Assembly: GCA_030158485.1 (NCBI GenBank) | Contig: JAOASS010000009.1 | Span: 1 to 64,000, forward strand | DNA from: Pseudobdellovibrionaceae bacterium | Lineage (GTDB): Bacteria > Bdellovibrionota > Bdellovibrionia > Bdellovibrionales > Bdellovibrionaceae | Direction of reading: 5' to 3' | Length of the DNA stretch: 64,000 nt | Shown here: positions 1-64,000 of the stretch, piece after piece | Numbering within the stretch: position 1 is the stretch's first letter | Layout: every line of letters starts with the position of its first letter | The notes under the pieces: generated by a model | Databases searched by the model: none | What the model was told of the DNA's origin: nothing | Seen by the model: the letters and a program-made list of their open reading frames with translations, nothing else | Made by a program: the position numbers and the translations under genes

Positions 1-1
1 A

Positions 2-1618
2 ACGAATGATAATAACGCTTTACAATTTGAAACCAACGGGACGACAAAAATGACGATTCTTCCTAGCGGAAACGTGGGAATTGGGACTGCGTCGCCTTCT
101 TCGTCTTTAACAGTCGCCAATACAAGCACAGCGACAAGCGGTTATGTGGACGGAACTTCAGGAACATTGACAGCGAACCCCGGGGGAGCGTCGTCTGCGA
201 CTTATACCGGTACCTACAGTGAGGCTACGTCGGTCTCGGCCTCGAACATCACCGGTCAAATTTACGGCATTTTGGGAACAGCTTATAATAATGGGACTGG
301 AACTGTTTCTGAAATAGCAGCGGGCAGTTTTGATGCATGGAATAGTACAACGAGACCCGTTACTCAAATGTCAGGAGTCACAACGACGGTGGACTATACT
401 GGTACCGGCACCGCGATGGGCGTGAATAGCTATATAGATGCACGTAGCGCCACAACTGTTGCTAACGCGTATGGCACTAAATCGCACGTGAAATTGCGCA
501 GTGGCGGAGCAACGAACCTGTTCGGAGTTTACTCTGAAATCGAACTCGATGGCGCAACAGGAACAACCGCAAATGCTTATGGCCTGTATTCACGGGTGAA
601 GAATCTTTCGAATACCATGACAAATGGCTATGGCCTTTATATCGAAGATGTCGGTGGCACGGCTGGCATTACCAATCAATTTGGTATTTACCAAGCCGGT
701 AGCAATGACTTCAATTACTTCGCCGGCAACGTCGGTATCGGGACGACAGCTCCGTCAACAACCTTAGATATTAACGGTGGTATGACTTATCGCGGAGTCG
801 CGGCTGCGTCAGTGCCGGCGGCTGCGTCTCAGGGAAAAATCTACTTCGACTCGACAGACAATAAATTTAAAGTCAGTGAAAATAACGGCGCTTATGTGGA
901 TCTGGTGGGCGGTGGTGGTGGCGGAGCAGCAACCAGCGTGACCGCTTCTGCGGGCACAGCGGGAGCTCCGAGTGTTTCTTTTAGTGCAGATGCAGATACA
1001 GGTTTTTACAATACATCGGCTGACACGATCGGTGTTTCATCAGGTGGTGCAACAGTTTTTAATATCAGTTCATTAGGAATTATTTCTCCAACTGCAGGTG
1101 GCGCCAATATCACGTCGGCTAATGGAACAGCAGCAGCTCCGACATTTAGTTTCAGTGGTGACGCTGACACAGGTTGGTTTCGTCCTGCTGCAGATACTTT
1201 AGCGGCTAGCACAGGTGGCACAGAGCGAGTTCGCATTGATTCTTCAGGTAATGTTGGTATCGGTACAACAACCCCGACAAACGCGAAGCTTGATATCGTT
1301 GGAGCTGCAGTTTCGAGAGCTAATATTATCGCTTCAGGCGCGACAGTCGATTTATCATTATCAAACGTTCACACATTGCGTGCTCCGGCAACTGCCAGTA
1401 TCACTTTGCAAAACCCAGCTATCGGTGGAACTTATACAGTGGTGATCACAGACACAACTTCTAGAACTTATACTTTTTCGGGCTGTGAAAACTCTTACTT
1501 TAGTCCATCCAATGCGCCTACTGATTTTCGGTCTACTTATACCATCTTGGTGGCTGATGACGACGATTCAGACGGCACCCCAGATTGCTTTATCACTTGG
1601 ACAACTGGTTTTAACTAA
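2..1618 (+). CDS. Fibre-like repeat surface protein, 5' end cut by window edge
   Basis: The reading frame is open from base 2 through the ATG at 50, and the residues before that ATG fit the repeat style, so the gene starts left of the window. Three NVGIGT motifs followed by a P-x3-4-LD/LTV pattern occur near bases 71, 730 and 1251. Two related blocks of the type GTA-AP-SFS-D-DTG(F/W) lie near residues 300-340 and 355-400. A poly-glycine hinge sits near residue 288. Such motifs are common in phage tail-fibre-like and adhesin-like proteins of predatory and environmental bacteria. No C-terminal peptidase S74 chaperone domain is visible; the end is acidic (VADDDDSDG). Likely exported or on the surface, role unknown. 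Base composition is visibly richer in G+C than the rest of the window, hinting at transfer or special selection. Confidence 0.75.
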   Translation, partial: TNDNNALQFETNGTTKMTILPSGNVGIGTASPSSSLTVANTSTATSGYVDGTSGTLTANPGGASSATYTGTYSEATSVSASNITGQIYGILGTAYNNGTGTVSEIAAGSFDAWNSTTRPVTQMSGVTTTVDYTGTGTAMGVNSYIDARSATTVANAYGTKSHVKLRSGGATNLFGVYSEIELDGATGTTANAYGLYSRVKNLSNTMTNGYGLYIEDVGGTAGITNQFGIYQAGSNDFNYFAGNVGIGTTAPSTTLDINGGMTYRGVAAASVPAAASQGKIYFDSTDNKFKVSENNGAYVDLVGGGGGGAATSVTASAGTAGAPSVSFSADADTGFYNTSADTIGVSSGGATVFNISSLGIISPTAGGANITSANGTAAAPTFSFSGDADTGWFRPAADTLAASTGGTERVRIDSSGNVGIGTTTPTNAKLDIVGAAVSRANIIASGATVDLSLSNVHTLRAPATASITLQNPAIGGTYTVVITDTTSRTYTFSGCENSYFSPSNAPTDFRSTYTILVADDDDSDGTPDCFITWTTGFN

Positions 1619-1973
1619 GAATTCCAAAAAATCCTATTTTTTAACTGAGGGTCCAAAAATCACGACTTTTTATTTGCCCTTACTCCAAAAATCAGGACTT
1701 CTATAAGTGATGAAAAAAAGATACGGGTAGCGCGCGTCTTGATTTCTATCGATTTGGCGGGGACTCCCTTCAAGGTCGGTATCATTTTTTAAGGCTTCAT
1801 CCACTGACAATTGATGAGCTTCAAGTTTATTCACATGATAGTATAAAAACATTGTTTGTATCACTTAGATTGGACTTTAGTGAAAGAAGTCGGAATGCGT
1901 TTTGAAAATATGATCGGGAATCATTTAATCTAATTCAATTGCACGTCATGCGTGAATATGGTTTATAGAAAAT
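1619..1973. other. Gene-poor region between fibre-like gene and aroC
   Basis: This stretch of about 355 bases has no convincing gene. Its left end has three degenerate TCCAAAAATCA-GACTT units. A minus-strand frame of 64 codons (1670-1864) crosses the third unit, has no recognisable domain and was not accepted as a gene. The right part precedes aroC and should hold its promoter, but no -35/-10 pair stands out. Confidence 0.5.
1623..1700. repeat. Three short degenerate direct repeats
   Basis: Units beginning TCCAAAAA occur at 1623, 1652 and 1684 (spacing 29 and 32 bases). The second and third share TCCAAAAATCA followed by CGACTT or GGACTT; the first is more diverged. They start five bases after the stop codon of the fibre-like gene. 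Function unknown. Confidence 0.5.
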
Positions 1974-2930
1974 ATGTCAGCAAGCTCATTTGGTCAGCGA
2001 TTTGTGATAACGACTTTTGGTGAAAGTCATGGTCCTGCACTGGGAGTCGTGATTGACGGTTGTCCTGCGGGCGTTCAGTGGCAGGATGCTCTCATTCAAG
2101 AAAATTTGAAGCGTCGCCGCCCTGGAACTTCAGCTGTTGTTTCGGCTCGTCAAGAAGCAGATCAATATGAAATTCTAAGCGGAATTTTTGAACACAAAAC
2201 AATAGGTACGCCGATTGCGTTGATTGTTCGCAACCAAGATGCCAAGTCTCAGGATTATGATATGATTCAGAATAATCCACGAGCAGGACATGCGGATGAT
2301 GTTTGGAAAAATAAATTTGGAATTTCGGATTATCGTGGTGGTGGAAGATCTTCTGGTCGGGAAACAGTCACACGTGTTTTAGCAGGATCTGTTGCGCAAA
2401 TGTTGGCCTACCAATTGGCACCTAAAATGAAAGTTTTAGCTCAAGTGATTCAAGTTGGAAATTTACCTTATTCAACTGAAAATATTGAAGTTCAAGAAAT
2501 GTTGAAAAAAGCGCAACTTGATGGCGAAAGTTACGGTGGTATCATTAAAGTCGAAATTCAAAATCCACCAGCTAATTTAGGCCAACCTGTGTTTCACAAA
2601 TTAAAATCTGATTTAACGGCCGCTTTTATGTCGATTGGGGCCTTAACAGCAGTGGAATTAGGTGCTGGTTTTTCTTCTGGGGCTCGAAAAGGAACTGAAT
2701 TTCATCAGGTCGCAGAATCTGAAAATTACGGTGGCATCCGGGGCGGCATTTCGACGGGCGAAACAATTTCATTTAAACTTCATGTCAAACCCACTTCCAG
2801 TATTTTAAATATCGCGAAAAAAGGAAGACACGATCCCTTTATTGGGACACGGGCTATTCCTGTGATTGAAAGTATGGCTTATTTAGCTTTAGCAGATCAT
2901 TTACTTTGGGTCCGCACAGATCGAATTTAG
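1974..2930 (+). CDS. aroC: Chorismate synthase
   Basis: Converts 5-enolpyruvylshikimate-3-phosphate to chorismate using reduced FMN, the last step of the shikimate pathway. All three family signatures are visible: GESHG near residue 16, RGGGRSSGRETVTRV near residue 121 and RHDPFIGTRAIP near residue 285. At 318 residues it is shorter than the usual 350-390. Comparison from memory with the E. coli enzyme places the missing residues mainly in the middle (after the GNLPYS segment) and just before the RHDP signature. The gene ends in a 4-base convergent overlap with menG. Chorismate feeds the menF-menD-menH genes a few kb away. Confidence 0.95.
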   Translation: MSASSFGQRFVITTFGESHGPALGVVIDGCPAGVQWQDALIQENLKRRRPGTSAVVSARQEADQYEILSGIFEHKTIGTPIALIVRNQDAKSQDYDMIQNNPRAGHADDVWKNKFGISDYRGGGRSSGRETVTRVLAGSVAQMLAYQLAPKMKVLAQVIQVGNLPYSTENIEVQEMLKKAQLDGESYGGIIKVEIQNPPANLGQPVFHKLKSDLTAAFMSIGALTAVELGAGFSSGARKGTEFHQVAESENYGGIRGGISTGETISFKLHVKPTSSILNIAKKGRHDPFIGTRAIPVIESMAYLALADHLLWVRTDRI

Positions 2931-3637
2931 CGTTTAATTCCTTGATAGATGTAGGCAATGCCAAAACTAACAGATGTGTAAGAAGTTGTGGAAAAGTGTT
3001 GAGTCTGATCCATCCAAGATAAAAAGTCTTCTCGACAAGGAAACTTCGAAGAAGATTTTTGTAAGTACTTATAAGCTTCAGTTTGACCCGTTACCAATCC
3101 GCCGACATAAGGTAAAACTTTTTCAAAATAAAAATTATAAAGATCTTTAACCACAGGTGTTTTCATTTGGCCAAATTCTAAAATCAAAACCTGACCACCG
3201 GATTTGGTCACACGTGCCATTTCGCTAATGGCTTTTTGAGGATCCTGAACATTTCGAATTCCAAAAGAAATACTGACTCGGTCGAACTGACCATCGGCAA
3301 AGGGTAAATTCATAACGTCAGCTGTTTGATACTGAATATCCAGTTGCTGATTCTGTGCTTTCTGTGGAGCCGTGAGCATCATGTCTTCGCAAAAATCAGT
3401 TCCAATAACAGAGCCCGTAGGACCGACAACTTTTTTAAATTCAATCGCAAGGTCGCCCGTTCCTGTTGCACAGTCTAAAACGGCCATTCCGGGTTGGGTA
3501 CGACTTAAACGAACTAATTTTTTTCTCCATAAATGATGGATTCCGGCTGATAAAATATCATTGCCTCGGTCATAGGAAGGAGCCACTTTTTTAAACATGC
3601 TTTTAATAATATCGGGGTTGGGGCCTTGATAAGTCAT
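2927..3637 (-). CDS. menG: Demethylmenaquinone methyltransferase (MenG/UbiE family)
   Basis: SAM-dependent methylation of demethylmenaquinone, the last step of menaquinone synthesis. The SAM-binding motif VLDCATGTGDLA lies at residues 53-64. The family features SYDRGNDILSAG near residue 21 and FGIRNVQD (typical of UbiE/MenG) are present. Length 236 residues is normal. It starts in a 4-base overlap with the upstream DAHP synthase gene, so the two are probably co-transcribed. The menF/menD/menH genes nearby argue for a menaquinone rather than ubiquinone role. Confidence 0.93.
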   Translation of the reverse strand: MTYQGPNPDIIKSMFKKVAPSYDRGNDILSAGIHHLWRKKLVRLSRTQPGMAVLDCATGTGDLAIEFKKVVGPTGSVIGTDFCEDMMLTAPQKAQNQQLDIQYQTADVMNLPFADGQFDRVSISFGIRNVQDPQKAISEMARVTKSGGQVLILEFGQMKTPVVKDLYNFYFEKVLPYVGGLVTGQTEAYKYLQKSSSKFPCREDFLSWMDQTQHFSTTSYTSVSFGIAYIYQGIKR

Positions 3638-4470
3638 AATTTCTGCAAAGGCCTTCCAATCAGATTCAGAATTTTTTCAAGCTGTTGCATCATTTGATTA
3701 AAAGAAGCGTAGTCCATAGATTGTCTGCCATCAGAGAGGGCTTGATCGGGATTCGGATGAACTTCCACCATCACGCCATCTGCGCCCGCAACTGCAGAAG
3801 CATAAGTTAACTGAGGAACAAATTCTCTTAATCCTATAGCATGAGACGGATCTACTAGAACCGGAAGATGAGTCTTTGTTTTAACAAAGACCACAGCATT
3901 TAAATCAAAAGTATTTCTTGTTGCAGTTTCGAAAGTTCGGATACCACGTTCACAAAGAACAATGTCTTCGTTACCACCCATACGAATGTATTCAGTCGCT
4001 TTGATCCATTCTTCGATTAATGCTGCAAATCCACGTTTTAATAAAACAGGTTTTCGAGTCATTCCTACTTCTTTTAAGAGCGCATAGTTATGCATATTAC
4101 GTGCGCCAATTTGAAACATATCAACGAATTCGGAAACTTCTTCAATTTGACGAGGATCTGTAATTTCGCTGACTAAAAGTAAGCCGGTTTCTTTTTTAAC
4201 TTCTTTGATTAAATCAAAAGCATTTTGTCCAAGTCCTTGAAAAGCTTGTGCTGAAGTTCGAAGCTTCCAAATTCCTGCGCGAACAAGACTGGCACCTGCG
4301 TTTTTAACAGCATGTGAAGTTTTCAAAAAATGATCACGGCTTTCGATTGAACAAGGTCCCGCGATAACAGTGAATTGAGGTCCGCCGATTGTGACATTTC
4401 CAACTTTGACAGTTCGAGTTGGAATTGTTGTTCGTATTATATCTGTTTGCATTGAATTAGTTGCATCCAT
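3634..4470 (-). CDS. aroF: 3-deoxy-7-phosphoheptulonate (DAHP) synthase, type I-beta
   Basis: Condenses phosphoenolpyruvate with erythrose 4-phosphate at the entry to the shikimate pathway. The motifs IAGPCSIES (residues 36-44), QIGARNMHN, VLLKRGF, CERGIRTFETATR, VDPSHA and GVMVEVHPNPD are characteristic of the KDO8P-synthase-like type I-beta class. There is no N-terminal ACT/ferredoxin-like regulatory domain and no chorismate mutase fusion, so direct allosteric feedback is not evident. The longest frame starts at 4470, overlapping the divergent menF frame by 10 bases. A second Met at 4452 is an equally good start. Same strand as and overlapping menG. Confidence 0.92.
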   Translation of the reverse strand: MDATNSMQTDIIRTTIPTRTVKVGNVTIGGPQFTVIAGPCSIESRDHFLKTSHAVKNAGASLVRAGIWKLRTSAQAFQGLGQNAFDLIKEVKKETGLLLVSEITDPRQIEEVSEFVDMFQIGARNMHNYALLKEVGMTRKPVLLKRGFAALIEEWIKATEYIRMGGNEDIVLCERGIRTFETATRNTFDLNAVVFVKTKTHLPVLVDPSHAIGLREFVPQLTYASAVAGADGVMVEVHPNPDQALSDGRQSMDYASFNQMMQQLEKILNLIGRPLQKL

Positions 4471-5600
4471 TCTTTCGCCATACTACTTCAGTAAAACCGA
4501 CTCTTAACAAAGAAAAGGCTTACCAATTGGAAAAGCAGAGTAACATAGAGACCTTGGATTCCTCAAATTTTTTAAAAGAGGGAGCCTTTGTGCGATGGAA
4601 GGGGAAGTGGATCGTTTTCGAAGGTCCTTTCGAACCCCTTGCCGCAAGCGCAGATCAGTTTTCAAATAAGTCTAATTCGTCAGTACTTTCAATCTCTTGC
4701 GGGTCTTTTTTTGATTCTAATTCAGCCCCATTTAAAGCCTCAAAACAAGTTTCGATGGATTTAGCTTCATGGAAAACAATGTTTAAACCTGAGTTCGGCT
4801 CTTGTTCTTTTCAGTGGTTTGGGCCATCTCGACAGCTTTATTCTAAGTCTTTTGCTCGAGTTAAAGCCGAAATTGCATTAGGAAATTGGAAAAAAGCAGT
4901 GCCGATTGCTTTTGATCGGAGTTCCGGAACTTTGAGTGAAGTAAATAAAAAATATATTTTATCTCAAGTTTCGAATGCTCCAGAATCTTTGATTCCTTAC
5001 GGGTTTTGGAAGCAGGGTTCAGGAATGATTGGTTTGACGCCGGAAATTTTATTTTCTCGTGAAAAAAATAAATTAGAAACCATGGCACTTGCAGGTACCG
5101 AAAAAAAACAAGGACCTTGTCATTTGTTGGCAGATTCTAAAAATTTGAAAGAACATGACTTCGTTGTTCAAGATCTTTTGGAAAAACTGAAATCATTTGG
5201 AAAAGTCGAAATGTACGGGCCGGTTGTGTTAGAACTTCCAACTCTTTATCATTTGCTTACAAAATTCAGTATTCATTTGCAAAAAAACTGGAACGATCTG
5301 GAAAGTGTTTCAAAATTACATCCGACTTCTGCTTTGGGGATTTCGCCCTCTTATAAATGGAAAGAGCTTGAAGATTTACCTGAACAAAAAACTCGAAATT
5401 TTTTTGGTGCTCCATTTTTGTTGCAGATCGGATCTGAAGAAAGTTTAGCGCTTGTTGCGCTTAGACAAATCCAGTGGGACTTAAATGAAGTCAGAATTGG
5501 TGCTGGCGGCGGAGTTGTCCAGGAAAGCGAAGAAGAGTTTGAATGGCTTGAAATTTTAGCTAAGATAGACTCAGTTAAAAAACTAATGGGGATTTCATGA
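4461..5600 (+). CDS. menF: Isochorismate synthase
   Basis: Chorismate-binding enzyme that makes isochorismate, the first committed step to menaquinone. Family motifs: GLTPEILFSRE, LAGTEKK, HPTSALGISP and the C-terminal RIGAGGGVV. The N-terminal third is poorly conserved, as usual for this family. The ATG at 4461 lies inside the divergent DAHP synthase frame. A TTG at 4527, about 8 bases after an AGAAAAGG sequence, is a plausible true start. The stop overlaps the menD start (ATGA), so menF-menD-menH form one transcription unit. An anthranilate synthase component I assignment is less likely because menD and menH follow directly. Confidence 0.88.
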   Translation: MHPFFRHTTSVKPTLNKEKAYQLEKQSNIETLDSSNFLKEGAFVRWKGKWIVFEGPFEPLAASADQFSNKSNSSVLSISCGSFFDSNSAPFKASKQVSMDLASWKTMFKPEFGSCSFQWFGPSRQLYSKSFARVKAEIALGNWKKAVPIAFDRSSGTLSEVNKKYILSQVSNAPESLIPYGFWKQGSGMIGLTPEILFSREKNKLETMALAGTEKKQGPCHLLADSKNLKEHDFVVQDLLEKLKSFGKVEMYGPVVLELPTLYHLLTKFSIHLQKNWNDLESVSKLHPTSALGISPSYKWKELEDLPEQKTRNFFGAPFLLQIGSEESLALVALRQIQWDLNEVRIGAGGGVVQESEEEFEWLEILAKIDSVKKLMGIS

Positions 5601-7162
5601 CCAATATTGCTGTGGCCGTAAAAGTAATTTCGGAGCTTCTAAAAGCAGGAGTCGAAGAATTTTGTCTTTGTGCGGGGGCGCGGAATTCACCTTTTGTTCA
5701 AGTTTTTGATAAAAATCCCCACATTAAAGTGTATCATTTTTTTGATGAAAGATCGGCGGCATTTTTTGCTTTAGGTCGAATTGGTAATACACGAAAACCT
5801 GTTGCTGTTATTACAACTTCAGGAACGGCCGCTGCCGAAATGTTGCCAGCCGCCGTCGAAGGAACATATTCTTCTTTGCCACTGATCATGGTCACGGCGG
5901 ATCGTCCCAAAAAGTACCGAGGCTCAGGGGCTCCACAGTCGATTGAACAAATTGGTCTTTTTTCTTATTACATTGAAGTTTGTTTTGATATCGACGAAGA
6001 AAATACACATTTGTCACTGCGCGGTCTGAGCTGGCGAAAACCTGTTCATATTAATGTTTGCTTTAATGAACCACTGATTGACGCCGAAGTTCCGAAATTA
6101 GCTATTCCAGAAAAGACTCCTCGAGCTAAATTTCCAGAAGCATTTCCCATGGATATGAAAGATGAAATCGAAAGATTTATTCGAAATCATAAGCCTCTTG
6201 TGATTCTCAGTACTTTGCCAGAAAAAGTTCGGCCTGCTGTGATGGAATTTTTGATTAAATTAAAAGCTCCCATTTACGCAGAAGGAATATCGAATCTGCG
6301 AGGGTCGAAAGACTTGATGGATTTTACAATTCAATCTGGTGACAAAATTATTTCAAAACTTTTCGATATGAGCGCTTGTGATTCAATTATTCGAATTGGT
6401 GGTGTTCCGACACTTAGATTCTGGAGAGACTTAGAAGACGTTCGCAAAGATTTGCCCGTTCTTTCTCTAGGTTATAATCATTTCACGGGACTGAGTCGGC
6501 CCGTTCTTCATTATTTAGATTTAGATGATTTGGGACGTATCGAAGTCGATTATACTCGAAAGCTAGATGATGAGTTTTGGTCTGTTGATCGAAAGTGGAA
6601 TGAAAAACGAATGGCTCTTTTTCATCAATATCCATTAAGCGAACCTGCTCTTTTTCATGAACTTTCAAAACATTTAAAAGGTACGAGTTTGTATTTGGGA
6701 AATAGTTTGCCAGTTCGTGAATGGGATTTAGCGGCGGATTTTAATTCGCCACCAGAGCGTGTTGTGGCTAATCGAGGCGCCAATGGAATTGACGGCCAGC
6801 TCTCAACTTTTATTGGTTGGGCTAAGCCTCAGACGGATAACTGGTGTATCGTCGGAGATTTAACAGCTCTTTATGATATGTCGGCCCTTTGGGCAGCTGT
6901 ACAAGTTCCAGATTCAAAAATGAAGATTGTGATTATCAATAATAAAGGTGGAATGATTTTTAAGCGAATGTTTGGCCAAGATATTTATTTAAATCGACAT
7001 GGAATGGAATTTGAAAGTTTCGCCAATCTTTGGAAATGGGATTACTCTCTTTGGAAAAAGATTCCTGAAAAAATTGATTTGGGAAGCCGTCATGTAATTG
7101 AAATTCAGCCTGACGAAACCCAAACAAATCAGTTTTGGAAAGAATGGGATCAGATCAAATAG
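5597..7162 (+). CDS. menD: SEPHCHC synthase
   Basis: Thiamine-diphosphate enzyme that adds succinic semialdehyde (from 2-oxoglutarate) to isochorismate to make SEPHCHC. Visible features are CAGARNSPF near residue 21, the FFDERSAAFFALG segment carrying the cofactor-activating Glu, ITTSGTAAAEMLPA, and the C-terminal cofactor site VGDLTALYDMSALW followed about 20 residues later by IINNKGGMIF. Length 521 residues is slightly short (about 550 is common). It overlaps menF by four bases, and its end overlaps the start of menH. Confidence 0.95.
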   Translation: MTNIAVAVKVISELLKAGVEEFCLCAGARNSPFVQVFDKNPHIKVYHFFDERSAAFFALGRIGNTRKPVAVITTSGTAAAEMLPAAVEGTYSSLPLIMVTADRPKKYRGSGAPQSIEQIGLFSYYIEVCFDIDEENTHLSLRGLSWRKPVHINVCFNEPLIDAEVPKLAIPEKTPRAKFPEAFPMDMKDEIERFIRNHKPLVILSTLPEKVRPAVMEFLIKLKAPIYAEGISNLRGSKDLMDFTIQSGDKIISKLFDMSACDSIIRIGGVPTLRFWRDLEDVRKDLPVLSLGYNHFTGLSRPVLHYLDLDDLGRIEVDYTRKLDDEFWSVDRKWNEKRMALFHQYPLSEPALFHELSKHLKGTSLYLGNSLPVREWDLAADFNSPPERVVANRGANGIDGQLSTFIGWAKPQTDNWCIVGDLTALYDMSALWAAVQVPDSKMKIVIINNKGGMIFKRMFGQDIYLNRHGMEFESFANLWKWDYSLWKKIPEKIDLGSRHVIEIQPDETQTNQFWKEWDQIK

Positions 7163-7881
7163 AAACTCAACCCCTTCTCTTTCTTCATGGTTTTTGGGGT
7201 CAGGCTTCTGATTGGACATCGGTACTTGATCGAAATTTTATAAAAAAATATGAAGCACTTTCTTATACGGAAAATTCTTTACTGAGTCCTGAAAACTTTT
7301 TATCCGACTGGGGTTCAAATTTTATCAATTGGAAAAAGCAAAATTTTTTGAATCAGAAAATGATAGCGGTGGGATATTCTCAAGGGGGTCGGCTTTTGCT
7401 ACAGGCTTTCAATGCGGCCCCAGAAGAGTTCGAAAAAATCATCCTGATTTCATCACATCCGGGTTTGGAAAATTTTGAAGCAAAAGAATCTCGACTTTTG
7501 CATGATCGAAAATGGGCTCAAAAATTTAGAACGCAGTCCTGGGAGCAGCTTCAATCTGAATGGGACAGCCAAAGTGTATTTAAAAATAAATCAGATTCAC
7601 AAATCAATCCTAAACGAATCGAAAATCAATTTGACCGTGAAACTTTGGCCTTGTGTTTGGAAAATTGGTCTTTAGCCCACCAGCCCAACTCAAGGGACTT
7701 AATTAATCAATACATTCATAAATTCAGAATTATTCTAGGCGAAAATGATTCAAAGTACATACAGCTTTATCAAAGTTTTTTGAAAGACTTGAGCATCCTT
7801 AAAATAGAAAAAGGGGCCGCTCACCGCGTCCCCTTCGATCAACCGACAAAACTGGTTGAAACTTTAAATTCAATTATTTAA
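7144..7881 (+). CDS. menH: Alpha/beta hydrolase, probable SHCHC synthase
   Basis: Alpha/beta-hydrolase fold: oxyanion segment LLFLHGFWG, nucleophile elbow VGYSQGG (Ser79 from this start), acid in LGENDSK and His in GAAHRVPFD. Position directly after menD, with overlap, supports the MenH role of removing pyruvate from SEPHCHC. Sequence alone would only give a generic hydrolase. The frame could start at a TTG at 7135; the ATG at 7144 is preferred. It ends in an 8-base convergent overlap with the protease gene. Confidence 0.82.
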   Translation: MGSDQIETQPLLFLHGFWGQASDWTSVLDRNFIKKYEALSYTENSLLSPENFLSDWGSNFINWKKQNFLNQKMIAVGYSQGGRLLLQAFNAAPEEFEKIILISSHPGLENFEAKESRLLHDRKWAQKFRTQSWEQLQSEWDSQSVFKNKSDSQINPKRIENQFDRETLALCLENWSLAHQPNSRDLINQYIHKFRIILGENDSKYIQLYQSFLKDLSILKIEKGAAHRVPFDQPTKLVETLNSII

Positions 7882-8698
7882 GAAACTGAACTGTAGAAGT
7901 AATCCAGTTGCTATAAGCAGGAACAAGAGTGTAAAGACCTGCTTCCGCACATTCCGAGTCACCGCGACTTGTGATTCCGACTTGAACTAATTCTCCAAAT
8001 GGACTTTGCACAAATGAGGGGCCACCAGAATCGCCTGAGCAAATGCCACGCCCATTTTTTTGATCGACATAAAATTCTGAATTCCCAAGGAGAGGCTCTT
8101 CAACAACAACTCTTGTTTCACGAAGTAAACCTGATCCAGAGCGAATCACACCAGAAACAATTCCGTATCCAGAAGCTATTAAAACTTGCCCTTTGCGTAG
8201 GGCTGAATTGTGCAGTCTTGTGACTTTCATATGTGCAGGAGCCGGTTTAGAAAGCTTTAGAACAGCAATGTCGCCGACGTCCATACCAGAAACTTTGCCA
8301 TTTTGAGTTCCACCCCACTTCGGGTAAATCACAGCAGTCGAAACTTGAACAATATCTGGATTATTATGAACACTTCCAGATCTGATTTTAGAGACTCCAT
8401 CAATTGCAAATACGGCAAACATTTTTTGAACACCGTCCACACAATGGGCAGCCGTTAAAATATGATGGCGAGTGATTAAAGTAGCCGTACAGATTGATTG
8501 GCCTTCAGATGACATGGCGTAGAGCATGAAAACTTGCTTTGATAAGTCGGACCCTGGAACAACAATTCTTCCACCGATAATGCTGTCAGAGTTTTGAACT
8601 TCAGAACTATCTAAAGATTTATTTTGACTGCTTGGAGAACACGCAGACAGCAGAGCCAAAGAGAGTGCCAAGATGGAACTCAGTGTGAAATTTTTCAT
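7874..8698 (-). CDS. Trypsin-like serine protease lipoprotein (S1 family)
   Basis: Signal peptide with lipobox LLSAC (Cys20), so a predicted lipoprotein. Mature N-terminus is serine-rich, then IIGGRIVVPG resembles the trypsin activation site. The catalytic triad is complete: His85 in LTAAHC, Asp143 in GDIAVLKL and Ser224 in GDSGGP. Cysteines near residues 70/86 and 220/239 could form the usual disulfides. Substrate unknown; secreted S1 proteases are numerous in predatory bacteria. Monocistronic by appearance. Confidence 0.88.
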   Translation of the reverse strand: MKNFTLSSILALSLALLSACSPSSQNKSLDSSEVQNSDSIIGGRIVVPGSDLSKQVFMLYAMSSEGQSICTATLITRHHILTAAHCVDGVQKMFAVFAIDGVSKIRSGSVHNNPDIVQVSTAVIYPKWGGTQNGKVSGMDVGDIAVLKLSKPAPAHMKVTRLHNSALRKGQVLIASGYGIVSGVIRSGSGLLRETRVVVEEPLLGNSEFYVDQKNGRGICSGDSGGPSFVQSPFGELVQVGITSRGDSECAEAGLYTLVPAYSNWITSTVQFLK

Positions 8699-8755
8699 TT
8701 ATACCCCCATTAAATTCGACATCTTTTTGTTTGCTGTCGCCTTAAACACAGCCTG

Positions 8756-8771
8756 GTTGGCTGCGGCCAAC
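8756..8771. repeat. Small inverted repeat between protease and iminopeptidase genes
   Basis: GTTGGC, loop TGCG, GCCAAC: a perfect 6-bp stem in the 172-base gap upstream of the protease gene. No T-run follows on either strand, so it is not a typical terminator. Could be an operator or chance. Confidence 0.3.
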
Positions 8772-8870
8772 TTGAAACTGTTTTATTTAAATCACGGTCT
8801 GGTGCCAACATACAACCAGTTCGTTTTTTTGGAATCAATAAGAAGTGTTTATACCTAAGACATGTAAACT

Positions 8871-9818
8871 TTACAAACTCTTCATTTGATCAGTGGCTTC
8901 AATCAAAGCCGCACGGGTCGAAGGTTCTGAAGCCGCGTGGCCCGCATCCGAGATGATTTTAATTTCAGCTTCGGGCCAGAGTCGATGAAGGTCCCAAGCG
9001 CTTTTCGCAGGGCAAACGACATCGTATCGACCTTGCACAATAACTCCTGGGATATTTTTAATTTTCGCAATATTTTCAAGCAAATAATTTTTTGACGGGA
9101 AAAAAGCATTGTTCATAAAGTAGTGACATTCAATTCGCGCGAAGGCCAAAGCTTTTTCAGGTTCTTCAAAAGCTTCAATCGATTGAGGATCGACAAAAAG
9201 CCTGGAGGTTGCAGCTTCCCATTGACTCCAGATTCGAGCCGCTTCTAAGCGAACTTTTGAATCTTCGGAAGTGAGTCTTTTATAGTAGGCTTTCATCATG
9301 TCGAAACGTTCTGAAGCGGGAATATGGTTCCAATATTTTTCCCAAACATCAGGAAATATCCAAGAAGCTCCTTCTTGATAAAACCACTTGAGCTCTTCTG
9401 GTCGACAAAGGAAAATTCCCCTTAAGATCAGGCCTTTAACGCGATCTGGATGAGTGACAGCATACGCCAAAGCTAATGTTGATCCCCAGCTACCACCGAA
9501 AACAAGCCATTTTTCAATTTTTAGAAGTTCGCGAATTTTTTCAATATCGCGAACGAGATCCCAAGTCGTATTATCGCGCAATTCTGCAGAAGGTTTTGAT
9601 TGGCCGCAGCCTCGCTGGTCGAAAAGAATAATTTGATAGTGTTGAGGATCGAAGTAGCGCCGGTGATCAGCATCTGTTCCGCCGCCGGGTCCGCCGTGCA
9701 GAAAAACCACTGGTGAACCTTTGGGATTGCCTGAAATTTCATAGTAGAGTTCATGCAGATCAGAAACTTTTAATGATCCTGTTTGATAGGGCTCAATTGA
9801 AGGGTAAAATTCTTTCAT
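8871..9818 (-). CDS. pip: Proline iminopeptidase (S33 family)
   Basis: Removes N-terminal proline from peptides, in the cytoplasm. Family motifs: VVFLHGGPGGGT, ILFDQRGCGQSKP, nucleophile GGSWGS (Ser110), acid in GRYDVVCP and His in DAGHAASEP. The 315-residue length matches the family. The Met at 9818 is chosen because its ATG overlaps the stop of adenosine deaminase (ATGA) and follows a GGGAG sequence about 10 bases upstream. The longer frame starting at 9836 is less likely. Co-transcribed with add. Confidence 0.92.
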   Translation of the reverse strand: MKEFYPSIEPYQTGSLKVSDLHELYYEISGNPKGSPVVFLHGGPGGGTDADHRRYFDPQHYQIILFDQRGCGQSKPSAELRDNTTWDLVRDIEKIRELLKIEKWLVFGGSWGSTLALAYAVTHPDRVKGLILRGIFLCRPEELKWFYQEGASWIFPDVWEKYWNHIPASERFDMMKAYYKRLTSEDSKVRLEAARIWSQWEAATSRLFVDPQSIEAFEEPEKALAFARIECHYFMNNAFFPSKNYLLENIAKIKNIPGVIVQGRYDVVCPAKSAWDLHRLWPEAEIKIISDAGHAASEPSTRAALIEATDQMKSL

Positions 9819-10834
9819 GTGAAAACGTTCTCCCAAATTTTCTTTTTACTTGCAGGAATAAAACTGTTTTGAAATGCGATCTGGTTTATTTTTTTAAACT
9901 CATTCGGACCAAAGCCGTGATATTTTTGGGCAATATCGTAGTCATCAGTCAAGGTGGATCCGAAAATTCCAGGGTCATCTGAATTCAAAGTGACAAGTAC
10001 TCCCGCTTCGAAAAGATTTTTCAAAGGGTGATCTTCAAAACTTGGAAAAGCTTGAGTTAGCCAATTACTTAGCGGGCAAATTTCAAGTGGAATTCCTTTA
10101 GCTTTTAAAACTTCAATGACATGTGGGTGATAAATGGATTGGACTCCGTGGCCTATTCTTTCAGCACCCAAATGTTCGATGCTATCGAGCATCCACTGAC
10201 CAGCAAAAGAACTCGGGGATTCGCCGGAATGAATTGTCACACGAAGACCTGCTTTCCGAGCAATTTGGAAGAGCGGCGCAAAAGGTTTGGGATCAAAGCC
10301 GTCTTCATTATCCGCGAGATCGACTCCGACGTATTCATTTTGGTGGTCGATCAAAAAATTCATAACTTTCTGCGCCTCTTCAAGCGGCTTATTTCTTTGT
10401 ATGATTCCAATCAGGCCAACTGCCATTCCCCATTTTTTTTCGGCTAGCGCAATTCCCTTTGCAAAAGATTGATGGATTTTTTCAAAAGTGAGTTGGGAGT
10501 GACCATCCAATATAAAAGTAGGCGCATAGCGAAGTTCAAGCATCATCACATGATCGTTGAAAGCGTCTTCACAAGCTTCGTAGGCAAGGCGGGTCAAAAT
10601 TTCTTCGGAGGCTAAAACTTTTTGTGTTTGTAAAAATTTTTTTAAAACAGATTCCAAATTTTTCATGGGCTCTGTCACAAGAAATGAATCACGCGACAAA
10701 GCGGGTGGTATTTCTAAATCCATCCCTAATGTCTGAGCAATTTCCGTTACTGTGCTCCAACGCATCGAGCAGTCTAAGTGTCGGTGCAAATCAATTTTAG
10801 GAACGCTGCGAAGTTGTGGAAGGGTCATATTCAT
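9815..10834 (-). CDS. add: Adenosine deaminase
   Basis: Zinc-dependent deamination of (deoxy)adenosine to inosine, purine salvage. Metal and catalytic residues are in place: His17 and His19 in KIDLHRHLD, His202 and Glu205 in TIHSGES, His229 in IGHGVQS, and Asp286/Asp287 in LNSDDPG. CPLSN near residue 253 fits the family. Adenine deaminase of the same superfamily is the main alternative; sequence motifs alone cannot fully exclude it. Purine salvage would suit a predator living on host nucleotides, but that is inference. Confidence 0.88.
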   Translation of the reverse strand: MNMTLPQLRSVPKIDLHRHLDCSMRWSTVTEIAQTLGMDLEIPPALSRDSFLVTEPMKNLESVLKKFLQTQKVLASEEILTRLAYEACEDAFNDHVMMLELRYAPTFILDGHSQLTFEKIHQSFAKGIALAEKKWGMAVGLIGIIQRNKPLEEAQKVMNFLIDHQNEYVGVDLADNEDGFDPKPFAPLFQIARKAGLRVTIHSGESPSSFAGQWMLDSIEHLGAERIGHGVQSIYHPHVIEVLKAKGIPLEICPLSNWLTQAFPSFEDHPLKNLFEAGVLVTLNSDDPGIFGSTLTDDYDIAQKYHGFGPNEFKKINQIAFQNSFIPASKKKIWENVFT

Positions 10835-10948
10835 TGAGAGTTCTTAACAGCTCTTGTGGAAGATGTCTTCATTAACGCATCGTCACGACTTACTCTCAGT
10901 TTCTAATCGGACTATTCAATTGAGGTTTTTTTATGTAAGGTCGCATTC

Positions 10949-12946
10949 ATGAATCAGAATTTAATTGTTCCACAAAAACTCGCTGGCAATCCACAAAATG
11001 AACCTCAATTCGCCGTGAGCGTGAAGGGTCCGAAAGGATCGCTTCAAGCTGTCGACCCCAGAGCGACTCGGGCTTTAGTTTCTTTGATGGACATGAATGC
11101 CGTTCTCGGCGGAGCCGCTTCTCACTTTGGTGGACCGTCTGCTTTAGCTGAACTGATGTCAGCTCTTTATGCCCTTATTTTTGAAGAATCAAATTCACAA
11201 AAAAAACAATGGTTTGATTTGTTTCATGTGGTCAATGATGTGGGACATGCTGAAAATGGTCTTTACGCATTAAAAGCAAATTATAAAATGGCGGGTCTCG
11301 ATTTCGACAAACTGAAGAAATTTCGATCAATTGAGTCGGGCTTGACTGGTCACGGTGAAGTTCACTGTTTTCCTGAAGGAGTCTTCTTAAGCAACGGTCC
11401 TTTGGGATCCGCTTTTCCTCAGTCACAAGGTCTTGCAATCGGCGAAAAGCTGAACGGAAAAATGAGAACAACTGTTTGTATTCTCAGTGATGGTGCTGCC
11501 ATGGAAGGTGAAGCGAAAGAAGCTTTTTCTGCGGTCCCTGGTCTTGCTTCTAAAGGTCAATTAGGGCCTTATGTTTTGATTATTTCTGATAATAACACAA
11601 AACTTTCTGGCAGAATTGACCAAGATTCTTTTTCTATGAATCCAACTTTTGAAACTTTAAAAGGCTTAGGTTGGGAATATATTTGTTTGGAAGCGGGACA
11701 TGATTTGAAAGCTTGTGTTCAAACTCTTCATGCAGCTCTTGAAAAAGCTCGAAGTCAGCCTTCAAAACCGGTTGTGATTCACGCTAAAACAATTAAAGGT
11801 TATGGTGTCAAGAAAACTGCGGAAAGCCCAAGCGGAGGCCACGGCTTTCCATTGAAGTCGGCTTCGGAACTTCCAGCTTTCTTGTCTGAAATTTATCAAA
11901 ATGAAAAATATCCCGAAATATTTGATCAATGGATTGCTGAATTAACTGAAATCGAAAAAAATATTCCAGCTGCTCAGGTTGCGGGCGAAAAAATTCAGAA
12001 AGGAATTTCATCAGCTATGATGAAATCTTTTGAAAAGGGTCTACCGATTCTTTCTGTGACTTCTGATTTGGCCGGTTCAACAGGTGTTGCTGATTTTAGA
12101 AAAAAATATCCACAAGCTTCAATTGATGTGGGTGTTGCAGAAAGCAATATGGTTAGCACGGCAGCAGGTCTTTCAAAATTAGGCTATATTCCTGTCGTCG
12201 ATACTTTCGCTCAATTTGGTGTGACTAAAGGTGCGTTACCTTTGACGATGGCTTCTTTAAGTGAAGCTCCAGTGATTTGTGTTTATTCTCATACGGGATT
12301 CCAGGATGCAGCTGACGGGGCCAGTCACCAAGCTCTCAGTTATGTTGCGATGACGGCCAGCATTCCTCATGTTAAAATTCATGCGCTGACATGCAGTGAT
12401 GAAGCCGATTCATTAATGACCCAAGCCATCGAACAATTGGCAGAAAAAAGAAAAAAAGGCGAATTGGCCACTTCCCATGTGTTCTTTTTAGGTCGCGAAA
12501 ACTTTCCAAAATCCTACGGCGCAAAAAGTTACAAACTTTTTGAGCCTCAAATTGTAAAAGAAAAGAAAACATTAGATGCGATCGCGATTGTGGCAGTTGG
12601 TAGCATGATGCCTGAAGCTGTTAAAGCTTGTGAAGAACTTGAGCGGCTCAATAAAGGTTATATTTTAGTGAATGCAAACTGTTTGAATCATATTGATGTC
12701 AGTTTCTATAAAAACTTATTAGGCAAAACCAGTGGTAAAGTGGTGATTGTAGAAGACCATCAAGTGATAGGCGGCTTCGGTCAAATGCTTGTTCATAATC
12801 TTGTGACTGCGGGCATTCCTGTTAAAGCGAAAACTTTAGGTGTCAAAGGTGAATTCGGTCAAAGTGCTTACAATGCGATCGACTTGTATCGTAAGCATGG
12901 ACTTGATTCTGTTGCGATTTTAAAAGCAGCGATGACTTGGCCTTAA
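10949..12946 (+). CDS. tkt: Transketolase
   Basis: Thiamine-diphosphate enzyme of the pentose phosphate pathway; also yields the erythrose 4-phosphate used by DAHP synthase. The N-terminal half shows VVNDVGHAENGLYAL, LTGHGEVH and the cofactor motif SDGAAMEGEAKEA with ISDNNT. The C-terminal half has VGVAESNMVSTAAGLSKLGY with the cofactor-activating Glu, then DTFAQFGVTKGA and YSHTGFQDAADGASHQ. Single full-length protein of 665 residues with an N-terminal extension of about 35 residues before the first conserved helix. It stands alone between divergent/convergent neighbours. Confidence 0.92.
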   Translation: MNQNLIVPQKLAGNPQNEPQFAVSVKGPKGSLQAVDPRATRALVSLMDMNAVLGGAASHFGGPSALAELMSALYALIFEESNSQKKQWFDLFHVVNDVGHAENGLYALKANYKMAGLDFDKLKKFRSIESGLTGHGEVHCFPEGVFLSNGPLGSAFPQSQGLAIGEKLNGKMRTTVCILSDGAAMEGEAKEAFSAVPGLASKGQLGPYVLIISDNNTKLSGRIDQDSFSMNPTFETLKGLGWEYICLEAGHDLKACVQTLHAALEKARSQPSKPVVIHAKTIKGYGVKKTAESPSGGHGFPLKSASELPAFLSEIYQNEKYPEIFDQWIAELTEIEKNIPAAQVAGEKIQKGISSAMMKSFEKGLPILSVTSDLAGSTGVADFRKKYPQASIDVGVAESNMVSTAAGLSKLGYIPVVDTFAQFGVTKGALPLTMASLSEAPVICVYSHTGFQDAADGASHQALSYVAMTASIPHVKIHALTCSDEADSLMTQAIEQLAEKRKKGELATSHVFFLGRENFPKSYGAKSYKLFEPQIVKEKKTLDAIAIVAVGSMMPEAVKACEELERLNKGYILVNANCLNHIDVSFYKNLLGKTSGKVVIVEDHQVIGGFGQMLVHNLVTAGIPVKAKTLGVKGEFGQSAYNAIDLYRKHGLDSVAILKAAMTWP

Positions 12947-12959
12947 TTCTATTTGGGAT

Positions 12960-13478
12960 TTAACGAAATATAAGAATAGAACTTAAATACGCGCAGCTTT
13001 GTTTCAAGCTGGCTAACTTTTCTTTGTTTCCAAGGCAATTAAAGTAAATCCAAGTTCTGTTTTGATAGCGGAAGTATTGAACCAGTTGTTTATCACTTTG
13101 AGCATCTTGTAAGTGAATCCAGCCATTTTCTGCATTTTTCGTAGGAATTTGTTGTCCCATGATTTTGAAGCCACTTTTTTCATACTCACGGATCCAGTTT
13201 TTAAGCGATTTATCATAATCTTCTTTAGAACTTAGTTTTTTTAAACGGATAAAAATTTGAAGCTCTTTATCTAAAGACTTTACAGACCACTTTTCAGAAT
13301 CATTTTGAGATAAATCTATTTCATAGGTGCTTCGCTGTAAGTTTAAATCTATTTTAAAAGGCCAAAGATAAGGATTCAATTTATTATTTAAAAAAAAACT
13401 AGATCCGGTCAGAGGATAAGGTGCAGCTAATAAAAAACAAGGATTCATTAAGAATAAAAGAGTCATTGTAAATTTCAT
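12960..13478 (-). CDS. Hypothetical secreted protein
   Basis: Begins with a likely signal peptide (MKFTMTLLFLMNPCFLLAA, then PYP). The mature protein of about 150 residues is lysine-rich with no recognised domain. The frame extends upstream to 13649, but that stretch lies inside the preceding lipoprotein gene and lacks signal character, so the Met at 13478 is chosen. Probably co-transcribed with the upstream lipoprotein (26-base gap). Function unknown. Confidence 0.7.
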   Translation of the reverse strand: MKFTMTLLFLMNPCFLLAAPYPLTGSSFFLNNKLNPYLWPFKIDLNLQRSTYEIDLSQNDSEKWSVKSLDKELQIFIRLKKLSSKEDYDKSLKNWIREYEKSGFKIMGQQIPTKNAENGWIHLQDAQSDKQLVQYFRYQNRTWIYFNCLGNKEKLASLKQSCAYLSSILIFR

Positions 13479-13503
13479 TTTTCGGCTTTCATGAAAATAT
13501 TTA

Positions 13504-14463
13504 TCATGGTGTTGTGACTCCAAGTCCAGGCGGAGACGGGTGGCAAACTTCACTGACAGGTAAAAACAAATCTTGATGTAGTTTATTTTTAATTGTAAGA
13601 AATATTGTTTTATCATCGAGTACATAAAACTCAGAAACAGGTTCGGCAATACGATAGGCCAATCGCCAGCACTTATCAGTTAAATTAAGTTTCCAAATTT
13701 CAACTCCGACACCTGTTGCAAAGCCAACAAGGAGTTCTTCTGTTTTATATGCAGTTGTCATACCGAAAATTTTTGAATCTGACTTGAATAAAAGCATAAC
13801 TTGATTAAATTTATTTTGCGACTTTAGAACGGCTCCTTTTTCATTTGGATCATATTCAATCCAGTAAAGACTTCGTGTTTTATGAATGGGAATGGGATTG
13901 CGAATCATTTTTTTTGAAACTGAATAAAGAGTTTGAATTTCCTCTTGATTATTCAGAGTCATAATTTTTGATTCGAGCTCATTTTCATGAATAAAGTAGA
14001 GCAAGCGTTTTGATTTTTCCCAAAAAAATGAAGACTCTAGACCTTTTTGATTTGTCATTCTTTTGAAATCAGTTGCTGTTCGATTTTTCAAATAAATATC
14101 AGAGCCGGGCTTTGCTCCGCTTAAAATTGAAATAAATTGCTCTTTGAATTCATCGTAAGATGAAGAGTAGTAAAAGTGATTCTTATCAATAGGGGCGATA
14201 TCCCAAATTTGACCATCTTGGTAAGTCAGTCTTTTTAGTTTTTGAGTATCAATTGACCATTCGTAAATTTCCGTTCTTTCTGAGTGCGGAGGCTTTTGGC
14301 AAGTCAGAAGCCAATGCGACGAGTCCAGTGCCCTCACTTGAGAACAATCAGATAAAAATGAAAGATTGTTTTTCGATTGTGAACTTGCGCTATTTGATTC
14401 CGATAACGGCTTTTGTGCACAACCTATTGCAAGAAAAATAAGTCCTATAAACTTGAAATTCAT
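13504..14463 (-). CDS. Lipoprotein with TolB-like beta-propeller pattern
   Basis: Signal peptide and lipobox IGC (Cys15). The body has repeated short units such as KLKRLTYQDGQIWDIAPID and DFKRMTNQKGLESSFFWEK, which look like blades of a TolB/WD40-like (PD40) propeller. No catalytic motif seen. It starts in a 4-base overlap with mutY, so translation is probably coupled. Role unknown; a periplasmic binding or scaffold function would be a guess. Confidence 0.7.
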   Translation of the reverse strand: MNFKFIGLIFLAIGCAQKPLSESNSASSQSKNNLSFLSDCSQVRALDSSHWLLTCQKPPHSERTEIYEWSIDTQKLKRLTYQDGQIWDIAPIDKNHFYYSSSYDEFKEQFISILSGAKPGSDIYLKNRTATDFKRMTNQKGLESSFFWEKSKRLLYFIHENELESKIMTLNNQEEIQTLYSVSKKMIRNPIPIHKTRSLYWIEYDPNEKGAVLKSQNKFNQVMLLFKSDSKIFGMTTAYKTEELLVGFATGVGVEIWKLNLTDKCWRLAYRIAEPVSEFYVLDDKTIFLTIKNKLHQDLFLPVSEVCHPSPPGLGVTTP

Positions 14464-15446
14464 TTCAGTCCCTGTTGTAAAATCTTTTGGATCAAAGTTG
14501 TGGGATTGATTCTTTTAACTTGATCAAGAGCAACCCATTTAACTGATTTAATTTGATTGGATCTTCGTGTTTTCTTTTTTATTTGAATAAAAATATCGAA
14601 TCGAGTGATTCCATGTTTCACGTCAAAATTTTTAGGCTTTACTTTCACTTTTTTAATCACGCCTGGAAAAACCCACTGGCCTTTAAGAAAAGGCATTTTT
14701 TCATTTTGAACAAAAGCAACTTGATTTTTATAGATGGAAATTTCAGGTTGCCAAACCCAAGTTTCAAAATTCATTTTTGGTTTTTTTAAAGGCCATTCCG
14801 TTGTTTTAGATTCCTGCCGAGCCAAACATCGAGACGTCCAGGGGCAAAGTAAGCACGCCGGACTTGTTGGTGTACAAATCGTAGCACCGAGTTCCATCAT
14901 GGCTTGATTTAATAGATCAGGTGTTTCGGTTTGGGCGAGTTGGTCGGCTTTGATTTGCAAAGTATTTCGTTCTTTTGGCAGCCAGTGTCGAACGGGCAGG
15001 CCAAATCGCCGACAAAGGACTCGAATTACGTTGCCATCTAAAACACCGACTTTTTCTTGGTAAGCAAATGTTGAAACAGCCCTGGAAGTATAGGGGCCAA
15101 AACCAGGAAACTTTTCTAATTCAGCAGCAGTTTTTGGAAAACCACCTTCTGCAAGTAGAGCTCGAGCCGCTTTATGAAGATTTCGAGCTCGGGAATAATA
15201 ACCTAGACCTGACCAGAGCTCTAGTACACTTTCAAGATCCGCATTGGCTAAAGTTTTTAAATCTGGAAATCTTTTTAAAAATCGATCGTAATAGGGCAAG
15301 ACAGCCACAACAGTGGTTTGTTGCAACATGACTTCTGAGATCCAAATCAAATAGGGGTTTTTGGTGCGACGCCACGGAAGATCACGATGGTTGTCATGGT
15401 ACCATGAAATCAGTGATGATTGGTCTAAGCGGTTTTCTTGATTCAT
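14460..15446 (-). CDS. mutY: A/G-specific adenine glycosylase
   Basis: Base-excision repair of adenine mispaired with 8-oxoguanine. LPWRRTKNPYLIWISEVMLQQT contains the catalytic Glu38, and PGFGPYTSRAVSTFAY with VLDGNVIRVL forms the helix-hairpin-helix and Asp region. The iron-sulfur loop has the spacing C-x6-C-x2-C-x5-C (CTPTSPACLLCPWTSRC). A NUDIX-like C-terminal domain follows (MPFLKGQWVFPG). Length 328 is normal to slightly short. Its start is 27 bases from the divergent agmatinase gene. Confidence 0.95.
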   Translation of the reverse strand: MNQENRLDQSSLISWYHDNHRDLPWRRTKNPYLIWISEVMLQQTTVVAVLPYYDRFLKRFPDLKTLANADLESVLELWSGLGYYSRARNLHKAARALLAEGGFPKTAAELEKFPGFGPYTSRAVSTFAYQEKVGVLDGNVIRVLCRRFGLPVRHWLPKERNTLQIKADQLAQTETPDLLNQAMMELGATICTPTSPACLLCPWTSRCLARQESKTTEWPLKKPKMNFETWVWQPEISIYKNQVAFVQNEKMPFLKGQWVFPGVIKKVKVKPKNFDVKHGITRFDIFIQIKKKTRRSNQIKSVKWVALDQVKRINPTTLIQKILQQGLK

Positions 15447-15473
15447 CTGTCTATCTTTTTAATGGAGGTCCTC

Positions 15474-16418
15474 ATGGAATACAAGCCTCTGAGCGGTCGA
15501 GAGTTCCCAAGGTTTTCACAAATTAAGACATTTTTTCGCTTACCGTGGGCTGATATTAAAGATGATTTTGATGTGGCACTTTTAGGTTTGCCTTTTGACG
15601 GCGGCGTGTCTTATCGGCCGGGCGCCCGATTTGCTCCGACTCGAGTCCGAGAAATGTCGGCTTTGGGACGTGGATATCATTGGTCTCGTGATATTAAGAT
15701 ATTTGATCGTTTAAAAGTGGCAGATGTCGGGGACTCTTCTGTTGTTCCAATTAATCTTGAAGCCACTTATGAAAAAATTGAAAAATTTATTTCCGATATT
15801 ATCCAAACAAATAAAAAAACAATTGCCGTTGGCGGAGACCATTCCACGACATTGCCTGTTTTGCGAGCGATGAGAAAACATTACGGTGTTCCACTTAATT
15901 TTATTCATTTTGATGCTCATTTAGACACTTATCCTGCAGCTTGGGATTGTGAGTATCATCATGGGGCATTTGCTCGTCATGCTGTAACTGAAGGTCTTGT
16001 TGATCCTCAAAACATGATTCAAATTGGTTTGCGCGGGCCTTTAGCAGAAAGAGAAGATCTTAAATTTGTACGTGATCATGGAATTAGAACCTACACTGTC
16101 GACGATGTCCGTGAAAAACATATCAATCAGTTCGTTGCCGAATTACCTGAATTTTTAAAAGGTCCAACTTACATCAGTTTTGATGTGGATTGTTTAGACC
16201 CTTCCTGTGCTCCAGGTACGGGAACTCCAGTTCCTGGCGGTCTGACTAGCTATGAAGCTCAAAAAATTCTTCGGGGTCTTAAAATTAAAAATCTTGTGGG
16301 TGCAGATGTTGTTGAAATCAGTCCCGCTTATGATTTAAGTGATCTGACTTCTTTGGTTGGGGTTGACGTGATGTTCGAATGTTTGAGCCTGATGGCTTAT
16401 GGGGCCAAAGGTCAGTAA
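15474..16418 (+). CDS. speB: Agmatinase / ureohydrolase family enzyme
   Basis: Binuclear manganese ureohydrolase. Ligands are all visible: His123 in GGDHSTT, Asp147, His149 and Asp151 in HFDAHLDTYP, and Asp237 and Asp239 in SFDVDCLDPSCAPGTGTPVPGG. This pattern fits agmatinase (agmatine to putrescine and urea) better than arginase, though formiminoglutamase-like or guanidinobutyrase activity is possible. The ATG at 15474 is preceded by a perfect GGAGG six bases upstream, so the longer frame from 15438 is rejected. Confidence 0.87.
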   Translation: MEYKPLSGREFPRFSQIKTFFRLPWADIKDDFDVALLGLPFDGGVSYRPGARFAPTRVREMSALGRGYHWSRDIKIFDRLKVADVGDSSVVPINLEATYEKIEKFISDIIQTNKKTIAVGGDHSTTLPVLRAMRKHYGVPLNFIHFDAHLDTYPAAWDCEYHHGAFARHAVTEGLVDPQNMIQIGLRGPLAEREDLKFVRDHGIRTYTVDDVREKHINQFVAELPEFLKGPTYISFDVDCLDPSCAPGTGTPVPGGLTSYEAQKILRGLKIKNLVGADVVEISPAYDLSDLTSLVGVDVMFECLSLMAYGAKGQ

Positions 16419-16960
16419 TCAAGTCGAACAGAAAGACCCAGGCTCCAAAAAGATTTGAAGATTTCAATTTCTGAAGGATTGTTAAAAAAAATCAAAAGCG
16501 CTTGTTCAGCTAAACCACTATCAAGCAAAAGCTTAATGGATTTTCCTGATTTCCTTATCAAAGAAACTTCAGTTCCAAAGCGGAAGCCAAAACGCAAGTT
16601 TGTGATATCGTAATAAGTTTCGTCGCGATATTTTGAAGGTGACTTGAAATAAAATTTTTTATGATTGGTATATGTTAAAAAACCACCAATCAGAATTGGG
16701 GTCCATTTGAAATTTTCAAATTGTTTTGTGTCGAGGCTCCAAAGATAAGCTGTACTTAATTGTTTGATTTCACTGATTCGTTCATCTTTTGTGTATCCCA
16801 AAATACCTAAAACGTGATGCTTCGTATTTTCTGAAACCCATTCGCCTTGAAGCTGGTGCCTCCCTAAGTACGCACCGGTGCCGTATCCGAAAAAATATTC
16901 AGCGTAGCTCAAAGTTGGAAAGCAGAAAAAAATGATGAATATTTTCTTCAAAGAAATCAT
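16412..16960 (-). CDS. Small outer-membrane beta-barrel-like protein
   Basis: Signal peptide ending SYAEYFF (cleavage near residue 20). The mature part alternates polar and hydrophobic residues and is rich in aromatic residues and glycine (FGYGTGAYLG, LRFGFRFGTEVSLI). It ends with SLGLSVRLDY, an aromatic C-terminal residue as in outer-membrane barrels. No specific family recognised. It starts in a 4-base overlap with the phosphoesterase gene and ends overlapping speB by 7 bases. Confidence 0.6.
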   Translation of the reverse strand: MISLKKIFIIFFCFPTLSYAEYFFGYGTGAYLGRHQLQGEWVSENTKHHVLGILGYTKDERISEIKQLSTAYLWSLDTKQFENFKWTPILIGGFLTYTNHKKFYFKSPSKYRDETYYDITNLRFGFRFGTEVSLIRKSGKSIKLLLDSGLAEQALLIFFNNPSEIEIFKSFWSLGLSVRLDY

Positions 16961-17766
16961 AAAGTTGATTCCAGCGAACAGTTTTTTTCGCGGCAGTAAT
17001 AAATTCTGATATTAGAATTATCAACTTCAACCAATCCCCAGTTGTCGCCTTCTGTACGACTGATTTGGAAAATGGGAATCCCGCTGACAGTTTGTTTCGA
17101 AAATCGATGAAGATGACCATGAATCACAATGACTTGGGGATGAATTTGAAGAATCGAAGTGTAAAGGGCATTATCAGCCGGTGTAAACGGAAGGTTATTA
17201 AAGGGGTCTTGATGATGAAATAAAAAAACTGGTTTTGTGTTATCTGCCGATGTCATTTCAGAACTTAAAAAAGAATAATCAACAATTTTTGTTTCCAAGC
17301 GATTATTATTCCAAAAAATCAACTTTCCAAAATCCGTGATAATGGATCTATTTTCGGGTCCAAATGCAGTTTGATAGATTTTTCGACCATGTGTCGTCAG
17401 ATCATGATTACCAGGAACGACATAAAGGGGAATTTTAAGATCTTTAATATACTCCATGAAAAGTTCATATTCATCACCTGATCCGAAATTTGTGAAATCA
17501 CCCGTGTGAATAGCAAATTGCGCGCCTGAATTGTTGATATGTCGAAGTGTCGACTTCAGATCAGCATAATTTTGGTGAGAATCTGCTAGCACAGCAAAGC
17601 GAGCGATATCCCCGCCGACGAGGTTATACGTGGGAACAGAAAATTTTTGGTTCCACAAAGTTGAAGTCATTCTGACTTCAGTATCAAAAATCGAATCTTT
17701 AATATCACAAGAGGTCAGGTAAAAACAAAAGCAGGTAAGAAAAAAAAACTTCAAATGACGGATCAT
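16957..17766 (-). CDS. Calcineurin-like metallophosphoesterase lipoprotein
   Basis: Lipobox LTSC (Cys20) after a hydrophobic signal. The mature domain has the calcineurin-type motifs in order: VLADSHQ (Asp62, His64), HTGDFTNFG, VPGNHD, FHHQDP and HGHLH. This predicts a two-metal phosphoesterase facing the periplasm. The first motif is DxH as normal. Substrate unknown (nucleotides, phospholipid headgroups or phosphoproteins are options). Precedes and overlaps the beta-barrel-like gene, suggesting joint expression. Confidence 0.83.
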   Translation of the reverse strand: MIRHLKFFFLTCFCFYLTSCDIKDSIFDTEVRMTSTLWNQKFSVPTYNLVGGDIARFAVLADSHQNYADLKSTLRHINNSGAQFAIHTGDFTNFGSGDEYELFMEYIKDLKIPLYVVPGNHDLTTHGRKIYQTAFGPENRSIITDFGKLIFWNNNRLETKIVDYSFLSSEMTSADNTKPVFLFHHQDPFNNLPFTPADNALYTSILQIHPQVIVIHGHLHRFSKQTVSGIPIFQISRTEGDNWGLVEVDNSNIRIYYCREKNCSLESTL

Positions 17767-17829
17767 CTGATCGTGGTTATATTAAAAAATAAATTTTATA
17801 GCAAGTCGTAGTGTGCTCAAATGCCTTTT

Positions 17830-19239
17830 CTAAAGAAAATCTTCTTGGCCATGCGGTGGGCGAAGACCTTTTTTCTTAATTTTTTCAACAAGTGTTGTAC
17901 GGTTGAGTCGAAGCAAAGCGGCCGCTTGATTGCGGTTCCAACCCGTTTTTTCAAGAGCTTTCAAAATTAAACTATTTTCAAAAGCGTCGACAGCAGTGTT
18001 GAAATCCATGCCTTCTTCTGGAATATCCATTCGTGAAGAAGTGATTGTTTGTGTCGGACTTTGTGCCCGATATTTGATTGGCAAATCTATGACATCAACA
18101 ATACCAGAGCCTTTTAAGATCGTCAGACGCTCAACCAGATTTTCTAATTCGCGAATATTACCCGGCCAGTTGTAATGACCTAAACAATCTAAAGCGTCAT
18201 TTGTAAAGCCAGCTAAAATTCGGCCTTTTGATTTTCCGTAAAGATCTAAAAAATGACTTAAGAGCAAAGGAACGTCACTTCTTCGTTCGCGTAGAGCAGG
18301 AATATGGATCGGAATAACATTCAGGCGGTAAAAAAGGTCTTCCCTGAATCTTCCTGTGGTCACGGCTTTTTCAAGATCAATATTAGTCGCCGCAATAACA
18401 CGAACGTTCACTTGTACGGTTTTTGTAGAACCAACAGGTTCAAAACAACGTTCCTGCAAAGCACGAAGAATTTTAACTTGCAAAGTCGGCTCAAGATCAC
18501 CGATTTCATCTAAAAATAATGTTCCTCCATCGGCTAGCTCAAAGCGTCCCACGCGATTTGAAATTGCACCGGTAAAGGCCCCTTTGATGTGACCAAACAG
18601 TTCACTTTCTAGCAATTCGGCAGGAATGGCGCCGCAGTTAATTGGTATGAATGGACCTGTCGACCGAGAAGAGCTAAAATGAATAGCACGGGCAACTAAT
18701 TCCTTGCCTGTACCTGATTCGCCTGTGACAAGAACCGTTGATTCAGAATCTGCGACTCTTTCAACAAGATCTAAGCAATGACGAATTCCTTCCGAGCTTC
18801 CAATAATTTGATCAAATTTATGTTTTGTTTTCAATGCTGATTTTAACTGCTGATTTTCTTGAGCTAATTTTTTGTGTGTCATAGCTTTATCAACGAGGCT
18901 CATCAGTTCTTCAATATTGAAAGGCTTTGTGACAAAATGAAAAGCACCCTTTTGAGTTGCTTTGATCGCCGTTTCGATACTTCCATGGCCCGTTAGAATA
19001 ATAATTTCGCAGTTGGGATGCATTTTTTGAAGCACATCCATAAATTCGAGTCCATCGCCGTCAGGTAAATTCAAATCAATCAAAGCCAAATCAAGTGACG
19101 AATCTCCTTGGATGACAACTTTAGCTTCTTCGATTCGATTGGCAGTGATGACATTATAACCTTTGCGATCAAGCATTCTGAATAAAGCTGTTCTCAGACT
19201 TGATTCATCCTCAACGATTAAAATACGGCTTGTTTTCAT
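17830..19239 (-). CDS. NtrC-family sigma-54 response regulator
   Basis: Three domains: receiver (residues 1-120, phospho-acceptor Asp55 in LALIDLNLPDG), sigma-54 AAA+ (about 140-370, with GESGTGKE, ELFGHIKGAFTGA, GGTLFLDEIGDL and NWPGNIRELEN) and a Fis-type helix-turn-helix at the C-terminus (NRNQAAALLRLNRTTLVEKI). The GAFTGA loop is intact, so it should activate sigma-54 polymerase. Met at 19239 is chosen because a GGAAGGAAGG sequence sits just upstream. The upstream histidine kinase gene is its likely partner. A separate sigma-70-like promoter lies between the two genes. Confidence 0.93.
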   Translation of the reverse strand: MKTSRILIVEDESSLRTALFRMLDRKGYNVITANRIEEAKVVIQGDSSLDLALIDLNLPDGDGLEFMDVLQKMHPNCEIIILTGHGSIETAIKATQKGAFHFVTKPFNIEELMSLVDKAMTHKKLAQENQQLKSALKTKHKFDQIIGSSEGIRHCLDLVERVADSESTVLVTGESGTGKELVARAIHFSSSRSTGPFIPINCGAIPAELLESELFGHIKGAFTGAISNRVGRFELADGGTLFLDEIGDLEPTLQVKILRALQERCFEPVGSTKTVQVNVRVIAATNIDLEKAVTTGRFREDLFYRLNVIPIHIPALRERRSDVPLLLSHFLDLYGKSKGRILAGFTNDALDCLGHYNWPGNIRELENLVERLTILKGSGIVDVIDLPIKYRAQSPTQTITSSRMDIPEEGMDFNTAVDAFENSLILKALEKTGWNRNQAAALLRLNRTTLVEKIKKKGLRPPHGQEDFL

Positions 19240-19273
19240 GAACCTTCCTTCCATGGTGGGTTCTAGTCAGCTT

Positions 19274-19303
19274 AGTATAATGAAAATTTGACGGGACTGT
19301 CAA
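19274..19303 (-). promoter_or_regulatory. Candidate sigma-70 promoter for the NtrC-family regulator
   Basis: On the minus strand TTGACA (19303-19298) is followed after 18 bases by TATACT (19279-19274), 35 bases before the regulator start codon. The -35 overlaps a short TTTGAC/GTCAAA inverted repeat. It would allow the regulator to be made independently of the kinase. Confidence 0.5.
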
Positions 19304-19317
19304 AAAAACCGCGTGGA

Positions 19318-21117
19318 TTAAGGCTTTCGTGCCGGTCGAGTATCTCGGGGGAAGGAAATTTTTGCCCGCAAGCCTCGACCATGGACGCGTTCAAATTGTA
19401 ATTCTCCGTGTAGTTCTTCCAAAATCTTTTTAAAGCTTGCGGGAGTTTGCTCTTCAATCAAATTGGCATCTACTTCTAAAATCCATTGAATTTCAGTCGT
19501 ACTTTCGGAAAGTGAAAATAAAATTTCGTTTCTCACGTTGGGATCTTCTGTTCGAATGCGGTCTAAAGCTTGAACTGCCCAAAGACCCAGAGTTTTCCAT
19601 ACACTCAAGAGCCAAGACGGTTTTGTTTTATAAATGATAGGCTTGTCACTAAGCAGTGAACGAATTTTAAGTCCTTTGGTTCGTGTGGGAACTTCTAAAA
19701 TTTTGATGAACTTTTGCATGAGCTCAACTAAATCAACTTCAGTTTCAGGATCAAGGCTTGGATCCCGCGCGTAGACAAGAAGATTTTGGACAATGTCGCG
19801 ACATTTTAAAATCCCTTTTTCGATTTCAACGATATCAGGATAAATCGGGTCGTCAGATTTTAAATCACCTTTTAACATTTGTGCGAAAGTCAGAAGTCCT
19901 GCTAAAGGATTATTCAGTTCGTGGGCCAGTGAGCTACTGACTGTTCCCATTTCTATCAGCCTTGAAGTTTCAAGCCAGCGGCGCTGTAATTCGATACTCT
20001 CGGTGATGTCCCGGTAAAAGTGGGCATAAACAGCTTGTGGAACAGACTCAATTTTTTGGCCTCTGACTTCCCAAATACTTGTTTCATGCTGAACTTGAAA
20101 AACTTGTCCTAGCTGACAGCCAGGGCAGGGGCTTGATCGTTTGAAAAGAAGCTCATAACATTTAGGTTTTGAATCAATTTCAATTTTTTGATTTGATTGA
20201 ATCACATTAAAATTCTGATCTAGCAAAATGAGTGGATCAGATAAGGATTCAAAAGTTTTTTCCCATTGGTGACGAATTGAAACAAGATTTTCAAGTTCAC
20301 GAATCGCATCTAAAGATAATGAAAGTGATTCTGCAATTTGCATTAGGTAATCATTTTCATCTTTTGTAAAAGTATGAGCTTGTGACGCCATCAAAAATAA
20401 GGAGCCTATTTTTTCAGATCCTCTATGTAAAAAGAGACGATGAACTTGGTAATCTAATTTCTTTCTAATTTCTAAGCTAAAAAGATCATCTTCAGATTTT
20501 TGAATAATTTTAATCCACTGGATATCAAAAACTCGAGATAAATTTTCTGTTAGAAGAATTTCTAAATCATTTAATGTTCTAACTGAAGGCAACTGCATCA
20601 GAAGTTTTTGAAAAGCTTCGACTCTTTCATAACTGATAAAAAGTTTTCTTCTTGTTTCAGTTAAGTAGCGGGCTCTTTTTTCAACTCTCATTTCAAGTTC
20701 ATTTTGTAAAGAAATGAGTTTTTCGGATTCTTCTCTTTGTAAGAGCGAAAGCATTTCGATTTGTCGAGCTGATTGAACTTCAGAAGAACATTCAATTAAA
20801 TATTGTTGCAATCGATCGTCTGCAGGTGAATGCACAAAATGACGAATTGGAAATGTTTTATTGATTGCATGTAGTTTTTCCAGCAAAAAGTCTTCAGGAC
20901 ATTCGACTATCAGTTGCAGGAATTGATTTTTCTTTTTCCACGATTCGTAGACTTCTTTAAATGAGGGATCAAATAAATACGAAATTGACAAAAGCACAAC
21001 ATCATATTCTCGATCTCGGGCAAAATCTAAACCTTTTGCGGAATCGGCACCCCATTCGTTTATAAAACTTTGATTCCAATTTCCGATCATTAAAATCTGA
21101 GAATCTACAGTCGACAT
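19318..21117 (-). CDS. Sensor histidine kinase with an eroded ATPase domain
   Basis: No transmembrane segment is seen, so probably cytoplasmic. In order: a receiver-like alpha/beta region (1-110), a coiled coil (115-165), a GAF-like region (175-275), a PAS-like region (285-375) with a CPGC pair at 331-334, a HisKA domain with SSLAHELNNPLAG (His399) and a C-terminal ATPase-like region. The last lacks a clear N-box Asn pair and the DxGxG motif; only a GRGLRAKISFP-like G2 end is seen. The first 13 bases overlap the HAD gene, and the NtrC-family regulator follows. Confidence 0.82.
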   Translation of the reverse strand: MSTVDSQILMIGNWNQSFINEWGADSAKGLDFARDREYDVVLLSISYLFDPSFKEVYESWKKKNQFLQLIVECPEDFLLEKLHAINKTFPIRHFVHSPADDRLQQYLIECSSEVQSARQIEMLSLLQREESEKLISLQNELEMRVEKRARYLTETRRKLFISYERVEAFQKLLMQLPSVRTLNDLEILLTENLSRVFDIQWIKIIQKSEDDLFSLEIRKKLDYQVHRLFLHRGSEKIGSLFLMASQAHTFTKDENDYLMQIAESLSLSLDAIRELENLVSIRHQWEKTFESLSDPLILLDQNFNVIQSNQKIEIDSKPKCYELLFKRSSPCPGCQLGQVFQVQHETSIWEVRGQKIESVPQAVYAHFYRDITESIELQRRWLETSRLIEMGTVSSSLAHELNNPLAGLLTFAQMLKGDLKSDDPIYPDIVEIEKGILKCRDIVQNLLVYARDPSLDPETEVDLVELMQKFIKILEVPTRTKGLKIRSLLSDKPIIYKTKPSWLLSVWKTLGLWAVQALDRIRTEDPNVRNEILFSLSESTTEIQWILEVDANLIEEQTPASFKKILEELHGELQFERVHGRGLRAKISFPRDTRPARKP

Positions 21118-21785
21118 GTTGCGATGAGCTCCTGATGTTTTTCGACGGTAAAATCTGGAATTTCAAATTTATTTCGAGTCACTTCTCCGACGTGTTCGCC
21201 ATACTTGAAGTAGCAAGTTAAACAGCCCAGTTCTTTTGCGTCATGAATTTCTTGAGACAGTCTGTTGCCAATTGAAATGAGTTCTTCAGGCTTTAGATTA
21301 AGACTTTTTAGAATATCTTCAAAAGCAATTCGTTTTCTTTCTTTTTTGAAACCATCAAGTACGTATACTTTTTGCAGCAGTTTTTCGACACCAGTGGCTT
21401 GAATTTTCCTTTTTTGTGTTTGTACGGCACCTGACGTAACGACAAATATTTTATATTTGTCCTTCAAGCGGATCAGATTTTCTTGAGCCCCAGCTAACAA
21501 ATCAAGATGAGCAGGAATCGGAGGATTATAAAAAGCTTCGCTGCCAGCGTCGCCCATTTTTAAATTGGAAACGGAATGACCGTATTTTTCTGCAATAAAT
21601 TGAAAAATAATTTGATGCTTCATTGATAAAGCACCTTTTTTACGTTCTGCTTCAAAAGTTTTAAAGTCAATCGAAAGACCTTTTGCTACCATGGCTTGAT
21701 AAGCAGCAAGCGATGCCATGGGCACAAGTAATCCAGTCGTATCAAGAAGCGTATCATCGAGATCAAATGCAATGGCTTTAATCAT
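21105..21785 (-). CDS. HAD-superfamily hydrolase
   Basis: N-terminal motif I FDLDDTLLD (Asp8 nucleophile, Asp10 acid), motif II VVTSGA, a conserved lysine in the KKERKRIAFEDIL segment, and motif III/IV around LISIGNRLSQEIHDAKELG. The cap region lies between. Motif IV is unusual, with GNRLSQEIHDA where GDxxxxDI is expected. Probably a small-molecule phosphatase (phosphoglycolate-phosphatase-like). Overlaps the MpaA-like gene upstream by 4 bases and the kinase gene downstream by 13 bases. Confidence 0.8.
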   Translation of the reverse strand: MIKAIAFDLDDTLLDTTGLLVPMASLAAYQAMVAKGLSIDFKTFEAERKKGALSMKHQIIFQFIAEKYGHSVSNLKMGDAGSEAFYNPPIPAHLDLLAGAQENLIRLKDKYKIFVVTSGAVQTQKRKIQATGVEKLLQKVYVLDGFKKERKRIAFEDILKSLNLKPEELISIGNRLSQEIHDAKELGCLTCYFKYGEHVGEVTRNKFEIPDFTVEKHQELIATCRL

Positions 21786-22495
21786 TTTAATTTTCCCTGT
21801 ATGAGTCCAATCAGTCCCTCGTTAAAGTGAGACCAAACATTTTCAAGAGGTTCTGCTTCTTGTTCTTCAATGCAAACAACAGGAATTTTATGTTCGAGCC
21901 AACCGTATTGTCCTAAACTTCCTGGGGTCGGATACCCAATATCAGGATGCGAATCATAGTGATTTCCTTGGGTCAAGAATTCGGCGTAAGCTTGGCCTGT
22001 TTCTCCCGTGTAGACTACGCAAGGCTTCCAAGAGTGAAAATGAATAATCACACACGGTTTTGATTGTGATATCAAGTTAACAAGACCTTGAGTTTCAACT
22101 TCGCTTGCAGCTTGGGGTCCTGGATAGTAGCGGTTTTTTTCATCAGAAAAAGTCCAATCAGAAGATGGAAAATTACGATTCAGATCCACACCTTGAGAGT
22201 TTGTGCGTTGATTTTTCTGAAAGCCGTCGACATTCAGGCATGGAATTAGGATCCAAGGGTGATCATTTTCTGTTGAGTGTGTTTTAAGCCACAAAAGAAA
22301 GTCTTCTGCTAAACGAACACCTTCGGGCTCGTCACCATGAACTCCACCGACAAAAAGATAAGGTTTCACATCTTTTCGATGTAAATTTTGAAATAGGCTA
22401 ACAGATCTCCCTGTTGCTGTTTTCACCCACTGGGGCATCTGTTCAATCCAGGGATTGTCGTATTTAAGAATTTTTCCTTGCATAGTCTCATTCAA
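21782..22495 (-). CDS. mpaA: M14-family zinc carboxypeptidase, MpaA-like murein peptide amidase
   Basis: Zinc ligands and substrate residues: GGVHGDEPEG (His53, Glu56), NSQGVDLNRNFPSSDW (Asn-Arg pair), FHSW (His154 region) and a Glu at about 210 as general base. The NVDG...GVDLNRNFP arrangement resembles E. coli MpaA, which cuts the gamma-D-Glu-meso-Dap bond during murein peptide recycling. Length of 237 residues is compact and no signal peptide is seen, fitting a cytoplasmic recycling enzyme. A generic M14 peptidase is the alternative. Confidence 0.72.
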   Translation of the reverse strand: MNETMQGKILKYDNPWIEQMPQWVKTATGRSVSLFQNLHRKDVKPYLFVGGVHGDEPEGVRLAEDFLLWLKTHSTENDHPWILIPCLNVDGFQKNQRTNSQGVDLNRNFPSSDWTFSDEKNRYYPGPQAASEVETQGLVNLISQSKPCVIIHFHSWKPCVVYTGETGQAYAEFLTQGNHYDSHPDIGYPTPGSLGQYGWLEHKIPVVCIEEQEAEPLENVWSHFNEGLIGLIQGKLK

Positions 22496-22506
22496 ACTGA
22501 TTTTTT

Positions 22507-22552
22507 GTAGAAAGGAAAGAGCGTAAAAGTTGCATCAGCGATGACTTTCTAC
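22507..22552 (+). repeat. Inverted repeat in the glmU leader
   Basis: GTAGAAAG (22507-22514) and CTTTCTAC (22545-22552) are perfect complements with a 30-base loop. The right arm ends directly before the AGGAG ribosome site (22554-22558) of glmU. Could form a leader hairpin, or be an operator in the divergent glmU/mpaA region. Confidence 0.35.
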
Positions 22553-22568
22553 CAGGAGAGATATAAAG

Positions 22569-24002
22569 ATGTCGGAAACACTCATTCAAGAAAAAGTCCT
22601 CAAAACTAAAGCGGCTCCTATTACGGCTATTATCTTAGCAGCTGGTAAGGGCACGCGCATGATGTCCCCTTTGCCCAAAGTTCTTCATCCTGTTGCCGGG
22701 CAGCCTATGATTCTGAGAAGTATTCAGGCGGCTCGTGGCGCTGGAGCCTCTGAAATCAGATTAATTGTGGGGCATGGCCAAAATTTAGTCAGAAATGTCG
22801 TAGAAAGTACGGGCGTGATTTGTTTTGAACAAAAAGAACAACTTGGAACTGCAAACGCGGTGAAGTCAGCTGATATTGAAAACCTCGAGGGTGAAGTTTT
22901 AATCATGAACGGTGATCATCCATTGGTTGAAGCTCAAGATTTAAAAAATCTTCTCGATAATTTTCGTGAACTTAAAGCTGATATTGCAGTTGTGACTGCG
23001 ATTGTTAAAAAGCCAGGAGACTTGGGACGTATTGTCAGACAAAAGGGTGTTTTGAAGGCCATCGTCGAAGCTCGAGACGCTTCACCTGCAACTTTGGGCA
23101 TTCGTGAAATCAACACTGGTTTTTATATTATGAAAGCGGAACTTCTTAAAAATTTATTGCCTGAAATTAAAAATAATAACACCAAAGGTGAATACTACTT
23201 AACAGACTTGATTACTTTGGCACAAGAAAATGAATACCGAATAGAAGCGATTTGTGGGAGTAGGCGAATTGCCCATGGTGTTAATAATCAAGCTGAATTA
23301 TCAAAAGCGACAAAATATCTTTTCAAGAAAAAAGCTGAAAAATTAATGGAAGACGGGGTCCTCATGATCGATGCAGATTCCGTGTATATTGAAGAATCCG
23401 TCAAAGTAGCAGCCGGCAGTGTCATTTATCCCAATGTTTTTTTGCGGGGCCGAACTGAAATCGGGGCTTTTTGTGTTTTAGAGCCTCAAGTCTATATTTC
23501 TGATTGCGTGATTGGTCAGAGTGTTCAAATCAAGCAGGGATCGTATTTGGAAAAAAGTGAAATTCATCATAATTGTAGTGTGGGTCCTTATGCTAGACTT
23601 CGTCCTGAAACACTGTTGAAAGAAGAAGCGCATATTGGAAATTTTGTGGAACTTAAAAAAACAGTTTTTGGTAAAAAATCAAAAGCAGGACATTTAGCTT
23701 ATATTGGCGATGCCGAAATTGGTGATGAATGTAATATTGGTTGCGGTGCGATCACAGTGAATTATTCAGCAGATAAGAAAAAATATAAAACTAAAATTGG
23801 GAACAAAGTTTTTGTTGGAAGTGATGTCCAGTTGATTGCTCCTATCGAAATTGGTGACGAAGCGATTTTAGGTGCAGGATCTGTTTTGACAAAATCGGTT
23901 CCTGCTCGAGCGCTGGCCGTTGCGCGCGGTAAACAATTTATAAAAGAAAACTATGTGGCAGCCGATGGTCAAACTTCTTCATCAGATAAAAAGGAAATTT
24001 AA
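22569..24002 (+). CDS. glmU: Bifunctional GlcNAc-1-P uridylyltransferase / GlcN-1-P acetyltransferase
   Basis: Makes UDP-GlcNAc for peptidoglycan and LPS. N-terminal nucleotidyltransferase: LAAGKGTRMMSPLPKVLHPVAG (about residues 23-45) with NGDHPL as the metal site (usual GDxPL). The C-terminal half is a left-handed beta helix of hexapeptide repeats (from about 260) with the acetyltransferase region RLRPETLL, HIGNFVELK and GHLAYIGDAEIG. An N-terminal extension of about 17 residues precedes the first strand. AGGAG ribosome site 10 bases upstream. glmS follows after three bases. Confidence 0.95.
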   Translation: MSETLIQEKVLKTKAAPITAIILAAGKGTRMMSPLPKVLHPVAGQPMILRSIQAARGAGASEIRLIVGHGQNLVRNVVESTGVICFEQKEQLGTANAVKSADIENLEGEVLIMNGDHPLVEAQDLKNLLDNFRELKADIAVVTAIVKKPGDLGRIVRQKGVLKAIVEARDASPATLGIREINTGFYIMKAELLKNLLPEIKNNNTKGEYYLTDLITLAQENEYRIEAICGSRRIAHGVNNQAELSKATKYLFKKKAEKLMEDGVLMIDADSVYIEESVKVAAGSVIYPNVFLRGRTEIGAFCVLEPQVYISDCVIGQSVQIKQGSYLEKSEIHHNCSVGPYARLRPETLLKEEAHIGNFVELKKTVFGKKSKAGHLAYIGDAEIGDECNIGCGAITVNYSADKKKYKTKIGNKVFVGSDVQLIAPIEIGDEAILGAGSVLTKSVPARALAVARGKQFIKENYVAADGQTSSSDKKEI

Positions 24003-24005
24003 TTT

Positions 24006-25847
24006 ATGTGTGGTATCGTCGGTTATTTAGGACCTTTAAATCCAAAAGACGTTATTCTTCAAGGGCTTAAAAAGTTGGAATACCGAGGTTATGACAGCGC
24101 CGGCGTGGCGATTCTTCATCATGGAAAAGCAAAACAAGTTCGAGCACCGGGCAAGCTATCGGCCTTGGAAGATAAATTAAAAAATGAAACTTTTGATGGT
24201 CATTTGGGTATTGGGCATACTCGTTGGGCGACTCATGGAGCCCCAACGGAAACTAATGCTCATCCGCATCAAGTCGATGGAATCAGTCTTGTTCACAACG
24301 GAATAATTGAAAACTATCAAGATATTCGCGAAACTTTAATTAAAAGCGGAGCTCAAATTTTATCTGATACGGATTCGGAACTTGTTGCACACTTGATAGC
24401 TCGTGAAGTGAAAAAAACAAAAAATCTTTATTTGGCTGTAGAACATATTTTGCCTGAACTTCGGGGTGCTTTTTCGATTGTCGCTATTTGGAATGAAGCC
24501 CCAGACGAAATGGTGGCATTCAAAGATGGCCCACCACTTGTGGTTGGTATTGGTGAAAAACAAGCTTTTGTTGCGAGTGATGTTCAAGCTCTTTTAAATT
24601 ACACGAAAAAATTTATCTATTTAGAAGATCGTGAAATCGTCAGTATCAAAGGTGACAAAATTGAAATTTTCACTGCGCAAGGTGCTCCCATTATAAAAAA
24701 AGTAACCGAAATCAACTGGAACCCTGAAATGGTTGAAAAGCAGGGTTTCGCGCACTTTATGCTTAAAGAAATTTATGAACAACCACGTTCGGTTGCGGCG
24801 GCTCTTGAACCCCACACAAATGCCCAGACTCATGAAGTCCATCTCAAAACCGAAGGCTTGGGTTCAGCAGAATTTTCAGATCTTTTGAAAAAAACAAAGC
24901 GGTTTTGTATTGTGGCTTGTGGAACTAGCTTCTATGCAGCTCAAGTCGCAAAATACTTAATAGAAACTTTGGCTCAAGTTCCCGTTGATATCGATGTCGC
25001 CAGTGAATTTCGCTATCGGTCGCCTGTTTTAGAAAAAGACACTTTATTTATGACGATTTCTCAAAGTGGAGAAACTGCGGACACATTGGCCGCATTACGT
25101 TTAGCAAAAGAAAAGGGTCTTCAAATCCTCAGTCTTTGTAATGTGAAGAATTCAACAATCGATCGCGAAGCCCATATTAAACTTTACATGTTGAGTGGCC
25201 CAGAAATTGGAGTAGCCAGCACAAAAGCTTTTACTTCAACACTGACTGTTCTTTCTTGTTTGTCTTTGCAGTGGGCCAAGTCGAAAGGAACTCTTTTAAA
25301 AGCAGATGAAAAAGAAATGGTTCAAGCTTTGTTGGCAGCGCCGGCTCAGCTAGAAGTTGTTTTAGCCTACGATAAATATTTTAAAGAAACTGCTCAGAAG
25401 TTAAAAAATTATCGTGGATTTTTGTACATGGGTCGTGGTCTTTCTTATCCGATCGCAATGGAAGGCGCTTTAAAAATGAAAGAGCTCGCTTATCTTCATG
25501 CGGAAGGATATGCGGCCGGTGAAATGAAGCATGGCCCTTTGGCTTTGATCGATAATCGTATGGCCATCGTGATGCTTTGTCCGAAAGATCAATGGTATGA
25601 AAAAACTTTTTCAAATCTAGAAGAAGCGAAAGCTCGCGGTGGGGAAGTTTTAGCATTGGGCACTGGTGAAGATGAAAATCTGAAAAGAAAAAGTCACTTC
25701 TACTTAGCACTGCCAAAAGCCCACTGGATCGTCAACCCACTCCTTTCAACTATTCCGTTGCAGCTGATGGCTTATCATTTAGCTTTTCAGTTAGGATATG
25801 ACGTTGACCAGCCCAGAAACCTAGCAAAATCCGTCACCGTCGAATAA
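24006..25847 (+). CDS. glmS: Glucosamine-6-phosphate synthase
   Basis: Glutamine-dependent conversion of fructose-6-P to glucosamine-6-P. Cys2 after Met is the glutaminase nucleophile (MCGIVGYLG), followed by YRGYDSAGVA, GHTRWATHG and VHNGIIENY. Two SIS sugar-isomerase domains follow (CGTSFYAAQ, ISQSGETADTLAAL, GRGLSYPIAMEGALKMKE) and the C-terminus ends DQPRNLAKSVTVE as in the family. AAGGAAA ribosome site at the end of glmU. The 3-base gap leaves no room for a glmS ribozyme. Confidence 0.96.
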   Translation: MCGIVGYLGPLNPKDVILQGLKKLEYRGYDSAGVAILHHGKAKQVRAPGKLSALEDKLKNETFDGHLGIGHTRWATHGAPTETNAHPHQVDGISLVHNGIIENYQDIRETLIKSGAQILSDTDSELVAHLIAREVKKTKNLYLAVEHILPELRGAFSIVAIWNEAPDEMVAFKDGPPLVVGIGEKQAFVASDVQALLNYTKKFIYLEDREIVSIKGDKIEIFTAQGAPIIKKVTEINWNPEMVEKQGFAHFMLKEIYEQPRSVAAALEPHTNAQTHEVHLKTEGLGSAEFSDLLKKTKRFCIVACGTSFYAAQVAKYLIETLAQVPVDIDVASEFRYRSPVLEKDTLFMTISQSGETADTLAALRLAKEKGLQILSLCNVKNSTIDREAHIKLYMLSGPEIGVASTKAFTSTLTVLSCLSLQWAKSKGTLLKADEKEMVQALLAAPAQLEVVLAYDKYFKETAQKLKNYRGFLYMGRGLSYPIAMEGALKMKELAYLHAEGYAAGEMKHGPLALIDNRMAIVMLCPKDQWYEKTFSNLEEAKARGGEVLALGTGEDENLKRKSHFYLALPKAHWIVNPLLSTIPLQLMAYHLAFQLGYDVDQPRNLAKSVTVE

Positions 25848-25919
25848 AAGGCACCCACTCACTTACCAGTAGGCGTCGCGTTAATTGTGATGTGTTTTGT
25901 GGTCAGATATACTGGTTGG

Positions 25920-27227
25920 TTATCGAGCCAAACTTAAAAGTTGGTAATAGGATTGAGTTCTTTTAACGAAGTCCAAAGTTTCATTGCCGCGTGCGCAGCC
26001 GTAGGGAAGTTCTTCGCACACGCTGGGATCTTCAAGCTTTGGTAAAAAACTTTCAATATTCTGCCATTGGTGATGGTTAAGGCCTTTTTGTTTTAAAATT
26101 TCCATCACATCAAACATATGTGCGATGCCCGCATTGTAGGAAGCCAAAGTAACCAACATGCGATCACGCGGATTGCGTATTTCAGCCCACTCTTCCCAAA
26201 GGTGTTTTAAGTAACGAGATCCTCCCCAAATGCTCTGGAAAGGGTCTTCGCGGTCACTGACGCCCATATGTTCTGCGGTTTGCTTCGTTAGCTGCATTAA
26301 ACCTTTAACGCCGGTATAGCTGACAGCAGAGTGATTCCATTTAGATTCTTGAAACGCGACTGCTGCCAGTAAAGTCCATGGAAGTTTTACTTCCAATGCC
26401 ACTTCTTGAAAAGCTGATTGATACAGTTTGAAATCCATATTCAGACCACGAAATAAAGACCGTATTTCATAAGGTCCCAACGTTTTGAGGGAATTTTCAA
26501 AACGATGATTCACATTGGTCAATTCTCCGTTACGAGAAGCTTTATGGTACCAAGAGTTCAGCAAATTTTGCAGATCAATATTTGTATGGCGAATTTGCCA
26601 AGCGTAGTGAAAGCGTGTAGGGATTTCTCCCACTTTTACAATATTAAAATAAGGTTGAGTCGCAAAAAGTCCTTCTTGTAGTTCGGAAACTAAACAATCA
26701 AATTTTTTATTTTGAATGTCTTTGATTTCTTTTTGCATGGGCCATCGAGCTTCAACTAGTTTAAGATCGGCAAGATCCCGGTCATCTGTGACTTTGAGTT
26801 GCCGATGGCAAAAAAGTCCATTCCGAATTTCTTCGAATAAAGGGCCAAGAACAACTCCTTCTAAATCAAGATGCTGTCTAGAAATAATAATTTGTCCGCG
26901 TCCGCGATGGAAAGCTTTTATTAAATCTTCAGATTTTTTGAAGACGATCGTTCTTATTTTTAAACCCGTGTATTTCGCAAATATTTCTAAGCGTTCTTGA
27001 TCTACGCCCCATTGAGAACCGGTGCGATCTTTTAATGATGTTAAAGGGTTTTCAAGAATCAGAATTTCAACCGGCTGCAAACTTTGAACGCGCTTCAGAG
27101 CTTCTGATTCTTGGAACGGGAGTAAATCAAATCCAGATGTTGCCATCAAAATAGTGACAAGAAGTAAAACTAAGCCACCGGTTGATTTATTGATGAGATT
27201 TTGACGCATTAGCGTAATTTCATTCAT
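25920..27227 (-). CDS. mltF: Lytic transglycosylase, MltF-like
   Basis: N-terminal membrane anchor or signal (GLVLLLVTILMATSG), then a periplasmic solute-binding-protein-like domain (about 50-250). The C-terminal SLT domain contains AAVAFQESKWNHSAVSYTGVKG..MQLT, with the catalytic Glu at about 293, and ends with LASYNAGIAHM. This two-domain plan matches MltF, a murein-cleaving enzyme. The last residues differ from E. coli. A start at Met7 is possible; no good ribosome site is seen for either. Same strand as trmFO, 80 bases downstream of it. Confidence 0.87.
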   Translation of the reverse strand: MNEITLMRQNLINKSTGGLVLLLVTILMATSGFDLLPFQESEALKRVQSLQPVEILILENPLTSLKDRTGSQWGVDQERLEIFAKYTGLKIRTIVFKKSEDLIKAFHRGRGQIIISRQHLDLEGVVLGPLFEEIRNGLFCHRQLKVTDDRDLADLKLVEARWPMQKEIKDIQNKKFDCLVSELQEGLFATQPYFNIVKVGEIPTRFHYAWQIRHTNIDLQNLLNSWYHKASRNGELTNVNHRFENSLKTLGPYEIRSLFRGLNMDFKLYQSAFQEVALEVKLPWTLLAAVAFQESKWNHSAVSYTGVKGLMQLTKQTAEHMGVSDREDPFQSIWGGSRYLKHLWEEWAEIRNPRDRMLVTLASYNAGIAHMFDVMEILKQKGLNHHQWQNIESFLPKLEDPSVCEELPYGCARGNETLDFVKRTQSYYQLLSLAR

Positions 27228-27307
27228 AACTGTGGGCTGGGTTTACTGCCGATACTTACGCCTAGCAAGACGCAACGCTCGGATTCAGTGATATTTTGAA
27301 AAATTTG

Positions 27308-28690
27308 TCAGGTAATTTGGTCCCTGTTCGCATACTTTACATCCTGTGACAACCAATGCTGGAGGGCTTTTTGTGCTCTTTCAATTTGAAACTGTTTTTT
27401 AGCGGCTTTATCACGTGTGTTGACACCACTGTTTTCGTCAACTGGCAACATTAAGCCAAAGTTAATATTTGTTGGTTGAAAATGTTCTGCACGAGACTCG
27501 TCAGTAATGGCTTCCAATAAGGAGCCAAATGCAGTTTCTCTTGGTGGCGCACTCAATTTTTGTTTTTTAACTTTTTGATTTAAAAAACGCGCAACAATTA
27601 AGCCGATACAAGTTGATTCGAAATAACCTTCAACCCCGGTGATTTGTCCTGCGAAAAAAAGCAAAGGATCTTTTTTGGAGGATAAATCTTTGTTCAATAG
27701 CTTTGGAGAATTAATATAAAGATTTCGATGAATACTACCCAGTTTTAAAAACTCAGCATTTTCTAAGCCTGGAATCATTTTGAAAACTCGGACTTGTTCA
27801 CCGTAAGCCATACGAGTTTGAAATCCCACCATATTGTAAGCTGTGCCTTCTTTATTGTCCTGTCGTAATTGAACAACAGCAAATGCATAGCGACCTGTCT
27901 TGGGGTCATCAAGTCCAACGGGCTTCATCGGACCGAATCGAAGTGTTTGGGGGCCACGATCAACCATCACTTCCACGGGCATGCAACCTTCGAAGAATGG
28001 AGTGATCTCAAAATGTTTTGGTTCAATTTTTCGAGCATTTTTAATTTCTTCTATAAATTTAAAATACTGTTCTTTATTCAAAGGACAGTTAATGTAGTCA
28101 GCAGTGCCTTTATTGTAACGGTCTGCTTTCCAAGCAATGTTCATGTCGATGGAATCAGTATCAATTATCGGTGCAATTGCATCGAAGAAATAAAGAAAAT
28201 CTCCGTCGAAGTGTTGTTGAAGTGAAAAGCTTAAATTATCGTGAGTCAGCGGGCCAGTTGCAATGACCGCGGGTCTTGGCACTTCATCTAAAGAGCTTAC
28301 GATACGGTTTGTAACTTTGATTCTGGGATGATTCCGAATCATTTCCGTGACAAGTTCTGAGAATAATTCTCTGTCGACGCCTAGGGCTTGGCCAGCTGGC
28401 ACATAAGCTTTTTTAGCGGCCTTTAAAATAAGAGATCCCATTTGTTCAGCTTCCCATTTAAGCTGGGCAGGAGCAGAAGTTGGAGTCAAGCTTCCGAATG
28501 AATTAGAGCAAACAAGTTCAGCCATTTTATCAGTTTTATGTGCAGGAGTTTGAGCTTGGCCTCTCATTTCAATCAGTTCGACTTGGAAACCTTGTTCTGC
28601 CAGCTGCCATGCGCATTCGCTGCCCGCAAGACCGGCGCCGACAACTGTCACAGTTTCATGCACTTTTTGATTGGAAAGAGTGGGGCTCAC
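27308..28690 (-). CDS. trmFO: Methylenetetrahydrofolate-tRNA (uracil-54-C5) methyltransferase
   Basis: FAD/folate enzyme that makes ribothymidine at position 54 of tRNA. The FAD-binding Rossmann motif VVGAGLAGSECAWQLAEQG lies at residues 16-34. The family markers TDKMAELVCSNSFGS, NIAWKADRYNKGTADYINCP, FEGCMPVEVM, GPMKPVGL and FAGQITGVEGY are all present. Length 460 is normal. Starts 29 bases from the divergent DUF721 gene. Confidence 0.95.
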   Translation of the reverse strand: MSPTLSNQKVHETVTVVGAGLAGSECAWQLAEQGFQVELIEMRGQAQTPAHKTDKMAELVCSNSFGSLTPTSAPAQLKWEAEQMGSLILKAAKKAYVPAGQALGVDRELFSELVTEMIRNHPRIKVTNRIVSSLDEVPRPAVIATGPLTHDNLSFSLQQHFDGDFLYFFDAIAPIIDTDSIDMNIAWKADRYNKGTADYINCPLNKEQYFKFIEEIKNARKIEPKHFEITPFFEGCMPVEVMVDRGPQTLRFGPMKPVGLDDPKTGRYAFAVVQLRQDNKEGTAYNMVGFQTRMAYGEQVRVFKMIPGLENAEFLKLGSIHRNLYINSPKLLNKDLSSKKDPLLFFAGQITGVEGYFESTCIGLIVARFLNQKVKKQKLSAPPRETAFGSLLEAITDESRAEHFQPTNINFGLMLPVDENSGVNTRDKAAKKQFQIERAQKALQHWLSQDVKYANRDQIT

Positions 28691-28719
28691 CTGCTACACC
28701 TCGTGGTTAGGAAATAAGT

Positions 28720-29112
28720 ATGGCTGATCAAGATTTTGATCCTAAATTTAAAACAGGAACGGAAGTCCTACAGGGGCTTTTTGAGAATGGCAAGTCGCCA
28801 CTTTCCGAACAGTTTTTGCGTTGGAAAATGTGGGCTCGTTGGGAAGAAATTGTAGGTTCTACATTAGCAAAGTCTTGTGAACCTGTGGGGCTTCAGTGGG
28901 GTGTCCTGATTATATGGGTGCCGCACTCGACTGTGATGCAGCAGATGATGTTTTTAAAAGAAAATATTTTGTTAGCCGTACGAAAAACATTTCCCCAAGT
29001 CAAAATTAAAGAAGTTAAATTCACTTTGGATAGAAAAGGTCTTTCTACTCATGAAGACAAGCGAACTCAAGCGAAACAGTTCGTCAAACAAATGATTCAA
29101 AAGAAAAAGTAA
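28720..29112 (+). CDS. DUF721 / DciA-like protein
   Basis: Small basic protein of 130 residues with the DUF721 pattern: a tryptophan-rich helix (RWKMWARWEEIVGSTLAKSCEP) followed by a strand-turn region (GVLIIWVPHSTVMQQMMFLKENILLAVRKTFP). In many bacteria the DUF721 protein DciA helps load the replicative helicase; that role here is only inferred. AGGAAA ribosome site upstream of the ATG. Monocistronic. Confidence 0.72.
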   Translation: MADQDFDPKFKTGTEVLQGLFENGKSPLSEQFLRWKMWARWEEIVGSTLAKSCEPVGLQWGVLIIWVPHSTVMQQMMFLKENILLAVRKTFPQVKIKEVKFTLDRKGLSTHEDKRTQAKQFVKQMIQKKK

Positions 29113-29156
29113 TTCAAAAAAATTTCAACTAAATCCCTTAAAAAGTGACACGCCGC

Positions 29157-29927
29157 CTACTGATTTGTAAGTGGGTACCCATTAACTGAGCGGCGGAGCA
29201 TGTCCTTTACTTGGCTTTTTCTTTGGGATCCGCCGAGAATATTTTTAAGTTGGTCGTGGATGCTTGGATCAGAAATGAGTGCGCCTAGAGTGCCTTCGCC
29301 TTTGTCGACTTTTGTGATGATTCGGTCTAGCTTGGCCATTGAGACTTCTGTTTTTTGTGCGATTTTTGAAAGTGATGTGGAACCGCTTTCCAAATTATTC
29401 ATAATTTTCGCGACTTTATTTTCACTATTAATTGTTTTGATCAAAATATGAACTTCTTTAATAATATCAAAAATCTTTTCCGTTTCATTTCCCTTTTCGC
29501 TTAACATAGCTAGAATATCTGTCGATTTAACAGTGTCTAGTTCCGCGCCACTTTGAAGGCGTTCAGCATCGGGACTTCCAGGAGATATATAAATATACTT
29601 ATCACCCAATGCGCCCTGAGTTCTAATTTCAGCTTGTGTGCCAACTGATAATTTCTTGAGCTCGTCGAATTGAATTTTTAACGAAACACGAACTTTGTTA
29701 CTTTTTGAATCAAATTCAAAACCATCTACATTACCAATCGGCAGTCCAGACAATGAAACGATAGAACCTTGATTTAATCCTTGGACTTGGTCAAACAAAA
29801 CAGACAGTTGAGCATTTTTGTTAAAAACACTTTTTTCTCCACCCAACATCAGAATCGTCGTGAGAACAACAATCGCCCCAATCACAATAAAAAGACCTGT
29901 CATCATAAGTTGTTTACGTGTTTCCAT
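29157..29927 (-). CDS. mlaD: MCE-domain phospholipid transport protein MlaD
   Basis: One N-terminal transmembrane helix (about 8-28), a single MCE domain (about 38-115, with IRTQGALGDKYIYISPG) and a helical C-terminal tail of about 130 residues. Assembles as a hexamer in the periplasm around MlaE in known systems. The tail is longer than that of E. coli MlaD (about 183 residues total), nearer to the MCE proteins of deltaproteobacteria. Start overlaps the mlaF stop by one base. Confidence 0.9.
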   Translation of the reverse strand: METRKQLMMTGLFIVIGAIVVLTTILMLGGEKSVFNKNAQLSVLFDQVQGLNQGSIVSLSGLPIGNVDGFEFDSKSNKVRVSLKIQFDELKKLSVGTQAEIRTQGALGDKYIYISPGSPDAERLQSGAELDTVKSTDILAMLSEKGNETEKIFDIIKEVHILIKTINSENKVAKIMNNLESGSTSLSKIAQKTEVSMAKLDRIITKVDKGEGTLGALISDPSIHDQLKNILGGSQRKSQVKDMLRRSVNGYPLTNQ

Positions 29928-30652
29928 TAGGCCAGTTCTCCTTCGATAAACTTCATCAGCGAATCATTTGGATTATCATAAATGTCAGAGCAAACCACGG
30001 AGGCTTCGACTTTTCCATTAAGTAAATAAACAAGCTTATCACAAACAGCTAAAGCGGTGGGCATATCGTGAGTAACAAGAATTGAAGTGGCACCTTGTTT
30101 TTTAAGTTTAAGAATATGTTCCTGAATTCTTTTTGTGTTAAAGGGATCAAGTCCAGCAGTAGGTTCATCGTAAAGTATGACTTCTGGTCCCATCATCAAA
30201 GCCCGCGCTAATCCCACACGTTTTTGCATTCCACCTGAAAGTTGAGACGGCAATACGTTTTCATTTCCTTTTAAACCCAATTCTTCTAATATTGTGAATA
30301 TCTTTTTACGAATTGCAGTTTCATTTAAGTTCATATGTTCTAAAATTGGATAAGCTAAGTTTTCAAACACTGTCATAGAGTCAAATAAGGCTCCACCTTG
30401 AAAGACGTAAGCCACTTTTTGTCGAATTGAAAATAATTGATCTTCATTCAGCTGAGTGATTTCTTTTCCGTCAATTATGATAGATCCCGAGTCCGGCTTT
30501 TCAAGGCCGATCAAACTTCTTAAGATCACTGATTTCCCGACGCCCGAACCGCCAATCAGCCCGACACACTCACCTTTTCTGACATAAAAGCTAACATCTT
30601 GATGTACGGCTTTTGAACCAAATGATTTTTGAAAATGTTTAACTTCAATCAT
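29927..30652 (-). CDS. mlaF: Mla-type ABC transporter ATPase
   Basis: ABC ATPase: Walker A GGSGVGKS, Q-loop YVFQGGALFDS, signature LSGGMQKRV, Walker B VILYDEPTAGLD, His switch VTHD. The KRVGLARAL segment and pairing with mlaE/mlaD assign it to lipid transport. Met at 30652 is chosen: it lies just after the mlaE stop and begins MIEVKHFQKSFG. The upstream extension to 30703 would overlap mlaE and adds only hydrophobic residues. Confidence 0.93.
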   Translation of the reverse strand: MIEVKHFQKSFGSKAVHQDVSFYVRKGECVGLIGGSGVGKSVILRSLIGLEKPDSGSIIIDGKEITQLNEDQLFSIRQKVAYVFQGGALFDSMTVFENLAYPILEHMNLNETAIRKKIFTILEELGLKGNENVLPSQLSGGMQKRVGLARALMMGPEVILYDEPTAGLDPFNTKRIQEHILKLKKQGATSILVTHDMPTALAVCDKLVYLLNGKVEASVVCSDIYDNPNDSLMKFIEGELA

Positions 30653-30653
30653 T

Positions 30654-31463
30654 TTAGATCCATTTTTCGAATATCCAAAAAAGTTTAGAAAGAAAAAAAT
30701 CACCGACTAGAATTAAAATTGAAGCCATCACAACTGCGCGTGTTGTGGCTTGACCCACTTCTTTTGTGCCGGATTTGACATTGAGTCCATAGTAGCAAGA
30801 AGGAATTGAAATAAAGAGAGAAAAAAATACTGTTTTAAAAATTCCTGAAAAATAATCTTTGAAAGTAATAGTGGTAATGACTTTCTGATAGTAAAAGTGG
30901 GGATCAAGATTTAATTCACTTGAGCCTATAAAAAGTCCGCCAGCATTTCCGACCAAATTTGCCAGTGCCACTAAAAGGGGTAAACAGATAAGACAAGCTA
31001 GTACTCTGGGAATGACAATAATCTTGATTGGAGAAGTGCCCAAAGCTCTTAGGGCATCAATCTGTTGAGTCACAGTCATCGACCCGATTTCGCTTGCGAT
31101 ACCAGCGCCAACTCGAGCCGCGATCATAAGCGCTGTGAAAACAGGACCCATTTCTCGTATGATCGTGAGCGCAACTAGTTTTGGAACATAAAGTTTTCCA
31201 CCAAACTTTTCCAAACCCAATCCAAATTGAAGCGACATGACCATTCCAATGCTCACCGCCGTGATGATAATAAGAGGGAGTGATCTCCAGCCAATAATAT
31301 AGATTTGTTCACTTAACAATTTCCAATAAAATTTACCCTTGAAAGTATCCTTGAAGATATTTTCAATTAGTTTCCAAATACCACCTACAAAAACTAAACT
31401 TTGTTCAGTTGTTTTGAGTAAACCAAAAGAGTAATCTTGAAATTGCTTGATGAGTGATGTCAT
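30654..31463 (-). CDS. mlaE: Mla-type ABC transporter permease
   Basis: MlaE/YrbE family permease with about five or six membrane helices. The family core IIREMGPVFTALMIAARVGAGIASEIGSMTVTQQIDALRALG is visible in the middle (about residues 100-140), as is PRVLACLICLPLLV. It has a longer N-terminal amphipathic segment as in MlaE. The start overlaps the lipoprotein gene by four bases. Confidence 0.93.
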   Translation of the reverse strand: MTSLIKQFQDYSFGLLKTTEQSLVFVGGIWKLIENIFKDTFKGKFYWKLLSEQIYIIGWRSLPLIIITAVSIGMVMSLQFGLGLEKFGGKLYVPKLVALTIIREMGPVFTALMIAARVGAGIASEIGSMTVTQQIDALRALGTSPIKIIVIPRVLACLICLPLLVALANLVGNAGGLFIGSSELNLDPHFYYQKVITTITFKDYFSGIFKTVFFSLFISIPSCYYGLNVKSGTKEVGQATTRAVVMASILILVGDFFLSKLFWIFEKWI

Positions 31464-32011
31464 GGAGTATGAAAACCGTTTTTAAAAGATTCAAACTCAT
31501 TTAATTCTTCATCGAATTTTTCATCGAGTCCTCCGTAGATCAAGGAAATAAGACAGTTTTTACTTTGAAAAACAGCGATTGCCATTTTCACTTTATGTGA
31601 ATCGACTTTTCCACTCACCAAAAGTTCAGCAGATTGTTTTGTATCAATTAGGCCGCGACTTGATTTAACTATTCGAGAATGCTCTATTGCATTTGCGGCA
31701 TCAGCTGCGACATCTTCAATATTTTCATTCGTTTTTTTACATTCACTTAAATAGGAAATCGTGTTGCCAGTTTTTTCGCTGATCCAAGCTTCATCTGCGG
31801 TATTTGAGGTAAAAGCAACAAAAGGAATCGCAGGTTTTGTGATTAAAGTTCTTTCTACTTTGCGGGCGGGACCAAAAGGAACTTGAACTGAAACACATGA
31901 TGTGAGTATGACCAAAACAAGACCTTGGAAGAAAATCAGACAAATTTTTATTAAGTCAGTCATGAAGTGGTTTTTCATGTGAGATTCATCGGACTTTTCA
32001 AAGTAATTCAA
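31460..32011 (-). CDS. Lipoprotein of the Mla-type operon, function unknown
   Basis: Hydrophobic segment LIFFQGLVLVILTSC with lipobox LTSC. The start is uncertain; Met codons at 32011, 31978 and 31963 are all possible and none has a strong ribosome site. The mature domain of about 140 residues has VDSHKVKMAIAVFQSKNCLISLIYGG and two cysteines but no recognised family. Its stop overlaps mlaE (ATGA), so it is part of the transporter operon. It could be an auxiliary lipoprotein of the MCE system (PqiC-like role), by position only. Confidence 0.7.
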   Translation of the reverse strand: MNYFEKSDESHMKNHFMTDLIKICLIFFQGLVLVILTSCVSVQVPFGPARKVERTLITKPAIPFVAFTSNTADEAWISEKTGNTISYLSECKKTNENIEDVAADAANAIEHSRIVKSSRGLIDTKQSAELLVSGKVDSHKVKMAIAVFQSKNCLISLIYGGLDEKFDEELNEFESFKNGFHTP

Positions 32012-32130
32012 AAGACTTAAACAACGAATTAGGACTAAAGATTGAGTCAGGGTTTTGTCGGTCCAGTCAAGGCTCTGTAGGAAAAAACGACCTATCCGTT
32101 ATCAACTGCAAATCAGACCAAAAATAAGAC

Positions 32131-32146
32131 TGGCATCACATATGCT
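32131..32146 (+). promoter_or_regulatory. Candidate sigma-54 (-24/-12) promoter for the flagellar region
   Basis: TGGCAT at 32131 and TATGCT ending at 32146. The key GG (32132-32133) and GC (32144-32145) are separated by exactly 10 bases, the canonical spacing; TGGCA matches consensus and the -12 box (TATGC for TTGC) is one base off. It lies about 65 bases before the TTG start of the TPR gene. Confidence 0.5.
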
Positions 32147-32207
32147 TAGTAATAGATTTGAATGAGTTGTGCGTTCTTTTTAAAAACCGTCGTTCAAGGA
32201 GTGAACT

Positions 32208-34922
32208 TTGGTCTGGCTTAGTTATCTATTGTTTTTTAGTTTGACGTCGGTTGTTCTTGCGTCGGATTTAAACCCCGTAAAAGCTCAAGTGAGTTTTCAA
32301 AATGAAACAGTTCATCTTGAAATGACGGGTCGTCAAAGTTGGAAATACGACGTGAATCGTAAAAATGCCGGAAGCAATACTGAAGTCCAATTGGAAGTTG
32401 ATTCGTTGTCAGAAGACTCTTTAACAGCACTTGAGAACTTTAAAAGCCAACTTGTTAAATCAATTGAGGTAAATAAAAACACGAGCCAGGGAAAAGATCA
32501 GATTATTTTTCGCCTAGCAAATGCGAATGTTGAACATTTTGATTACTTAACAGATGAGCCTTCTCGGCTTATTTTTGATTTTTATACGTCTCCAGAAAAT
32601 AAAATACCACCAGCTAAAAAACCTCAGGCTGAACAAAAAAATTCTCAGCGTTCGCTTGCAAGCGAAACGATACAAATTATGAATGAGGGCCCACTTAACG
32701 TAGAAAAAAATGTTGCGAAGTACGGATTATATGACGGCGCTGATCCTGAATTTGATCGGTTTGTCATGAAAGATTATGAAATCAAAGAGGAATCAATCAT
32801 TAAAAACAAAGATCGATTCTACATTCCTTATCCGTGGCTCATTCGCCAGCCTAAAAAGTGGAGTGATGTGGCAGACAGTGGAATTGTTTATAACGTTCAG
32901 CCTTCGACATCAGACGAAAATAAACAGATGCGTTTGTTAGAAAGACTTTTTGAAAAAAATAGAAATTTTATTTTTCTACAAACGAGAGAGTGGTTTAACG
33001 AAAAATATCCAAACTCACAATACAAAGAAATGATTGATTTCATGTCGGCGGATGTTCGCTGGAAAATATATCAGGATGGGAAAAAAGCAGCTGATTTTGA
33101 CTTGGCACTTCAATCATATAAAAATGCGATTCAAAATAATCCTAAAAGTCCAATGGCTGAAAAAATATCAATTCTAATACCTATTAGATTATTTGAAAAA
33201 GGTGACTATATAGGCTCACTCAGAGCCTTTAGCCAACATTTAGATAATAAAAACATCACGCGATCAACAGAGCTTTCGAATGATTTAGCAAAATTAGGAG
33301 TCGCACTGAGTATGATGCATATGAGGCGATTCGCAGAATCCGAAGAGCTGCTTAGAAAGCTTGAAAAATCGAGTCAGTATTCCGAAATCAAGCACGAAGC
33401 GGCTTACAGATTAGGTGATGTGAATGTCTTGTCTAAGAAGTTCAGTCAAGCAATCGAAAACTATACTCAGGCTCAATCCAAGTACCCATCTGCGCAAAAC
33501 TCATTTCCAAGTTCATATTTTAATAAGTCGGAAGCTGAATTTTGGTTAGGAAATTACAAAAAATCTTTAGAAGACTTTAGAGATTATGTCAAAAAATTTC
33601 CGGCTGATACTCATGCTCCACTAGCATTGACCCGTATTGGTGAGAACATGGAAATATTAGGTGCCGATAAATCGCGTACGATGGGCGCATATTTAGAAGC
33701 TTACTTTAGATTTGGTGAATCTTCCAATGCTGTTATTGCTCGTATTCGTATGACAGCGGCAAGAATGAAATCAATGAAACCAAAAGAAGTTGAAAATGCA
33801 ACACAGCAGATACTGTCATTGACTAAAAAAGCGAATCTGCCGGATGTCGAAAAATTAGCAACGATTCTGATCTCTGAAGGTTACAGCGAGCGCGGAGATT
33901 ATTCCAAAGCAACACAGATGTTAATCGATTTTTATCAAAAAAACCCGACGATGTCCGATGCTCAGCAATTCACGAAAAGAATTACGACAAATATTAATGA
34001 AAGAATTAAAGAAGCTGTCGATAAAGGTGATTTTATACAAGCACTTAAAACTCATCAGCAGTTTTCGGATGGCTGGCTTAAGTCATCAAATCGTCTTGAT
34101 ACGCGATTTTTTTTAGGTCGCTCTTTTGAAATGGCAGGAGTGCCTAAAGTAGCAGAAAACTATTATAAAGAAATTCTGAATCGTTTACAAAGCGTTGAAG
34201 GAACAGCGGCAGAAAAGGAAATTCGTGTTGTAGAGCATTTGCCGTCTAAGGAACAGTTATATTTAAGGCTTGCGGAAACTCAATCTAAACAAGGTAAGTT
34301 GCAAGAAGCTTATGATTCATTAAAACAAATCAGAACAGCTCAAAGTATGACTGATGATGAGCAAATCGAACGAGTTATTCTGTCTGCTGATCTTTTAACT
34401 GAAAAAGAACAATATGATTCGGCTAAAAGATTTGTCATGGAGCTTTTAAAAACATGGCAAGGCGAGCCAGAGAAAATGGTAGCGCCATATATGAAATTAT
34501 CGGAAATAGAAGCCCAATCCAATCAGCCAGAAAATGCCCTGAGGTCACTTAAAAAAATCGATGAACTGATATCAGATTCAAAAAGTGAAAAACTTGAAAT
34601 TCTTTTTAAATCTTTAGAAAAAAGAATTGAGATATCAGAAAAATCAAAGAATGAAGCTGAGCTCGTAACTGCGACTCAAAGAATGTTGGAGTTATTTGAA
34701 GAAACTAAACCAATTGCTTCAATACGATACAAACTGGGTGAAGTGTATTACAAACAAGGAAAAATTAAAAAGGCAGAACAGGCTTGGACAGGCTTCAAAG
34801 GTGCACAGTCAGAATTTTGGGGAAAATTAGCAAAAGAACAAATAAAAAATCTGACTTGGCGAGATGACTATAAAAAATATATCGAAAGAATTCCAGCCAT
34901 GAGCAAAGGAGAAAAAAAATAA
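32208..34922 (+). CDS. Large TPR-repeat protein with AMIN-like N-terminal domain
   Basis: Starts with TTG after AAGGAG (7-base spacing) and has a signal peptide (LSYLLFFSLTSVVLASD), so it is exported. Residues about 20-125 resemble an AMIN domain (VSFQNETVHLEMTG ... EPSRLIFDFYTS). From about 260 to the end are many TPR-like helical pairs (for example KHEAAYRLGDVNVLSKKFSQAIENYTQAQ and AEFWLGNYKKSLEDFRDYVKKFP). Stop and next start overlap (TAATG). Position at the head of the flagellar operon suggests a periplasmic assembly or scaffold protein for the flagellum or cell wall, but no direct homology is claimed. Confidence 0.8.
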   Translation: MVWLSYLLFFSLTSVVLASDLNPVKAQVSFQNETVHLEMTGRQSWKYDVNRKNAGSNTEVQLEVDSLSEDSLTALENFKSQLVKSIEVNKNTSQGKDQIIFRLANANVEHFDYLTDEPSRLIFDFYTSPENKIPPAKKPQAEQKNSQRSLASETIQIMNEGPLNVEKNVAKYGLYDGADPEFDRFVMKDYEIKEESIIKNKDRFYIPYPWLIRQPKKWSDVADSGIVYNVQPSTSDENKQMRLLERLFEKNRNFIFLQTREWFNEKYPNSQYKEMIDFMSADVRWKIYQDGKKAADFDLALQSYKNAIQNNPKSPMAEKISILIPIRLFEKGDYIGSLRAFSQHLDNKNITRSTELSNDLAKLGVALSMMHMRRFAESEELLRKLEKSSQYSEIKHEAAYRLGDVNVLSKKFSQAIENYTQAQSKYPSAQNSFPSSYFNKSEAEFWLGNYKKSLEDFRDYVKKFPADTHAPLALTRIGENMEILGADKSRTMGAYLEAYFRFGESSNAVIARIRMTAARMKSMKPKEVENATQQILSLTKKANLPDVEKLATILISEGYSERGDYSKATQMLIDFYQKNPTMSDAQQFTKRITTNINERIKEAVDKGDFIQALKTHQQFSDGWLKSSNRLDTRFFLGRSFEMAGVPKVAENYYKEILNRLQSVEGTAAEKEIRVVEHLPSKEQLYLRLAETQSKQGKLQEAYDSLKQIRTAQSMTDDEQIERVILSADLLTEKEQYDSAKRFVMELLKTWQGEPEKMVAPYMKLSEIEAQSNQPENALRSLKKIDELISDSKSEKLEILFKSLEKRIEISEKSKNEAELVTATQRMLELFEETKPIASIRYKLGEVYYKQGKIKKAEQAWTGFKGAQSEFWGKLAKEQIKNLTWRDDYKKYIERIPAMSKGEKK

Positions 34923-35770
34923 TGGATTTTTTAGAATTTGCTTTTGAATCGGACTTTTTAAAAAACATTCAATCTGAAGTCCGTTCATTAAGTTCTGCGC
35001 AATCTTCTGTGCTCATACTAGGAGATTCTGGGACAGGAAAAACATCTTGGGCTCATGTCATTGGGCGTTTGGGTGGGATCCCAATTGTATTTGAAAGTCA
35101 TGAAGTTCCGAAGACTATAAAGGGTTGGAAAGAGATAAGTCATAATTGGGATAAATGTCCGATTATTTTAGAGGATATCGATAAGTGGTGTTATGCAACT
35201 CAAAGTAGTTTTGCTCAATTTGTTAGAGAACATAAAAGACAATTCAAAAGAATAATCGCAACTGCTTCTACGCGGATCATAGCAAAAGTTCGAGAAGATC
35301 ATTTTCGGTCTGATGTCTATTACACTTTAGCTATCCGCAAGATTGAGCTTCCCAAAATAGGTGACTGCTTATCTGATTTCGAAAAAATTGTACAGTTCTG
35401 GATTAAAGTTCACAGCTTAACATCAGGAGCGACTCAAGCGGAGTTGTCATTTTCTGCTATTCAAAAAATGCGAAGTCATCGTTGGCCGGGGAATTTTACT
35501 GAACTCGTTAATGTTCTCGAAAGAGCTCTTTCTTTTTCACAAGGTCAAATCAGTGATCAGCATATAAAATTTGATGATTGGAGCCATGACTATTCAGAGC
35601 TTGAAGTGGGCTTGACATTGGCCACTCTTGAAAAAAAATTAATTATGCAAACGCTTCATTTGACAGCACAAAACAAATCACAAGCAGCTCGAATGTTAGG
35701 TATCAGTATTCGAACGCTAAGAAATAAATTGAACGAATATCGCCAGGAGGTAACGCATGAGCTTTTTTGA
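34922..35770 (+). CDS. Miniature NtrC-type regulator lacking receiver and GAFTGA loop
   Basis: No receiver domain; starts near an AAA+ Walker A (ILGDSGTGKT, about residues 34-43). A shortened core follows, with IILEDIDKW as Walker B, FRSDVYYTLAIRKIELP (matching the usual FREDLYYRLNV segment) and HRWPGNFTELVNVLERAL. The GAFTGA sigma-54 contact loop is absent: only about 35 residues separate Walker A and B. A Fis-type helix-turn-helix (NKSQAARMLGISIRTLRNKLNEY) closes the 282-residue protein. It overlaps flgB by 14 bases. Likely a flagellar regulator, but direct sigma-54 activation is improbable. Confidence 0.8.
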   Translation: MDFLEFAFESDFLKNIQSEVRSLSSAQSSVLILGDSGTGKTSWAHVIGRLGGIPIVFESHEVPKTIKGWKEISHNWDKCPIILEDIDKWCYATQSSFAQFVREHKRQFKRIIATASTRIIAKVREDHFRSDVYYTLAIRKIELPKIGDCLSDFEKIVQFWIKVHSLTSGATQAELSFSAIQKMRSHRWPGNFTELVNVLERALSFSQGQISDQHIKFDDWSHDYSELEVGLTLATLEKKLIMQTLHLTAQNKSQAARMLGISIRTLRNKLNEYRQEVTHELF

Positions 35771-36161
35771 TAAAACAGTAAGCGGTTTACAAACTGCTTT
35801 GTCGATGCGACAGCTAAAACAAAATGTGACGACCGCAAATATAGCAAACGCAGAAACTCCTGGCTACCAAGCAAAAAAAATTGATTTTGAAAATGCTCTT
35901 GAAAGAGCTCTTGATTTAGATGGCCTCAGGGGAATGAGTACTTCAAGCGAAGATCACATGACAGTGGGTGGTCATACTGCAAAAGTAAAACCTGAAATTT
36001 ATAACAATCCTGAAGGGGCTGTCAGTAACGATGGGAATACTGTCGATCTTGAAAAAGAAATGGCATCCTTATCGGAAAATGCCATTATGTACAAAGCAGC
36101 TTTACAATTAATAAATAAAAAATTGGCGGCATTAAAATATGCAGCATCAGATGGTCGGTAA
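35757..36161 (+). CDS. flgB: Flagellar proximal rod protein FlgB
   Basis: Part of the flagellar rod. N-terminal rod/hook motif (LSMRQLKQNVTTANIANAETPGYQAKKIDFENAL) and C-terminal ENAIMYKAALQLINKKLAALKYA helix. Length 134 is typical. AGGAGG ribosome site lies inside the end of the regulator gene. First structural gene of the flgB-flgC-fliE-fliF series. Confidence 0.95.
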   Translation: MSFFDKTVSGLQTALSMRQLKQNVTTANIANAETPGYQAKKIDFENALERALDLDGLRGMSTSSEDHMTVGGHTAKVKPEIYNNPEGAVSNDGNTVDLEKEMASLSENAIMYKAALQLINKKLAALKYAASDGR

Positions 36162-36172
36162 GGAGTTAAATC

Positions 36173-36616
36173 ATGGCTGATTTTATAACAGGTATGAGAA
36201 TTTCGAGTTCAGGTATGGCTGCTCAAAGACAGCGACTCAACACGATTTCTTCAAATATTGCCAATATTAACACAACACAAACTCCTGAAGGTGGTCCTTA
36301 CCGAAGAAAAGACGTGATTTTCGAAGCTATGCCTGATGCTCGAAATTTCGGTGAAATATTTTCTTCAACTGATCCCAAAGGTCAAATGCAACGAGTTCAA
36401 GTGACGGATATTATTTCAGACAAAAGAGCGCCATTAATGAAGTTTGAGCCCAATCACCCAGACGCAAATCCTGATGGATTTGTGGCGTATCCAAATGTCA
36501 ACTTAATGGAAGAGATGACCAATATGATACAAGCTTCTCGCGCTTACGAGGCTAACGTCTCGGCGATGCAAGCCAGTAAGGATATGGCTTTGAGCGCTCT
36601 CGAAATAGGACGTTAG
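36173..36616 (+). CDS. flgC: Flagellar proximal rod protein FlgC
   Basis: Rod component with the signature MRISSSGMAAQRQRLNTISSNIANINTTQTPEGGPYRRKDVIFEA at the N-terminus and the C-terminal ASRAYEANVSAMQASKDMALSALEIGR-type helix. 147 residues is the usual length. GGAGT ribosome site 8 bases upstream; 11 bases after flgB. Confidence 0.95.
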   Translation: MADFITGMRISSSGMAAQRQRLNTISSNIANINTTQTPEGGPYRRKDVIFEAMPDARNFGEIFSSTDPKGQMQRVQVTDIISDKRAPLMKFEPNHPDANPDGFVAYPNVNLMEEMTNMIQASRAYEANVSAMQASKDMALSALEIGR

Positions 36617-36636
36617 AACTGTTTAATAACTGGATT

Positions 36637-36666
36637 TTGGAACTGAGAGAATTTTGACGTTATAAT
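36637..36666 (+). promoter_or_regulatory. Candidate internal sigma-70 promoter before fliE
   Basis: TTGGAA (36637-36642) and TATAAT (36661-36666) are separated by 18 bases in the 109-base flgC-fliE gap. A 13-base palindrome ATTGGAATCCAAT follows at 36681-36693 and might be an operator. The perfect -10 suggests extra transcription from fliE onward. Confidence 0.42.
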
Positions 36667-36725
36667 ATTAATAAGACCTAATTGGAATCCAATCGATTTT
36701 AATTTGTCTTGATAGAGGTGAATCC

Positions 36726-37064
36726 ATGGACGGTTTTACTATTTCGAACTCGAACAGGTTTCTTGAATCAGGAAATTTGAATCTCAATAAAGCGTCTCAA
36801 GCTGAGACAGCTCGTGTTTCATCGCCATCAGCTGTGCCAGGAGATAAAAGTTTTGCTGACACTTTGAAAAGTGCCATTAGCGAAGTCAATCAGATGCAAC
36901 AAATTTCGAATAAAAAAATACAAGAACTTTCTGTCGGAAAAACGGACAACGTCGCAGATGTGATGATTACTGCTGAAAAAGCGGACATCGCGATGCGCGT
37001 GATGGTGCAGGTCCGAAATAAAGTTATCGATGCGTACAACGAAATCATGAGAATGCAGCTGTAA
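36726..37064 (+). CDS. fliE: Flagellar hook-basal body complex protein FliE
   Basis: Links the MS ring to the rod. C-terminal hallmark: VGKTDNVADVMITAEKADIAMRVMVQVRNKVIDAYNEIMRMQL. N-terminal 30 residues are variable; KSFADTLKSAISEVNQMQ precedes. Length 112 is typical. Ribosome site GAGGTG upstream. Confidence 0.95.
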   Translation: MDGFTISNSNRFLESGNLNLNKASQAETARVSSPSAVPGDKSFADTLKSAISEVNQMQQISNKKIQELSVGKTDNVADVMITAEKADIAMRVMVQVRNKVIDAYNEIMRMQL

Positions 37065-37074
37065 GGAGTAATGA

Positions 37075-38727
37075 TTGGATAAAATTTTTGGCGGATTAAT
37101 ATTACAGTTTCGGGAATTCTTTAAGAATTTAGGGCCTACCAAAAGGCTTTCGGTTTTAACAGTTTCAGTTGTGGCACTTGCGGCAGTTGCCATGATGTTC
37201 TTTATGGTTTCAGGTAGAGATTATGCAACGCTTTTTAGTAATATTCCAACAGATCAAATCGCAAGTATCGTTGCAAAATTAAATGAAAAAAATATCCCTT
37301 ATCAATTGAAAGATGATGGTAAAACAATTTCTGTACCAAAAGATCTTTTGCATTCAACTCAAATGACCTTGATGTCCGAAATTGGTTCTCCGAAAATGGG
37401 TAATATTGGACTGGAGCTATTCGATAAACAAGATTTCGGTATTAATTCTTACGCACAGAAAATTAATCATCAAAGAGCCCTTCAAGGTGAACTCATGAGA
37501 GCGATTAATACTCTAACGGCTGTTAGACAGTCGAAAGTGATACTCGCTATTCCGGCTAAAAAAACTTTCCTTGAAGAAGGTGGCAAACCATCAGCTTCTG
37601 TTGTTGTAGAGCTTCATCAAGGGAAAGAATTAAGTCCTGATCAAGTTCGTGGTATTCGATATTTAGTCGGAAATGCAGTGGAAGGCATGGACCCAGATCG
37701 TGTCACAGTGCTCGATGAGCGTGGAAAAGTTTTAACTCGTGAAAATAATGGCTCGACAGCGGGCAGTGATGAGATCATGGATTTAAAATTAAAAATTGAA
37801 ACCGCCATGGAAGAGCGTATTGAAACTATATTGGGAAAAGTTGTCGGTAACGCAAAAGTTGTCGCTAAAGTTGATGCAACACTTCAGCATCGTGTGATTT
37901 CTTCCGTAGAAGAATCTGTCGACCCTGAAAAAACAGCGATTCGAAGTCAGCAATCAGAAGAAGAATCTTTGGACGGAGCCCGAGTCAATCCAGCTGGAAT
38001 TCCCGGTTCAAGATCAAATTTACCAGGCGCAGAAGATTCTCAACAAGTTGGCTTTAAGCAAGATGTTAAGAAAGAAATTAAAACAACCAACTTTGAAGTT
38101 CCTAAAACAATTAAAAATATTAGAGAAGCGGCAGGTAATCTAGAACGTTTAAGTGTAGCAGTTGTGGTAGATGGATTTAATCAAACAACCACAAAAGAAG
38201 ATGGGACAACTGAAACGAAATGGTTACCAAGAAGTACAGAAGAATTAACAAAATATGAAACTTTGATTAAAAGCTCCATTGGATTCAATGCTGCCCGTGG
38301 AGATAGTGTTAAAATTGAAAATATTCAGTTTCAGCCAGAAGACTTTTCAGAAGCAGAAAGATTGTTAACAAATCTTGAAAGAAGAAAATTACTTCACGCG
38401 CTCTTTAAGTGGGCTTTATTAGGTTTTTCATTAGCCCTCTTTTTCTTTATTGTAGTCAGACCTTTTATGCAGTGGATTACGGACAGTTTTCAGGACACTG
38501 TTGATGAAATGTTGCCTCGTACTATTGAAGAACTAGAAGAACTTCAATCTGTTGATAGTACTTTGCCTGGCATGAGTGCGGCCCTTCCTGTCTTACAAGA
38601 ATCCGTCGACCCTGAAAAAGCAGAGAGTGAACTGTTGAAAGATCGAATTCTGAACATTATGACAACTGATGAAGAAAAAGCCGCGAGCGCTTTTGGAATG
38701 TGGTTAGTTCGAAAGGACGGGACTTAG
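37075..38727 (+). CDS. fliF: Flagellar MS-ring protein FliF
   Basis: TTG start with AAGGAG six bases upstream. An ATG at 37071 runs into a stop after two codons and is excluded. Two transmembrane helices (about 23-45 and 440-460) flank the periplasmic ring-building domains (YATLFSNIPTDQIASIVAKLNEKNIPYQL, FGINSYAQKINHQRALQGEL). The C-terminal tail carries the FliG-binding segment (TTDEEKAASAFGMWLVRKD). Length 550 is typical. Precedes fliG by three bases. Confidence 0.95.
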   Translation: MDKIFGGLILQFREFFKNLGPTKRLSVLTVSVVALAAVAMMFFMVSGRDYATLFSNIPTDQIASIVAKLNEKNIPYQLKDDGKTISVPKDLLHSTQMTLMSEIGSPKMGNIGLELFDKQDFGINSYAQKINHQRALQGELMRAINTLTAVRQSKVILAIPAKKTFLEEGGKPSASVVVELHQGKELSPDQVRGIRYLVGNAVEGMDPDRVTVLDERGKVLTRENNGSTAGSDEIMDLKLKIETAMEERIETILGKVVGNAKVVAKVDATLQHRVISSVEESVDPEKTAIRSQQSEEESLDGARVNPAGIPGSRSNLPGAEDSQQVGFKQDVKKEIKTTNFEVPKTIKNIREAAGNLERLSVAVVVDGFNQTTTKEDGTTETKWLPRSTEELTKYETLIKSSIGFNAARGDSVKIENIQFQPEDFSEAERLLTNLERRKLLHALFKWALLGFSLALFFFIVVRPFMQWITDSFQDTVDEMLPRTIEELEELQSVDSTLPGMSAALPVLQESVDPEKAESELLKDRILNIMTTDEEKAASAFGMWLVRKDGT

Positions 38728-38730
38728 TAT

Positions 38731-39771
38731 ATGTCGATTAAAGTTTATAAACTTGAAAATATTGAATACGAAACTCTTAAAGGCTTTGATAAAGCGGGCA
38801 TTTTAATCAATTACTTGGGAAAAGATGCAGTTAAAATTCTTCTCAAAAGAATGGAAGATGGTGATATCCGAAAACTTTTGAGCGTGATGAACAAGTATCG
38901 AATTGTACCGATTCATGTGACAAAACGTGTTTTGGAAGAATATTATGAAATGATTTCTGAATCAGAAGAGTACATATTTTCTGAACAAGTTGCGAGCAAA
39001 GATATGATTGTCGATGCTCTGGGAGAAGACCGCGCCCGTGGAATTTTGGGAGGTCTGAATATTGCTTCTGGTTCTTCAAGGTCTCTTGAGTCTCTTGAAA
39101 TGGTTGATGCAAAGTCGCTCGCAACATTCTTAGTCAGTGAACATCCGCAAACTGTTGCCGTCATTCTTTCTCACCTAGAGCCAGAGAAGAAAGGCGAAGT
39201 TTTAAAACGTTTGCCGGAAGCTTTACAAGCAGAAGTTGTTCTCAGAATGGCGAACTTAGAGCATGTTGATCCTGAGCTTATTATTGAAATTGATAAAGTA
39301 TTGAAGAACCAACTTTCGAATACGGCCAGCGTCGAGCAAGGTACACTGGGTGGCGTTCTGCCAGTTGCTGAAATGCTGAACGTTATGGATAAAAATACAG
39401 AAACATCTATTATGTCGCGTCTAGAAGAAAAAGATCCGTTGTTAGCTGAAGAAATTAGAAAACTGATGTTTGTATTTGATGATATTATCAAAATTGACGA
39501 TCGTGGTATTCAAGCTCTTCTTAAAGAAGTCGCAAACGATAAGCTTCTGTTGGCTCTTAAAACTGCTGGTGAAGAAATTAAACTTAAAGTTTTCAAGAAT
39601 CTTTCTCAACGTGCGGCTGAAATGCTACGTGAAGACTTGTCGAATATGGGTCCTTCTCGCTTATCAGATGTAGAGGGGGCTCAGCAAGAAATTGTGAATG
39701 CGGCTCGAAGACTGGAAGCTGAAGGTAAGATTCTAATTGCAAGAGGCGGTTCTGAAGATGCCATGGTTTAA
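38731..39771 (+). CDS. fliG: Flagellar motor switch protein FliG
   Basis: Rotor protein that binds FliF, FliM and the stator. The middle domain shows EHPQTVAVILSHLEPEKKGEVLKRLPEALQAEVVLRMANLEHVDPELI (EHPQ motif). The C-terminal torque domain shows FVFDDIIKIDDRGIQALLKEV and LSQRAAEMLREDLSNMGPSRLSDVEGAQQEIV, with charged residues conserved. 346 residues, full length. The end overlaps the start of fliH. Confidence 0.96.
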   Translation: MSIKVYKLENIEYETLKGFDKAGILINYLGKDAVKILLKRMEDGDIRKLLSVMNKYRIVPIHVTKRVLEEYYEMISESEEYIFSEQVASKDMIVDALGEDRARGILGGLNIASGSSRSLESLEMVDAKSLATFLVSEHPQTVAVILSHLEPEKKGEVLKRLPEALQAEVVLRMANLEHVDPELIIEIDKVLKNQLSNTASVEQGTLGGVLPVAEMLNVMDKNTETSIMSRLEEKDPLLAEEIRKLMFVFDDIIKIDDRGIQALLKEVANDKLLLALKTAGEEIKLKVFKNLSQRAAEMLREDLSNMGPSRLSDVEGAQQEIVNAARRLEAEGKILIARGGSEDAMV

Positions 39772-40534
39772 TAAATCAGTTCTTAAAAAATCTGAGGCTG
39801 CCGATAGCGTGCTTGAATACAATCCAACGAAATTTCAGTTGGGCACGCCGTCTCAGGCTTTAGATTACTTAGAAACTAAAAAGCGCGGTGCCGATTTTCG
39901 AATGAACGACGTGATCCGCGTTCAAACAGGCGTTGAAAAGCTAGAACAAGATAGTTACGAAGAGCGAATTGAAACACGCGCTCTTGAAAAATTAAAAACA
40001 ATTCAAGAACAATCTTATCAAGAAGGTTACAAACTGGGTTTTGATGAAGGCGAAAAACGATCTTTCGAAGAAAGTCTTAAGCTAATTCAAGACAGAGTTT
40101 CCGAGATGTCACAAATCATATCGAGTTTAAAAAATATGAAAAAAGACATGATGAGTTTTAACGAATCTCATCTGGTTCAACTTTTGTTTCATATGGCTTC
40201 TAAATTGGCACAGAATCATCTCGAATACGACCATCAACCGTTGGTTGAAGTCATTAAGCAAGCGGTAGAGTTGGCTCAAGGAGAAGAAGAGGTTTTGATT
40301 CATTTGTCCGAAAAACAAATGGCTTTTGTCGAAAATCTACAAAGTCAAAAAAAAGTCGAATTCGACTTTTTAGATAAAGTAAAGCTGATATCGAATCCTG
40401 AAATCGCTCCGGGTGGTTGTATCATTGAAACAAATTACGGAGAAGTTGATGCAAGGGTAGAACAACGAGTTGAAAAACTTTGGTCGAATTTAAAAGACAA
40501 TTTACCTAGGGTCAAAACGAAATTAGTAGGTTAG
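39758..40534 (+). CDS. fliH: Flagellar export apparatus protein FliH
   Basis: Regulator/stator of the FliI ATPase. Residues about 85-110 have the heptad-like QEGYKLGFDEGEKRSFEES, typical of FliH glycine-repeat helices, and the C-terminal part has the V-ATPase E-subunit-like fold (APGGCIIETNYGEVDARVEQRVEKLW). The Met at 39758 (MPWFNKS) is preferred over the TTG at 39737; an AGAGG lies upstream. 14-base overlap with fliG. Together with fliI and fliJ it forms the export gate ATPase module. Confidence 0.9.
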   Translation: MPWFNKSVLKKSEAADSVLEYNPTKFQLGTPSQALDYLETKKRGADFRMNDVIRVQTGVEKLEQDSYEERIETRALEKLKTIQEQSYQEGYKLGFDEGEKRSFEESLKLIQDRVSEMSQIISSLKNMKKDMMSFNESHLVQLLFHMASKLAQNHLEYDHQPLVEVIKQAVELAQGEEEVLIHLSEKQMAFVENLQSQKKVEFDFLDKVKLISNPEIAPGGCIIETNYGEVDARVEQRVEKLWSNLKDNLPRVKTKLVG

Positions 40535-40535
40535 A

Positions 40536-41864
40536 ATGAGCATCGAAGTTGATTTTAACAAATATACGAAATTAATTGATAAGCTTCATTTATCTCGAGA
40601 TAGCGGTAAAGTGATTGAAGTTAAAGGCTTACTTGTAAAAGGATATTTGCCAGGTGCTTCTCTTGGTTCACTCGTCGAAATTTTCCCGCAAGACACTGAC
40701 AAAACAACATTAGCAGAAGTTGTGGGATTTCAGGATAAACATGTTCTCATGATGCCTCTCGGTGAAATGCGGGGTGTTTCGCTTGGCTCTAAGATTATTT
40801 TATCTAAATCGATTGCAACGGTAAGGGCTTCTAATGAATTGCTGGGTCGAGTGATTGATGGTTTAGGTCATCCACTTGATAAAGGACCCGAGATCGAGTC
40901 ATTTGAAGAAAAAGCACTCTATAAAGAAGTTCGAAATCCACTCGAGCGTAGACCGATTCGGGAACCTATGGATCTGGGAATTCGTGCCATTAACGGCTTG
41001 CTCACAGTTGGCTTAGGGCAGCGGGTTTCGATCATGGCGGGTTCAGGAGTTGGAAAATCTGTTTTGTTAGGCATGATGGCCCGTAATACAAAAGCTGATG
41101 TTAATATTATTGCAATGATTGGTGAGCGTGGCCGTGAAGTAAGAGAATTCATTGAAAATGACTTAGGGGATGAAGGTTTGCAAAGATCAGTTGTAGTTTG
41201 CGTTACAAGTGATCAAAGCCCTTTGCTTCGGATGCGTGGAGCTTTTGTGGCAACAGCTTTAGCTGAACACTTTTGTGCTCAAGGGAAAAATGTTTTATTG
41301 ATGATGGATTCGGTAACACGTTTTGCAATGGCTCAGCGTGAAATTGGCTTGAGTATCGGAGAGCCGCCGTCCTCGAAAGGTTATACTCCCAGTGTTTTTT
41401 CTACTTTACCTAAGCTGCTTGAAAGAGCGGGGTCTTATGAAGGAGAAGGAAGCATTACGGGACTTTATACGACTCTAGTTGAAGCTGATGATAATAATGA
41501 TCCCATCGGGGATGCTGTTCGCTCAATCGTGGATGGGCATATTGTTTTGTCACGAGCACTCGCACACAAAGCACATTATCCAGCAATTGATATTCTACAA
41601 AGCTCAAGCCGAGTTATGAAATCTGTTGCGCCCAGCGAACAAATTAAGTGGGCCCAAACAATGAAAGAACTATTAGCTACGTATAAAGACGCGGAAGATT
41701 TAGTTAATATTGGTGCCTATAAAGCGGGTAGTAATCCAAAAATTGATAAATCTATAAAATATATTGATCAAATTAATCATTTTTTAAAACAGTCAGTGGA
41801 TGATCCAACTAACTATCAAACAACCTTGAGAATGATGCAGCAAATTCTCGTTAGTGCTTCATGA
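40536..41864 (+). CDS. fliI: Flagellum-specific ATPase FliI
   Basis: F1-beta-like ATPase that drives flagellar protein export. Walker A is MAGSGVGKSVLLGM and Walker B NVLLMMDSVTRFAMAQREI; SIGEPPSSKGYTPSVFSTLPKLLERAG and GSITGLYTTLVEADD are family hallmarks. 442 residues. Starts one base after the fliH stop and overlaps fliJ by four bases. Confidence 0.96.
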   Translation: MSIEVDFNKYTKLIDKLHLSRDSGKVIEVKGLLVKGYLPGASLGSLVEIFPQDTDKTTLAEVVGFQDKHVLMMPLGEMRGVSLGSKIILSKSIATVRASNELLGRVIDGLGHPLDKGPEIESFEEKALYKEVRNPLERRPIREPMDLGIRAINGLLTVGLGQRVSIMAGSGVGKSVLLGMMARNTKADVNIIAMIGERGREVREFIENDLGDEGLQRSVVVCVTSDQSPLLRMRGAFVATALAEHFCAQGKNVLLMMDSVTRFAMAQREIGLSIGEPPSSKGYTPSVFSTLPKLLERAGSYEGEGSITGLYTTLVEADDNNDPIGDAVRSIVDGHIVLSRALAHKAHYPAIDILQSSSRVMKSVAPSEQIKWAQTMKELLATYKDAEDLVNIGAYKAGSNPKIDKSIKYIDQINHFLKQSVDDPTNYQTTLRMMQQILVSAS

Positions 41865-42322
41865 AGTTTAAATTTAAACTCGAAAAAGTTTTAGTACATA
41901 GAAAAATTTTGGAAAATATCGCGCAAAAAGATTTTCAAGAAGCACAAGCTGAATGTAATTCTCAGATTACCATTTTAGAAAATCTTAAAAACGAAAAGAG
42001 TGAAGCTCGGATACAAGCATTTAGCCATCAAAGCCAGACGGGTGGCCAGGTCCTCGAGAGCCTGAAACAAATACATGACTTTATTCAATTGCAGGACATA
42101 CGAATAGAAAAACAGGTCAAAGTGATAGAAGAATGTGAAAAATTGGTCGAGGCCATGCGGGAAGTATTGCGACAAAAAGCAATGGATACGAAAATAATAA
42201 AGAAGCTGGAAGAAAACAAAAAACAACAGTTTTTAGAAGAAGAACGAATCAGTGAGCAAAAAGAATTAGATGATAATTCGAGTATGAGATTTGATTTGCT
42301 AAGGAAGTTAAAGAATATATGA
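41861..42322 (+). CDS. fliJ: Flagellar export chaperone FliJ
   Basis: Coiled-coil protein of 153 residues starting MKFKFKLEKVLVHRKILENIAQKDF, the typical FliJ N-terminus. It is helical and charged throughout, with no globular domain. Position directly after fliI and overlap on both sides support the call more than the sequence itself. Confidence 0.88.
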   Translation: MKFKFKLEKVLVHRKILENIAQKDFQEAQAECNSQITILENLKNEKSEARIQAFSHQSQTGGQVLESLKQIHDFIQLQDIRIEKQVKVIEECEKLVEAMREVLRQKAMDTKIIKKLEENKKQQFLEEERISEQKELDDNSSMRFDLLRKLKNI

Positions 42323-43134
42323 AGTCGGGATACGATCAGTTTTTTAAAAGTGCTCGCAAAGCGGCTGATGGCAAGCCTGCTTCTATTAAAAGTTCTAAGC
42401 CCGTTCAGCAAAAGTCTCAATCTCATCAGAAGAAAAGAAAAGTTTCAGCTAAGTTTCCTTTAATTTCATTTATTATTTCAGTGATGGGTTTTTGTATTGC
42501 TTACGCTGGTTTTGAAAACTATGAAAAAATAAGTGTTCTTTTGGGTAAAGTTGAATTTTCATTTTTTTCACCTGCCTATGCTTCTGAAGCTACAAAATCT
42601 GATGTTGTACCTGCGACTTCAGCTTCAGAGGTGTCAACTTTTACGAAGCCTGTCGTAGCAGAACCAACAGGTGAAGAATTGAATCATCTGATGAAGCTTG
42701 CAGATCGAAAAAAAGAACTTGATGCTCGTGAAGAAGAGCTCAATCGTATGGAAACTGAAATGTCTAAGCAAAAGGAAGAACTTCAAAAGCAAGTATCTGA
42801 TTTAGAAAAAATGAGAAACTCAATTTCTTCAATCTTGGAAGAGCGTGTAAAGGGTGATGATCAGAAAATTGAAACTCTTGTTCAGTTTTATTCAAATATG
42901 AAACCACCTCAAGCTGCTAAGATATTTGAAACACTTGATGAAGATTTAGGTGTTCAAATATTAGGCCGAATGAAAAAGAAAAGTGCAGCTGAAATCTTAA
43001 ATTTAATGAAAGCGGATAAAGCTCAAATGTTCACAGAAAAATTTGCAGGCTATAAACGAACAGTTGCTTCGGAAGAAGCTGGTGAAAATAATCAGCCAGT
43101 CAACGATGCGACTCAAGCACCTACTAAACCATAA
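42319..43134 (+). CDS. MotE-like flagellar protein with MgtE-N/FliG-like domain
   Basis: Basic N-terminal tail, one transmembrane helix (PLISFIISVMGFCIAYAGF, about residues 48-66), a long coiled coil (about 115-185) and a C-terminal domain of about 60 residues (VQFYSNMKPPQAAKIFETLDEDLGVQILGRMKKKSAAEIL) resembling MgtE-N/MotE domains. In other bacteria MotE acts as a periplasmic chaperone for stator protein MotC; whether this one binds a stator is unknown. Overlaps fliJ by four bases; fliK follows. Confidence 0.82.
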   Translation: MKSGYDQFFKSARKAADGKPASIKSSKPVQQKSQSHQKKRKVSAKFPLISFIISVMGFCIAYAGFENYEKISVLLGKVEFSFFSPAYASEATKSDVVPATSASEVSTFTKPVVAEPTGEELNHLMKLADRKKELDAREEELNRMETEMSKQKEELQKQVSDLEKMRNSISSILEERVKGDDQKIETLVQFYSNMKPPQAAKIFETLDEDLGVQILGRMKKKSAAEILNLMKADKAQMFTEKFAGYKRTVASEEAGENNQPVNDATQAPTKP

Positions 43135-43140
43135 GTAGGT
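43119..43140 (+). repeat. Hairpin across the motE-like stop codon
   Basis: ACCTACT (43119-43125) and AGTAGGT (43134-43140) are perfectly complementary with an 8-base loop; the stop codon ends at 43134. It sits at the junction to fliK and ends a few bases before the fliK ribosome site GGGAGG. No T-run follows. Confidence 0.5.
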
Positions 43141-43152
43141 AAGGGAGGAACT

Positions 43153-44925
43153 TTGTTATCAGGACTCGTAAAAAATACGGGTCCAACACTCAACGTACCG
43201 GTGCCGGATTCCAAGGATAGGAATTCAGAGACACAAGGGAAGAACTTTAGCGATGTGCTTGATTCTAAATCAGAACGAGCGACAAAAAAAGAAGACATCG
43301 TCAAAGGGCAACCCGACAAAGCTCAGACCCAAAATAATTCTGTTAGATCTCAAAAGACAGAAAATAAGGGAAGAGTGGAAAGTCAGGAAGACTCTGAAAA
43401 CCAAACTGAAAGTCCCCCGGATCCTAAAGTGATGGATCCGAGAACAAGTGCCACGAGAGAACAGAGAGATCGAGCGATCCGAAAATTCATGGACTCATTC
43501 GAGAGTGAATTCGGAATACCACCAGAAGAGATGGTGGAAGCGATGTCTCAACTCACAGCACAAGATCTCGACAAGCCACCCGAAAAAACGGTGGATACAC
43601 TTATTGCAAATCTTGATCTTGATTCTCAAGATGAAGCTGAAGCAAAAAAAATGTATATGGGTTTAGTCGTCGAATTGAAGCAAATTGATACTCGTGTGGC
43701 TTTACCAAGGGCTCACGATGACATGCTCAGTCAGCTCTCGGCCCAGCGTTTTCAATTGTCTGCAGATAAGAAAGAAATGATCGGTTCCCAAGTTCAAGGC
43801 TTAAGTGACAAGTTTTGGATGAGGGGTGCGCAAGCTGAAAAAACAATGACTCCAGAAGTGAATCAACTTCAAGTGCGTGAGTTCTTGAATAAAATGATCA
43901 CAGCTGAATCTGCAGGTATTGAACTTGATCAAGCTGAAGCCGTTTCACCTGAAATGATGTCATCGACTGAAAATTTATTAAAACAGTTGAAGTCAGAAAA
44001 ATTAAATGAATTCTCGAAGGAGGATTCATCAGATTTGTCTCTTGAGGGTGAAACATCATTTATGGCGGAATCGTCTGGGATGAAAGCTTTGACTCAGAAT
44101 TTGAAGTCTCAAGGATCAAACGCTGACAATCAGCAGGACCAGGAGCAAGCAAATTTAGGTCAGGAAGTACCGTTATCGAAACCAGCGATTAGTCAAGAAG
44201 CCGTTCAGGCAGAATTCAAAAGGCTTGGAATCAAGCCAATTGAACAAATGCAGACTAAGAAATTAGTTAAAGCGGATGTCGAAGCTATGCTCAGTCTAGA
44301 CGCGGGTTCGATGTCTCAAGTTAAAATTGATACATCAAATTCGATCTTACCTACCCTTAGTTTGCAACCGACTGTGGATCTATCACCAGTTCAGAAAACC
44401 GAAAATATTCAGCAGATTATGAACCAAGCTCAAATTCTTCTGAAGGATGGTGGAGGCGAAGTCAAAGTTGAAATGACTCCGGAAGGTATGGGTTCAATCC
44501 AGATGAAACTTCGGGTATTGGACGGTAAAGTTCAACTTCAGATGAACACAGAAACGAAGGAAGCTAAAAAAATGATTGAGTCTTCTATGAATGACTTAAA
44601 ACAATCATTAGCAGCTCACCAACTTTCTATGGATCTAGTGAAGGTGGATGTGGTGCACCAAGCGTCTTCATCCCAAAATACTCAAAATGATCTGCAAAAT
44701 CAGATGCAAAATTTTATGAACCATCAACAGCGTGATGGAACCAAACAATTTTGGCAGCAGTTCAATGAAAATTTTGGAAATCGACAAGCGCGCGAGGCAT
44801 TTATCGATGCTCAAAACATTAAATCGCCGGTTAAGAACCAGACCTTACCCGGATTTGATGCGACATCATCCAATAGTCGAGCTCGAACCGATGGGCGAGG
44901 CAAAAGTTTAAATCTCGTGGCATAG
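43153..44925 (+). CDS. fliK: Flagellar hook-length control protein FliK
   Basis: TTG start after GGGAGGA. The first ~400 residues are low-complexity, charged and glutamine/serine-rich, as in FliK molecular rulers. The C-terminal Flg_hook domain is clear: GGGEVKVEMTPEGMGSIQMKLRVLDGKVQLQMNTETKEAKKMIE, then LKQSLAAHQLSMDLVKVDV. 590 residues is long for FliK (about 400 is common), which may relate to hook length. flgD follows. Confidence 0.88.
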   Translation: MLSGLVKNTGPTLNVPVPDSKDRNSETQGKNFSDVLDSKSERATKKEDIVKGQPDKAQTQNNSVRSQKTENKGRVESQEDSENQTESPPDPKVMDPRTSATREQRDRAIRKFMDSFESEFGIPPEEMVEAMSQLTAQDLDKPPEKTVDTLIANLDLDSQDEAEAKKMYMGLVVELKQIDTRVALPRAHDDMLSQLSAQRFQLSADKKEMIGSQVQGLSDKFWMRGAQAEKTMTPEVNQLQVREFLNKMITAESAGIELDQAEAVSPEMMSSTENLLKQLKSEKLNEFSKEDSSDLSLEGETSFMAESSGMKALTQNLKSQGSNADNQQDQEQANLGQEVPLSKPAISQEAVQAEFKRLGIKPIEQMQTKKLVKADVEAMLSLDAGSMSQVKIDTSNSILPTLSLQPTVDLSPVQKTENIQQIMNQAQILLKDGGGEVKVEMTPEGMGSIQMKLRVLDGKVQLQMNTETKEAKKMIESSMNDLKQSLAAHQLSMDLVKVDVVHQASSSQNTQNDLQNQMQNFMNHQQRDGTKQFWQQFNENFGNRQAREAFIDAQNIKSPVKNQTLPGFDATSSNSRARTDGRGKSLNLVA

Positions 44926-44933
44926 TATAAGAA

Positions 44934-44959
44934 GGCCATTTCACAATTGTGATTTGGCC
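44934..44959 (+). repeat. Imperfect 26-base palindrome between fliK and flgD
   Basis: GGCCA ... TGGCC outer arms and TCACAATTGTGA core, with a two-base TT/TT mismatch between them. Strong hairpin or dyad; followed by CCCATTTTATC, a weak T-run, and then the flgD ribosome site GGAGG at 44971-44975. Confidence 0.55.
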
Positions 44960-44979
44960 CCATTTTATCAGGAGGATTT

Positions 44980-46005
44980 ATGGGAGTCGTGAACGTTGGC
45001 CGATCAACAAATACCTTTGGAAAAACCGAAGCGCCTCTTGAATCAACAAACCCTTCTTCTTCTAATTTATCAGTTGAAGAGCTTAAAAAATTAGGCGGCG
45101 AAAATGTTGGCGAGGTTCTTAATAAAATTGCAGATCCAAATTGGGTCGATCCTTCTAAAAAGTTGCGGACTGTGGGTAGTGATAAACTCGACAAAGACGC
45201 TTTTTTTAAATTGATGCTGACTCAATTAAAAAATCAAGATCCTTCTAGTCCACTGAAATCACATGAAATGGCCGCGCAGTTAGCCAATTTTTCGAGTCTT
45301 GAACAAATGAATAACATGAATCAAACTTTAACTGATTTGAAAAATGGGCAAAAGCCTATGGAGCAATTTCAAGCTCTGAACTTTATTGGAAAAGCAGTGG
45401 GAGGTGACAGTTCTAAAATTACACGAGCTAAAGGTGATAAAGAACATGATTTCCGATTTAGTCTAACAAATCCAGCAGCCAAAGTTGTAATTCGTATTCG
45501 AAATAATGATACAGGTGAAAATATTCGTACAGTCGATTTGCAAAAATTAAAAGAAGGTGACAACAAATTTGTATGGAATGGTCAGAATGAAAAAGGTCAG
45601 CCAGCTCCAGTCGGAAATTATCAGATGTTCGCGGAAGCCTTTAATGATGCAGGAAATAAGCAAATGATCAAAACAGATTTTGAAGGTGTCATCACCGGAG
45701 TAAATTATACAGCAGAAGGACCCGTACTAATGGTAGGGAATCAGTCGGTGAAGTTGAAAGATATTAAGAAAATCCAAGACCCAAGCCTTATGAAGAACGA
45801 CCAGAAAGTGAATTCTGTAGTCGAGTCCAACTTGAAAACAGCAGTTGCTTCAAACGAAACTGATAACAAGCAAAGTGCAACGGAAACTTCGACTTCTCTA
45901 GAAGGCGCTCCAGATGCTCCACTCAAGTTGCAACAGAACATGATGGAGAATGTTGGAATGTCGAGTGGAATGAAGGATAGACTCGCAAAGGAGATTCAAG
46001 AATAA
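44980..46005 (+). CDS. flgD: Flagellar hook cap / hook assembly protein FlgD
   Basis: Scaffolds hook assembly. Conserved segment FFKLMLTQLKNQDPSSPLKSHEMAAQLANFSSLEQMNNMNQTL, then a FlgD Ig-like region (VIRIRNNDTGENIRTVDLQKLKEGDNKFVWNGQNEKGQPAPVGNYQMFAEA). 341 residues, longer than the usual 220-240, with an extra C-terminal tail of about 80 residues. Starts with GGAGG upstream; its stop overlaps the next start by one base. Confidence 0.93.
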   Translation: MGVVNVGRSTNTFGKTEAPLESTNPSSSNLSVEELKKLGGENVGEVLNKIADPNWVDPSKKLRTVGSDKLDKDAFFKLMLTQLKNQDPSSPLKSHEMAAQLANFSSLEQMNNMNQTLTDLKNGQKPMEQFQALNFIGKAVGGDSSKITRAKGDKEHDFRFSLTNPAAKVVIRIRNNDTGENIRTVDLQKLKEGDNKFVWNGQNEKGQPAPVGNYQMFAEAFNDAGNKQMIKTDFEGVITGVNYTAEGPVLMVGNQSVKLKDIKKIQDPSLMKNDQKVNSVVESNLKTAVASNETDNKQSATETSTSLEGAPDAPLKLQQNMMENVGMSSGMKDRLAKEIQE

Positions 46006-46439
46006 TGGATTTGAAACGTCTACAAGGTTTTGAAAATCTTGTACCAGCACAAAGCGGAATCGGTGGTTTACAAAAACCATCATCGAGTGACGTGACTCGC
46101 GGTCCATCATTCAAAGAAGCTTTAAATGATGTGATGGCACCGAAGCCAGGTTTATCGAACCCGGCTTTGAAGACGAATTCGATCGAAGGTTTAAAATTTT
46201 CTAACCACGCTATTGATAGAATGCAGTCTCGTGGTATTCGATTCACACCTGAAGATATGACTCGTTTGAACGACGCGGTTAATCGTGCAGCTTCTAAAGG
46301 ATCCAAAGATTCTTTGATCCTCATGAAAGATTCTGCGCTTATCGTCAGTGTGAAGAATAAAACTGTTGTAACGGTAATGGATAAGACAGCTCTTAAAGAA
46401 AATGTCTTTACCAATATCGATTCAACTATTGTAATGTAA
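46005..46439 (+). CDS. Flagellar operon protein of the TIGR02530 type
   Basis: 144 residues with the conserved core LKFSNHAIDRMQSRGIRFTPEDMTRLNDAVNRAASKGSKDSLILMKDSALIVSVKNKTVVTVMD, which matches the small protein often found between flgD and flgE in flagellar operons. Function not established; possibly hook-assembly regulation. The one-base overlap with flgD supports co-translation. Confidence 0.83.
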   Translation: MDLKRLQGFENLVPAQSGIGGLQKPSSSDVTRGPSFKEALNDVMAPKPGLSNPALKTNSIEGLKFSNHAIDRMQSRGIRFTPEDMTRLNDAVNRAASKGSKDSLILMKDSALIVSVKNKTVVTVMDKTALKENVFTNIDSTIVM

Positions 46440-46487
46440 TTTTTTTTAATGAAAGAGGCATTGGGTCTCTTGATTTAAGATTTTAAC

Positions 46488-46575
46488 AGGGCCGGTCCTC
46501 CTAGAGGGGGCCCTCCAAAACAGACAACATGAATGTTGTCTAATATATTAGGGATAAGGTTTGGTCGCCTTATCC
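46488..46575 (+). repeat. Array of three hairpins upstream of flgE
   Basis: Hairpin 1 (46488-46514): AGGGCC and GGCCCT outer arms around a CCTC/GAGG inner stem. Hairpin 2 (46522-46541): AGACAACAT, GA, ATGTTGTCT, perfect. Hairpin 3 (46552-46575): GGATAAGG, 8-base loop, CCTTATCC, perfect. None is followed by a T-run, so they are not typical terminators. Confidence 0.7.
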
Positions 46576-46578
46576 TGC

Positions 46579-46594
46579 ATGACATGGAGGTCAT
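46579..46594 (+). promoter_or_regulatory. Stem holding the flgE Shine-Dalgarno in its loop
   Basis: ATGAC (46579-46583) and GTCAT (46590-46594) form a 5-bp stem around ATGGAG, which contains most of the GGAGG ribosome site; the flgE ATG follows at 46595. It could modulate translation of the hook gene. Small stem, so it needs experimental support. Confidence 0.4.
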
Positions 46595-47878
46595 ATGGGT
46601 GTTCTTTCTTCTCTTTATACCGGCGTATCCGGTTTAACTGCACAAGGTGAAGCGTTAGGTGTTATCGGTGATAATATTGCCAACGCTAATACGATCGGCT
46701 TTAAAGCCAGTCGCGCCGAATTTCAGGATATTATTTCCAAGAGTTTAAAAGGCGTCTTAGGTGGAAATCAAATTGGACGTGGTGTGAAAATCGGAGCCGT
46801 TAATCCGATTATGGCACAGGGTAATGTTGATTCAACAGAGCGAGTAACAGACTTGGCAATTTCGGGTGATGGTTACTTCAAAGTTAAAGGAAGTGACGGC
46901 GATACTTATACTCGTGACGGTGCTTTTTACTTCGATAAAGATGGCTACCTCGTAACAAAAGATAAACAAAAAGTTCAAGGCTTTACGACTGACGAAAAGG
47001 GAATGGTCGTTAATAAAGTTGACGATATTAAATTCCCACGGGCTTTGACGCCGGCAAAAGGAACAACAGAAATTAAATTTGATTTAAATTTAGATTCTCG
47101 TGTTGATGCAAAAAAGAAATTTGATGTGAAAGATCCTTACGCAACATCTCATTATTCAACAGGTATCGAGATGTACGATTCACAAGGTAACAAGCAACTC
47201 GTGAGCATGTTCTTCAATAAAGTAGCTGACCGTGTTTGGGAATTTAAGGGAATGTGTGACGGAAAAGCTGTAACAGGTGGAGACGAAGGAAAATTGTCTC
47301 AAGTTGTTGCGGGTCGTTTAGAGTTCACAGTTGATGGTAAGTTAAAAAATCAAGAAGTGACAGAACAAGCTTTCAATTTCACAGGTGGAGCGTTGCAAGA
47401 TCAAAAGATTAAGATCAATTTTGGTGATGCGATTGATGCTGGTGGCAAAGGTCTTGATGGAACAAAACAGTATGGAAAAACATCTGATTTGATTAGTTGG
47501 AATCAAGATGGTGCAGCTGCTGGAACAATTACAGGACTTTCATTTAATGATGAAGGAATGTTAACAGCTGTTTACTCAAATGGACAAGCTCAGGACTTAG
47601 CACAAATTGCAATTGCGAAATTTGAAAATCCTGAAGCCATGTTTAAAGTTGGTAACAATAGACTTCGTGAATCAAGAGATTCAGGTGTTGCAGCGATGGG
47701 TGCTCCGAAAGCAGCAGGTCGTGGATCGATTTACGCAAAGTCACTTGAAAGATCAACAGTCGACTTAGCAACAGAGTTTGTTAACATGATTCAAAATCAG
47801 CGATCCTTCCAAGCCAATGCGAAAACAATCACCACAACCGACGAACTCCTAAACGAAGTAATCCAACTCAAAAGATAA
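46595..47878 (+). CDS. flgE: Flagellar hook protein FlgE
   Basis: Main hook subunit. N-terminal LYTGVSGLTAQGEALGVIGDNIANANTIGFKASRAEF and C-terminal LERSTVDLATEFVNMIQNQRSFQANAKTITTTDELLNEVIQLKR are the paired flagellar rod/hook helices. Middle has DLAISGDGYFKVKGSDGDTYTRDGAFYFDKDGYLVTKDKQKVQG. 427 residues, normal length. Last gene of the operon; a terminator follows. Confidence 0.95.
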   Translation: MGVLSSLYTGVSGLTAQGEALGVIGDNIANANTIGFKASRAEFQDIISKSLKGVLGGNQIGRGVKIGAVNPIMAQGNVDSTERVTDLAISGDGYFKVKGSDGDTYTRDGAFYFDKDGYLVTKDKQKVQGFTTDEKGMVVNKVDDIKFPRALTPAKGTTEIKFDLNLDSRVDAKKKFDVKDPYATSHYSTGIEMYDSQGNKQLVSMFFNKVADRVWEFKGMCDGKAVTGGDEGKLSQVVAGRLEFTVDGKLKNQEVTEQAFNFTGGALQDQKIKINFGDAIDAGGKGLDGTKQYGKTSDLISWNQDGAAAGTITGLSFNDEGMLTAVYSNGQAQDLAQIAIAKFENPEAMFKVGNNRLRESRDSGVAAMGAPKAAGRGSIYAKSLERSTVDLATEFVNMIQNQRSFQANAKTITTTDELLNEVIQLKR

Positions 47879-47942
47879 TAGGTGATAGATAAATTAGGCG
47901 TGAAGCCGCGTTAATGGAATTATCATAAACCCAAATGACCAT

Positions 47943-47978
47943 GGGGAAGCTGTTCGAGAAGCAGCTTCCCCATTTTTT
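47943..47978 (+). terminator. Intrinsic terminator of the flagellar operon
   Basis: GGGGAAGCTG (47943-47952) and CAGCTTCCCC (47962-47971) form a perfect 10-bp stem with a 9-base loop, followed by A and six T (47973-47978). Located 65 bases after the flgE stop. Confidence 0.92.
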
Positions 47979-48020
47979 AATCATATGTAATTTAATAAAA
48001 TTTCTATGAAAATAAAACGA

Positions 48021-48728
48021 TTAGATACCTAAATAGCTTTTTTGAATTTCGTTATTTTCAAGAAGTTCTTTTCCAGTGCCTTTAAAAAGTATTTCACCAG
48101 TTTCAAGAACATACGCACGATGAGAAATCTTCAAAGCTTGTCGAGCATTTTGTTCAACAAGCAAAATTGTAGCGCCTCTTTCATTTAAAATTTTAATAAC
48201 TGAAAAAATTTGAGCCACTACAATCGGAGCTAAGCCTAAAGAAGGTTCATCTAAAAACAAAATTTTAGGTTGCCCTAGAAGAGCACGACAAATAGCAACC
48301 ATTTGTTGTTCACCGCCTGAAAGAGTCCCCGCCAACTGATCGAGTCTTTCTTTAACTCGGGGGAAAAGTGAAAAACAAAGTTCTAGATCACTTTTTATTC
48401 CTGATTTGTTTTTTCTAAAAAAGGTACCAATTTCTAAGTTTTCACGCACGGACATGAGGGGAAAAAGGCCACGCCCTTCTGGACAATGAACAAGGCCATT
48501 TTGAACACGCTCATGAGTTGCAAGCGAAAGAAGTTCATGACCATTTAAGCGGGCCGATCCTGAAGTTTTAACAACTCCAGAAAGTCCTCGTAGTGTTGAA
48601 GATTTTCCTGCTCCATTGCAACCGATAAGCGAAACGATTTCACCTTCATTAATTTCAAAGTTGATTCCTTTTACGGCTTCAATCGAACCATAATAAACAT
48701 GAAAATTTTGAACTTCGAGTAAGCTCAT
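48021..48728 (-). CDS. livF: Branched-chain amino acid ABC transporter ATPase LivF
   Basis: ABC ATPase: Walker A GCNGAGKSST, signature LSGGEQQMVAICRAL, Walker B ILFLDEPSLGLAP, His region LLVEQNARQALKIS. Length 235 and the EPSLGLAP/EQNA pattern are typical LivF. Overlaps livG by four bases and closes the livK-H-M-G-F set. Confidence 0.94.
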   Translation of the reverse strand: MSLLEVQNFHVYYGSIEAVKGINFEINEGEIVSLIGCNGAGKSSTLRGLSGVVKTSGSARLNGHELLSLATHERVQNGLVHCPEGRGLFPLMSVRENLEIGTFFRKNKSGIKSDLELCFSLFPRVKERLDQLAGTLSGGEQQMVAICRALLGQPKILFLDEPSLGLAPIVVAQIFSVIKILNERGATILLVEQNARQALKISHRAYVLETGEILFKGTGKELLENNEIQKSYLGI

Positions 48729-49507
48729 GTGGTTACTCCGGAATCCAAATCGGGTCCCAAATAAGCTTCAATCACTTGAGGATCGCGACTGACTTCATCA
48801 GGCCTACCTTGCGCAATTTTATTTCCATGATCAAGAACCGCAATTTGTTCACAAAGTCCCATCACAAGTTTCATATCATGTTCAATTAGTAGAATAGTGA
48901 GTTTAAAATCATCTCGTACTTTTTTGATCAAATCCATCAGTTGAGCAGTTTCTGAATGGTTCATACCTGCGGCAGGTTCATCTAGCAATATAAGCTGAGG
49001 GTCTGACATCAATGTACGAATGATCTCTAGCTTTCTTTGTGCACCATAAGATAAGTCGCTAGCTTTATCATTTTTATTTAGATCTAATTTAAAAAGTGTT
49101 AATAGTTTAAGAGCTTTATCATAGGCTTCTTTTTCTTGAAGATGAAATTTAGAGCTTTTTAAAAAAGAATCAAAAAGTGAATAGGACATGTTTTGATCAA
49201 AAGCAATCAGAGCATTTTCTAAAACCGTCAGTCCCTTAAACAGCCTAATATTTTGAAAAGTTCGACGGATTCCTAAATGACTTCTTGATACAGTTGGAAC
49301 ATTTGTTATTTCTTGACCATCAAAAAATAGTTTTCCTTCAGTAGGTTTATAAACGCCGGTGAGAAGATTAAAAAAAGTTGTTTTACCTGCGCCATTAGGT
49401 CCAATTAGTCCGAACAGTTGTCCTTTTTCTATTTCAAGACTCACTTTGTCGACTGCTTTTAAACCACCAAATTGAATAGAAAGTGATTCTGCTTTTAACA
49501 GAGTCAT
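48725..49507 (-). CDS. livG: Branched-chain amino acid ABC transporter ATPase LivG
   Basis: ABC ATPase with Walker A GPNGAGKTTFFNLLTG, IRRTFQNIRLFKGLTVLEN (LivG-type), signature LSYGAQRKLEIIRTL, Walker B LILLDEPAAGMNHSE and LIEHDM. 260 residues. Four-base overlaps with livM and livF. Confidence 0.94.
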   Translation of the reverse strand: MTLLKAESLSIQFGGLKAVDKVSLEIEKGQLFGLIGPNGAGKTTFFNLLTGVYKPTEGKLFFDGQEITNVPTVSRSHLGIRRTFQNIRLFKGLTVLENALIAFDQNMSYSLFDSFLKSSKFHLQEKEAYDKALKLLTLFKLDLNKNDKASDLSYGAQRKLEIIRTLMSDPQLILLDEPAAGMNHSETAQLMDLIKKVRDDFKLTILLIEHDMKLVMGLCEQIAVLDHGNKIAQGRPDEVSRDPQVIEAYLGPDLDSGVTT

Positions 49508-50493
49508 ACTTTTTTCCTTCTCATTTTTTTTAAAAAATAGGGTAGTTCATGTTCGCCTAATAATCCATGAGGTTTAAAAATCATAATTAAAATCAAGCTC
49601 AGTGAAAATAAAATCATACGCAGGTCAATGCCAGTCACAGATTGAAGTGATCTTAAAACTTCCGGCATCACAGTCATAAATGCGGCTGCGATAATAGATC
49701 CTGAAAAACTTCCCATTCCACCAAGTACAACCATAACGACAATATTAACACTCATCATAAATCCAAAAACAGTGGGAGTGATGATGCTAATCAAATGAGC
49801 GTATAAGGAGCCTGCAACGCCTGCAAAAAATGAAGCTATAACAAAAGAACTGACTTTGATTTGAGTTGTCGACAGTCCTAAACTTAAAGCTGCGACTTCA
49901 TCTTCGCGGACACTCATAAATTGTCGACCATAGCGACCACGCGTGATTCTCCAAAGAAATACCAAGCAAACTAAAAACCAAAAAGAGACATAAGCAAAAC
50001 TCACCCAAAAGCGGTCAAGAAATCCAAGCTCTGGGTAGGGAATAATTCCCGAAATGCCCCGAGCTGCGCCAAGAGGTTCAATATTGAGAAGAAAAACTCG
50101 TAAGATTTCGCCGAAACCTAAAGTCACAATCGCCAAGTAATCACCTTTCAGGCGAAGTGAAGGCAATCCAACTAAGTATCCAAAAAATGAAGCGATTAAA
50201 CCCGCTATCAGCGAGAAAATAAAAAATCCAAAAAGATGTGTCGTTTCCAAAAATGCCGGAAAAGTTTGACTTAAAAAGGCACTTGTATAAGCGCCAACTG
50301 CCATAAATCCTGCATGACCTAGAGAAAACTGCCCTGTAAAACCATTGACCAAATTGAGGCTCATTGAAGCGATGGAATACATGAGTATTTGTAAAATTAA
50401 AATCTGAATATAAGCATTAAAACTGAATTGAAGTATCAATCCTAAAACGAGTAGAACAATATAAGTCAGAAGTGGTAATTTAAAGTTTTTCAT
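49504..50493 (-). CDS. livM: Branched-chain amino acid ABC transporter permease LivM
   Basis: Polytopic permease, with about eight or nine helices. Family marks: LNLVNGFTGQFSLGHAGFMAVGAYTSA, ALSLGLSTTQIKVSSFVIASFFAGVAGSLYAH, VVMVVLGGMGSFSGSIIAAA. The Met at 50493 is chosen since its ATG overlaps the livH stop (TGATG). The longer frame to 50541 lies inside livH. Confidence 0.93.
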   Translation of the reverse strand: MKNFKLPLLTYIVLLVLGLILQFSFNAYIQILILQILMYSIASMSLNLVNGFTGQFSLGHAGFMAVGAYTSAFLSQTFPAFLETTHLFGFFIFSLIAGLIASFFGYLVGLPSLRLKGDYLAIVTLGFGEILRVFLLNIEPLGAARGISGIIPYPELGFLDRFWVSFAYVSFWFLVCLVFLWRITRGRYGRQFMSVREDEVAALSLGLSTTQIKVSSFVIASFFAGVAGSLYAHLISIITPTVFGFMMSVNIVVMVVLGGMGSFSGSIIAAAFMTVMPEVLRSLQSVTGIDLRMILFSLSLILIMIFKPHGLLGEHELPYFLKKMRRKKV

Positions 50494-51395
50494 CAGACTT
50501 TCTCGATTGAGTTTTTTCCAAACAGGCCCGAAGGCTTCCAAATAAGAATTCCGATTAGTAATCCAAAAGCTAAAGCATCGCGAAGAGTCGAAGAAAGATA
50601 AGCGACAACAAATTCTTCTGATAACCCCATCAAAAGTGCGCCAATTACTGCGCCTGTCATATTTCCAATTCCCCCTAGGACTGCCGCGACAAAAGCTTTT
50701 AAACCAATCATCACACCCATAAGAGGTTCAATTTTGGGGTACTTGAGCCCAACTAGTACGCTTCCGACACCAGCAAGTGCGCTTCCTACCATAAAAGTAA
50801 TAACAATCACTTTGTTGACGTTAATTCCCAGAATACTGGCTGTGGTCATGTTGTGAGAAATGGCTCGCATCGATTTTCCGAATTTTGTTTTATAAACTAA
50901 ATAATGAAGTATTCCTAGGGCTAGAAGGGTAATCACAAAAACTGTGACTTCTAAGCTTTTCAAAACAACAAACTCAGTGTCGATTAAAGGGACATCTTCA
51001 ATCAGAGATGGGAAAACTTTAGGATCTGCTCCAAAAATAAGTTGGCCACTAAATTCTAAAAAAAGGCTGACTCCGATAGCTGTGATTAAAATATTCAATT
51101 TAGGAGCGCCACGAAGTGGGCGGTAAGCCAGTCTTTCAATCGCGACTCCTAAAAGAGCACACGCGGTCATCGATGCTATTAAAGCTAAACTTAAAGAAGC
51201 GATTCCAGGGTTGTCTTCCAAATGAAACCATCTCGATACGTAGTAAGAAGCAAAAGCACCCATCATATAAATATCAGAATGAGCAAAATTAATAAGTTGC
51301 AAGACACCGTAGACCATCGTGTAGCCCAATGCTATCAATGCATAAATACTTCCAAGACTGAGACCATTAATGAGGTGCTGTGTTATATCTTGCAT
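50493..51395 (-). CDS. livH: Branched-chain amino acid ABC transporter permease LivH
   Basis: Permease with about eight helices. LINGLSLGSIYALIALGYTMVYGVLQLINFAHSDIYMMGAFASYY at the N-terminus and VLVGLKYPKIEPLMGVMIGLKAFVAAVLGGIGNMTGAVIGALLMGL near the C-terminus are LivH hallmarks. 300 residues. Starts 12 bases after the livK stop. Confidence 0.94.
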   Translation of the reverse strand: MQDITQHLINGLSLGSIYALIALGYTMVYGVLQLINFAHSDIYMMGAFASYYVSRWFHLEDNPGIASLSLALIASMTACALLGVAIERLAYRPLRGAPKLNILITAIGVSLFLEFSGQLIFGADPKVFPSLIEDVPLIDTEFVVLKSLEVTVFVITLLALGILHYLVYKTKFGKSMRAISHNMTTASILGINVNKVIVITFMVGSALAGVGSVLVGLKYPKIEPLMGVMIGLKAFVAAVLGGIGNMTGAVIGALLMGLSEEFVVAYLSSTLRDALAFGLLIGILIWKPSGLFGKNSIEKV

Positions 51396-51407
51396 AATCC
51401 TTTTGCT

Positions 51408-52532
51408 CTAGGGAGCGATGTTAGCAATAAATTTTCGAGCATCACCTTCTACTTGAACAATGACAGCGCTTTTGATGGCATTTCGATCAGCATCAATCGT
51501 AATATTACCAGTAACACCAGAAAAATCCTGAGTTTTTGCAAGCTCATTCCTGATTTGTTCGGGCTTCATTTCTGAAGCTCGCTCCATGGCCGCAAAAAGA
51601 ATTTTAGCAGAGTCGTAGCCAAGGGCAGCCATGGCATCAGGAACTTCTGAAAATTTAGCTTTGTATTTTTGAATAAATTCTTGGACTTTTGGATCTGTGC
51701 TTTCAGTCGAGTAATGGTTCGAATAATAACTTCCATTAACAGCTTTTTTCGAATTTCTTTCGAGATCATTAGAGTCCCAACCATCTCCACCTAGAAAGAC
51801 TCCTTTGATTCCCAATTGACGAGCTTGATAAGTAATCAACCCAACTTCTGTGTAATATCCAGGAATAAAAATTGCTTCAGGATTTTTTGATTTAATCTGA
51901 GTCAACTGAGCTTTAAAATCAATATCACCTGCCTGATAACTCAAGTCGGCTAATACTTCGGCACCTTTTGCCACAGCTTCTTTTGCAAAAACATCTGCTA
52001 AGCCAACTGAGTATTCATTTTTGACGTCTCTGAGAATGGCCACTTTTTTTAATTTCAAGTTTTCAGTCATGAACTTCGCCATGACCTTGCCCTGGAAGGG
52101 ATCAATAAAACAAACTCTGAAGATGTAGTTTCCAGCAGCGGTCACTTTAGGACTTGTTGAAGAAGGACTGATCATGGGGACTTTGTATTGTTGCGCGATA
52201 GGGGCCGCAGCCAAAGATCGTGATGAAGCGACTTCACCGATGATAGCAAGAACTTTATCTTGAGTAATCAAACGTTTGACAACAGAAGCCGCTTCGTCGG
52301 GCTTACCTTGGTTGTCATAAGTAATAAGTTTTAATTTTTTTCCTTTTATGCCGCCTGCTAGGTTCGCTTCTTCAAGAGCTAAGCGAATTCCTTTATTTGT
52401 GGATTGACCAAAAGTCGCTTCGTTACCAGTTAATGATCCGAATTCCCCAATCGCCAGCTCATCGGATTTTTCGGTACAAGCATTTAATCCAAAAAGTCCG
52501 CATAATAATAAAATCGAAATTAAAAATCTCAC
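51408..52532 (-). CDS. livK: Branched-chain amino acid-binding lipoprotein (LivK/J family)
   Basis: Lipobox LNAC (Cys19), so a membrane-tethered binding protein rather than a soluble periplasmic one. Type I periplasmic-binding-protein fold: IGEFGSLTGNEATFGQSTNKGIRLALEEANLAGGIKGKKL, LAIIGEVASSRSLAAAPIAQQYKVPMISPSSTSPK, AALGYDSAKILFAAME. 374 residues. First gene of the liv operon; ligand range (Leu/Ile/Val or other amides) is inferred. Confidence 0.92.
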   Translation of the reverse strand: MRFLISILLLCGLFGLNACTEKSDELAIGEFGSLTGNEATFGQSTNKGIRLALEEANLAGGIKGKKLKLITYDNQGKPDEAASVVKRLITQDKVLAIIGEVASSRSLAAAPIAQQYKVPMISPSSTSPKVTAAGNYIFRVCFIDPFQGKVMAKFMTENLKLKKVAILRDVKNEYSVGLADVFAKEAVAKGAEVLADLSYQAGDIDFKAQLTQIKSKNPEAIFIPGYYTEVGLITYQARQLGIKGVFLGGDGWDSNDLERNSKKAVNGSYYSNHYSTESTDPKVQEFIQKYKAKFSEVPDAMAALGYDSAKILFAAMERASEMKPEQIRNELAKTQDFSGVTGNITIDADRNAIKSAVIVQVEGDARKFIANIAP

Positions 52533-52589
52533 GAACAGACCTCATTTGTTGAAACATTAATAACAACTGAAAATGTCTCGAATCAGTGA

Positions 52590-53579
52590 TTAAATGGCAA
52601 GTAGATTCGAGAGCTTAACGTAGTCTAAAGAAGTCTTTTTTTCCCTTTGAGTGGCGAGCTCAAAGGGAACTTGAACAATTTCATTTTTTTCGATTCCAAC
52701 CATCAGATCGCAATGTCCTGAAATGAGAACATCGATAGCCGAAGAGCCCATTCGACTTGCAATAATTCTATCAGTTGCAGTGGGACTTCCGCCCCGCTGG
52801 ATATGACCTAGAATACAAACTTTTGCATCCAAACCAGTTTTTTTTCGAATGGCTTCTGCTAAGTCATAAGCGCGTCCAGGTTTTTGTCCTTCAGCCGTGA
52901 TGATGATACTAGATCTTTTCCCTTTTTTTAACGCTTCCATGATTTTTTCGACAGCTTTATCCACAGTCGTATTGATTTCAGGAGTGAAAACTTCTTCAGC
53001 GCCACAAGCTAATCCAACAAAAGAAGCGATGTGACCAGAATTTCGACCCATGACTTCAACAATAAAAAGTCGATCGTGACTGTCGGCAGTGTCTCGTATT
53101 TTATCAGTTGCTTCAAGGGCAGTATTCACAGCTGTATCAAAACCAATCGTAAAATCAGTCCCATATAAATCATTATCAATTGTTCCCGGTGCGCCCACGA
53201 TCGGAATTTGAAATTCACGCCAAAGGGCCATAGCTCCACGAAATGAACCGTCTCCGCCCACGCAAACGACAGCATCGATTTGGTTGAGAGCTAAATTTTC
53301 AGCTCCTTTTTTGCGATATTCAGATTTCATAAATTCAGCAGATCGTCCTGTTTTAAGAACGGTACCACCACGTTGAATAATATTGGCCATGTCTCGAGCT
53401 TCAAGTGGGCGCATTAAATTTTCGATAAATCCGACATAACCCTTTTCAATTCCCCAAACTTCAAGTCCGCGAGCTCGAGCCGTTCTGACGATAGCTCGAA
53501 CGCAAGCATTCATTCCAGGGGCATCGCCACCGCTTGTGAATACACCGATTCTTTTAACTGATTTTTGAAATACTGCCAT
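52590..53579 (-). CDS. pfkA: ATP-dependent 6-phosphofructokinase
   Basis: Glycolytic phosphorylation of fructose-6-P. Motifs: TSGGDAPGMNACVRA, CVGGDGSFRGA (Gly in the ATP-type GGDGS; PPi enzymes have GGDDS), GTIDNDLYGTDFTIGFDTAVN, VEVMGRNSGHIA, LGHIQRGGSPTATDR. Presence of a full PFK suggests a working Embden-Meyerhof route. Met at 53579 (MAVFQKSVKRIG) is chosen; frame extends to 53591. Confidence 0.94.
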   Translation of the reverse strand: MAVFQKSVKRIGVFTSGGDAPGMNACVRAIVRTARARGLEVWGIEKGYVGFIENLMRPLEARDMANIIQRGGTVLKTGRSAEFMKSEYRKKGAENLALNQIDAVVCVGGDGSFRGAMALWREFQIPIVGAPGTIDNDLYGTDFTIGFDTAVNTALEATDKIRDTADSHDRLFIVEVMGRNSGHIASFVGLACGAEEVFTPEINTTVDKAVEKIMEALKKGKRSSIIITAEGQKPGRAYDLAEAIRKKTGLDAKVCILGHIQRGGSPTATDRIIASRMGSSAIDVLISGHCDLMVGIEKNEIVQVPFELATQREKKTSLDYVKLSNLLAI

Positions 53580-53645
53580 GATCCTTATCATGGGGGCAAA
53601 AAGGGCCTGTGGTCACTCATTTTTTAAAATGACAAAATTTTGATT

Positions 53646-54716
53646 TTAATTTCGTTTTTTCAAATCTTTATGGATTTCTTTCCAAGATCTTTTTTTTTCT
53701 GATTCAGCCGCTTTATGGGATTTTCTTTCATGAAAGTCTAATTCAGACTTCAGCTTTGAATAGTTTTGCCACTTTTCTTCTGAAAGTTCACCTTTTTGCC
53801 GAGCTTTTGTAATGGCGCAGCCCGGTTCCGATTGATGTTCGCAGTCATTAAATCGACATTTTTTAGCGAGCTCAAGAATATCAGCAAATTGTGATTCAAC
53901 ACCAATTTGTTGATCAAGCATTCCAAGTTCTCTCATTCCAGGTGTGTCAACAATCCACCCACCGAAGGGAGTTATTAAAAATTCTCTTTTTGTTGTTGTA
54001 TGGCGACCTTTCGCATCAGCATCACGAACCGGATCTGTTTTTTGCCGTTCATAACCCATAACATGATTAATTAAAGTTGATTTACCAACTCCGGAGGATC
54101 CAATTAATCCGACTGTAAGGCCTTTTTGTAGATATTTAAAAAGAGGTGTGTAGGTCAGCTGATCTTTTTGGTTTACGCCATAAACTACCACTGTAGGAAA
54201 ATGATCTTTAAGTTGCTGCAATTCATTTTTCTTTGAAAGGTCTGTTTTTGTTAAAATAAGCAATGGTTCTGATCCGGAATCAAAAGCGATGGAAACATAT
54301 CGATCCAAGCGATTCAGATTGAACTCATCGTTAGCAGAAGTGGCAATAAAAAGTGAATCCACATTTGAAACAATCACTTGAGTTTGCCCGCCAGGCTTGG
54401 CTCTTTTGACACAAGTTTTTCTGGGGAGTCGTGCATGAACAATAACGGCATCGTGTTTTGATTGTGGGATTTCACAAGCGATCCAATCGCCTACAGCAGG
54501 TTTTTCTTCCCCTTGATCCATTTGTTGACGTAATTTTCCGGACAGCATGGCGCGGCCCAGGATTTCATTTGGCAACTGAACGCTATAGTGACTTCTGTCT
54601 TCGGATAAAATACGAGCGGGAACTAAAATCGGATTTTTGAGTTGATCAAAGTGAGATTGAAAATGCAATGACCAGCCTAATGATTGAAATCCTGAATCTT
54701 CTAAAAATGACATCAT
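53646..54716 (-). CDS. rsgA: Ribosome small subunit biogenesis GTPase RsgA
   Basis: Circularly permuted GTPase for 30S maturation. Order of motifs: OB-fold N-terminus, G4 LILTKTDLSKK, then G1 LIGSSGVGKSTLINHVMG, G2 GRHTTTKREF, G3 VDTPGMREL, and a C-terminal zinc motif (CRFNDCEHQSEPGCAI with a His). 356 residues with a lysine-rich C-terminal tail. The TonB-dependent receptor gene lies upstream on the same strand. Confidence 0.94.
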   Translation of the reverse strand: MMSFLEDSGFQSLGWSLHFQSHFDQLKNPILVPARILSEDRSHYSVQLPNEILGRAMLSGKLRQQMDQGEEKPAVGDWIACEIPQSKHDAVIVHARLPRKTCVKRAKPGGQTQVIVSNVDSLFIATSANDEFNLNRLDRYVSIAFDSGSEPLLILTKTDLSKKNELQQLKDHFPTVVVYGVNQKDQLTYTPLFKYLQKGLTVGLIGSSGVGKSTLINHVMGYERQKTDPVRDADAKGRHTTTKREFLITPFGGWIVDTPGMRELGMLDQQIGVESQFADILELAKKCRFNDCEHQSEPGCAITKARQKGELSEEKWQNYSKLKSELDFHERKSHKAAESEKKRSWKEIHKDLKKRN

Positions 54717-54746
54717 AAGTAAATCCTATTCTGAATAGGATTTTGC

Positions 54747-56549
54747 TTAAAAATGACCAGACCATCCTGCAAGGGCGGAAAGGCCTTCGGCAAAATATCC
54801 ATAAGTTTCTTCATATCGATTATTTCCTATATTATCGAGTCTGAAATAAATTTTATCATTCAGACTTATTGCGTAATGATAACCTATATTGGCAGTCAAA
54901 TAACCAGATAGTTTTGTCACTCCTGACGGCCCATTGTCATTTCGAGGCCCCCGATAAAGCAGTTCAGCACTTCCACCGTGGCGATGACGAGCCAACAAAG
55001 TGCTGAGGCTGGCATTTAAAAGAGATCTTCGAGGTAACCACTGATTAGTCTCAAGATTTTTTGGTTCCTGATAACCAAGATTTGCCATGATCGAGTGTCC
55101 CGATTTAAATTCTTGAGTCCAATAAGCTTCTGCCCCTTTTGTTTCAGTTTCATTAAGATTGATGTATCGAAGTTGTGGGAAAGTGCCAGTTGTTGAAATA
55201 AGATTTTTAAATCGCGAATAAAAAACAGTCATTGAAAAATTTATCTTTCTATCAATTTCAAAATCTTGGGTTAAATTGATTTGAGCTCCTTGTTCTTCAT
55301 TTAAATTAGGATTTCCATAAGAAGACTTTAGCTGATAAAGGCTGGGTGCTTTATAGCCAGTTGAAATTTCGAATTTTGATTTTTTGTGTGATAATCCAAC
55401 TTGATAAACACTGACAACGTTTTTTCCAGACCAGTTTTCCACACGTGCTCCGTAAGAAAGAACGGTTTGAGCATCAAGTAAGCTCGTTATTTTGGTGAAG
55501 ACCCCTCTCTGTTCTAAAAAAGCATCATTTTCTTTGATGTTAAAATCTTTAAAAATAAAATTTTCATAAGAGTAGTTTAGACCTAAATCTAAAGTCATAA
55601 AGTCACTTTTAAAAGGTCTGAAATCTAAACGAAAAAAGTGAAAATAAGATTTATAATTTTCTTGAATCGGAAAAGTATTTAAACTACTTAACGGAAAATC
55701 AAAAGTTCTGGTTGCTTTTTGTATTCCAAAGCTCAACTGCGGGGATCCGTTTGTATTTTTAAACTTAATGTGGCTTGAAAGGAATCCTTGTTCATTCGCT
55801 AGTTTGAAATTAGACACATCTACTATTTGATAGTTCGTATCAGAAGAAGGCGAAAAGCTTGAATCGGTTAAATAAGTCGATTTGATAAAGCCTTCGGTTT
55901 GATCTTGCCATTGATAACCCAAATCAAGCTGTTTTTCATTTGTAACATAATTTTTGGAAGAGCTCTTGGCCGGAGACTCAACATTTTTTTCTTTTAAAAA
56001 ACTTTGAATAAAAAAATGATTTTTTGAATATTCAGCTCCTACAGCCCGTTGACTTTGAGAACCTGTCTCTAATGTGATAAATTGTGAATCTTGCAAAGGA
56101 ATTGTTTCGATTTTAATAATTCCACCCAATGCTTGTCCGCCATACAAGACTGACTGACTGCCTTTAATAATTTCAATTCGTTTAATCGATTTAATATTTA
56201 AAGCAGATAAATTTCCTGTTCTTTGTATTGTAGAGGGATCATAAAATGGAATTCCGTCAATGAGGATTAGAACATGTCCAGAATCCCCACCACGAATAGA
56301 AATAGAAGGCGGTTGAAATGAGTTACTTATAATTGAAAGATTAGCAGCGGTGGCCAATAAGGTTTTCAGGTCACGGCTTTGTAATTTTTGAATTTGATTC
56401 TCTGTGATGACAGTTCGACTCGAGCTGTTGAAAACGATATCTTCAACTAGAGTTTCATAAGTTTGAGCGAAAGAATAAAAAGAGAAAAAACTTAAAAGTA
56501 TTAGCGTCATAAAAATAAAAAAGCCAGCATGAGCTGACCTTTTTATCAC
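54747..56549 (-). CDS. TonB-dependent outer-membrane receptor (BtuB-like plug)
   Basis: Signal peptide, then plug domain (LKTLLATAANLSIISNSFQPPSISIRGGDSGHVLILIDGIPFYDPS and IKRIEIIKGSQSVLYGGQALGGIIKI) and a beta-barrel of about 470 residues ending in Phe. Plug style is closest to BtuB/cobalamin-type receptors, but the ligand is not proven. The start codon is uncertain: the first 14 codons overlap the terminator of the upstream HU gene; Met at 56510 is the alternative. No cobalamin riboswitch fits the 28-base gap. Confidence 0.85.
   Translation of the reverse strand: MIKRSAHAGFFIFMTLILLSFFSFYSFAQTYETLVEDIVFNSSSRTVITENQIQKLQSRDLKTLLATAANLSIISNSFQPPSISIRGGDSGHVLILIDGIPFYDPSTIQRTGNLSALNIKSIKRIEIIKGSQSVLYGGQALGGIIKIETIPLQDSQFITLETGSQSQRAVGAEYSKNHFFIQSFLKEKNVESPAKSSSKNYVTNEKQLDLGYQWQDQTEGFIKSTYLTDSSFSPSSDTNYQIVDVSNFKLANEQGFLSSHIKFKNTNGSPQLSFGIQKATRTFDFPLSSLNTFPIQENYKSYFHFFRLDFRPFKSDFMTLDLGLNYSYENFIFKDFNIKENDAFLEQRGVFTKITSLLDAQTVLSYGARVENWSGKNVVSVYQVGLSHKKSKFEISTGYKAPSLYQLKSSYGNPNLNEEQGAQINLTQDFEIDRKINFSMTVFYSRFKNLISTTGTFPQLRYINLNETETKGAEAYWTQEFKSGHSIMANLGYQEPKNLETNQWLPRRSLLNASLSTLLARHRHGGSAELLYRGPRNDNGPSGVTKLSGYLTANIGYHYAISLNDKIYFRLDNIGNNRYEETYGYFAEGLSALAGWSGHF
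56511..56540 (-). terminator. Likely HU terminator overlapping the receptor start
   Basis: On the minus strand GTCAGC, loop TCAT, GCTGGC (one G-T pair) is followed by TTTTTTA. It lies 38-67 bases after the HU stop and inside the first codons of the annotated receptor frame. Could be a terminator or an attenuator for the receptor gene. Confidence 0.6.
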
Positions 56550-56577
56550 ACTTAATCAGTTTAGTGCTAAGTGAAAT

Positions 56578-56850
56578 TTACTTTACCATAGCTTTAAATT
56601 CAGCACCTGCGCGGAATTTAGGAGCCCAAGCAGCGGGAATTTTGATGGCTTTACCAGTTTGTGGGTTGCGGCCAATACGTGCTTTGCGTTTAGCTTTTGT
56701 GAATGTGCCGAAGCCAACAAGTTTTACATCGTCACCTTTTTTAACTGCTTTCTTGATGTTCTCAAGTGTGCAATCCAAAATGTTTTCTGCTTGAGTTTTA
56801 GAAACTTTAGCATCAGTAGCCAATTTTTCGATTAATTGCGCTTTATTCAT
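56578..56850 (-). CDS. hup: HU-family DNA-binding protein
   Basis: Histone-like nucleoid protein of 90 residues: MNKAQLIEKLATDAKVSKTQAENILDCTLENIKKAVKKGDDVKLVGFGTFTKAKRKARIGRNPQTG with the DNA-arm motif GRNPQTGKAIKI. Met at 56850 is chosen from AAGGAG six bases upstream. A hairpin with a T-run follows (see 56511). Confidence 0.95.
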   Translation of the reverse strand: MNKAQLIEKLATDAKVSKTQAENILDCTLENIKKAVKKGDDVKLVGFGTFTKAKRKARIGRNPQTGKAIKIPAAWAPKFRAGAEFKAMVK

Positions 56851-56972
56851 TATCACTCCTTTGTGAATTATTAAAATTTGTCATCCTCTGACGGGTCCGA
56901 TCACAAGACTTTTTCGTGATTTCGTCAAGAAAAAATGTGAGCTTTTAAATTAATATGTATTTTGTTTGAATT

Positions 56973-57197
56973 TTAAGTATCGGCATCATCATCCGATTCA
57001 GTCGGTTCCAAATCTGGATGTGCAAAATCGGCATGTTCTTGAGTGGGTACTCGAAACTTTTCTGAAGCCCAGGCTCCAAGATCTAAAATTTTGCATCTGT
57101 CAGAGCAAAAAGGGCGGTTTTTATTTTCTTTCGAATAAAATATTAAAAGCCCACACTGTGGGCATTTAACTTGAAGTTTGGACTCTGAATTTTCCAT
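56973..57197 (-). CDS. yacG: DNA gyrase inhibitor YacG-like zinc protein
   Basis: Short zinc-binding protein with VKCPQCG (C-x2-C) and FCSDRCKILDLGAWASEKFRVP (C-x3-C), the YacG pattern. 74 residues from the Met at 57197; the acidic tail (ESDDDADT) is also typical. YacG binds GyrB in E. coli. Frame extends upstream to 57269 without conserved content. Confidence 0.87.
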   Translation of the reverse strand: MENSESKLQVKCPQCGLLIFYSKENKNRPFCSDRCKILDLGAWASEKFRVPTQEHADFAHPDLEPTESDDDADT

Positions 57198-57207
57198 AGG
57201 CGTAATT

Positions 57208-57924
57208 TTACTGACAGTTCGATTGATTACAACGGTACAGAGTTCCTGACGCAAATTGTTGACCTTCAAAATGAAGCAGAACGGGTATTTGATTATCTAA
57301 AATTTTACCAGTTAAAACTTGAACTTGAATTAAGCTTCTATTCGCTAAAGTATCTGCGGCACCATAAGAACGAGCTTCAAAACCTTGAGAGTTATTAATT
57401 AAAGACACTGTCATATCAACAGCTAAAGGATTTCGCACGGCTCCAATTTCTTGAGGAACAGGAAAGCCTAAAGTGCCCATAAAAAACTGGTTCCATGAAG
57501 GCAACTGGTAACCATACCAACCGTAATTGTTGATTTGTGGATAAACCATAAAAACAGCGCGCAATTGATTACTGATAGTGCTTTGCGCTTGAACAATAAT
57601 TCGAAAATAGCTGCTCAGCCAAGAGTCACAATTATAGATACCACCAGAGTTCGCAGCGCGGTCACAAACTCCCAGAGCTTTTTTAAGGAAAGCTTTATAA
57701 GAATTCCCGTTTGTAATCGTCACATTTCGGTATTGAAAATTATCAGCTAAATAGCCTGAATCGTTGGAATTAATATAAGGATTTACATATCCGTTTGTGT
57801 AGCCATTAATATAGTTTCCAGATGAAGATGAAGACGACTTGTTGCTGCCACAAGCTGTTAAAGCAACCGCAATTGCGAGGACTAGAACTGTCTGACCGAA
57901 TTGCCTATATTTTTTGAATTCCAT
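57208..57924 (-). CDS. Hypothetical lipoprotein
   Basis: Signal peptide with lipobox LTAC (Cys25), then a serine/asparagine-rich linker with NGYTNGYVNPYIN repeats. The mature domain of about 170 residues has four cysteines (two near residues 87 and 99, two at the C-terminus) and no recognised family. Ends 10 bases before the yacG start, so the two are probably co-transcribed. Confidence 0.7.
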   Translation of the reverse strand: MEFKKYRQFGQTVLVLAIAVALTACGSNKSSSSSSGNYINGYTNGYVNPYINSNDSGYLADNFQYRNVTITNGNSYKAFLKKALGVCDRAANSGGIYNCDSWLSSYFRIIVQAQSTISNQLRAVFMVYPQINNYGWYGYQLPSWNQFFMGTLGFPVPQEIGAVRNPLAVDMTVSLINNSQGFEARSYGAADTLANRSLIQVQVLTGKILDNQIPVLLHFEGQQFASGTLYRCNQSNCQ

Positions 57925-58075
57925 AATATCCTTCTTCCCTTCGAGGACTGGCCTCTACATAAGATCTATTCACTCAACGTGCCAAATCCGTAAGGGTTCT
58001 TATGTGCATCTTTCTTGTTTAAATTGAAATTGAGGCGAAACTCATTCTAGAGATGACAAAATTGGGTAGACGTTT

Positions 58076-58128
58076 CAAATTGAGAATCAAAAAAGTAACC
58101 ATTGTAAGATCAAAATAATCTCAATTTG
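58076..58128. repeat. Inverted repeat between lgt-like and lipoprotein genes
   Basis: CAAATTGAGA (58076-58085) and TCTCAATTTG (58119-58128) are perfect complements with a 33-base loop. Lies after the lgt-like stop and before the lipoprotein gene. Terminator, operator or leader structure; no T-run. Confidence 0.35.
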
Positions 58129-58140
58129 AGACTGAGTTCT

Positions 58141-58866
58141 TTATGATTTCTTATTTGAATCTTTAAAGGCGATATTCAGCTTATTGAGGGCGACGAATAA
58201 ACAAAGTCCACAAGCCATTAATATAAAACTCACCACTTGTGAGATCGAAAACCCACTTATCATTTGCCCTCGGAAATCATTTCTATAAAATTCCACTATA
58301 AATCTTCCAAAAGCACTTGTGACAATCCAAATAAGGAATAAGTTTCCACTTTTTAATTTTAATTTTTCAAGTCTTAAGAGAATTAGAAAAAGACCCGCTT
58401 CCCAAAAAAAGAGATACAGTTGGGTTGGATGCAGGCCTCGAAAGGACCAAAATGCATCTAAATTTTTTCCAAAACAGCAGCCTTGAAAAAAGCAGGCTAA
58501 CCTCCCGAATCCAGTTCCTAGACTTAAGATGGGTGTGAAAAAATCAGCGGTTTGCCAAAAAGTCCGCTCACGATATTTTTTAAAATAAAATGCGAAAAAT
58601 AAAATTGAAAAAATGAGGCCCCCAAAATAAACAAAGCCCCCTTTCCAGACTTCGAAAACTCTGAAGGGAGCTTCGGCATAATAAGAAGGAGCTTCGTAAA
58701 AAATATGTAGCAGTCTTGCACCAATTGGAATTGTAATGAGCATCCAGCCAGTGACTGAAAAAAACAGACTTTCAGGAAAACGAAAGGATCGAGCCCGCTT
58801 GAGAGAAAAAACAAAGCAGCTGGTAAAAGTCAGGCTAATCCAGAAAAAATAGATGATCGACTGCAC
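58141..58866 (-). CDS. Divergent Lgt-family diacylglyceryl transferase
   Basis: Polytopic protein with about seven helices and the Lgt motifs in order: FRVFEVWKGGFVYFGGLIF, GTGFGRLACFFQGCCFGK, LHPTQLYLFFWEAG, AFGRFIVEFYR. Compared with E. coli Lgt, the essential His103 position is Phe81 here, and the GNFINGELWG stretch reads ACFFQGCCFG. Arg122 (E. coli Arg143) and HPTQLY are kept. Starts with GTG. It may be a distant paralogue with altered function; a canonical lgt elsewhere would settle this. Confidence 0.75.
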   Translation of the reverse strand: MQSIIYFFWISLTFTSCFVFSLKRARSFRFPESLFFSVTGWMLITIPIGARLLHIFYEAPSYYAEAPFRVFEVWKGGFVYFGGLIFSILFFAFYFKKYRERTFWQTADFFTPILSLGTGFGRLACFFQGCCFGKNLDAFWSFRGLHPTQLYLFFWEAGLFLILLRLEKLKLKSGNLFLIWIVTSAFGRFIVEFYRNDFRGQMISGFSISQVVSFILMACGLCLFVALNKLNIAFKDSNKKS

Positions 58867-58966
58867 TCTTATACAGTATAATTATTTTCATTTTCTCTGA
58901 ACTCTATTGATTAATCTAGACTCTTGACGAGATGACAGTTCGGAAAGCAGTCTAGATAATGTATGC

Positions 58967-59821
58967 ATGGGGTCAAACGCAGAACTTACTATTGTTGGAA
59001 ATCGCCCAGAACCTTGGGATGACTTTGTTATTTTTATGAAAACCCATCATATCGATTTGAAGCATGAAATTACAGCACAGGCGACGGCGGGTAGAAAAGT
59101 ACTAGCATTTCACGCGCCTATTCATCAGCGTTTGAATGATCTTAAAAATTCAAAAAATTTTGATAGCATTGTTTGTGAAGGATTATTTTCAGTGGAATCT
59201 TGGCCTTTATTGGCTGAATTGTTGAAAGATATTTCAGGTCAGCGTTTTGAAAAATTAGGCGACTTGATGCAAAATACAAAAGATGCACGGGTTGTAACCG
59301 TCACTTCAGCTAAAAAACGGCATGAATTAAAAGACGAAATGGTCGCCCATTTGAAAAGCCTCAAAGTGAGGACAACGCTAACTGATCGTTGTTATCAAGT
59401 GGCTGAAGAAATGTTGATGAATGCTATCTACGATGCGCCCATCAATGAAACAGGGCAATCTGTTTATAATCACATGTCTCGCAAAGACGAAGTGCTTTTA
59501 AAGCCAGAGGAGTATTCAACTTTTGAATACTGCGCAAAAGATAAAATTGTTGCGATATCTATTTCAGATCCTTTTGGAGGCCTCACCCGAGAAATTTTAA
59601 TTAACTATCTTGATTCTTGTTATTCGGGTCGGGCAGGCGAAATTAACGAAAAGTCGAACAAAGGTGGGGCTGGCCGCGGTCTTCACATTATCGTTGAGTC
59701 AGCTGATTTAACCGTTTTTCAAGTTAAAAGAGGCAAATGCACACGAGTTGTCAGCTATTTTTGGCAAAAAGAAAACCCCATGGGTGAAAACCCACAGCTC
59801 AGCTTTACGTATTTTGATTGA
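58967..59821 (+). CDS. Soluble RsbW-like ATPase-domain protein
   Basis: No membrane segment. The C-terminal HATPase_c region (about 130-265) has the N-box EEMLMNAIYDA (Asn152), ISDPFGGL (Asp201) and NKGGAGRGLHIIVESAD (G2 loop), as in the anti-sigma/serine-kinase branch. The first ~125 residues do not match a family I recognise and look like an alpha/beta domain. A histidine-kinase phospho-acceptor domain is absent. Likely a regulator of a sigma factor or stress pathway; no sigma factor or anti-anti-sigma gene adjoins it. Confidence 0.78.
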   Translation: MGSNAELTIVGNRPEPWDDFVIFMKTHHIDLKHEITAQATAGRKVLAFHAPIHQRLNDLKNSKNFDSIVCEGLFSVESWPLLAELLKDISGQRFEKLGDLMQNTKDARVVTVTSAKKRHELKDEMVAHLKSLKVRTTLTDRCYQVAEEMLMNAIYDAPINETGQSVYNHMSRKDEVLLKPEEYSTFEYCAKDKIVAISISDPFGGLTREILINYLDSCYSGRAGEINEKSNKGGAGRGLHIIVESADLTVFQVKRGKCTRVVSYFWQKENPMGENPQLSFTYFD

Positions 59822-59983
59822 ACAAAAACGTAAGGCGTAACTGCTAGGGTAAGATCTGGAGAGCCCTCAAAAAGAAGAGCAGAAGCGTACCGTCTGTCCA
59901 ACTTTTAACCATCGGACTATGAAATAAAGATAATTTCAGTTTTTTTTAAAAAATCTATTCATAAAAGTGCTAATTTCACGGCT

Positions 59984-60319
59984 ATGCAAAATCTAACCTT
60001 TTCTATTATTGTGTTCATTTCTTCTTTTTCAAATGCCATGTCATCTCAAAAAGTAAAGCTCATGGAATGCAATGTTTCGAGCGGAGACTACCAACAGGTG
60101 TCTATTTATCAAGAAGGGTCTCAGTTGGTTTTGTGGACTTTGAATAGAAGTGGAATTAAAGCTCAAAATGTCTTACCCATGAAGCAGTGGCACGAAAAAA
60201 AGATCTCAGTTCCTTGTGCCTATCAAAATGGACAGTGTGGTTTTGTTTCATTATTAAAAAATCGCTGGGTGTACAAAATAGGCAGCAACAGCTACTTTGA
60301 TATTGGCAACTGTCACTAA
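59984..60319 (+). CDS. Small secreted protein, function unknown
   Basis: 111 residues with a likely signal peptide (LTFSIIVFISSFSNAMS). The mature part has four cysteines (CNVSSG, PCAYQNGQCG, GNCH), which may form disulfides, and short beta-like segments. No recognised family. It ends five bases before the convergent lspA end. Confidence 0.6.
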   Translation: MQNLTFSIIVFISSFSNAMSSQKVKLMECNVSSGDYQQVSIYQEGSQLVLWTLNRSGIKAQNVLPMKQWHEKKISVPCAYQNGQCGFVSLLKNRWVYKIGSNSYFDIGNCH

Positions 60320-60324
60320 AATAC

Positions 60325-60825
60325 TTAATTTTTAACAGTGTTTTTCTGTCGGCCTTCTAAAAACATTTGGTACATTAACACGCCAACACCCATCACAATG
60401 GCAGAGTCCGCAACGTTAAAGGCGGGCCACGAATATTGATTAAACCAATGGAAATCTAAAAAATCGACGACATATCGAAATCGTAATCGGTCGATATAGT
60501 TTCCGATAGCGCCCCCTAATATTGAACTCAGAGCTAAGATTTGAGTTCGATCATCTTTACGGACTCCTTTCAGGAGTATAAAAATAACAACCATTGCCGC
60601 CGGTGGCATAACAAGAAAGAAAATTTCCCTGAATTGGGGATGAGATTGGGATAAAAATCCAAAAGCAGCGCCAAAGTTTTTAACAAAAGTCAGATTAAAA
60701 AAGTTTTCAATAATTGTATAGGATTCGCCTAAGCGAAATCGTGAAAGAACTAAAATTTTAGTCAGCTGATCTAAAGCGATAATCGCACCTGCTAAAGTAC
60801 TTGCGATCAAATATTTTTTGTTCAT
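60325..60825 (-). CDS. lspA: Lipoprotein signal peptidase (signal peptidase II)
   Basis: Four membrane helices. The catalytic Asp pair is in GNYIDRLRFRYVVDFLDFHW (Asp112) and FNVADSAIVMG (Asp140). Met at 60825 is chosen since it overlaps the ileS stop (ATGA) and an AGAGG lies upstream. 166 residues. Cleaves prolipoproteins, which are common in this window; pairing with ileS is a conserved gene order. Confidence 0.94.
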   Translation of the reverse strand: MNKKYLIASTLAGAIIALDQLTKILVLSRFRLGESYTIIENFFNLTFVKNFGAAFGFLSQSHPQFREIFFLVMPPAAMVVIFILLKGVRKDDRTQILALSSILGGAIGNYIDRLRFRYVVDFLDFHWFNQYSWPAFNVADSAIVMGVGVLMYQMFLEGRQKNTVKN

Positions 60826-63578
60826 CTTAAAGCCTCTACACATTTTGGGCAGACTCCGGGAAGTTTAACTTCTTTTCCTATTTCAGTCGAATAGACCCAG
60901 CATCTTTCGCATTTTTCACCGTCTGCTTTTATCGTTTCTAAATTGTAGGGTCCTTCTTTCAAGTCCACAACTGAAACAATAAAAAACTCCCTTAAATCTT
61001 GAATTTTTTTAAGGGCTTGAAAAACGGCACTGTCAACTTGGATTTTAACATGCGCTTCTAAACTTGAGCCAATTGTTTTTATAGAACGAAGTTCTTCCAG
61101 TTTTTTTTGAACATCACTTCGAATTTTTAACGCTTTTTCGAAATTGTCTGCAACAGCCTGATTTTTCCATTCAGCAGGTAGAGTGGGATAGTCTTCCAAT
61201 AAAACACTTTCAAGCTTTTTCCCTGGAAAGTAGCTGTAAACTTCTTCACTTAAAAAAGTTGTAATGGGAGTCATGAGTTTCATTAAAATAGAAGTCATTT
61301 CGAAAATAACTGTTTGTGATCCACGGCGCGCTGTGCCCGTTGATTTCCAAGTATAAAGACGATCTTTTAAAACGTCTAAATAGGTAGCAGATAGGGTCAC
61401 AGTAAAGAACTGATTCAGGGCATGATAAACTTTGTGAAACTCAAAATGATCATAAGCTTGAGTAATCTGTTCATAAAGCAAGGCTGTCTGATGAAGAGCC
61501 CACTGATCAATATCAGTCAGGTCCTTGTATTGAATTGAATCAGTTACAGGATTGAAGTCTGCAATCGCCCCTAGAACGTAGCGAAAAGTATTTCTGAATC
61601 GTCTATAGACTTCAGTGACTCGAGCCAAGTCCTCTTTGCCATAAGGAACATCTTGTCCATAGTCTGCAGATGAAACCCACAAGCGCAAAATTTCTGCGCC
61701 ATTCTGATTGGCGATATCCATTGGGTCGACAACATTGCCAACAGATTTACTCATTTTGTAACCTTTTGTGTCGGTTACGAATCCATGGGTCAAAAGATTT
61801 TTATATGGAGGCACCCCATTAACAGCTTGGGATGCAAGCATTGAAGTATTAAACCAACCTCTGTGTTGATCGGAGCCCTCTAGGTAGAGGTCTGCTGGGA
61901 ACTGCATGCCTTCACGACGTTTTAAGACAACGGCATGTGAAACACCTGAATCGAACCAAACATCTAAAATATCTTTTCCGTGACGGAAGCCTTCTGAGCC
62001 AAAGTCTCCAACGGGCTTAAAATCCCCAATCACCGATTCCGGAGAAGCGGTTGTATAAGCTTCAATCCCGCCATTTGTTTCGATCAAATCGGCCACTTTC
62101 ATCATGATTTTCACATCAGCTAAGGGCTGACCTGTTTTTTTACAATAATAAAGAGGGATTGGGACACCCCAAATTCTTTGACGGCTCAGGCACCAATCAG
62201 GGCGTCCTTCCATCATGGCGACAAAACGTGCGCGCCCCCATTCTGGAAAGAATCCGACTTTTTCAAGGCTTTTGAGTGTTGATTTACGAAGATTATTTTT
62301 TTCTAAATCCAAACCTAAAAACCACTGCGGAGTTGTTCTAAAAATAAGTGGAGTTTTGCTTCTCCAGCAATGAGGATAAGAGTGTTCGATTTGTTTTACT
62401 GAAATTAACGACCCTAAAGTCTGTAGTTTTTCAACGATTAGGGGATTAGCTTTGAAAATATTCATTCCAGCCCATTCAGGGACTTCATCTGTAAAAGTTC
62501 CTGATTCGCTAACGGGACAGAGAACTGGTAATTGATATTTAAGCCCTACTTTGAAATCGTCAGCACCATGCCCCGGAGCTGTATGAACGGCTCCAGTTCC
62601 AGCTTCTTGAGTCACATGGTCCCCTAAGACAACAATCGAATCACGATCAATCCAAGGATGACGAGCTTTGCCAAGTTCCAGAGCTTGGCCTTTAAATTCA
62701 GATTTTATTGTGAGCTGAAGATTCACATCTTTTTCAAAAGCGTCTTTTAAGTTCTTTGCGATGATCAAATTTTCTTCGCCAGTTTCATAAACGCCATAAT
62801 CAAATTCAGGATGCAGACAAATTCCAACATTGGCCGGAATTGTCCAAGGAGTCGTTGTCCAAATCACAAGAGAAGTTGGCTTTTGAGGTTGACCTAATTT
62901 TTTTAAGGTAGCCGGATCTTCAATTTTAAATCTGACGTAAATCGCAGGACTTTTATGGTTGTGATACTCAATTTCAGCATCTGCTAATGCTGTTTTTAAG
63001 GTCCAATTCCAATAAACAGGTTTGACTCCTTGGTAAACCAATCCCTTTTCATACATACGAGCAAATTCACGAACACATTCCGCTTCATAATCAGCTGACA
63101 TAGTCATATAAGGGTGACCCCAGTCGGCGACAACACCTAGGCGTCGAAACTGCCCCATCTGATTTTCAATCCACTGGGAAGCCTCGGCCCTGCAAAGAGC
63201 TAGAATTTCATGATCAGTTTTAGTTTGTTTTTTTTCTTGAAGGTTTTTGAGAACTTTATGCTCGATGGGAAGTCCGTGACAATCCCAACCTGGAATAAAG
63301 GGAGCGTGATATCCACGCATATTTTTATACTTGATTACAAAATCTTTAAGGCATTTATTGAGTGTGTGCCCCATATGAATGGAACCGTTTGCGTAAGGAG
63401 GGCCGTCAGGAAGAGAAAATTTTTTCTTTCCTTTATTTTTTTCCATCACTTTTTGATAAATATTTTTTTCTTGCCAGTTTTTGATGATTTCTGGTTCTTT
63501 GATATGAAGGTTTCCCTTCATAGGAAATTCTGTTTGCGGTAAGCGAAGTGTTGATTTGTAATCAGGTTTTTCAGTCAT
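60822..63578 (-). CDS. ileS: Isoleucyl-tRNA synthetase
   Basis: Class Ia synthetase of 918 residues. HIGH-type motif PYANGSIHMGHTLNK near residue 60, editing domain with TTTPWTIPANVGI, KMSKS loop (KGYKMSKSVGNVVDP) near residue 600, anticodon-binding domain and a C-terminal zinc motif (CERCWVYS ... CPKC). Overlaps lspA by four bases at its end. Confidence 0.96.
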   Translation of the reverse strand: MTEKPDYKSTLRLPQTEFPMKGNLHIKEPEIIKNWQEKNIYQKVMEKNKGKKKFSLPDGPPYANGSIHMGHTLNKCLKDFVIKYKNMRGYHAPFIPGWDCHGLPIEHKVLKNLQEKKQTKTDHEILALCRAEASQWIENQMGQFRRLGVVADWGHPYMTMSADYEAECVREFARMYEKGLVYQGVKPVYWNWTLKTALADAEIEYHNHKSPAIYVRFKIEDPATLKKLGQPQKPTSLVIWTTTPWTIPANVGICLHPEFDYGVYETGEENLIIAKNLKDAFEKDVNLQLTIKSEFKGQALELGKARHPWIDRDSIVVLGDHVTQEAGTGAVHTAPGHGADDFKVGLKYQLPVLCPVSESGTFTDEVPEWAGMNIFKANPLIVEKLQTLGSLISVKQIEHSYPHCWRSKTPLIFRTTPQWFLGLDLEKNNLRKSTLKSLEKVGFFPEWGRARFVAMMEGRPDWCLSRQRIWGVPIPLYYCKKTGQPLADVKIMMKVADLIETNGGIEAYTTASPESVIGDFKPVGDFGSEGFRHGKDILDVWFDSGVSHAVVLKRREGMQFPADLYLEGSDQHRGWFNTSMLASQAVNGVPPYKNLLTHGFVTDTKGYKMSKSVGNVVDPMDIANQNGAEILRLWVSSADYGQDVPYGKEDLARVTEVYRRFRNTFRYVLGAIADFNPVTDSIQYKDLTDIDQWALHQTALLYEQITQAYDHFEFHKVYHALNQFFTVTLSATYLDVLKDRLYTWKSTGTARRGSQTVIFEMTSILMKLMTPITTFLSEEVYSYFPGKKLESVLLEDYPTLPAEWKNQAVADNFEKALKIRSDVQKKLEELRSIKTIGSSLEAHVKIQVDSAVFQALKKIQDLREFFIVSVVDLKEGPYNLETIKADGEKCERCWVYSTEIGKEVKLPGVCPKCVEALR

Positions 63579-63583
63579 TCTCT

Positions 63584-64000
63584 TTATTTATAGAGGGATC
63601 GGACTTTTTGGTAGCCAATTTTCACAAGCATCCGAAGAGCTTCTGAATCTGAAGACAAATTGAGCTCACTTTTGACTTCTCGAATCAAAATTTGAGTCAT
63701 TTCGTCGTAGCTAGGCGACTGAGTTGAAACATTCAGTTCTTTCGGAACAGGTTGAGACGAATTTCCATGTGTCGTTGTGGGGCCTTGATAAGGAGGTAGG
63801 GGCGCTTGATAGTGAGCAGTGGTTGAGCTCATTCCCGAGTTTGAAGTCATACTAGGAGCGTTCTGTTGTGGAGTTGGAGGTTTTTCTAAGTCACCCATAA
63901 TTCCAGCGAGATTTTTAAGTTCCGACTTAAAGCTTTGAAGACTTGGGCGGTCATTTTGTTCGGCAAACGGGGGAATGCTTGGCCCGGCAGAGCCCGTATT
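63584..64000 (-). CDS. Partial proline/glutamine-rich protein, cut by window edge
   Basis: The frame stays open to base 64000, so the N-terminus is outside the window; the Met at 63898 is probably internal. Low-complexity Pro/Gln/Ser/Thr linker followed by a C-terminal helix region (EMTQILIREVKSELNLSSDSEALRMLVKIGYQKVRSLYK), in which SSDSEALRMLVKIG resembles a ribbon-helix-helix pattern. Ends five bases before ileS, so probably in one operon. No family recognised. Confidence 0.6.
   Translation of the reverse strand, partial: NTGSAGPSIPPFAEQNDRPSLQSFKSELKNLAGIMGDLEKPPTPQQNAPSMTSNSGMSSTTAHYQAPLPPYQGPTTTHGNSSQPVPKELNVSTQSPSYDEMTQILIREVKSELNLSSDSEALRMLVKIGYQKVRSLYK

Follow-up and report, generated by a model that had tools for sequence, protein, structure and literature searches.

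A two-hairpin RNA element ahead of flgE and flgG in genomes that encode the flagellar protein TIGR02530

The CsrA-FliW system controls the translation of flagellin: of hag in B. subtilis (PMC6529632) and of flaA in C. jejuni (PMC4894983). Two structured RNA candidates, Termite-flg (RF01729) and flg-Rhizobiales (RF01736), are named for flagellar genes (PMC2864571). As a leader RNA, the subject of the present analysis is of a known kind; as a family, its pair of hairpins (called A and B below) appears to be new. Rfam 15, with RF01729 and RF01736 included, has no match at the element in the window (the whole stretch of DNA that was analysed, 64,000 nt of a Pseudobdellovibrionaceae bacterium; E up to 5) or in 28 loci that carry the element, and a known Rfam family was accordingly rejected as its identity; two sub-threshold Rfam matches fall elsewhere in one locus (L156), off the element. 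Flagellar genes go unmentioned in the motif surveys consulted; Weinberg 2017, with its 224 candidate RNAs, was covered only through Rfam, so that prior mention is not fully excluded.

The flgE leader in the window and in its order

In the window, flgD is followed by the gene of a TIGR02530-family flagellar protein and then by flgE. The gap between the last two, 155 nt in length, holds all of the stems:

44980-46005: flgD, the first gene in the order flgD, TIGR02530 gene, flgE
46005-46439, + strand: gene of the TIGR02530-family flagellar protein (NCBIfam TIGR02530, 134.1 bits, curated cut-off 83.2, E=2.2e-39), the proposed trans-acting partner
46486-46542, + strand: two-hairpin RNA element, A+B (covariance model R2, 50.2 bits, E=3.3e-9; the window is not in the model)
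46488-46514, + strand: hairpin A, with basal stem 46488-46492/46510-46514 (AGGGC/GCCCU) and apical stem 46497-46500/46504-46507
46493-46496, + strand: 5' side of the internal loop of hairpin A, CGGU in the window and YGGA or YGGU in relatives, facing GG at 46508-46509
46513-46517, + strand: CUCCA tail of hairpin A, the complement of UGGAG of the Shine-Dalgarno (SD) loop; an alternative, SD-blocking pairing would be possible
46522-46541, + strand: hairpin B, 8 bp with a UGAA loop, shortened relative to the N-GA-NY-GA-NN-GA-N of relatives
46552-46575, + strand: third hairpin (GGATAAGG/CCTTATCC), particular to the window genome and outside the conserved element
46579-46594, + strand: SD hairpin, stem ATGAC/GTCAT and loop ATGGAG with the SD inside, the same form as the CsrA-type ANGGAN loop
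46595-47878, + strand: flgE, the hook protein gene (NCBIfam FlgE models, best E=5.9e-104), putatively controlled by the leader

The initial annotation, made from the letters of the DNA, had placed four stems in this gap (46488-46514, 46522-46541, 46552-46575 and 46579-46594), none of them with a T-run, directly before the hook gene. The stems are indeed present, both in the sequence and in the minimum-energy fold of 46440-46610 (-54.9 kcal/mol, z = -3.26; none of 200 dinucleotide shuffles matches this stability); no T-run stands behind any of them; and the neighbours are as described, FlgE downstream by its NCBIfam match and the TIGR02530 protein upstream. That the gap holds "far more" structure than the others of the window is only roughly true: by z it ranks second of the 12 window gaps of 80-400 nt (about -4.4 on the better strand), but the gap with the flgE terminator (z -4.5) and the gap at 43132-43431 (z -4.4) are similar.

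(Some features of the surroundings: the gaps at 43132-43431 (z about -4.4) and 58744-58966 (z -3.35) both fold much better than their shuffles, and the former overlaps the start of a long ORF, 43153-44925, that precedes flgD. Eight T residues, 46440-46447, come right behind the TIGR02530 stop codon; relatives are without them. Past flgE there is a strong terminator hairpin at 47941-47973, 14 bp with a T5 tail, and beyond it a convergent ABC-transporter gene.)

The general form of this leader can be made out from the regions upstream of 54 flgE genes, which come from the window and from related genomes within its order. Hairpin A is found in 50 of the 54, usually accompanied by hairpin B and mostly also by the SD hairpin. 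Its basal stem stays near AGGGC/GCCCU and its internal loop sets YGGW opposite two purines (YGGW/RR), with YGG on the 5' side in 49 of 49 leaders; its apical stem varies in length, up to dozens of bases. Five loci, from several lineages (L024, L026, L028, L038 and L048), have long extra apical arms on a hairpin A whose internal loop is fixed, and this suggests that the loop, rather than the tip, would be the part that is recognised. A model of hairpin A alone finds a single copy in the window genome (E=8.9e-11). The stem of hairpin B is variable in sequence and its loop often has three GA steps: a loose search for the GA loop finds it in 48 of 80 leaders, a few of these matches being false, versus 4 in mononucleotide shuffles. 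In the window's own hairpin B the full GA..GA..GA loop is absent (6 nt in the R2 alignment); a leader of the same genus (L003) has it in full.

Both the SD hairpin and hairpin A show compensatory change, in counts that are not to be taken as probabilities because related sequences can inflate such scores. For the SD hairpin (48 distinct rows), 81.7% of cells are paired versus 65.4% when shuffled, and 38 cells are doubly changed versus 14.2, which none of 500 shuffles equals. For hairpin A (44 distinct rows), 94.9% of cells are paired, again equalled by none of 500 shuffles, and 7 of its 9 pairs have changes on both sides; because this alignment was fitted to a model, the shuffled and slid controls outweigh the raw percentages. 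Sliding lowers the score greatly for SD hairpin and hairpin A alike. The third hairpin, in contrast to A, B and the SD hairpin, has no counterpart in most relatives, so that the set of stems first proposed is conserved only in part. The interpretation of the leader as a device of RNA-level control, or a protein-binding leader, stands, since conservation and compensatory changes among the relatives are strong, the very opposite of the finding that had been named as its refutation.

Counting only SD hairpins with stems of 4 bp or more, the loop is ATGGAG in 27 leaders and AGGAG in 9. Counterparts of these two forms were sought in the CUCCA tail of hairpin A: the matching A is present in 37 of about 41 UGGAG leaders and the matching U in 4 of 11 AGGAG leaders, counts that are no more than suggestive of an alternative pairing of the tail with the SD.

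(A contig titled as a Streptomyces griseus MAG (CALQIT020000002.1) has a flgD-TIGR02530-flgE region of the Bdellovibrio type; the title looks wrong.)

Hairpins A and B in other phyla

Loci well outside the clade came to light when an alignment of TIGR02530, the protein encoded upstream, served as query: they belong to Malonomonas and other Desulfuromonadales, Pelosinus, Propionispora, Fuchsiella, Syntrophomonadaceae and others. In nearly every one, hairpin A and hairpin B, with identical loop bases, occupy the space between TIGR02530 and flgE; an SD hairpin of the Bdellovibrio form was seen in none of these outside TIGR02530-flgE loci. The conserved unit is hairpins A and B; the SD hairpin is an addition in Bdellovibrionota.

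The covariance model of this unit, R2, was built from 22 sequences with the window left out, and matches in all 16 genomes behind the non-Bdellovibrio loci. In its alignment 96.2% of cells are paired and 64 are doubly changed, versus 16.7 when shuffled. A further set of 74 copies consists mostly of matches in the Pelosinus phylum (Bacillota) that were not used in building R2: here 96.4% of cells are paired, 290 are doubly changed versus 82.8 when shuffled, and the covariation score of 0.641 compares with 0.07-0.14 when slid. The stem of hairpin B covaries in both sets. The 74 copies also single out unpaired bases that are near-invariant: GG-A in the internal loop of hairpin A (the GG invariant, the A in 97%) and GA..GA..GA in loop B. 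Hairpins A and B have been kept through compensatory changes across several phyla.

Where does the element stand? R2 matches in 176 of 299 genomes of the Pelosinus phylum, and its strong matches there occupy two contexts, with no others seen. Among 70 loci examined, 28 are TIGR02530-flgE loci with the element just past TIGR02530, and 42 have the element before flgG. The best 30 loci comprise 26 with TIGR02530 directly upstream (in two of these the contig breaks off short of the next gene) and 4 before flgG; four more loci are divided evenly, two before flgG and two TIGR02530-flgE. Among the 150 matches listed, 78 are located -2 to 95 nt (median 3) past the listed TIGR02530 gene, and another 40 lie away from TIGR02530 though its position is known: all 40 stand before flgG, the 4 from the best loci and 36 others. 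Four of the 16 non-Bdellovibrio genomes have a second copy (L169, L171, L174 and L175) that directly precedes a FlgG-type gene, and in three of these a FlgF-type gene stands upstream; the regions around flgF and flgG of two Bdellovibrio genomes gave no R2 match. From the end of hairpin B to the start codon the median distance is 33-37 nt (45 copies with a pattern-recognised start). Two unlinked targets that share one element suggest a trans-acting reader.

(Candidates set aside, and doubtful cases: an intrinsic terminator or attenuator was rejected, since no T-run follows a stem in the window gap and only 5 of the 74 copies have a T-rich stretch after hairpin B. A kink-turn was considered for the internal loop of hairpin A and dropped, because the purines opposite GGA swap A and G freely and the bulge is of two bases instead of three. 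A weak R2 match in locus L173 (22.9 bits) lies inside a long unrelated ORF and is put down to chance. Three MAG contigs titled Bacteroidota or Bacteroidetes (L152, L157 and L159) have TIGR02530, the element and flgE; their titles are doubtful.)

The company of TIGR02530

In the 299 genomes of the Pelosinus phylum, the element is found in the 176 already mentioned and TIGR02530 in 212: both in 175, TIGR02530 only in 37, and the element only in 1, where the match is weak (E=0.048) and the genome (G455) is without a FlgE/F/G match. FlgE/F/G-type proteins occur in 253 of the 299, that is, in the 212 with TIGR02530 and in 41 without it (the lists were compared by hand); the element is present in 175 of the former and in 0 of the latter. 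Likewise in the window's order, the four flgE-bearing genomes without the leader (G041, G048, G057 and G058) are those without TIGR02530, although these may represent as few as two losses. The element is essentially confined to genomes that encode TIGR02530.

How much can be built on this? No p-value is claimed, because the genomes compared are related, and joint loss of a flgE copy and TIGR02530 is a non-independent event because the two adjoin. The unlinked flgG copies, which also are found only with TIGR02530, are better evidence; they lessen this non-independence and do not remove it. The 37 TIGR02530 genomes in which R2 finds no match make it possible that the protein has another role, or that the element has drifted. 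(One Pelosinus genome (G144, L161) has two TIGR02530 genes to one R2 match.)

TIGR02530 itself is named in no paper of the literature searched, and a search of solved structures by sequence found nothing. Its conserved C-terminal domain is predicted to be made up of two helices followed by a beta sheet (mean pLDDT 89, fair to high confidence). Foldseek ranks YafQ top for this predicted domain (E=0.33, prob 0.60, TM 0.46; not significant), other BECR-fold RNase toxins recur among its weak matches, and Pfam DUF4258 is a sub-threshold match by sequence (E=0.01). The predicted fold is, at most, weakly RNase-toxin-like. The invariant residues are H, R, R and K, which would fit contact with RNA; this is suggestive only.

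Candidate readers of the element and comparison with known systems

Translation control by a bound protein would be the simplest reading of these observations, with effects on stability or processing as the alternatives. On balance it appears probable that A and B constitute a cis-regulatory RNA common to the flgG and flgE messages, to which TIGR02530 binds to set their translation; the binding and the direction of control are both inferred. TIGR02530 would attach to the loops of hairpins A and B and, once bound, would set how frequently the flgE and flgG messages are read by ribosomes, so that distal-rod and hook subunits would be supplied to suit the stage of assembly. In Bdellovibrionota the start site would be held, in addition, in the covarying SD hairpin of CsrA-site type, which might be kept closed or helped open either by CsrA or by the protein bound at A and B. 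CsrA may add a layer of control there because the SD lies in a CsrA-type loop and because the window genome has csrA and fliW, about 350 nt apart and outside the window (G000:C9:131448-132310; L057, L058). One can go further and think of TIGR02530 as a "domesticated" protein of RNase-toxin fold that reads a two-hairpin code on flgG and flgE, an RNA checkpoint on the timing of distal rod and hook synthesis in several bacterial phyla; that picture we regard as tentative, and rather doubtful as a whole.

Need TIGR02530 touch the RNA at all? Another flagellar component or an export-state signal (for instance a chaperone, or rod or hook protein not yet assembled) might be the reader, with TIGR02530 acting in the same pathway. 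Structural proteins commonly control their own synthesis, and the targets are exactly two paralogous axial proteins. FlgE/F/G proteins alone do not track the element, however, since 41 genomes have them but lack both TIGR02530 and the element, and a reader of this kind seems unlikely. It is also conceivable that the stems shield flgE or flgG mRNA after processing and fix its level with respect to operon neighbours: stable stems at intra-operon gene junctions, a median of 3 nt from the end of TIGR02530, are what one would look for, and selective RNA processing and stabilisation has been proposed for Clostridium operons, with a flagellar operon among the predictions (PMC8219983). Yet simple stabilisation does not call for fixed unpaired bases, whereas GG-A (hairpin A) and GA..GA..GA (hairpin B) hardly vary from phylum to phylum, and the tie to TIGR02530 is left unexplained unless TIGR02530 is the processing factor; we consider this explanation improbable.

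Two conserved loops near a ribosome site, maintained over long phylogenetic range, might equally call to mind a riboswitch that senses a small-molecule motility signal such as a second messenger. Only two genes are targets, though, both of them flagellar; the element is restricted to TIGR02530 genomes; no Rfam riboswitch matches it; and we give this idea little credence. Even less can be said for CsrA (antagonised by FliW) controlling flgE alone through the SD hairpin, with A and B as accessories. The SD does lie in a covarying hairpin with a loop of the ANGGAN type, and csrA and fliW are close together in the window genome; but A and B reach far beyond the clade that has the SD hairpin, a second GGA site is not conserved, and 59 of 60 relatives have CsrA, with the leader or without it. 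On this last count CsrA was rejected as sole reader; the proposal as a whole is very improbable.

If flgE and flgG are indeed controlled through TIGR02530 bound at A and B, then flagellum assembly would have a widespread and uncatalogued RNA regulon, whose point of action is the rod-to-hook step rather than flagellin. The element would also provide a testable role for TIGR02530, an uncharacterised protein that is kept in many flagellar operons.

Comparison with known systems brings out what is shared and what is not. The proposed arrangement resembles the CsrA-FliW flagellin systems in placing control in the leader of a flagellar structural gene and, in Bdellovibrionota, in having a GGA loop over the SD together with csrA and fliW; it differs in its target, which is the hook (and the rod) instead of flagellin, and in its A+B core, which lacks a CsrA consensus and tracks TIGR02530 rather than CsrA. 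Termite-flg and flg-Rhizobiales belong to other taxa (termite gut and Rhizobiales, respectively), and in the loci scanned the element gave no match to either. The BECR-fold RNase toxins (YafQ, CdiA-NC101, HP0894) head the list of structural neighbours of the predicted TIGR02530 domain, a likeness that is not significant, and TIGR02530 has no toxin-antitoxin setting. Ribosomal protein leaders and ANTAR-target RNAs (PMC7247131, PMC8164766) differ from the element in structure, in targets and in the candidate protein, the reader here being a putative one; in manner of working they are nevertheless its parallel: one hairpin code placed before several genes, with a dedicated protein to read it.
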